IMG/VR virus record: IMGVR_UViG_3300027898_000035
Location: 1-25,940 of that record
Length of the DNA stretch: 25,940 nt
Origin: a virus
Strand: one strand, 5' to 3'
Of the stretch, positions 1 through 25,940 are shown one piece after another; the stretch's first letter is position 1, and every line of letters begins with the position of its first letter. Made by a program: the position numbers and the translations under genes. A model generated the notes under the pieces. The model did not search any database, was not told the DNA's origin, and saw nothing but the letters and a program-made list of their open reading frames with translations.

Positions 1-1
1 A

Positions 2-175
2 GATAATATTGTTGAAGAGTTAGGGGACTTACTTTGGTATATTATTCTAGTAGCTGATACAATTAAAATAGATTTAGATGATATTATGGCAGCTAATATT
101 GCTAAGTTAGCAGTTCGTTATCCTGATAAATATTCAGATCAGTTAGCAGCTTTACGATTAGATAAATCGGAATAA
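2..175 (+). CDS. MazG-like nucleotide pyrophosphohydrolase, C-terminal part
   Basis: Partial gene entering from the left edge; 57 codons and a TAA stop are visible and the start lies outside. The fragment opens with DNIVEELGDLLWYI, which matches the EExGDxLWY signature of the all-alpha MazG/NTP-pyrophosphatase fold; the two Glu and the Asp would be Mg2+ ligands. It continues with NIAKLAVRYPDKYS, typical of the end of short phage and bacterial MazG-like proteins, where an N-x-x-KL-x-x-RYP motif follows the metal-binding helix. The family hydrolyses NTPs or dNTPs to the monophosphate and pyrophosphate; in phages it is thought to alter nucleotide pools or ppGpp, which is inference here. It converges on the late module and ends one base before a bidirectional hairpin terminator. 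The family call is fairly firm; the substrate is unknown. Confidence 0.8.
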   Translation, partial: DNIVEELGDLLWYIILVADTIKIDLDDIMAANIAKLAVRYPDKYSDQLAALRLDKSE

Positions 176-176
176 A

Positions 177-217
177 AAAAATACCCCTCTAGCTATAATG
201 GCTATTGGGGTATTTTT
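177..217. terminator. bidirectional rho-independent terminator
   Basis: Inverted repeat with arms AAAAATACCCC (177-187) and GGGGTATTTTT (207-217). An inner AGC/GCT stem (191-193 with 201-203) closes a 7-nt loop. A-rich and T-rich outer arms give a U-tract after the hairpin on both strands. It sits between the plus-strand MazG-like gene and the end of the minus-strand late module, so it can stop both convergent transcripts. Confidence 0.85.
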
Positions 218-261
218 ACGTCTATTGCTTTTACAGCTTACTAGTTCTAACTAACTACCTA

Positions 262-3200
262 CTAATTCTGACTCTGGATATTACTTACTGCATTTGTACT
301 ACCCATACCAGTACTAATCATTCCACCAGTACTAGCTGCTTGACCAGAACTCATAGGGTCTGTACCTCCCATGATTGTCTGCATCCTTTGATTAAACGGA
401 TTACTTAAAACCTGATTAATCTTAGCAGCAGCACTAGTGTTAGCTGACTTCATTGTGTTCATCATCAGCTGATTAAAGTTTTGTTGCTTACCTCCTAATG
501 CTGCATACTTAGCAGTGAACTGACTTAGACTAGCTTCATCTGTTTGCTGTCCTTGAATCTGCGTAGTCTTAATAGTATCAATAAGATTCTGCATATCTAC
601 TTTCTGAGCAGCTTCATAAGATTGAATCCTATAAGCTGTATCATTAATAATAGATTCATCAAGTGGCTTAGCACCAGCAAGTCGAGATAGTGTAGCTAAA
701 CTAAGCAAGTCATTACTACCAATAATAGTACCTTTAGATGTAGTACTAAAAGCTACTCCATTACCAGTAGTAGTTTGCAATGTCTGAGCTAGTCCTGCTA
801 ATGGGCGGCTTACTCCATTATGTTCCAGACCTTGCAGAACTGATTCCCACACATTGCCACCACCAGCTACTTTACCAAGTGTATCATACAGACTACCAAT
901 TAACTTACTATATGCAGCTACGGTAGGAATGTCTTCAATCTTAGTAGGTAATATACTTACGCTTCTAGGATTAATTTCACCACGAGAGTACATATTAGTT
1001 TGTAAAATATTACTTGGCACACCATACATTAGGAAGTCACCAGCAGTCTTACCCAAGATACCTTGTGCAGCAGCATACATATCTGTATGATTCTTATTAC
1101 CAGACATGTTACCAACTACATGGTCATTAATAGCTTGGAACAATGGCTCACCTTGCAAACCATACATAGTTCCCTGTAAGCCTAATAATGTAGCAGTATC
1201 TTTACCAGCGCCTTCACCAATGTATTTAAACATCTGCTGCATCATATTAAACTGATAGCCTTGGAACAATCCTAATGCTTGACCTACTGGCCCTTGAAAA
1301 GCTAATGGTCGTTGACTAGCAGTACTAACTCCATCAACTTGATTAACTAAAGTATTCCGATAAGCCTGTGCTTCAGCAGAAGTTAATAGTCCAGCTTCCT
1401 CACCTAAGTCAGTAAGTTGTTTACCACAATGCCAAGATACAAATCTATTCATTTCATCTAACATTGTAGTACCAGATAATTTCTTACCTAACTCAAGTGC
1501 CTTAGCCATAGTAAATGCATCTTGTGTAGCATCTCCTAACTCAGCATCTGCTTCAGTACCTTTAAGTGTAAGACGCTTCATAACATCTTGTACACCAGAT
1601 AGTACATTACTATGAACAGCACCTTCTGCTCTAGCTTGTTGCATTAGTGGGCCATCTTGTCCAATAGTATCTGTAATATCTTTCCACCATGCTTGATACG
1701 CATTAGCCTGTAACTTAGCAGGACTTAACATCAACGCACCTTCACCAGCACTAGCATCAACTCCAGGTACTGCTATCTTACCAAGATCAGCTAACTTACC
1801 AGCAATGCTAGCATCTCCATTCTCAAGTCCAGTAATAAGATTACCGAATACACTAGAGCGCAAAATTACAGAACCTAACGCTCGATGTAATCCTGAGATA
1901 GCATCAAGACCCATAACGCAATTAATAAGAATGCCGTTACTAGCCCGTACAAAACTACTGAGCGCACCTTTAGTTGCGGTGTGATTAATAAGAGCATCGC
2001 TAGCAGCGTTACTGTAAGCTGTATCAATACCAAACTTTTGTAAAGTATCATTAATTCTATCCATATCAGCTGGAGATTTAGCATCCTGCCATAAGCTAGA
2101 TACAGTATCATATGCTTTACTTACTGCTTGATCTATAACACGGTTAGCATTTTGAAGTAACGGATACTTACTAGTATTACTAATATCTAAAGCTGATTTA
2201 ATAAAGTCAGTGTATGGATTACTAAAGTCTTTAGAACCTGTACCAATACCAGAAGTTACACCAAACTTACTTTCAGAAAGATTCTGCATCTGTTCAGCTT
2301 GGCTCTCTAAGAAATCAAATTGTGGTTGATACTTAAGACGAACTAAGTTAGTAGCTGCTACATCATCTGCACGTAAGTGCTGTTGCATAATGTCATTGAT
2401 AATCTTTTGTGGGTCTGTCTTAGTAAAGTAATTACTAGCTACACCATTAGACTTTAATTGGCTATCAATGTAGTTACTATTAAGACTCTGATCGTAACTG
2501 TATTCACCTTGAGCTTTAAAGAAGTCTTCAGTCTCACCTTTACGAATAACACTTAGTGTACCATCTGTAGGAACAAGACTAGTTAACTTTTGCAAGTTCT
2601 CAGCACTATCAGCATAGATCATACTAGTATGACCAGAACCAGTAACCGCACTATCTTTAACAAACGCTATATGTGTATAGTCATTAGGATTAGGACGGAT
2701 AGGAGCAAAGATAGGATTCTGAGGCAAGCTAGGTTCATAACTATTAAGATGCACTGTATTAGTTTTACCTAACACTGCATTAGCTTCATTAGTCATCATC
2801 AAGCGATCATAGTCTCGTGAGCTATGCGCTGTAATAGCATCCCAAGTTTCTTGATTCTGCACTGGCATTGATATTGGAGTACCTTGTTCTAGTACTGGAA
2901 TATCATATGTCTTGCCACTACCAGAAGCTACAGCATCATAGTAGTCTGCATACTTTTTAGCTATCAGATTATTGCCGCCACCTTTAATGTAACCTTTAGT
3001 ATCTTGCACATACTGTTCAGCTGTATTAGCAATCTTATTACTTAGCACATCAAACTCAATAGCAGCTTCTTGATTAGAACCAAGTTTAAGTAATGCAGAA
3101 TTAAGTGCATCTTCACTAGCTTTAGTAAATAGTTGACGCAATGGTCTAGTTACATTAGCTCCTACTTGTTGAACTAATGAACCTAAACTACCTACTGCGC

Positions 3201-5367
3201 CTGATTGAAAACTAAATAATCCTGGACTTGCATCAGACAGTTTAGCATTCATTAATGCGCTATCATCAATAGTAGGACAAGCATTAAAGATCTTATCTCC
3301 CATATTCTTCATAGCTACATTATCAGCAGCTTGTTGAAATAGAACTTGCTTCTGCTTTAACTCAACCATAGCATCTAACTGATTACCATTTAATCCTTGT
3401 AACTGATTAGTATCATAAGCTACTTTAGCAAACTTAGGGCGCAGTTCTGTAAACTCTGGGTCTTTAGCAATACTAGCTTCTGAACGTAATCCTTTATCTA
3501 CAAGCATCTTATTGTATGCAGTGTTATTACTATCAGTAGCATACAAGTCATCTGCTATATTAGGCGAACGCTGTCCTTCTAAGTAATTAAGTTTTACATC
3601 TGCAATCTTAGCAATAGCTTCATTGCCTTGGTCAATAGGAATAGCATTCTTAATACTAGCTTCCGGTGCAGTCATAGCATTCTGTAGCTGATCTACTACT
3701 TCACCTTTAGAAGTTTCAATAAGCTTTGCTAAGTCTTTACCATTAATTCCAGTAGTAGTACTGCCATCAGGATACTTAATCTTGACAGATGCATAGTCAC
3801 TTAAGTCACTAGCACCACTAGCCATATCAGATTGTAAACGCTGTAATACTGGCAGATCATGAGAGTTAATAACAGTACCAGCAGGTATATCACCTAACAC
3901 ATGCTTAGCCCAGATATAGCGCCCCTCAGCTTGTAAATGACCTTTATCACCAACTAATGCTCCAGCATCCCAATCATCACTAAGACTATGGCCTTGTTCT
4001 TTAACTGCATTAAGCACTGCATCTTTCATACTAACATTAGCATTAGGCTTTACAGTATCGGCAAGGTTAGCTACTAGTGGTTCGCTGTCTAATACATTAC
4101 CTGCATTTTCACCAGTAAGAGTTACAAAGCGATTCTGCAATCCTCTAGCTGCTTCAATATCTTCATCGCTTAATGTACTGAGAGTTGCTTTCATTACACG
4201 ATCTACTTTATTCATAGATGCTAAAGAACTAATCTCAGTAGCATTGGCAATAGAACCCAATAGATCTGTAGCAGGGACATTATGCAAAGCATCAGCAGTC
4301 ATGTTAGCAATAGTAGTATCGCCACTAGTGCTTAAGTTATGGATGCTTGTACGGATTGCATTATTATCTTTTTGAATACCTGCATTATATACTTGCTGAT
4401 TAGTAGTATAATTTTCTGAACCTGGTAATGGCATAGCTCTAGAATCGCGGCTTTCTGCTATTAGCAAGATGCGTTGATCTTCTGGAGTTGCAGTTGCTAT
4501 TTTAGATGATGTGCTACTAAAACCGCGAGTAATTGTAAGTTCTCCATTTACAGCTTTACTGATAGCACTAACAGATTTAACTCCCTCAATAGTTCCACCA
4601 ATAGCACCACCTAAGAAACCACCAAATGCAATATTCTTTGCAATATCATATCCATCTTGATCTTCTAAGATAGGAGACTTAAACATAGTAGCTTGTACCA
4701 TAGTCTCAAATGCAGCAGCTTCTAAAGTATTATTAATTACACCAGCACCCAGAGCTTGTAATGTAGCTTTATTAATCATACCCATAGTACCAGCACTTTG
4801 TGCAATTTCAGAACCTGATAGTGCTACATACTTAGCTGCATCTGGAACTAACAAGCCAGTAGCTTTAGATAGTGTAGTACCTATAACTCCTGACTCACTA
4901 GCACCTTGCAGAACTTTACGACCAACATTCAATAACTTAGTACCAGCTAAACCTGGAATAAAACTAGTCATAACAAACCCTGCTAAGTCAGCAGCTTGTT
5001 TATTACTCTGATAGTAAGTACCTAGATCATCATCTAAAGAACTAATCCATGCACCTGTATCATGAGTACCATCATCTAGACCAGCCCACTTACCAACAGT
5101 AGCGGCGGAGTTATAGATACTATCAGCCCCTGATAACATTGATACTGCCATAAACTTACCAGCATTACCCAGTCTATCAGCCCATGTATCTGGGTCAAAC
5201 CAAGAACCGCCTCCAGTACTTGCAATAGTATGAAGATCACTAGATTGCAAATAGCTAGGAGCAGTTGATGGATTAAAAGCATAGGAGCTATCTACACTAT
5301 CAGTACTACTATTGCCACCAAGACTACCTAACATACTATCGCCGGAACCTGCTAATAAGTTATCCAT
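262..5367 (-). CDS. giant internal virion (ejection-type) protein, 1701 aa
   Basis: Last gene of the late module and by far the largest. Its size, position after the lysis genes and pairing with two further large proteins fit the largest internal virion or DNA-ejection protein of podoviruses, comparable in place and role to T7 gp16 but not visibly homologous. The sequence is mostly alanine-, serine- and asparagine-rich and probably helical. It has glycine-rich, membrane-compatible stretches such as IAFGGFLGGAIGGTIEG (about residue 250) and an SFIPGLAGTKLL segment near residue 135. Near residues 1370-1400, a stretch with RPLAFQGPVGQALGLFQGYQ resembles a segment I recall from other giant phage virion proteins. 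I looked for a lytic transglycosylase Glu-Ser motif and found none. The start ATG has only a weak purine-rich leader (AGAAAG). The role is inferred from context. Confidence 0.6.
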   Translation of the reverse strand: MDNLLAGSGDSMLGSLGGNSSTDSVDSSYAFNPSTAPSYLQSSDLHTIASTGGGSWFDPDTWADRLGNAGKFMAVSMLSGADSIYNSAATVGKWAGLDDGTHDTGAWISSLDDDLGTYYQSNKQAADLAGFVMTSFIPGLAGTKLLNVGRKVLQGASESGVIGTTLSKATGLLVPDAAKYVALSGSEIAQSAGTMGMINKATLQALGAGVINNTLEAAAFETMVQATMFKSPILEDQDGYDIAKNIAFGGFLGGAIGGTIEGVKSVSAISKAVNGELTITRGFSSTSSKIATATPEDQRILLIAESRDSRAMPLPGSENYTTNQQVYNAGIQKDNNAIRTSIHNLSTSGDTTIANMTADALHNVPATDLLGSIANATEISSLASMNKVDRVMKATLSTLSDEDIEAARGLQNRFVTLTGENAGNVLDSEPLVANLADTVKPNANVSMKDAVLNAVKEQGHSLSDDWDAGALVGDKGHLQAEGRYIWAKHVLGDIPAGTVINSHDLPVLQRLQSDMASGASDLSDYASVKIKYPDGSTTTGINGKDLAKLIETSKGEVVDQLQNAMTAPEASIKNAIPIDQGNEAIAKIADVKLNYLEGQRSPNIADDLYATDSNNTAYNKMLVDKGLRSEASIAKDPEFTELRPKFAKVAYDTNQLQGLNGNQLDAMVELKQKQVLFQQAADNVAMKNMGDKIFNACPTIDDSALMNAKLSDASPGLFSFQSGAVGSLGSLVQQVGANVTRPLRQLFTKASEDALNSALLKLGSNQEAAIEFDVLSNKIANTAEQYVQDTKGYIKGGGNNLIAKKYADYYDAVASGSGKTYDIPVLEQGTPISMPVQNQETWDAITAHSSRDYDRLMMTNEANAVLGKTNTVHLNSYEPSLPQNPIFAPIRPNPNDYTHIAFVKDSAVTGSGHTSMIYADSAENLQKLTSLVPTDGTLSVIRKGETEDFFKAQGEYSYDQSLNSNYIDSQLKSNGVASNYFTKTDPQKIINDIMQQHLRADDVAATNLVRLKYQPQFDFLESQAEQMQNLSESKFGVTSGIGTGSKDFSNPYTDFIKSALDISNTSKYPLLQNANRVIDQAVSKAYDTVSSLWQDAKSPADMDRINDTLQKFGIDTAYSNAASDALINHTATKGALSSFVRASNGILINCVMGLDAISGLHRALGSVILRSSVFGNLITGLENGDASIAGKLADLGKIAVPGVDASAGEGALMLSPAKLQANAYQAWWKDITDTIGQDGPLMQQARAEGAVHSNVLSGVQDVMKRLTLKGTEADAELGDATQDAFTMAKALELGKKLSGTTMLDEMNRFVSWHCGKQLTDLGEEAGLLTSAEAQAYRNTLVNQVDGVSTASQRPLAFQGPVGQALGLFQGYQFNMMQQMFKYIGEGAGKDTATLLGLQGTMYGLQGEPLFQAINDHVVGNMSGNKNHTDMYAAAQGILGKTAGDFLMYGVPSNILQTNMYSRGEINPRSVSILPTKIEDIPTVAAYSKLIGSLYDTLGKVAGGGNVWESVLQGLEHNGVSRPLAGLAQTLQTTTGNGVAFSTTSKGTIIGSNDLLSLATLSRLAGAKPLDESIINDTAYRIQSYEAAQKVDMQNLIDTIKTTQIQGQQTDEASLSQFTAKYAALGGKQQNFNQLMMNTMKSANTSAAAKINQVLSNPFNQRMQTIMGGTDPMSSGQAASTGGMISTGMGSTNAVSNIQSQN

Positions 5368-5382
5368 GTTTTTAGCTTTCTA

Positions 5383-7155
5383 TTATTGAGAAGGACTGTT
5401 AGCATTAGGATTGCTGCCGCGTACAGAGTTAGGAATACTAGTATCACCATTAATACTAAACCCTACACTATACTGTCTAGCTAATGCTTGCATTGCATAT
5501 CGTTGGAAATCGCTAGGATTATTAAGATTAACTACTGGAGTTTTACTACTTACTTGGCTAACACTTGGTAGTGCATAGTTAGCTGTGTAAGCAGGAACAA
5601 TACCTACCTTACTTAGACCACGTGATTCAATGTTAGCATTAGTAGCATACTGACTTAATGTACTAAAGCCAGCTAATTCATCACTAGTAATCTGACCTGA
5701 TTTAAAAGCATCAACTACTTTAGCAGCTGCCACATTAGGAGTAAGTACTACACCCTGACTACTTAAAGGAGCTAACACTTTCTGCCATACAGGTAACTGT
5801 TGTAATGTTGTACTAGCTGGGTTAGGCTTATTAATAAGATCACCTAAGTCACCAACCACATTCACATTGCTAGCAGATGTTGGGTCAATAATAGAGTTAG
5901 ATTGATCATACAATTCTTGTACCCTACGATTGAATGCCATAGTCATGCTATTCTTATCTTTAAGATTAACACCCACAAGACTAGCAGCTCCTGGAATTGG
6001 CTTACCATTAGCAGCTGCATCAACTTCCATAGCAGCTTGATTTAATAAACCAGCAGTTTTCTGTTCAAACGGATTAAGGTTAACAGGAACACCTGCTTTA
6101 TTATTAATAACTTGGTAGGCTTGTTCAGGAGTAGCACCAAGAATTGGACTACCACCAGCAGCTAAAGTTTTAGCTCCAAGTTCATAAGCAAGATTATACT
6201 GTGCTGCTAAAGGTGTATGAGTCTTCATACTAGCAAGAATCATCTTACCTTCATCATCACTAAGAGGTTTATATTGACCTTGTAAAGTAACTTGTAAGCC
6301 AGCATTAATAGTCTTAATAGCATCCTGATAAACCAGTTGCTGAGAAGCTCTATCATCTTGCGCTTGATCAAATAAAGTTTGATGCATCTTAAACTCTGCT
6401 TGACGAATAGCCATATCAGCATACTGCATTCTAATACGTTGCTGACTATCTGCAATGTTAGCAAGGTTATATTGTGCAGTAACTGAATCTTTATCAAGTG
6501 AAAGAACACTATTGATACCAGCAATGTTACTATCAAGCCCAGCAATCTTAGCCTGATTAGCTTTTATACCAGCAATAGTTAATGCTTGTTGATTAGCAGC
6601 ATCTGCAGCAACATCAGTTAATGGTGCAGCTAACGCATGTTGGGTAATAACTGATTGCTGAGTAGAAGCATTAATAGAATCAATATTCTGGTTAGCATCA
6701 TTAAGCAAATGATTAGCTGCATTGTAACGTTGCACATCATTACTACGGGTAAACTGATTAGTAACCCAAGCTACTGGGTCATCTAAAAAGTTTACACTAT
6801 CTTTTGCATCAATAGTTTCCATAGCATCGCGTCTTGCAATACGAGCTTGGTTAGCTTGATCAGCATACTGAGATAGTAAGTTGCTTTGATTATTAACATC
6901 AGTACCAAACATAGTAGCTACTTTAGTAGCTCTAGCTTGTTGATCTAATGCATCAGCATTTTTAGCAGCCGCAATAGTATAATCTTGTTGCCCAACTTGT
7001 GTTTGATCGTCAGCAGTTTGATTATCTAGTGCAGTACGTTGACTTACTAAATCAGTAATATTACTAGCGCCAGCAGTTAATCCTGCTTGATACGCATTAG
7101 TCATTGGAGTTAACTGACTAAGAATTGCATTAACATCTATAGGTGCAGTAGCCAT
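5383..7155 (-). CDS. probable internal virion protein, 590 aa
   Basis: A strong GGAGGT lies eight bases before the ATG and overlaps the last codons of the upstream gene, suggesting translational coupling. The protein is rich in Ala, Gln, Asn and Asp. Residues about 30-300 look like long helices with coiled-coil character (repeated Q, A and I/L spacing, no Cys), followed by a more mixed region and a Ser/Asn/Pro-rich tail. There is no signal peptide or membrane segment. Between the 489-aa and 1701-aa proteins it is best read as a middle internal or ejection protein that forms part of the DNA-delivery conduit. I recognise no specific family; a peripheral tail component is an alternative. Confidence 0.5.
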   Translation of the reverse strand: MATAPIDVNAILSQLTPMTNAYQAGLTAGASNITDLVSQRTALDNQTADDQTQVGQQDYTIAAAKNADALDQQARATKVATMFGTDVNNQSNLLSQYADQANQARIARRDAMETIDAKDSVNFLDDPVAWVTNQFTRSNDVQRYNAANHLLNDANQNIDSINASTQQSVITQHALAAPLTDVAADAANQQALTIAGIKANQAKIAGLDSNIAGINSVLSLDKDSVTAQYNLANIADSQQRIRMQYADMAIRQAEFKMHQTLFDQAQDDRASQQLVYQDAIKTINAGLQVTLQGQYKPLSDDEGKMILASMKTHTPLAAQYNLAYELGAKTLAAGGSPILGATPEQAYQVINNKAGVPVNLNPFEQKTAGLLNQAAMEVDAAANGKPIPGAASLVGVNLKDKNSMTMAFNRRVQELYDQSNSIIDPTSASNVNVVGDLGDLINKPNPASTTLQQLPVWQKVLAPLSSQGVVLTPNVAAAKVVDAFKSGQITSDELAGFSTLSQYATNANIESRGLSKVGIVPAYTANYALPSVSQVSSKTPVVNLNNPSDFQRYAMQALARQYSVGFSINGDTSIPNSVRGSNPNANSPSQ

Positions 7156-7157
7156 TA

Positions 7158-8627
7158 TTAAGTACCTCCATATTGACCGGTATTACCACCAGTGTCACTG
7201 TTATCACTACCACCGCCACCAACATTAACATTGATGTTAGTTCCTGGACTACTGCTAGGTGCAGTGTAGTTAGGATTCTGGTAAGGATTGGAAGTAACAT
7301 TATTACCAGTAAAGGTAGGATTAGCATTAGGCATAGTACTTCCTGGAGCTGTAGTATCTCCGGGGCTACTAGTTCTAACCACTGGACTATTAGCAGCATT
7401 AGTAATATTTGCTTGTGTAGCTGTAATCCAACTTTGTTGTTCAGCAGGTGACATACTACCCCATACACTAGGAGGTAATTGGTTATTACCAATCTGAGGA
7501 CTACTACCATCTGGAGCAGTAGCATATTGCTTATCACTAGCAGCCGCAGTACTTACAGCACCAGCAGTACCAGTTTGACTAAAGCCACCAGTAGCAGCAT
7601 TAGTAACTGCAGAAGTATCACTAGTACTAGGAATAGTAAGATCTAAACTACCGCCAGCTGGAGCATTAGTATTAGTAGTACCATTTACTGCATTAGTTAC
7701 AGCAGCAGTATCTGCAATACCATTAGTACCAACAGTACTCATAACTGCCTGTACATTATTAGGTTGTAATGCAGCAGCACTAGTAGGAGCAGGTGAACCA
7801 GCTAAAGCTGAATCTAATGCTACGGGTGTAACGTTATTAGTACTTACATCAGCAGGAGCAGCTACTGGATTAGAGTTACCGTTATTAGTACCAGTGTTAG
7901 TATCTACAGTACCTTCAGTTACAGTATCAGAACGTTTCTTACGTTGGTCATCATTATTAATAGCGTTATCAATAGCAGCAAAAGGGTCATTGCTATTATC
8001 ATTAAGACTATCCATAAACTGATCAGAACTCTTTTGTCTAGCACTAGCTAATGCTGCATCTGTAATTCCTGGAACTGCTGCAGCAACACTATCACTATTA
8101 TCTGACAATAACTTACCTACTTCATTAGCACCAAATGCACTACCGCCTAAACCTAATGCATCACTAAGCATATTACCAGCACCAGTAATAGCGCCATTGG
8201 TAAGTTTGTTAACTAAGCTACCTGCAAGAATAGTACCTAGTGTACCTAATGCAGTACTACCACTAAGCTGTGGAGTGCCAGTAGTTGTAGTAGTACGTGA
8301 GCTACTTAATGCAGCAACGTCAGAGGCAGACTTAGCTAACAATTGATTAGTAAGCATTTCATTAACTGTACTGTTATACATACCAGCAGTCTTTTGACCT
8401 TGTGCAATAGCAGCTAAACCTTGTGCACTACCACTGCCAATAAGATCTTGTTGTAACAATGCTTGCTGTGTAGCTAGTGATACATTGTTAGTTTGTGTTG
8501 TAGTACTACCAGGAGTACCTTTAAATATATTAAGTAATGCTTGTAGACCTGCTGGAGTAGCTAGTGAATTCATTACTGAGTTACTAGCTAAATCTCCGCT
8601 GTCTGTACTAGATGCTGGACCTGGCAT
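7158..8627 (-). CDS. low-complexity Ser/Thr/Asn/Ala-rich virion protein, 489 aa
   Basis: The ATG lies just after the stop of the holin-like gene, with AGG in the overlap. The N-terminal 200 residues alternate small hydrophobic and polar residues, with an amphipathic Gly/Leu-rich segment around LGTLGTILAGSLVNKLTNGAITGAGNML (split here as residues 130-157) that could insert in membranes. Residues about 235-489 are nearly all T, N, S, A, G and P, ending NINVNVGGGGSDNSDTGG, and look disordered. Position as first of three consecutive large proteins before the end of the late module suggests an internal virion protein, like the smallest member of an ejection set. No domain is recognised; the function is inferred from order alone. 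Confidence 0.45.
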   Translation of the reverse strand: MPGPASSTDSGDLASNSVMNSLATPAGLQALLNIFKGTPGSTTTQTNNVSLATQQALLQQDLIGSGSAQGLAAIAQGQKTAGMYNSTVNEMLTNQLLAKSASDVAALSSSRTTTTTGTPQLSGSTALGTLGTILAGSLVNKLTNGAITGAGNMLSDALGLGGSAFGANEVGKLLSDNSDSVAAAVPGITDAALASARQKSSDQFMDSLNDNSNDPFAAIDNAINNDDQRKKRSDTVTEGTVDTNTGTNNGNSNPVAAPADVSTNNVTPVALDSALAGSPAPTSAAALQPNNVQAVMSTVGTNGIADTAAVTNAVNGTTNTNAPAGGSLDLTIPSTSDTSAVTNAATGGFSQTGTAGAVSTAAASDKQYATAPDGSSPQIGNNQLPPSVWGSMSPAEQQSWITATQANITNAANSPVVRTSSPGDTTAPGSTMPNANPTFTGNNVTSNPYQNPNYTAPSSSPGTNINVNVGGGGSDNSDTGGNTGQYGGT

Positions 8628-8629
8628 AA

Positions 8630-9157
8630 TTAACCTCTATTATCTGTAGGAATATTAGGGTCAGCTTGAGCCTTCCCACGGAAGTATGATGCAACACCTA
8701 AGATACCACCAAGCATTAACCATACACTATCTGGTACTGTAGGTACAGGTATCTTAGCTAACGGTAATACAAAGTAGCATCCTAATACCATGATACCAGT
8801 AATAAAGCCAATGAAAGGTCTCCAAGTATATGTAGGCCAATGATCTGCTTTAGCTTCTGCTTGCATAGTAGTATTAACACTAACTACTACTTGTGCGTTT
8901 AATTCTTCTAACTTATAAACACTATCATATCCTAATTGTAGACAGTGCTCTTTATATTCTAACTCTGCTTCCTTAGCTTTCTCTAGTTGAACAGGGTCAC
9001 CAAGTGCATTAGTAAGTGCAGTCTTAACACCTGCAATAGTACTATCTGATATGCCTAACTTACTAGCAATAAAGGTAGCAGCACCTCCACCTAACGGGCC
9101 GCCAAGTGCTGTACCTATGAAAGGTAATGCGGCCTTAATAATATCTAATGGATTCAT
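8630..9157 (-). CDS. holin-like membrane protein (3TM holin family type), 175 aa
   Basis: Resembles the phage/GTA 'holin of 3 TMs' family (PF11351). It has an N-terminal hydrophobic Gly-rich segment (residues about 5-33, IIKAALPFIGTALGG), a charged helix (55-90), the characteristic ADHWPTYTWRPFIGF motif (104-118), and two membrane segments, 114-135 and 144-159. It would sit in the inner membrane and trigger lysis by forming holes that release the endolysin, which has no signal peptide. Its ATG overlaps the TGA of the upstream 80-aa gene (ATGA), so the two are probably translationally coupled. The family match is by motif memory; in some phages this family is only suspected to be the holin. 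Confidence 0.7.
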   Translation of the reverse strand: MNPLDIIKAALPFIGTALGGPLGGGAATFIASKLGISDSTIAGVKTALTNALGDPVQLEKAKEAELEYKEHCLQLGYDSVYKLEELNAQVVVSVNTTMQAEAKADHWPTYTWRPFIGFITGIMVLGCYFVLPLAKIPVPTVPDSVWLMLGGILGVASYFRGKAQADPNIPTDNRG

Positions 9158-9396
9158 TCTGGTTTACTCCCATGAATAGCAGCCCATACTACAGCTACTG
9201 AAGCTGCAACACCAGCTGTCCACTTAACAAAGCCTGTAATGCCTTTAGCACTATTCCATGCATTTGTTAGTTCGCCAACACTGGCTGTAAGAGCTGCTAT
9301 ATTAGCGTTTAATGCATGTATCTGCTTCTGCAAATCTGCATTAGTTGGGTCTAATATATCACAAACATCAGCATTATTATCTTTATCGTTAGACAT
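9154..9396 (-). CDS. small coiled-coil/single-membrane-span lysis-cassette protein, 80 aa
   Basis: Residues 18-50 form a heptad-like helix (ADLQKQIHALNANIAALTA), followed by one C-terminal hydrophobic segment (about 56-75, FVKWTAGVAASVAVVWAAI) and a short charged end. This coiled coil plus C-terminal span resembles XhlA-type lysis accessory proteins and small single-span holins. An i-spanin is unlikely because its membrane span is N-terminal. The ATG lies inside the end of the endolysin gene (8-nt overlap) with AAGGAAGG eight bases upstream, and its stop overlaps the next start. It probably cooperates with the 175-aa holin-like protein, either as a second holin or as a modulator. Confidence 0.6.
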   Translation of the reverse strand: MSNDKDNNADVCDILDPTNADLQKQIHALNANIAALTASVGELTNAWNSAKGITGFVKWTAGVAASVAVVWAAIHGSKPE

Positions 9397-9877
9397 ATTC
9401 TTTACCTTCCTTATCAGTTAAACCATGAGAGTATCCACCAGTTGCTAACAAGGATAATACTTCTAGTCTTGGAGCTTCTCCAGAAGTGATAGGAAAAGAG
9501 ATATGCACCCAAGTATGTTCTAATATTAATTGATCAAATTGAATCTTATCTTTATTAGCTACTATAAACTTACATACTTCTAAAGGTGTACCAAAGTCAG
9601 GGCATTCAAAATCAATTGCTTCACCCTTAATATGTTGACTAGTAGGTTTAGAACCTACAGCTGCATTTAGTTCAGGGCAACGATACCAAGAACTAATATT
9701 CATTGGACGATTAAGTAACTGCCGAACAACTTCTAACTTAGCTGCTGCCATAACCATTACTGATACTGTAGAATTAGTAGGTTGATTAACAATATGGTCA
9801 TGTTCAGCAGTAGGAGATTTAAGAGCTTCTGATAAAGTAAAGTGTAATGACAATGAAGTATTGTTAGTAGTAAACAT
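9389..9877 (-). CDS. endolysin, M15 family peptidase, 162 aa
   Basis: Matches zinc carboxypeptidases of the Peptidase_M15_3 type, which cut the peptide stems of peptidoglycan. The zinc-site motifs are complete: SQHIKGEAID gives H82 and D89, and WVHIS gives H125, with E120 just before it as candidate general base. The SSWYRCPELN segment (62-71) is the usual conserved stretch before the active site. The N-terminus (LSLHFTLSEALKSPTA) is typical of the family. There is no signal peptide, so export depends on the downstream holin candidates. AAGGG lies five bases before the ATG, overlapping the stop of the preceding gene. A role as a virion-associated peptidase is possible, but the lysis-cassette context favours endolysin. 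Confidence 0.88.
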   Translation of the reverse strand: MFTTNNTSLSLHFTLSEALKSPTAEHDHIVNQPTNSTVSVMVMAAAKLEVVRQLLNRPMNISSWYRCPELNAAVGSKPTSQHIKGEAIDFECPDFGTPLEVCKFIVANKDKIQFDQLILEHTWVHISFPITSGEAPRLEVLSLLATGGYSHGLTDKEGKEYV

Positions 9878-9885
9878 AGTTGCCC

Positions 9886-10752
9886 TTAGAAATCATAGGA
9901 GGTTATAAAAAGATTAGCTGTTGATGTACCAGAAACAGATTGTGTGTAATATATAGTACTAGGAGTATATACAGATAAAGAATAGTTATCTTCTGCCGTA
10001 ATACTACCACTACTTGCTGTTGTATATACTCGCTGAAATCCTGAACCTGCCGCATCATTAGCAATACTAAGAGCACATACTCCTCCTAAACTACTAGTGA
10101 CGTTCATATAGCCACGAATAGTTATAGCACTGTAAGGAACTTGAGATGCTATATTTAAAGATACGTTAGTTGCTACACTAGTGTTAGTAAAGATAGGAGT
10201 AGTGTTTGGATAGTTAATTGTTCTATTAACTTGATTACCTGTACGCAATACACTAGCACCTGACACTGCATATATACCTACAAGTCCAGATGATGTATAT
10301 CCAGAAAGTGGTGTAGCGCCACTATACTGACTAGGTGCTGCAATACCTGTAACATTAGTACCGTACAAACAAGTACCACGACTAACTGGATTGTACATTA
10401 CATACACTGCAACAAAGCCAGTACTCATAGTTCCTGTATCTAATCCATTAGCACCAACTGTACCTAAGTTAAAAGTAAGTGCAGGATTAGCAGGTAACTT
10501 AGTAGCTACTCCACCAGCTAAAGAACTAAGTACTACTAACTCACTATATGACATAGTAATAGTAGCACCAGACATTACAGCTTTAAGTCCTCTAGCTGTA
10601 CCAGCACTAGCTCCAGTAGTTCCAGGAGTATTAACACTACCGGCCAAAATGTTTACAGCATTATAGAGTTTTGTTAACTCATAGAATAGCTCTTCATCTT
10701 TAGTTTCTGGAATAGCTGGTAAGCCTAAATTAATGGATAATCCGCTAGCCAT
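9886..10752 (-). CDS. phage tail/fibre-like structural protein, 288 aa
   Basis: The N-terminus (PETKDEELFYELTKLYNAVNILAG, shown here in two parts: residues 16-35 and 36-40) is like the short helical attachment region that opens many podovirus fibre proteins. It is followed by a Gly/Ala/Thr linker and a beta-rich body (about 60-288) of alternating T, S, V, G and Y without catalytic motifs. GAGG lies seven bases before the ATG, overlapping the end of the upstream 512-aa gene. It is probably a virion surface or tail accessory protein. No specific family is recognised and the host-range role is inference. Confidence 0.5.
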   Translation of the reverse strand: MASGLSINLGLPAIPETKDEELFYELTKLYNAVNILAGSVNTPGTTGASAGTARGLKAVMSGATITMSYSELVVLSSLAGGVATKLPANPALTFNLGTVGANGLDTGTMSTGFVAVYVMYNPVSRGTCLYGTNVTGIAAPSQYSGATPLSGYTSSGLVGIYAVSGASVLRTGNQVNRTINYPNTTPIFTNTSVATNVSLNIASQVPYSAITIRGYMNVTSSLGGVCALSIANDAAGSGFQRVYTTASSGSITAEDNYSLSVYTPSTIYYTQSVSGTSTANLFITSYDF

Positions 10753-10756
10753 AGTA

Positions 10757-12295
10757 TTACCTCATTCCATGTACATTAAATGTAAGCATCACACTAGTTA
10801 AAAAGAAGTTACCTATAAGCATAATACTATGATTAAGTGCAGTATTATGTACATTGTATTGGCGGAAGTTACCATTATTAACTGTTAGTGTTCCAGGTAT
10901 AGGAGTTAAGAAGTTCTTACCATCCATAGTTGGCCAATCAGATACTGATAAGTTATTACCAGCACGTATGTTTTCCAGATGAACTTCCTGAAGTTGTAAC
11001 AAATTAGTACGTTCAAACTGATACTTACCTAATAGCAATACACCATCACCTACTTGTGAAGCATAGTTAAAGTCCACTACTACAATAGCTCCAGAGTCCT
11101 GCATAAATGCTAGACTATCTCGTGGGTTATCAATAGTTTCTGGTGTAGATAAACGATACTCAAAGCAGCTAGTATGCGGAACTTTTAACTTACCATATCG
11201 TTTCATAATAGTATCATACACAAGTGCATGTGTAAGGCTAGTAATACCATATGATAATACTAAGTAACGATCAGCTACAATAGTAAGATTCTTTTGCATT
11301 GGAGCTGTTAATGCTACAGAACTAAATGTTTTAGTTTGCTCATTAAAGTCTTCAAAATACTTACCAGCTAAAAAGTCTGTAGCTTCTGGCATTACAGTCT
11401 GAGTTGCACTTACTGATACAATCTGAATACCTGAAGTAGTATATGCAAAGTGATTACCACTATTAGGGTCATAATCCACATAGTTAGGATTACTCATACC
11501 ACCAGAACCAACTACCTCACGGAAGTTATATGGATAGTTTACGTTACCGGAGTATACAGCAGCTACCGCATTAACGTTGGTATAGATAATAAAACCTAAG
11601 AAATGTGGAATACATAAAGCTATCTTACCTTTAACAGCTTGTACACTACCACCACCTGCACCTGTAATCTGACTAGGAGTAAAATCAATTGGGTCTGTAA
11701 TTACTGGGTCAACTACTGTACTAGACCATGCAATACTAGTAGCACTATAGGCAATCATGTATCCATTAGCTGAAGTAATACCAAGTACGTTTGCTTCTGT
11801 AAGTCCATTAAAACCTACATGTACTAATGCACCACCAGTATAAGTATATAATCCCACTGTGGAATACATAATATAGGTTTGCCCATTAACTGTAGCAATA
11901 GTATATCTTACACCAGCTGTGCCAGGTGGACTTGTAATAGGTGTCCAAACTACAGCACCATATGCACAGACATAACTATTACCTGCACCATCACGAGCGT
12001 ATAATACTGAGTTACCGCTAGTATCTCGCAATGTAACAATATTGTTCATACCAGTCATGTTACCATATACTGGATTTAAATAGCCTACTGATTGTAATCC
12101 TTCCGCAGAAGGCATAACATTATGGCAGTAGTATACTTGTGGAATACCACGATCTTTATCTAAGTCCTGATCTGATGTAACTTGTCTGTTAAAGTTCTGA
12201 TCTTGTTGCTGTACAATTACAGAACGACCAAACCATTCAGATACAAATGGAAACCACTTAGCAGATAAGTTACCACGGTATTTAACTTGTGCCAT
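10757..12295 (-). CDS. tail hub/DNA stabilisation-like structural protein, 512 aa
   Basis: A beta-rich protein of about 500 residues. Near the N-terminus, RGIPQVYYCHNVMPSAEGLQ resembles the 'N-x-hp-x-x-G-x-x-s-x-x-G' entry of P22 gp10-like packaged-DNA stabilisation proteins and related podoviral tail proteins. Repeated short units with aromatic and Gly residues (about 80-400) are compatible with a beta-propeller. There is no signal peptide, catalytic motif or membrane span. It lies downstream of the head-tail adaptor and fibre genes, so a place in the short tail, closing the portal channel or forming the nozzle, is likely. The assignment is by pattern and order only. The Shine-Dalgarno sequence is weak (AAGAAAG). 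Confidence 0.5.
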   Translation of the reverse strand: MAQVKYRGNLSAKWFPFVSEWFGRSVIVQQQDQNFNRQVTSDQDLDKDRGIPQVYYCHNVMPSAEGLQSVGYLNPVYGNMTGMNNIVTLRDTSGNSVLYARDGAGNSYVCAYGAVVWTPITSPPGTAGVRYTIATVNGQTYIMYSTVGLYTYTGGALVHVGFNGLTEANVLGITSANGYMIAYSATSIAWSSTVVDPVITDPIDFTPSQITGAGGGSVQAVKGKIALCIPHFLGFIIYTNVNAVAAVYSGNVNYPYNFREVVGSGGMSNPNYVDYDPNSGNHFAYTTSGIQIVSVSATQTVMPEATDFLAGKYFEDFNEQTKTFSSVALTAPMQKNLTIVADRYLVLSYGITSLTHALVYDTIMKRYGKLKVPHTSCFEYRLSTPETIDNPRDSLAFMQDSGAIVVVDFNYASQVGDGVLLLGKYQFERTNLLQLQEVHLENIRAGNNLSVSDWPTMDGKNFLTPIPGTLTVNNGNFRQYNVHNTALNHSIMLIGNFFLTSVMLTFNVHGMR

Positions 12296-12306
12296 AATGT
12301 TCTTTC

Positions 12307-12783
12307 TTATCCAGTATATTTAACAGAACTAATAGTTACTGCAACAGGAATCTTACCAGCATCTCCCCATTGTCCAGCAAAGTTATTAGTATCTGGATTG
12401 TATTCATTCCAAGATTTCCAACCAAACTTAATAGTAAACAGCCACTGAAAGTGAATATCAAATGCTAGCTGATTATTATATGCAATAAAGAATACATAAC
12501 TAGCAGTCTTACGAAATACTAGTGTACGCCATTCAGATGCAATCCATGGAATACCTAATACATAATAATCAAACCCATAACTAGGATTACGATATAACCA
12601 AGTAACAGCAGCTAGATAAGAACTATTAGGAATAGGGGCATCAAAAGTTTGATAGTACCGTAAGTACTTTGGTAAGTTACCATCTTTATCTACAGCTAAG
12701 GCTAAGAAAGGATTTAGCACAAGTGCTGTTAGCATAAATAAAATTGAAGCAATTGCATAGAATGGGTAGAAGATTAAATACAT
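12307..12783 (-). CDS. conserved phage protein with N-terminal membrane segment, 158 aa
   Basis: Residues about 2-30 (YLIFYPFYAIASILFMLTAL, then VLNPFLALA) form one strongly hydrophobic span. The rest is soluble and aromatic-rich, with LPKYLRYYQTFDAPIP, WLYRNPSYGFDYYVLG and FTIKFGWKSWNEYN. This N-terminal helix plus 'L-x-x-x-x-T-x-D-x-P' and 'WLxRNPxYGF' pattern recurs in small hypothetical phage proteins, but I know no function. Lying between fibre and tail genes of the late module, it may be a virion or envelope-interacting protein. Not a holin by shape, since it has one span and a large soluble domain. Confidence 0.6.
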   Translation of the reverse strand: MYLIFYPFYAIASILFMLTALVLNPFLALAVDKDGNLPKYLRYYQTFDAPIPNSSYLAAVTWLYRNPSYGFDYYVLGIPWIASEWRTLVFRKTASYVFFIAYNNQLAFDIHFQWLFTIKFGWKSWNEYNPDTNNFAGQWGDAGKIPVAVTISSVKYTG

Positions 12784-12813
12784 GATTTGCTTTCAGTTAG
12801 AAATAGCTACTAG

Positions 12814-13197
12814 TTACTGGGCTAATGTAACACCTAAGGTAAATACATTAGTAATTTGTGCTGCTGTAAGACCTGCTAATATTTGCGCTACTAGTGGGTC
12901 ACTTTGATTAAAATTAGAAGCATACTGCCAACAATCTTTTACATCTTGTACAGTAGTAGCACTAACAATGCTTTCAACATTAGCACGAAGTGTAAGTTGA
13001 TTTAATGCTGCACGTAATTGATAGGCTGTTAATGTAATAGGTGCAACAGGTGGAGAAACATAAGGGTCTGGAGTATTACCTTCAGATACCCAGTCTAAAT
13101 ACTGTTGATAATCAGAATTAGCTGGGTCATTGGGGATATTAGCTCCATCAGCTAACCGTTGAATTCCAAAATGTGTAAGAGCATAAGTGTTTGACAT
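12814..13197 (-). CDS. tail-fibre accessory/assembly-like protein, 127 aa
   Basis: The N-terminal half carries GIQRLADGANIPNDPANSDY and YLDWVSEGNTPDP. This is the 'xDGAxIPxDxxNxDYxxYLxWxxxGNxP' motif found in short phage tail-associated proteins and at the ends of fibre operons. The C-terminal half (about 55-127) is helical (LTAYQLRAALNQLTLRANVE) and resembles small fibre-assembly or chaperone proteins. It directly follows the fibre gene, where such accessory proteins usually lie. Exact role unknown. Confidence 0.6.
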   Translation of the reverse strand: MSNTYALTHFGIQRLADGANIPNDPANSDYQQYLDWVSEGNTPDPYVSPPVAPITLTAYQLRAALNQLTLRANVESIVSATTVQDVKDCWQYASNFNQSDPLVAQILAGLTAAQITNVFTLGVTLAQ

Positions 13198-13208
13198 AGT
13201 ATATCTTT

Positions 13209-14495
13209 CTATAAACGAGCAAATAATGTACCTGCAATACTAGCACCGGAAGGTGCATACGCTTGTGCTCCAGTATATGCAATACTTAATTCTACAGAAC
13301 CGGGAGAAGTTAGAGGATTAGTAATTGCTACAGATACGTTTGCAAGCAATCCAATATTTAATACTATTGAGTTACTTACATAACAATAGCAATATCCTGA
13401 ACCATTACCTGTAGCATAATTAGTTACAGTAGGTGTAGTTCTCATTGCTACTGCTAATGGAATTCTAATACCTATAAAATTAACAGCAGGAGATGCACCA
13501 GCATACTCCCCAGCAAATTGCTGTACAAATCGTTGGCACTGCCTTAATACATCTCCATAAGGAACTACACGATTAGTAAGAGGTACAGAACCTGGGTCAA
13601 TACGAACGCCAGTAATATACACATTATCATCTGCACCAGCAATACCAACTGGAGTATAATATAGTTGAAGTCCTAATTGAGATATATTATTAGGAATTGT
13701 TACAGTATAGCTATATCTAGTAAGTGTAGTTGTAAGTGTAAATAAAGTATTAATAATACCTGTAAGTCCAGACCATCCACCAGGATTACTAGCTGCTTGA
13801 TCTATACCTGTACCACCAATAAGACTTAATATAATTCCATTTCCAACATTACTGTAGTTTGCACCTGCTTGAGCATAAAAACTAACTGTAACTTTTTGAC
13901 CAGCTAAAGGTATACAGTTAGAAGATTCCATCGCTTGATATGCATTAATAGTTCCAACGTTTACAGAACCACTATTTCTACCAAGTTTCATCATATACTG
14001 AAAGCCAGAACCTGCTGGTGCTGCTACTTGATTACAAACACCAGAAGCTGTAGTTGCTTGATAAGCAATCCATTGGTCAAGATTACTATAAGCCAAGCCA
14101 TTAGTAAGCGCATATGTAGTACCTAACTGTGCTACCCGCATATCCCCGTTAATTACAATATTATCAGCAGGTACTTGAGTAAGTAAGCTAGTAGCAGTAT
14201 ATGGAGCAAGATACCAACGACCACCATCAGCAGCTACAATAATATTAGGTAAACTCTCTGCACTAGTAGTATCGCTAAGTACCAAATAGTAGTTACCTCC
14301 ACCACCATCATTAGGATTTACTGCTCCTAATGCACAAGCATATTGACTAGCACTAGTTTTTAACAATGCACGAATACCTGCAAAATTAGTAACTACTTGA
14401 TCACCACCACCAATAGAGGCGGCACCATTAGGTAATGCTAATGACGGATATACAGGAGTTGTAAGATTTCCTGGGTTCCAAACTGAGTTAGCCAT
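13209..14495 (-). CDS. tail fibre/receptor-binding protein with carbohydrate-binding-like domain, 428 aa
   Basis: An in-frame TTG at 14513 would add six residues, but the ATG at 14495 has GAAGGG seven bases upstream and starts one base after the previous stop, so I use it. Residues about 1-100 form a virion-attachment-like domain with a GGGNYYLVLSD and DGGRWYL pattern. Residues about 112-310 begin NIVINGDMRVAQLGTTYAL, run through IPLAGQKVTVSFYAQAGANY and end YITGVRIDPGSVP, which is the jelly-roll carbohydrate-binding-like module common in phage fibres. Next comes DVLRQCQRFVQQF, a variant of the ELxxCQRYY motif seen before fibre C-terminal domains. The last 100 residues would be the distal tip. 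It probably binds a cell-surface glycan. No depolymerase signature is seen. Confidence 0.72.
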   Translation of the reverse strand: MANSVWNPGNLTTPVYPSLALPNGAASIGGGDQVVTNFAGIRALLKTSASQYACALGAVNPNDGGGGNYYLVLSDTTSAESLPNIIVAADGGRWYLAPYTATSLLTQVPADNIVINGDMRVAQLGTTYALTNGLAYSNLDQWIAYQATTASGVCNQVAAPAGSGFQYMMKLGRNSGSVNVGTINAYQAMESSNCIPLAGQKVTVSFYAQAGANYSNVGNGIILSLIGGTGIDQAASNPGGWSGLTGIINTLFTLTTTLTRYSYTVTIPNNISQLGLQLYYTPVGIAGADDNVYITGVRIDPGSVPLTNRVVPYGDVLRQCQRFVQQFAGEYAGASPAVNFIGIRIPLAVAMRTTPTVTNYATGNGSGYCYCYVSNSIVLNIGLLANVSVAITNPLTSPGSVELSIAYTGAQAYAPSGASIAGTLFARL

Positions 14496-14496
14496 A

Positions 14497-15096
14497 TTAG
14501 CACCCTTCTGCAATTATTTGTTGTTTAAGATCTTGTAATTCCGATAAATGCATATTATGAAATTTATCAGATTGTTCATCATATCCAATAGCTTTAAATA
14601 CTATTGATGCAGCTTCATACATAATAGCTTCAGGATGTTCATCAGCTATCCAAGAACTGAATCTAACAGTATCTACATATGGATAGATATAACAACCGAT
14701 TAAAAAGTATTGTGCAGCAGCTGCTGTTTGAATATTGATATTAGCACCAGCAATATAATAGACATCGTATTTATCATTATTATAATCATCTAATACATTC
14801 TCTGGTTCTATCTTAGTAAGCCAAGTACTTGGTGCTCCTGGAGGTATAGAGTAATCATATACCCGAATATACTTACTAGATCTCCATTGCGGTATTAGTG
14901 TTTTGTATTGAATGGATTGATTAGTAAGTGCAAAGTCACAAGCTACAGCTACTTCAAGAATATCTTTATAGTAGTAATCTGATCTGTGGCATTTAAGTGT
15001 AGCATTTTGGACTGCTAGAGTAGTCTCATTTACTAGGTCTGGTCGATTAGTTAATGTATAAACGTTAGCTAGCAAAGTAGCAAATGAGGTACTCAT
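14497..15096 (-). CDS. head-tail adaptor / tail connector protein, 199 aa
   Basis: The N-terminus SFATLLANVYTLTNRPDLVN, followed by TTLAVQNATLKCHRSDYYYKD, is the typical opening of podoviral adaptor proteins of the P22 gp4 / T7 gp11-like group (lTnRPDL, then A-x-x-AT-x-x-H-x-x-d-y-x-x-D). Length of about 200 residues and a helical C-terminus (PEAIMYEAASIVFKAIGYDE) also fit. It would form the ring under the portal to which the rest of the short tail attaches. It follows the capsid genes and precedes the fibre gene by one base. The general role is fairly secure; the exact family is not. Confidence 0.68.
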   Translation of the reverse strand: MSTSFATLLANVYTLTNRPDLVNETTLAVQNATLKCHRSDYYYKDILEVAVACDFALTNQSIQYKTLIPQWRSSKYIRVYDYSIPPGAPSTWLTKIEPENVLDDYNNDKYDVYYIAGANINIQTAAAAQYFLIGCYIYPYVDTVRFSSWIADEHPEAIMYEAASIVFKAIGYDEQSDKFHNMHLSELQDLKQQIIAEGC

Positions 15097-15118
15097 AGTC
15101 TTATGTCCTTATTAATTA

Positions 15119-15607
15119 TTAACCTTGTTTAGAACGAATAGCAGCTAATGCAGCTTGAGCTGATGCGCCTAACAAATCATTACCAGTTGCTGATGCAGGA
15201 GCGTTATTAACATTACCTACAGCACCCTCAGAGTTAGCTGAATCTGAACCAGCTGCACCTTCTTGAATGTTGTGAGTATTAGTTAAACTAGCAGCGAAGT
15301 TACCATTATCGCTCTCACTAATCTTTTCTTTATCTAACAGACCAGATGCAAGCAAGTCAGCTTTAGCGCGTTCATATGCTTCTTTACGAATTACTTCCAT
15401 AGGACTCAATGCTTCTGAATCTACTTCAGCTTCATTAGGGTCAATGTAGATATGAGGATGATTAGTTTCTACCTCATTCATAAGTTCTTCAATACGAGCT
15501 TTAACATCAGTTGCAAACTTACCGTTTAAGAACGATGCTTGTGTCCCATCTTTAAAATGATAAGCACAATTAAGAATGCGATTTTTAAAAATTTTAAGAA
15601 TTGCCAT
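15119..15607 (-). CDS. conserved phage structural protein next to capsid, 162 aa
   Basis: The N-terminal domain (1-70) starts with a Lys/Phe-rich strand (MAILKIFKNRILNCAYHFKD, then GTQASFLNGKFAT) and ends EVETNHPHIYIDPNEAEVD. This pattern recurs in small proteins beside the capsid gene of A+T-rich podophages. A charged helix (82-97) and a Gly/Ser/Ala/Asn-rich linker (about 105-145) follow, then a short Ala-rich helix. It may be a minor head or head-completion protein, but no function is known to me. The gap to the upstream capsid gene holds a hairpin that could set its level relative to capsid. Confidence 0.55.
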   Translation of the reverse strand: MAILKIFKNRILNCAYHFKDGTQASFLNGKFATDVKARIEELMNEVETNHPHIYIDPNEAEVDSEALSPMEVIRKEAYERAKADLLASGLLDKEKISESDNGNFAASLTNTHNIQEGAAGSDSANSEGAVGNVNNAPASATGNDLLGASAQAALAAIRSKQG

Positions 15608-15648
15608 GATAGTTACCTATATAGTTTGTGGTTATACTGCTAGGAGGA

Positions 15649-15672
15649 TTGGCAGTTTTATAGGTCTGCCAA
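15649..15672 (-). promoter_or_regulatory. hairpin between capsid and next gene
   Basis: Perfect 7-bp inverted repeat TTGGCAG (15649-15655) / CTGCCAA (15666-15672) with a 10-nt loop, in the 105-bp gap after the capsid gene. On the minus-strand transcript no U-tract follows, so it is not a standard terminator. It may be an RNA-processing or stability element that lets capsid be made in excess of downstream proteins. Confidence 0.45.
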
Positions 15673-15712
15673 CTATCAATACTAGTTACTAACTGTAGCT
15701 ACTAACTAACTA

Positions 15713-16936
15713 TTAGCCTACAGCACCAGCTGTCAAGTTATAGATAATAGCATTAGCTGGAGGGTTCTTAACAATAGTAGTTAACTCAGTTGTTAATGTA
15801 CCGCCCAATGCATCAATACCATTATCATCAGCAGCGCCAGGTTCACCGTTAAACTCTTTATATTGAGTTTTACGATCACCCAAATAAGCATTCTTACATG
15901 TAGTAAGATCTACTGCTACTGCCATCTTAGACCATGATGGGTTAGTATTAAACAATGGATGTTCAATTACTCGGAAAGTACCACGAGTTGTTTTGAATGT
16001 AGTGAACTGTAAACCATAAGATGTTTGACCATCTGTCAGGAAGTAAGTACCATTCAAACGACCAATAGTATTAATTACTTTATGAGCTGTACCACCTACA
16101 AACAGTACGCGTTCATTAGCACCTTTAGGATCAGTAGTTTGGTTAAACACTGGATCTAACGCAGTTTCAAACTGTGTATAGTTAGTAGTACCACCAGCAG
16201 TAGTTACGTTAGGTACAGTGTAAATACTTGGATAGTAAGACAAGTTACCAATGATGTTAATCAAACCGTCCATAGTGCGGAATGGTTGACCATTACGTAC
16301 ACCACTAGATTTCTGACCAAAGAACATAGCTTTCTCAATATCAGCAGCATGGAAAGCAGCAGCATCTTGTTTAGATTCTGCAGCATTAGTATCACCGGCA
16401 ATCATCATGGTAGCACGGATAGTATCAGAGATACCCCAAGTGTTACGGAAGATTTGAGTTAAGTTAGTAATACGAACAGGGTTAATATTCAATGCATTAG
16501 GACGAACAGAAGCTTCTTCAAATGCATTACCAACTTGATACAAGTTACCAGATGCTGGAATAGCTTGAGCAGATATTGAACCTAATGCACGAGCTACCTG
16601 AACTTGAGTAGGAGATAAAATACTATTGACAATAATGTTTTCACCAGTAGCATCTACACGCATAATCATACCTGGTAAGATGTTGTTAGTAGTAGTTACT
16701 GTAAGAACAGTATCAGTAGCTAACTGACCAGCAGCAGATACTGTAAGTTGTGGAAACACCATAGTTTTAGTAAAAAAACCATGTTCAGTAGCTACTGCGG
16801 TTTCATCACCACTCATAGCAGTCATACCAAATAATGGTGCAGTACCATTAGGCATTAGTCGAGTAATCATCCCAGCAAATGATTTCTTCGCTAGGTCTTG
16901 GGTAAGAATCCCACTATTAAAAATACCTGTTGACAT
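15713..16936 (-). CDS. major capsid protein (SU10/DUF5309-like), 407 aa
   Basis: Forms the icosahedral head shell. Features resembling the SU10-type major capsid family (DUF5309, HK97 fold) are a central segment with IRATMMIAGDTNAAESKQDA and ADIEKAMFFGQKSS (about 170-210, the spine-helix region), then PFRTMDGLINIIG, and a later KAYLGDRKT-like end region with KMAVAVDLTTCKNAYLG. An N-terminal insert (about 65-125) with VSAAGQLATDTVLTVTT and IMRVDA looks like a small beta domain. The gene lies after the scaffold and possible decoration genes, as expected. AAAGGTG seven bases before the ATG suits strong expression, and the codons look even. The role is secure from place and pattern; the family name is from memory. 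Confidence 0.82.
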   Translation of the reverse strand: MSTGIFNSGILTQDLAKKSFAGMITRLMPNGTAPLFGMTAMSGDETAVATEHGFFTKTMVFPQLTVSAAGQLATDTVLTVTTTNNILPGMIMRVDATGENIIVNSILSPTQVQVARALGSISAQAIPASGNLYQVGNAFEEASVRPNALNINPVRITNLTQIFRNTWGISDTIRATMMIAGDTNAAESKQDAAAFHAADIEKAMFFGQKSSGVRNGQPFRTMDGLINIIGNLSYYPSIYTVPNVTTAGGTTNYTQFETALDPVFNQTTDPKGANERVLFVGGTAHKVINTIGRLNGTYFLTDGQTSYGLQFTTFKTTRGTFRVIEHPLFNTNPSWSKMAVAVDLTTCKNAYLGDRKTQYKEFNGEPGAADDNGIDALGGTLTTELTTIVKNPPANAIIYNLTAGAVG

Positions 16937-17007
16937 AATAAGTCACCTTTAGATAAATAAGATTAAAATAATTAACTACACTTGTTTATAGTCTTGCGAC
17001 TTACTGA

Positions 17008-17670
17008 TTACAACAAAGATTGACCAATACCAGCCATTGTAAATGAAGGTGAGAAAGTAGCAGCATTAATAGCCAAAGTACTAGTAGCAGCGGCAGATAA
17101 TGTGCAACCTACACCTTGCTGAATACTAATAATAATACCAGACAAACCAGAACCAGTTACAGTCTGATTAATAGATAACAACTGAGTTTGCTGTAAGCTC
17201 ATACCAGTTAATACAGCAGAGCCGTTGGTTTGACTAACAGTAGCAGTAGTTTGTTCACCTCCAGCAGTACAAGTTAACAAGAAGTCTTTAACACTAGATG
17301 CATTGACAGTTGGGTAAGTTACAGTAACACCAGTACCACCAGCAATAGTAGCAGCAAAAGCTACAGTGTTAACATAACGTAAGCGCCATGTATCACCAAC
17401 TTGAACCAGTGGAGATGCAGTAGTTACCAAACCTACAGGAGATACTGGAATACTTAAAGCTAACATTAAGTTAGCAGCAGTATCAGTAGTATCAGTGTAT
17501 GCAGCAGTTGGGCCAGTACGGTTAATAATACTAGCTAGCAATGAAGCAGCAGCAAGAGTACCGTTACCTACAGTAGTAATAGCAAATGGAGATTCTTGAG
17601 TTGCAAGTGTATCACCAGGATTAGCTACACGAAACATCGCATTATCGCGAGTTAGAGCTTTGATTAGCAT
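17008..17670 (-). CDS. probable head decoration/fibre protein, 220 aa
   Basis: Residues 1-110 contain LIKALTRDNAMFRVANPGD, INRTGPTAAYTDTTDTA and GDTWRLRYVNTVAFAATIAG followed by GTGVTVTYP. This set ('RTGP-x-x-x-x-D-T-T-D-T', then a 'W-R-L-R-Y-x-N' strand) recurs in proteins encoded beside phage capsid genes, which are thought to decorate the head. Residues 125-200 (TTATVSQTNGSAVLTG...) form a second beta-rich unit rich in T, S and V. No membrane span or catalytic motif. It is just upstream of the capsid gene, with AGGAA before the ATG. The decoration role is inference. Confidence 0.6.
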   Translation of the reverse strand: MLIKALTRDNAMFRVANPGDTLATQESPFAITTVGNGTLAAASLLASIINRTGPTAAYTDTTDTAANLMLALSIPVSPVGLVTTASPLVQVGDTWRLRYVNTVAFAATIAGGTGVTVTYPTVNASSVKDFLLTCTAGGEQTTATVSQTNGSAVLTGMSLQQTQLLSINQTVTGSGLSGIIISIQQGVGCTLSAAATSTLAINAATFSPSFTMAGIGQSLL

Positions 17671-17739
17671 GATAGTTCCTATCTATAATAAATTAAAAAG
17701 TTACTAGAAGCTGTAAGTAAGTAATCATTTAAGTACTTA

Positions 17740-18471
17740 TTACATTTCTAGGAATGAAGACCAATCTGTGCTATTAGCATTATTGGCTTGTTGCTGTGCT
17801 TGAAGTTTAGGAGCTTGTGCAGCTTGTGCAAAGTTATCTAAGAAACCTTCTGCCATTGCTTGAATTTCAGAAGCTGAAGCATTAGGATACTTTTGCAATG
17901 CCTGTTGTTTAAACATATCTAATACAGGTGCTGCTGCTGGATGGGTAAAGATAGGATTTGAACTGCGGAGGTTTTCTGTAACTGTTTGTTGTTTAATTAA
18001 ACTAGGTAACATCTCTTGAAACTTTTGCTGTTGTTTAGCTAAAGCCTGCTCTACAATTTGAGTTGTAGTAAATGCAGAATCTCCAAAGCCTTTCTGTGCC
18101 ATAGCTTGCATAACTTGGATTAATGCATTCTGCCCATCAACTCCACCTTTATTAATAGCTGCTAACATCTCGGGAGTTAGAACTTTAGTAAAATCATTCT
18201 TTTTAGCAGCTTGTTGTAAACTATCTGCTGTAACGTTTGCAAATAAGCTAGGCTCTGGTGTTTTTGGATTAGCATCAGGTTTCCATATTTCTGCGTATTG
18301 ATCTAATGGTGATGCTGGCGGAGTGTTAGTAGCAGCAGTACTACTAGCGGGTACATTAGGATTATTAGGGTCTGCAGGATTATTGTTAGTAGCAGGAATA
18401 TTTCCTGGCTGTGCTTGTGCAGAAGGTTGAGTTTGTGGAGCAGTACCAAATAAGCGATTCATAATGTTCAT
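17740..18471 (-). CDS. capsid scaffolding protein, 243 aa
   Basis: Placed between portal and capsid genes, where scaffold is normally found. The first 60 residues are disordered and rich in Pro, Asn, Gln, Ala and Thr. Then comes a mostly helical, Gln- and Ala-rich body with LDQYAEIWKPD (56-66), TPEMLAAINKGG, QALAKQQQKFQEMLPSLIKQ and SEIQAMAEGFLDNFAQAAQA. It ends TDWSSFLEM, a short acidic/aromatic tail often seen in phage scaffolds (contact with capsid). It would guide procapsid assembly around the portal and then leave. AGGAA lies six bases before the ATG at 18471; a second in-frame ATG is at 18462. Confidence 0.75.
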   Translation of the reverse strand: MNIMNRLFGTAPQTQPSAQAQPGNIPATNNNPADPNNPNVPASSTAATNTPPASPLDQYAEIWKPDANPKTPEPSLFANVTADSLQQAAKKNDFTKVLTPEMLAAINKGGVDGQNALIQVMQAMAQKGFGDSAFTTTQIVEQALAKQQQKFQEMLPSLIKQQTVTENLRSSNPIFTHPAAAPVLDMFKQQALQKYPNASASEIQAMAEGFLDNFAQAAQAPKLQAQQQANNANSTDWSSFLEM

Positions 18472-18530
18472 GATTATTCCTAGTTAATTAAGTTGGAGTT
18501 GTATTACAAGTTAGATAATGCTTGGGGATA

Positions 18531-18550
18531 TTACTAAGTATTACTAAGTA
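18531..18550. repeat. 10-bp tandem duplication
   Basis: TTACTAAGTA occurs twice in direct tandem, followed by a degenerate third copy (TTGCTAGTTA), between the scaffold gene and the 97-aa gene upstream of it. No function is evident. Confidence 0.6.
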
Positions 18551-18563
18551 TTGCTAGTTACTA

Positions 18564-18857
18564 CTAATTGCCATTTGCTGCTTGCTTTGCGTCATCTAAT
18601 AGTACTTGCTCACTAGCTAATGAACAATCTAGAATATAACGTAAAATTCCTAGCTGACCTGCTAAATATGATTCTTGCTGTATATAAGCTGCATAGTTAT
18701 TAGGGTCAACAGTTAATGCTAATTTACTATCTGCAATCTCTGATAGCTTGTTTTGAATTACTAGTTTTTGTTCATAAGTAAGTACACTACCTACTAATGT
18801 TTCTTGCTCAGATAATTTAAATCTAGCAAAAGTTGATGTGTTATCTATGGCTGCCAT
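18564..18857 (-). CDS. small conserved helical phage protein, 97 aa
   Basis: The ATG at 18857 is preferred over an in-frame ATG at 18887 because AGGA lies six bases before it and the shorter protein starts in the usual way for this type (MAAIDNTSTFARFKLSEQET). It is helical and charged, with LTYEQKLVIQNKLSEIADSK, LALTVDPNNYAAYIQQESYL and AGQLGILRYILDCSLASEQ. I recall similar short proteins with 'Q-x-x-x-I-Q-x-x-x-x-x-I-A' and 'Q-x-x-AELxGQIxxLxYLL' patterns between portal and capsid genes of podophages, function unknown. It could be a minor head protein or assembly factor. Confidence 0.6.
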   Translation of the reverse strand: MAAIDNTSTFARFKLSEQETLVGSVLTYEQKLVIQNKLSEIADSKLALTVDPNNYAAYIQQESYLAGQLGILRYILDCSLASEQVLLDDAKQAANGN

Positions 18858-18893
18858 AATAGTCCTAATATAGTGTTGAAGATACATGCTCCG

Positions 18894-18922
18894 TATCCGC
18901 TTATGTTGCCGCTTTGCGGATA
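18894..18922 (-). promoter_or_regulatory. stem-loop upstream of 97-aa gene
   Basis: Inverted repeat TATCCGC (18894-18900) / GCGGATA (18916-18922), with an alternative CCGC-TTT-GCGG hairpin (18909-18919) sharing the right arm. It lies in the unusually long gap after the portal gene, 37 bp before the 97-aa start. Two mutually exclusive folds could act as an attenuator or stability element; there is no U-tract. Confidence 0.4.
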
Positions 18923-19040
18923 AATAATCTAACGTAATAGTCCTGTAAAGGGGAGTTATCTCGGTCGATTAGCTTACGCGAATCGCTGCGACACAACTCT
19001 TATTCCCTTGACAGTCCCATTACTTATAGATATATTTAAA

Positions 19041-19075
19041 CCGCCGTCAACAGTGACGCTACTACTACGCGGCGG
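19041..19075 (-). repeat. G+C-rich inverted repeat just after portal gene
   Basis: CCGCCG (19041-19046) pairs with CGGCGG (19070-19075). Within the loop, GTCA (19046-19049) and TGAC (19054-19057) form a second small palindrome. It begins 29 bp after the portal stop, in a stretch visibly richer in G+C than its surroundings. It could be a weak terminator or processing site, or lie inside an extended portal reading frame (see findings). Confidence 0.45.
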
Positions 19076-19103
19076 CTTGCTGTAACTTACGGTCGCTGTA
19101 AAA

Positions 19104-21212
19104 TTACTTACCTTGTGGTTGCTGTTGCTGTTGCTGTTGCTGTACTTGCTGTGACTGTCCGTTACCGCCATTAGGACTTGCAGGTACTTGTACTCCGGGT
19201 TGCTGTAAAGTCTGTTGAGTACTGGACTGCGCGCCGCCATTACCTACATCATTTTGATCATTAGGATTATAACCATACTGTTGTGGAGTTGGTTGCGGCG
19301 GTAACTGTGATTGCTGCACTTGTGGATTAGCTTTCATAATTTGTACTATTGTTTGTTGCCATTGCTCTACAGCTTGTTCATATGCTTGCTGAGCAGCAGA
19401 CTTTTCAAATGGAGTTAAGTTAGCATTTTTAATCTTCATCAGATAGCTAAACATTGGCCCTAAGTTATAAGCTGCTGCAAGTTGCTGACTACTACCAATT
19501 TGCTGCATAGCTACCATCATAGTATCACTATCCATTAGTTTATCTGTAGGAGTAAGACCATCTGATACTTTAAAGTTCAATACAGCTTTACGAAGTTTTA
19601 CAGGGTCTACAGTTACTGGCTGTCCTTTATCTCTGTTAAACAAACTAATGCCGCCCTGATATTGTAAGATATTGATTTTAAGTATCTCTTTAAGTGGAGT
19701 AAATACTGTAGTCTCGTAACCAATAGCTGTTAACTGATCTCTACCATTAGCATGTGCCATAACATCTTGGAACTCAGATTGTGTTTTATTTCCCTTAACA
19801 AACTGTCCTTGACGTACTGGATTCTGACCACTGATAATATTAGCATAGCTACTATACATCTGCATCTGATTGTTAAGTACATCAGCTTGGTCATCTCTAA
19901 ATGGAAATTGATGTACAGCATCTCCAATAGGTTTACCATATGCAGCAGGTCTTACTGGAATCTTAGCCGATGGATTAGAACTATTGATATGCGCTTCTGT
20001 AACTCTGGAAGGGTCATACAACACACGATCGCTAATAGCACGACGACGGGCTGCAATATTAGAATTACTTAACGCACTTAGTAATGCCTGAATTGGGCTA
20101 ACATTAGTAGCAAGCGACTTAGTTTGATAATTAAGTCCATCTTCCAATGGTTGACCAAATAGAATTGGAATATAACCATGTGCATTTGTTTGACGCTCTG
20201 CATAAATAACTACTGAGAAATTAATAATAATAAACTTCCACACCTGTGGAGTGTTAGGACTAGGTACACGAATACCAAAGTCAGCTGGTAATATACGTGC
20301 ATATAATGTTGTTACTTGATAGATGTTTTTATATTGAATGTTAGGCTGACTATTAGTAAGTCCTGCCCATGCCATCCAATCCATACCAGATGCACTGTTA
20401 GCAGTCAGTAAATTAATTTCTGGGTTAACTTGTGGAATATAGAATGCTTTAATACCTCCAGTCATACCACCAATATTAACTCCTACAAATGCTGATTCAT
20501 AGGCTTCTTTAATATTATCAATACGTACATCTGGAAGTTCTGAAATAAACTTCTTAAGTTTAATACGACTAAACAGTTCTGTATATCCTGCAAACTCACC
20601 ATCCTTATGCATCTGACTAGGAGCTACACGAGTATCATAGAATGTATTATACATATCTAATCGTTTAACTTTATTACCTTCCCAAATAACTTCTTTTGGT
20701 TTACCCTTTTTAGCATCAAAGGTTACATCAGTCTCAATAGCAGGAGTTACTTCACGTGCCCAAGATACTTCTACTGCACTGTTATTGTATTTAAAACCAT
20801 CGCGGAAAAACATAGTAAATTCACGAATCCAACCACCTCTGATAGCTTGGTCATCAATAACACTTTCTAATTGCATTGCTTCATCTTCATAATCTGGAGA
20901 TGCTGCTACGCCGAAAAGTGGTGTACCTGTGAGAAATACAGAGGTCTGATAAGTTACAGCACTTTCTACTTGCGGCATTACGACCGGGATAGTAATGTTT
21001 TGGAATTTATTAGCATCTCCTAGCTTATTAGCTAGTTTAGCATTCTGTTGAGCTACTGTATAATCCATCTCTCGTGCATACTCACGATCAATCTTTTCCA
21101 TAATTTGCACTGTATTCCATTGCTGAGTATATTGTGCAAAGCATTGAGATAAGAAGTTAACTACAGCATCCTGTGCTTTTTTAGTAATTACTATTGGTGT
21201 ATTAGCTGCCAT
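19104..21212 (-). CDS. portal protein, 702 aa
   Basis: Portal (connector) protein that forms the dodecameric channel for DNA packaging and ejection and nucleates head assembly. The length of about 700 residues and position directly after the large terminase match podoviral portals. Recognisable parts are an N-terminal helical region (FLSQCFAQYTQQWNTVQIME), a wing/clip-type region with DGFKYNNSAVEVSWAREVTP and LDMYNTFYDTRVAPSQMHKD, and a C-terminal crown/barrel region with many Gln. It ends in a Gln-rich tail (SQQVQQQQQQQQPQGK) encoded by a hexamer repeat. The ATG at 21212 has AAGGAA eight bases upstream. A second reading frame runs through the tail and past the stop. Confidence 0.83.
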   Translation of the reverse strand: MAANTPIVITKKAQDAVVNFLSQCFAQYTQQWNTVQIMEKIDREYAREMDYTVAQQNAKLANKLGDANKFQNITIPVVMPQVESAVTYQTSVFLTGTPLFGVAASPDYEDEAMQLESVIDDQAIRGGWIREFTMFFRDGFKYNNSAVEVSWAREVTPAIETDVTFDAKKGKPKEVIWEGNKVKRLDMYNTFYDTRVAPSQMHKDGEFAGYTELFSRIKLKKFISELPDVRIDNIKEAYESAFVGVNIGGMTGGIKAFYIPQVNPEINLLTANSASGMDWMAWAGLTNSQPNIQYKNIYQVTTLYARILPADFGIRVPSPNTPQVWKFIIINFSVVIYAERQTNAHGYIPILFGQPLEDGLNYQTKSLATNVSPIQALLSALSNSNIAARRRAISDRVLYDPSRVTEAHINSSNPSAKIPVRPAAYGKPIGDAVHQFPFRDDQADVLNNQMQMYSSYANIISGQNPVRQGQFVKGNKTQSEFQDVMAHANGRDQLTAIGYETTVFTPLKEILKINILQYQGGISLFNRDKGQPVTVDPVKLRKAVLNFKVSDGLTPTDKLMDSDTMMVAMQQIGSSQQLAAAYNLGPMFSYLMKIKNANLTPFEKSAAQQAYEQAVEQWQQTIVQIMKANPQVQQSQLPPQPTPQQYGYNPNDQNDVGNGGAQSSTQQTLQQPGVQVPASPNGGNGQSQQVQQQQQQQQPQGK
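19118..19143. repeat. hexanucleotide tandem repeat in portal C-terminus
   Basis: GTTGCT repeated a little over four times (CAACAG on the coding strand). It encodes the poly-Gln end of the portal protein, or Ser-Asn repeats in the +1 frame. Such short repeats can change length by slippage; a change of whole units keeps the frame. Confidence 0.85.
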
Positions 21213-21222
21213 GATTTATTCC

Positions 21223-22866
21223 TTAGAAGGGAGAGTTGTTCTCTGGTATTGTGATGCTATTAGTATTCATCTCATCAATAATATTATCTGATTGTATGAA
21301 CTGTCCGTACTGTGCCATTACTTTAGGAGCGTATGTAAGTAAGTCTAAGATACCATCTGTATTAGTAGTTTTCATACTATTAAAGGTAGTAAGTTGTCCA
21401 TCTGTAAATGGTCTAGCTTTAGGATGAATGATTGTTTCACCAGCTAGTAATTCTTTAAACATAACTAAGATTCGAGAGTTCTTACTCATGTTACCAGAGT
21501 ATATATCTACACAATGTAATCCTGATATACCTAATTGCTGACAGAAGAAATCAAACCAGTATAGTAATGAGTATTGATATGCATTAGCTTCCACTGCTAT
21601 TAGCTTGCAATTCTTTCTCAGAGCTAATGTAAGTGCTGAACGAATAGTATCTCCAGGACTTAAGCTAGCATCAATAACTTCCATTAGTACGGGCTTAGCT
21701 TCTATAACTTCGAAGTATCCAATACTTACAGCATCTGATTTTACTTTATCATTAGAAGGGTCAATAACTATAAAGTTACCAATCGGTATATCATCTTCAC
21801 TAAATGGATATACTGGAATCTTATTAATATCTATCGCGCGATTAATATTAACATCTGGGTCATTAAGCACTTCACTAAAAAAGATTTCTGGGTGACCTGA
21901 TGCTAAGTCATTTTCAAATTCTTTAATAAGTTGTGTGATAGGTTGTAGTTCTTCCCAGAGAGATGTACCGTCTGCTAAAATACCACCAGCAATAAACTTA
22001 GTCCAATTAGGATTAGTCTTTAGTTTACGTAAGATACTATAGGGTGTTGGGTACATATTAGCTAAGAAGATGAACATACATCCAGTAGGATTCTTAGCTT
22101 TCATTGCTGTACCGTACATCCAACGTTCCAAATTATCAGATAACACTTCACTATCTGCTTGCTCACGAGATTGTATATCATCAAATATCATTACATCTGG
22201 GCGAGTGTTCTTAATATTAAGTCCCCGCAAACTAGTACCAGCACCAATACCTGCAAGTATCAGATTCCTTCCACGAAATCCAAATTTCTTCATTTGCAAA
22301 GTATCGCGCTCTATTCCTAATCTCCAATCACCAAACACTGCTTTAATGTTAGGTTCATCCAACATGTCTGTAATATCGGATATGAAGTTCTCTGCTAATG
22401 TTGCAGTGTTCGATATTACCAGAATAAATCTGCGATTAGTAAATAAGATACAGTACATTACAAAGATCTTCATTACTGTAGTCTTAGCAAAGCCACGAGG
22501 TAATCCTAATGCTAACTGTGGGAATGTTCTAGGCTTATTTACATATGCTAGTAACCATTGCCATACAGATAGAAATACTGGTGGAAAGCAAAAGGTAAAT
22601 GCTAGCGGTGCAACTAACCCAGCTAGAAAATCCATACTACCTTTTGCAAGTGCTATAACTTCTGCAACATTAAAGGAACCTTCCGCACTAGTAGGTGCAG
22701 CTATAGGATTACCATTAATATCTTTAGTAGCTAGACTTGCTGCTAACTCCTCCTCTAATGCAAGCTGAGCTAGTCTCTTACTTTCTAGTTCTGCCATTTC
22801 TGCATCTGTCACAGGTATAGCTAACTTATCTTTTTTACCTCCCAGAGTTTCAAACATACTAGGCAT
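21223..22866 (-). CDS. terL: terminase large subunit, 547 aa
   Basis: ATP-driven DNA packaging motor and headful or end-cutting nuclease. The Walker A-like loop is GLPRGFAKTT (121-130), with Arg-Gly in place of the classic spacing, as usual for terminases. Walker B is VMIFDD (225-230), with D229/D230 as Mg and catalytic acids. The C-terminal RNase H-like nuclease contains IVIDPSND (D369), LIAVEANAY (E426) and DGILDLLTYAPK (D504/D508). The N-terminal 60 residues are a charged helix plus linker, perhaps contacting the small subunit. The start ATG overlaps the TAA of the small upstream gene (TAATG), indicating coupling. Length is normal and no key residue is missing. Confidence 0.93.
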   Translation of the reverse strand: MPSMFETLGGKKDKLAIPVTDAEMAELESKRLAQLALEEELAASLATKDINGNPIAAPTSAEGSFNVAEVIALAKGSMDFLAGLVAPLAFTFCFPPVFLSVWQWLLAYVNKPRTFPQLALGLPRGFAKTTVMKIFVMYCILFTNRRFILVISNTATLAENFISDITDMLDEPNIKAVFGDWRLGIERDTLQMKKFGFRGRNLILAGIGAGTSLRGLNIKNTRPDVMIFDDIQSREQADSEVLSDNLERWMYGTAMKAKNPTGCMFIFLANMYPTPYSILRKLKTNPNWTKFIAGGILADGTSLWEELQPITQLIKEFENDLASGHPEIFFSEVLNDPDVNINRAIDINKIPVYPFSEDDIPIGNFIVIDPSNDKVKSDAVSIGYFEVIEAKPVLMEVIDASLSPGDTIRSALTLALRKNCKLIAVEANAYQYSLLYWFDFFCQQLGISGLHCVDIYSGNMSKNSRILVMFKELLAGETIIHPKARPFTDGQLTTFNSMKTTNTDGILDLLTYAPKVMAQYGQFIQSDNIIDEMNTNSITIPENNSPF

Positions 22867-23051
22867 TAGTATACCTCTTTTGTATTAGTGATTCTAACTA
22901 CAGAATTTGCAGTAATGGTAGCTAGCATCTTTCCTAACATTGCAGCTGCTCGTGCCTTGTTAAGTTCCAGTTGTTTCTGTTTTTCTAGAGCTATCTGTTC
23001 TTCCTTAGTCAATGCTAATAGTTCTGATAGCTCCTGCGAGTGCTTGTTCAT
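22866..23051 (-). CDS. small charged helical protein between terminase genes, 61 aa
   Basis: An apparently real small gene. AAGGGGAG lies four bases before the ATG, the start overlaps the end of the small-terminase gene by 47 nt in another frame, and the stop overlaps the large-terminase ATG. The N-terminal 40 residues form an amphipathic charged helix (LLALTKEEQIALEKQKQLEL), followed by a helix and a short beta end (ATITANSVVRITNTKEVY). No family is recognised. Position suggests either a packaging accessory or a short coupling ORF that keeps ribosomes flowing into the large-terminase gene. Confidence 0.6.
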   Translation of the reverse strand: MNKHSQELSELLALTKEEQIALEKQKQLELNKARAAAMLGKMLATITANSVVRITNTKEVY

Positions 23052-23601
23052 TGCGCTCCCCTTCTTTAAGTTTAGCTGCTTCCAGCATATTACTAGATTG
23101 TATTGTTACTAGAGTTTGTTGTTCACCATTATCTACACCAACTGATACTACCTGATTGTTTGCATTAACTGCAAATCTTTGAGTAATTGTATTAGGTAAT
23201 GTTAGGTTCACGATAGTAGCATGTTGCTGAGCTTGCTCTGGCGCACTAGAGCCACGACGCTTTGCTGCATTGATTACACTAACAGCTTTCAGTATTTCCA
23301 TTGGCCGCAACATCATTGGAATTACAGTCTTTAGATTACCTAGTAACTTAGCTTCCATTTCATCATAGGTATTATCTATCTCATTGTGCTTCTGTAAGTT
23401 ATTAAACCGTAACTCTGCTACTTTAGAAGCAAACCAATCCTGCGACATTAGTTGACTAATGCGACTGGCACTAACTCCACATGCACTAGCTACTGTTTCC
23501 GCATTATATCCATTCCCTAGAAGTTTCATAGCCTTTTCCGCGGTACTATCCATTGATAGCATCTCACTAGTACTATCTTCTAAACTGTTCTTACCTATCA
23601 T
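23005..23601 (-). CDS. terS: terminase small subunit, 198 aa
   Basis: First gene of the late module and directly upstream of the large terminase. Residues about 24-57 (KAMKLLGNGYNAETVASACG, then VSASRISQLMSQDWF) form a helix-turn-helix of the type small terminases use to bind the packaging site. A helical oligomerisation region follows (about 58-130, with KHNEIDNTYDEMEAKLLGNL), then a beta-rich and acidic C-terminus that may contact the large subunit. It recognises phage DNA and regulates the motor. AGGAGG lies six bases before the ATG at 23601. A transcription regulator is a less likely reading because of the neighbours. Confidence 0.8.
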   Translation of the reverse strand: MIGKNSLEDSTSEMLSMDSTAEKAMKLLGNGYNAETVASACGVSASRISQLMSQDWFASKVAELRFNNLQKHNEIDNTYDEMEAKLLGNLKTVIPMMLRPMEILKAVSVINAAKRRGSSAPEQAQQHATIVNLTLPNTITQRFAVNANNQVVSVGVDNGEQQTLVTIQSSNMLEAAKLKEGERNEQALAGAIRTISID

Positions 23602-23628
23602 AGCTTCCTCCTAGTTATCCCGATTGCC

Positions 23629-23678
23629 AGTAAGTAGTAGTTAATACTAACATATAGTAAAAGCTATTACTACTTACT
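23629..23678 (-). repeat. nested inverted repeat in late-module leader
   Basis: Outer arms AGTAAGTAGTA (23629-23639) and TACTACTTACT (23668-23678) pair perfectly. Inside the loop, TACTA (23645-23649) and TAGTA (23655-23659) form a second small stem. It starts 28 bp upstream of the small-terminase start, so on the late mRNA it would fold just before the ribosome binding site. Confidence 0.65.
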
Positions 23679-23833
23679 GCTTTTGCCTAGCCCTTAATTT
23701 ACCGCACCTTATAACTAGTAGCTAATAGTGATCGAGTGTGAAAAAAGTTTAGTAAAAATATGTGAGTGCTTTAGGAAAGTAAATACGCACAGAGTAAAAA
23801 GGCCCTTACCCACCTCCATCAATTCAATCCCTG

Positions 23834-23880
23834 ATACTATATCTAGTAGTATATGGTAGCAGTAGTACTAGATATAGTAT
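23834..23880. repeat. 15-bp perfect inverted repeat
   Basis: ATACTATATCTAGTA (23834-23848) and TACTAGATATAGTAT (23866-23880) are exact reverse complements around a 17-bp centre. It could be a cruciform, a large operator, or a hairpin in RNA from either strand; without a U-tract it is not a clear terminator. A second small repeat, GGCTA-ACTAG-TAGCC, follows at 23882-23896. Confidence 0.75.
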
Positions 23881-24006
23881 AGGCTAACTAGTAGCCAGGC
23901 AGTGATAGGCTAGCATATACTAGTTACTTACTAATAACTATGCGCTACTTGCTACTAGTAACGACCTATATTACAAGCTAGCTACTAATATCTACCTATA
24001 TATAGT

Positions 24007-24058
24007 GTAACTTCCAGTGAGGTTATGACGAGCTAGAACTTTTCACTAGGTAACTTCC
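24007..24058. repeat. 9-bp direct repeat flanking the operator array
   Basis: GTAACTTCC occurs at 24007-24015 and again at 24050-24058, 43 bp apart. The second copy ends three bases before the first TGACA palindrome. It may be a second binding site for a regulator. Confidence 0.5.
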
Positions 24059-24061
24059 TAT

Positions 24062-24147
24062 TGACACTATCTGTTAGTAACTGACAATAATTGGCATGAT
24101 AAAATAATAAGGTGACAGAATATGTCAGAATGTGACAAAAATTGTCA
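24062..24147. promoter_or_regulatory. array of four TGACA-N5-TGTCA palindromes (operators or iterons)
   Basis: Four 15-bp elements: TGACA-CTATC-TGTTA (24062-24076), TGACA-ATAAT-TGGCA (24082-24096), TGACA-GAATA-TGTCA (24113-24127) and TGACA-AAAAT-TGTCA (24133-24147). The last two are perfect, the first two differ by one base in the right half. Starts are 20, 31 and 20 bp apart, close to two, three and two helical turns. The centre (24097-24112) is A+T-rich. A TTGACA at 24061 overlaps the first element and, with AATAAT at 24086, could form a weak promoter (19-bp spacer) that a bound protein would block. The binding protein is unknown. Confidence 0.8.
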
Positions 24148-24184
24148 GTGATTGGATAGTTTTAGTATCGTTTTAGGGCAATAA

Positions 24185-24213
24185 TTAGCTGGCATGGGAT
24201 ATGCTTATATAAT
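24185..24213 (+). promoter_or_regulatory. sigma70-like promoter for rightward genes
   Basis: A perfect -10 box TATAAT at 24208-24213, with a poor -35 (TTAGCT at 24185-24190) at 17-bp spacing. Expected start is near 24220, giving a leader of about 55 nt before the 71-aa gene. The weak -35 and the palindrome array ending 37 bp upstream suggest that a regulator helps or blocks RNA polymerase. Confidence 0.6.
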
Positions 24214-24273
24214 AGGGCAAGGCAGTAGTTCAGAAGGTAAGTTCAGATCAGATAACTAACAGGGGAATATATT

Positions 24274-24489
24274 ATGAGCAATAGCAAAGTAATTACATTA
24301 GTTAGCAGTAAATTAGTAAGCAATGGTCAATTAGTAGCTGGCGACACTAGCAGATATAGTAGTATGTTTTCTGCTAGCATGGTTACTAGTAACAGTAGCT
24401 ACAAGGATAGACTTGCTGATGTAGCGTTATTCACTAAGCATAATCTGGTAACTAATGAAGGTATCAGCGAGTTGAAATTGATTGATTAA
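24274..24489 (+). CDS. unknown small protein, 71 aa, first rightward gene
   Basis: The ATG has AGGGG eight bases upstream and a clear -10 box before it, so expression is likely. The protein is rich in Ser, Val, Leu and Asn (ITLVSSKLVSNGQLVAGDTS, RYSSMFSASMVTSNSS) and has a more charged C-terminal half (YKDRLADVALFTKHNLVTNE). No membrane span, Cys pair, helix-turn-helix or known family is seen. As the first gene from the divergent region it fits an early phage protein, such as a host-takeover factor, but that is only a guess from position. Confidence 0.65.
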   Translation: MSNSKVITLVSSKLVSNGQLVAGDTSRYSSMFSASMVTSNSSYKDRLADVALFTKHNLVTNEGISELKLID

Positions 24490-24500
24490 TACCTAGTATT

Positions 24501-24548
24501 TTCTAGTATTGGTTAGGTCTGGAATGCTGATCTAGATCAATACTAGAA
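24501..24548 (+). repeat. inverted repeat with central 12-bp palindrome between two small genes
   Basis: TTCTAGTATT (24501-24510) pairs with AATACTAGAA (24539-24548). Between the arms lies the palindrome TGATCTAGATCA (24528-24539). Competing arms GAATGC (24522-24527) / GCATTC (24559-24564) could form another fold. A direct copy of CTAGTATT lies at 24493-24500. It could be an attenuator, operator or RNA-processing site ahead of the 226-aa gene. Confidence 0.6.
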
Positions 24549-24609
24549 TGTATTAATTGCATTCTACCTAGGCAATTTCGCCTTACTATCTTTTATAGAG
24601 GAAATCATC

Positions 24610-25290
24610 ATGTCAGTTATATCTAATCGTCACACAGTAGTAAATTATGTATCACAAGGCGCTGGCGCTACTAAAGCTCTTACAGGTCAACGGTTAGTTA
24701 CCGCCTGTTACCGTAGTAAAGAAAATGGCGCTAATCGTACTAACCGCGCTGCCAGTATTCCAATGCTGTCAATGGTTGAGATTGATTCTAAAATGTCAGT
24801 ACTGAAGCCACTGTTAGTTGAGTATCTGGAATCGGTGCAAGACAAGATTTTTAAATCATTGCTCGATGCTAACGGAATCGACGGTGTAGTTAATGAAATT
24901 GCTGATGAGAGTATCAACTTAGATAGTTGTATTGCTTACTTGCAGGATAGTGCAAGCGGTGAGAGGTTAACTAAGGAAAGCATTGGTCAATGGTTCACTG
25001 ATAGCGGTTTGGAAGATCAACTGATGCTATCGTTATCGACTAAGTTAGGTATCAGTGAAAATCCAACAGATGCCGAAAGCAAAAAAGTTGAGCTTATTAC
25101 TAATGAATATAAAGCAAAACTATCAGCAATGGCAGGCGGTAAAACTAGTTACAATGAAAAGATGGCAACTAGCTTACAGAAAGCATTGGCATTGATTCCT
25201 GAGGATAGTCTAGCTATTAAATTCAATTTGCGATTGGCTAATATGATCGCAGCTAGCAAAGAAAAGGCAGATTTGTTTGATCTGCTGTAA
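24610..25290 (+). CDS. unknown soluble protein, 226 aa
   Basis: AGAGGAAA lies just before the ATG. The first 50 residues are basic (RLVTACYRSKENGANRTNRA), followed by a mostly helical, acidic body: LKPLLVEYLESVQDKIFKSL (about 65-84), INLDSCIAYLQDSASGERLT, and a C-terminal helix with MATSLQKALALIPEDSLAIK and FNLRLANMIAASKEKADLFD. No membrane span or catalytic motif is visible and I do not recognise the family. The basic head and acidic, helical tail would suit a nucleic-acid- or polymerase-binding early protein, but this is inference. A stable stem-loop follows 33 bp after the stop. Confidence 0.75.
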   Translation: MSVISNRHTVVNYVSQGAGATKALTGQRLVTACYRSKENGANRTNRAASIPMLSMVEIDSKMSVLKPLLVEYLESVQDKIFKSLLDANGIDGVVNEIADESINLDSCIAYLQDSASGERLTKESIGQWFTDSGLEDQLMLSLSTKLGISENPTDAESKKVELITNEYKAKLSAMAGGKTSYNEKMATSLQKALALIPEDSLAIKFNLRLANMIAASKEKADLFDLL

Positions 25291-25322
25291 TTAGCTGTAA
25301 TCGGTTATGTTCTGTTAGCATT

Positions 25323-25354
25323 GGCCTAGTAGCGTTATATAATGTTACTAGGTC
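25323..25354 (+). terminator. stable stem-loop after 226-aa gene, possible terminator
   Basis: CCTAGTAGCGTT (25325-25336) pairs with AATGTTACTAGG (25341-25352), allowing two G-U pairs, around an ATAT loop. The outer G323-C354 and G324-U353 extend it to 14 bp. A short, interrupted T-rich stretch (GTTTCATTT) follows, so it may terminate partially or stabilise the upstream mRNA. Confidence 0.5.
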
Positions 25355-25404
25355 GTTTCATTTAACTAATTCTATTACTCACTATTACTTATCGAAAGTA
25401 TATT

Positions 25405-25698
25405 ATGAAAATCCGCCTATCTGCTTCAGCATTTACCAATTCCGAAACACAATCTAGTGTTATTGATTCTAATAACCAACACTGTCTAACTAGTGCAGGT
25501 CTTGCATCTTTACTAGATCAACTGTCCACTGGATTGATAACAGAAACAGAGTTTCTAATGACTGTGCAACAATCACCAATTCAGAATTTAATGTTGGATA
25601 GTTTCATTGTTACTTCTGAAGCATTTAAATTTCCAAATAGTAAACGCTCATTGGATGAATTTAATCAGTTCAAAATTGCACGGTTTGATAGTAACTGA
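25405..25698 (+). CDS. unknown small protein, 97 aa
   Basis: Starts with MKIRLSASAFTNSETQSSVI. The leader CGAAAGTATATT gives a modest ribosome site. The middle contains a possible helical unit, LTSAGLASLLDQLSTGLITE (28-47), in which 'S-x-x-x-L-x-x-x-x-x-x-G-x-I-x-x-x-E-F' looks like a short protein-binding helix pair. The C-terminus is basic and aromatic (FKFPNSKRSLDEFNQFKIAR). No known family. It is the last of the three rightward genes here and is followed by a strong terminator. Confidence 0.65.
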   Translation: MKIRLSASAFTNSETQSSVIDSNNQHCLTSAGLASLLDQLSTGLITETEFLMTVQQSPIQNLMLDSFIVTSEAFKFPNSKRSLDEFNQFKIARFDSN

Positions 25699-25724
25699 CT
25701 AGCTCTTTTACTTCCTGCTAATCT

Positions 25725-25747
25725 AGCTCACTTCGGTGAGCTTTTTT
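25725..25747 (+). terminator. rho-independent terminator with UUCG tetraloop
   Basis: AGCTCAC (25725-25731), loop TTCG, GTGAGCT (25736-25742), then a run of T to 25747. Perfect 7-bp stem with an extra-stable UUCG loop, 26 bp after the 97-aa gene. It closes the short rightward unit. Confidence 0.92.
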
Positions 25748-25751
25748 GCTT

Positions 25752-25919
25752 TTAGGTCTGCACAATTTTCAGTACTAACAGCAAAAAGCCTGTATGGCAG
25801 AAAAACCAAAACCGACGATTCCGACGAATTGCCATGAGTACTTTTACCCCATATCCGCACCTGCCCATTTTGCCCTAGTCTATAACTTACCATACCTATA
25901 CACCACTATAACTTACTAG
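25752..25919. other. region with two overlapping very short reading frames, unproven
   Basis: After the terminator no long frame exists. On the plus strand 25794-25919 reads a 41-residue frame beginning MAEKPKPTIPTNC. On the minus strand 25835-25752 reads a 27-residue frame, MAIRRNRRFWFF followed by CHTGFLLLVLKIVQT, a basic head plus hydrophobic segment. Neither has a good ribosome site and they overlap, so at most one is real. CCGACGA is repeated at 25812-25818 and 25821-25827. Confidence 0.2.
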
Positions 25920-25940
25920 CTACCTATATCAGTCCTAGTA

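Follow-up and report, generated by a model that had tools for sequence, protein, structure and literature searches.

A predicted σ54 promoter with a candidate PilR enhancer array between the late and early genes of a phage

Which protein reads the four palindromes that separate the late and early genes of this virus, and what does it do there? The window, by which we mean the whole 25.9-kb virus record analysed, has packaging and structural genes running leftward from a probable small terminase gene. Its early side, starting at position 24274, has a few genes oriented rightward. The palindromes occupy the gap between the two sides. The features of this region are listed below. Palindrome centres are given with respect to the predicted transcription start.

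21223–22866: large terminase gene, after the small terminase on the late side
23005–23601, minus strand: probable small terminase gene (198 aa), on the divergent late side
24055–24265, plus strand: control cassette (array plus promoter), replaced by unrelated sequence in the otherwise near-identical strain L005
24062–24076, plus strand: palindrome 1, TGACACTATCTGTTA; one mismatch in the right half; centre at about −147
24082–24096, plus strand: palindrome 2, TGACAATAATTGGCA; one mismatch in the right half; centre at about −127
24113–24127, plus strand: palindrome 3, TGACAGAATATGTCA; perfect; centre at about −96
24133–24147, plus strand: palindrome 4, TGACAAAAATTGTCA; perfect; centre at about −76
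24189–24205, plus strand: predicted σ54 promoter, CTGGCATGGGATATGCT (GG-N10-GC); predicted start at about 24216
24274–24489, plus strand: first gene of the early side (71 aa), without a family match
24610–25290, plus strand: early gene (226 aa); no Pfam match

An earlier note on this DNA described four TGACA-N5-TGTCA palindromes whose starts are separated by 20, 31 and 20 bp, and reading the sequence confirmed this. The cluster at 24062–24147 is far above chance. None of 300 dinucleotide shuffles of the window gave a comparable cluster of four; 293 gave two palindromes, six gave three and one gave a single palindrome. This control was free of any chosen motif. It counted 15-bp palindromes sharing one motif, with 5-bp arms, a 5-bp spacer and no more than one mismatch, within 90 bp. 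Nor is the motif scattered at random, since the 25.9 kb contain a single further site with one mismatch or fewer, at 16931 (TGACATAATAAGTCA). The start offsets of 20, 51 and 71 bp correspond to 1.9, 4.9 and 6.8 turns at 10.5 bp per turn. Placement of all sites on one helical face, as proposed earlier, is thus a fair description, although the phasing is inexact. Readings of the array as GlrR-type TGTC-N10-GACA sites or as direct repeats were discarded; TGACA-N5-TGTCA alone holds its spacing across relatives.

A weighted consensus scan of both strands for −24/−12 elements gave its top score in the window at 24189–24205. The score is good but imperfect (0.88), and the element has the GG-N10-GC arrangement with the TGGCAC/TTGC core of a σ54 promoter. 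It follows the array, precedes the first early gene and reads towards the early side. With centres at −76 to −147, the palindromes fall within the distance at which enhancers of σ54 promoters are expected (roughly 70–170 bp upstream). The equivalent position also ranks first in L007, L008, L011 and L016, and the consensus is perfect in the last three. In L007 and L008 the palindromes are at −121 to −165 from the predicted promoter, and a perfect IHF consensus separates array from promoter. IHF sites are common companions of σ54 promoters. Among terminase relatives, strong σ54 sites (here a score of 0.93 or more) in the control gap point towards the early genes at ten loci and towards the late genes at one; control stretches of equal length contained none. 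It is very probable that the array is the enhancer of the σ54 promoter and is bound by a host activator. The earlier note is supported in proposing that a regulator binds cooperatively in this divergent region, with the array facing the early side.

Palindromes and σ54 promoter are both kept in relatives L007, L008, L050, L060, L025 and L016. In L007 the palindromes are at 4919, 4942 and 4963, with spacings of 23 and 21 bp. The grounds for refutation set out in the earlier note thus do not apply: the palindrome unit with its 5-bp spacer is found again in the same place, whereas the exact 20/31/20 pattern is not kept. The module is patchy in the window's own lineage, where 7 of 81 terminase relatives have it by strict criteria. 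A natural replacement is seen in L005, which matches the window at 98% identity along 4.8 kb. The match breaks at 24054 and resumes at 24266. The intervening sequence of L005 has GTTAC/CTTAC repeats spaced by 10 bp, TATAAT-like sequences and a short ORF. Because the swap removes exactly the array plus the promoter, it suggests that the two belong together as one cassette, and that phages of this lineage can also manage under a different control.

The GTTAC/CTTAC repeats are at about 325–392 of L005, and similar GTAACA repeats occur in L400 upstream of a perfect σ54 consensus. Both sets of repeats are perhaps sites of another regulator. Two further palindromes were noticed in this family. The same divergent control region of terminase relatives can carry a Fur-box-like palindrome of the TGAGAATCATTCTCA type, which is absent from the window. 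It is found in L007 (5009–5023) and in L018, L022, L025, L027, L407, L414 and L417, and was counted in 18 of 81 terminase relatives with up to one mismatch, or 30 of 81 with up to two. Phages with this palindrome may also read the host iron regulator. Upstream of strong σ54 sites in both L016 (at about 122–143) and the control region of L394 there is a variant palindrome, with the sequence TGACGCAAATTGCGTCA or one close to it (TGACG-N7-CGTCA). It perhaps serves a different activator.

On the early side, homologues of the 226-aa protein are encoded by the first long gene in relatives, and the further module carriers L050, L060 and L290 have homologues of this gene too. An invariant Trp-Phe and a GGRLTKE-like motif are kept in relatives of the protein encoded at 24610–25290. 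Its family gave no Pfam match; one homologue has a weak match to a PHROG of unknown function. On the late side, a conserved element at 23745–23822 (minus strand) precedes the small terminase gene in the window and its relatives, and also in phage 119X. It has a G-rich run, then CCTTTTTA and, further on, CTAAACTTTTT. Both ends of the Tiera genome, as deposited, lie at this element, so it may be a packaging terminus or a late promoter.

The identity of the host activator was approached through other occurrences of the motif. Exact tandem pairs of TGACA-N5-TGTCA were collected from IMG/VR and GTDB genomes, giving at least 128 viral and at least 139 bacterial pairs. Among the matches listed, a strong σ54 site lay within 170 bp of 33 of the 128 viral pairs (0.9% for random positions) and of 24 of the 139 bacterial pairs (0.5% for random positions). 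A type IV pilin gene was present in 16 of the 23 bacterial contigs listed with tandem palindromes and a strong σ54 site, and the remaining seven had no pilin nearby. Exact pairs are rare; among the 369 genomes scanned from one bacterial class, three had them and none had the reversed-pattern control. Scans for exact pairs therefore see only the strongest examples.

A reverse test started from pilin genes rather than from the motif, using PF00114 genes in 114 genomes of one class. Of 27 pilin genes, 15 had the palindrome within 350 bp upstream; shuffles averaged 0.2 and never exceeded 2. Other spacers were found upstream of 0–2 of the 27 genes; spacer 4, for instance, occurred at two and spacer 5 at 15. 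Where pilin-upstream palindromes were paired at 20–23 bp, eight of nine pairs were exactly 20 bp apart, a spacing found twice in the window. The window array thus has both the motif and the spacing of the pilin promoters, and the 15-mer of palindrome 4 is itself present at several of them. The PEP-CTERM regulator PrsR was considered as owner of the motif and rejected, since it was pilin genes that followed the bacterial sites. PilR, acting with σ54, is an established activator of pilin genes (PMC6058289, PMC3262810, PMC2725144). Response regulators adjoin such pilins in L236, L265 and L280; they are NtrC-family by model and PilR by position only, as NCBIfam has no PilR model. The same palindrome and spacer precede σ54 promoters of bacterial pilin genes, which indicates a host activator. 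From the pilin association and the neighbouring NtrC-family regulators, that activator is probably PilR. TGACA-N5-TGTCA is, in turn, a clear candidate PilR site for many pilin promoters.

The module extends well beyond the lineage of the window. Among the matches listed, 32 further viral contigs from several unrelated lineages have tandem sites and a strong σ54 site, and none of these 32 has a pilin gene near them. One palindrome combined with a strict −24/−12 element was found in 31 viral stretches, against two when the half-sites were scrambled. Ten large proteins taken from ten such contigs included several different terminases, a portal protein, a head-tail adaptor and a DNA polymerase. 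Since these hallmark proteins differ, the module occurs in unrelated phages. In one unrelated contig, L109, the first long gene after a palindrome array and a perfect σ54 site encodes a 451-aa reverse-transcriptase-like protein (7437–8789). The module was missing at the examined place in two isolated phages, which were reached through a relative of a downstream gene; a second protein query for isolated phages matched cyanophages only.

Four other explanations of the array have to be weighed. The binder could be another host NtrC-family activator that shares TGACA-N5-TGTCA, such as a surface- or stress-responsive PilR paralogue, working on the same σ54 enhancer. The seven of 23 listed bacterial contigs without a nearby pilin would fit such a protein, as would the assignment of several pilin-adjacent activators to the NtrC family by model only. 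In the unbiased draw, however, pilin genes show an excess of the motif, with the spacer and pair spacing of the window, and we consider a different activator unlikely. It is also conceivable that the sites are decoys that bind PilR tightly and titrate it. Less pilin would then be made and other pilus-dependent phages kept from superinfecting, and early transcription would be of secondary importance. With several sites in each genome, replicating phage DNA would presumably draw PilR away from the pilin promoter. A decoy would have no use for the correctly placed σ54 promoter that faces the early genes, and as the main function it is highly improbable; decoy and early-promoter roles are not exclusive.

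The earlier note took the binder to be a phage regulator or replication initiator, and the array could accordingly be read as origin iterons, or as operators for a repressor or switch protein of the phage's own. The divergent intergenic position, the A+T-rich surroundings and the change in GC skew speak for such a reading. The skew does flip here, with its cumulative minimum at 23–24 kb, but this is no specific sign of an origin because the flip coincides with the change of coding strand. The window and seven related viral records contain no Sigma54_activat domain above the cut-off, so a phage-encoded activator was dropped as a candidate. No obvious repressor was found in the ORF lists of the L007 genome, from which small regulators could escape, the window genome itself being incomplete. 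The motif moreover recurs at bacterial pilin promoters, and beside σ54 promoters in unrelated phages. The phage-protein reading is disfavoured by these observations, and we give an operator or origin role hardly any credence. The statement that no known operator matches was partly right. The nearest described motif is the box of CopR/CusR-type copper-responsive regulators, TGACA-N4-TGTCA. These are OmpR-type regulators, which do not need σ54. Published boxes have the identical half-site (PMC12428095, PMC11195947), but their spacer is 4 bp and they have no σ54 promoter (PMC12428095). All four window sites, like those of L007, have a 5-bp spacer, and spacer 4 is the minor class at pilin promoters (above). 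The chance that the array is a copper box is negligible.

PilR control of a σ54 early promoter can be compared with known systems. The window resembles the pilA promoter (PilS/PilR, σ54) in the TGACA-N5-TGTCA motif, the 5-bp spacer, pairs 20 bp apart and palindromes about 80–170 bp upstream of a −24/−12 promoter. Unlike pilA, the window module would drive phage early genes, and it sits in a phage divergent control region. The nearest published precedent is the control of pili- and flagellotropic phages of Alphaproteobacteria by CtrA, established by gel shift and reporter assays (PMC9437464). There, as proposed for the window, clustered sites of a host appendage regulator lie in a phage promoter, and several lineages have arrived at this independently; the 32 listed viral contigs described above repeat that distribution. 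The window differs in its regulator and in using an enhancer with σ54, for which opening would be driven by ATP. The CtrA case is experimental, whereas ours is known from sequence. We found no account of PilR/σ54 control of phage early genes in the open-access literature, most subscription papers lying outside this search. The Fredfastierviridae Pseudomonas phages PaP2 and 119X share with the window a terminase of about 34% identity, the gene order and a divergent control region; no strong σ54 site was found in the control region of either.

We therefore return to PilR. The sequence itself shows the array and the promoter, how they are arranged, that relatives keep them and that bacterial pilin genes are preceded by the same pairing. 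On this basis it is likely that a PilR enhancer array drives the σ54 promoter of the early genes. In the mechanism that we propose, the promoter at 24189–24205 would transcribe the phage early genes rightward. Host RNA polymerase with σ54 would wait there as a closed complex. PilR dimers would occupy the four palindromes, on roughly one helical face and about 76–147 bp upstream. Oligomerised PilR would reach the promoter by DNA looping and open the closed complex using ATP, as at a pilin gene. The early genes would then be transcribed according to the pilus-control state of the host. We infer here that the binder is PilR and not another enhancer-binding protein, that PilR activates, and that the host has type IV pili.

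Phage early genes usually use σ70 promoters, which fire at once. A σ54 early promoter needs an activated host enhancer-binding protein and so places a decision at the very start of infection. With PilR as that activator, the phage would be reading the pilus-control signal of its host. The module may confine early expression to cells in which PilR is active, and would so couple infection to pilus production. There is perhaps an even chance of a broader pattern, in which many unrelated phages of pilus-bearing bacteria independently adopted the PilS/PilR-σ54 pilin switch for their early genes. Infection would then proceed only, or best, when the cell makes pili and its neighbours bear the receptor, and close relatives would swap the cassette for other control modules. 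PilR control of the window's early genes, if borne out, would join the phages that use CtrA and turn eavesdropping on appendage regulators into a strategy of phages more generally.
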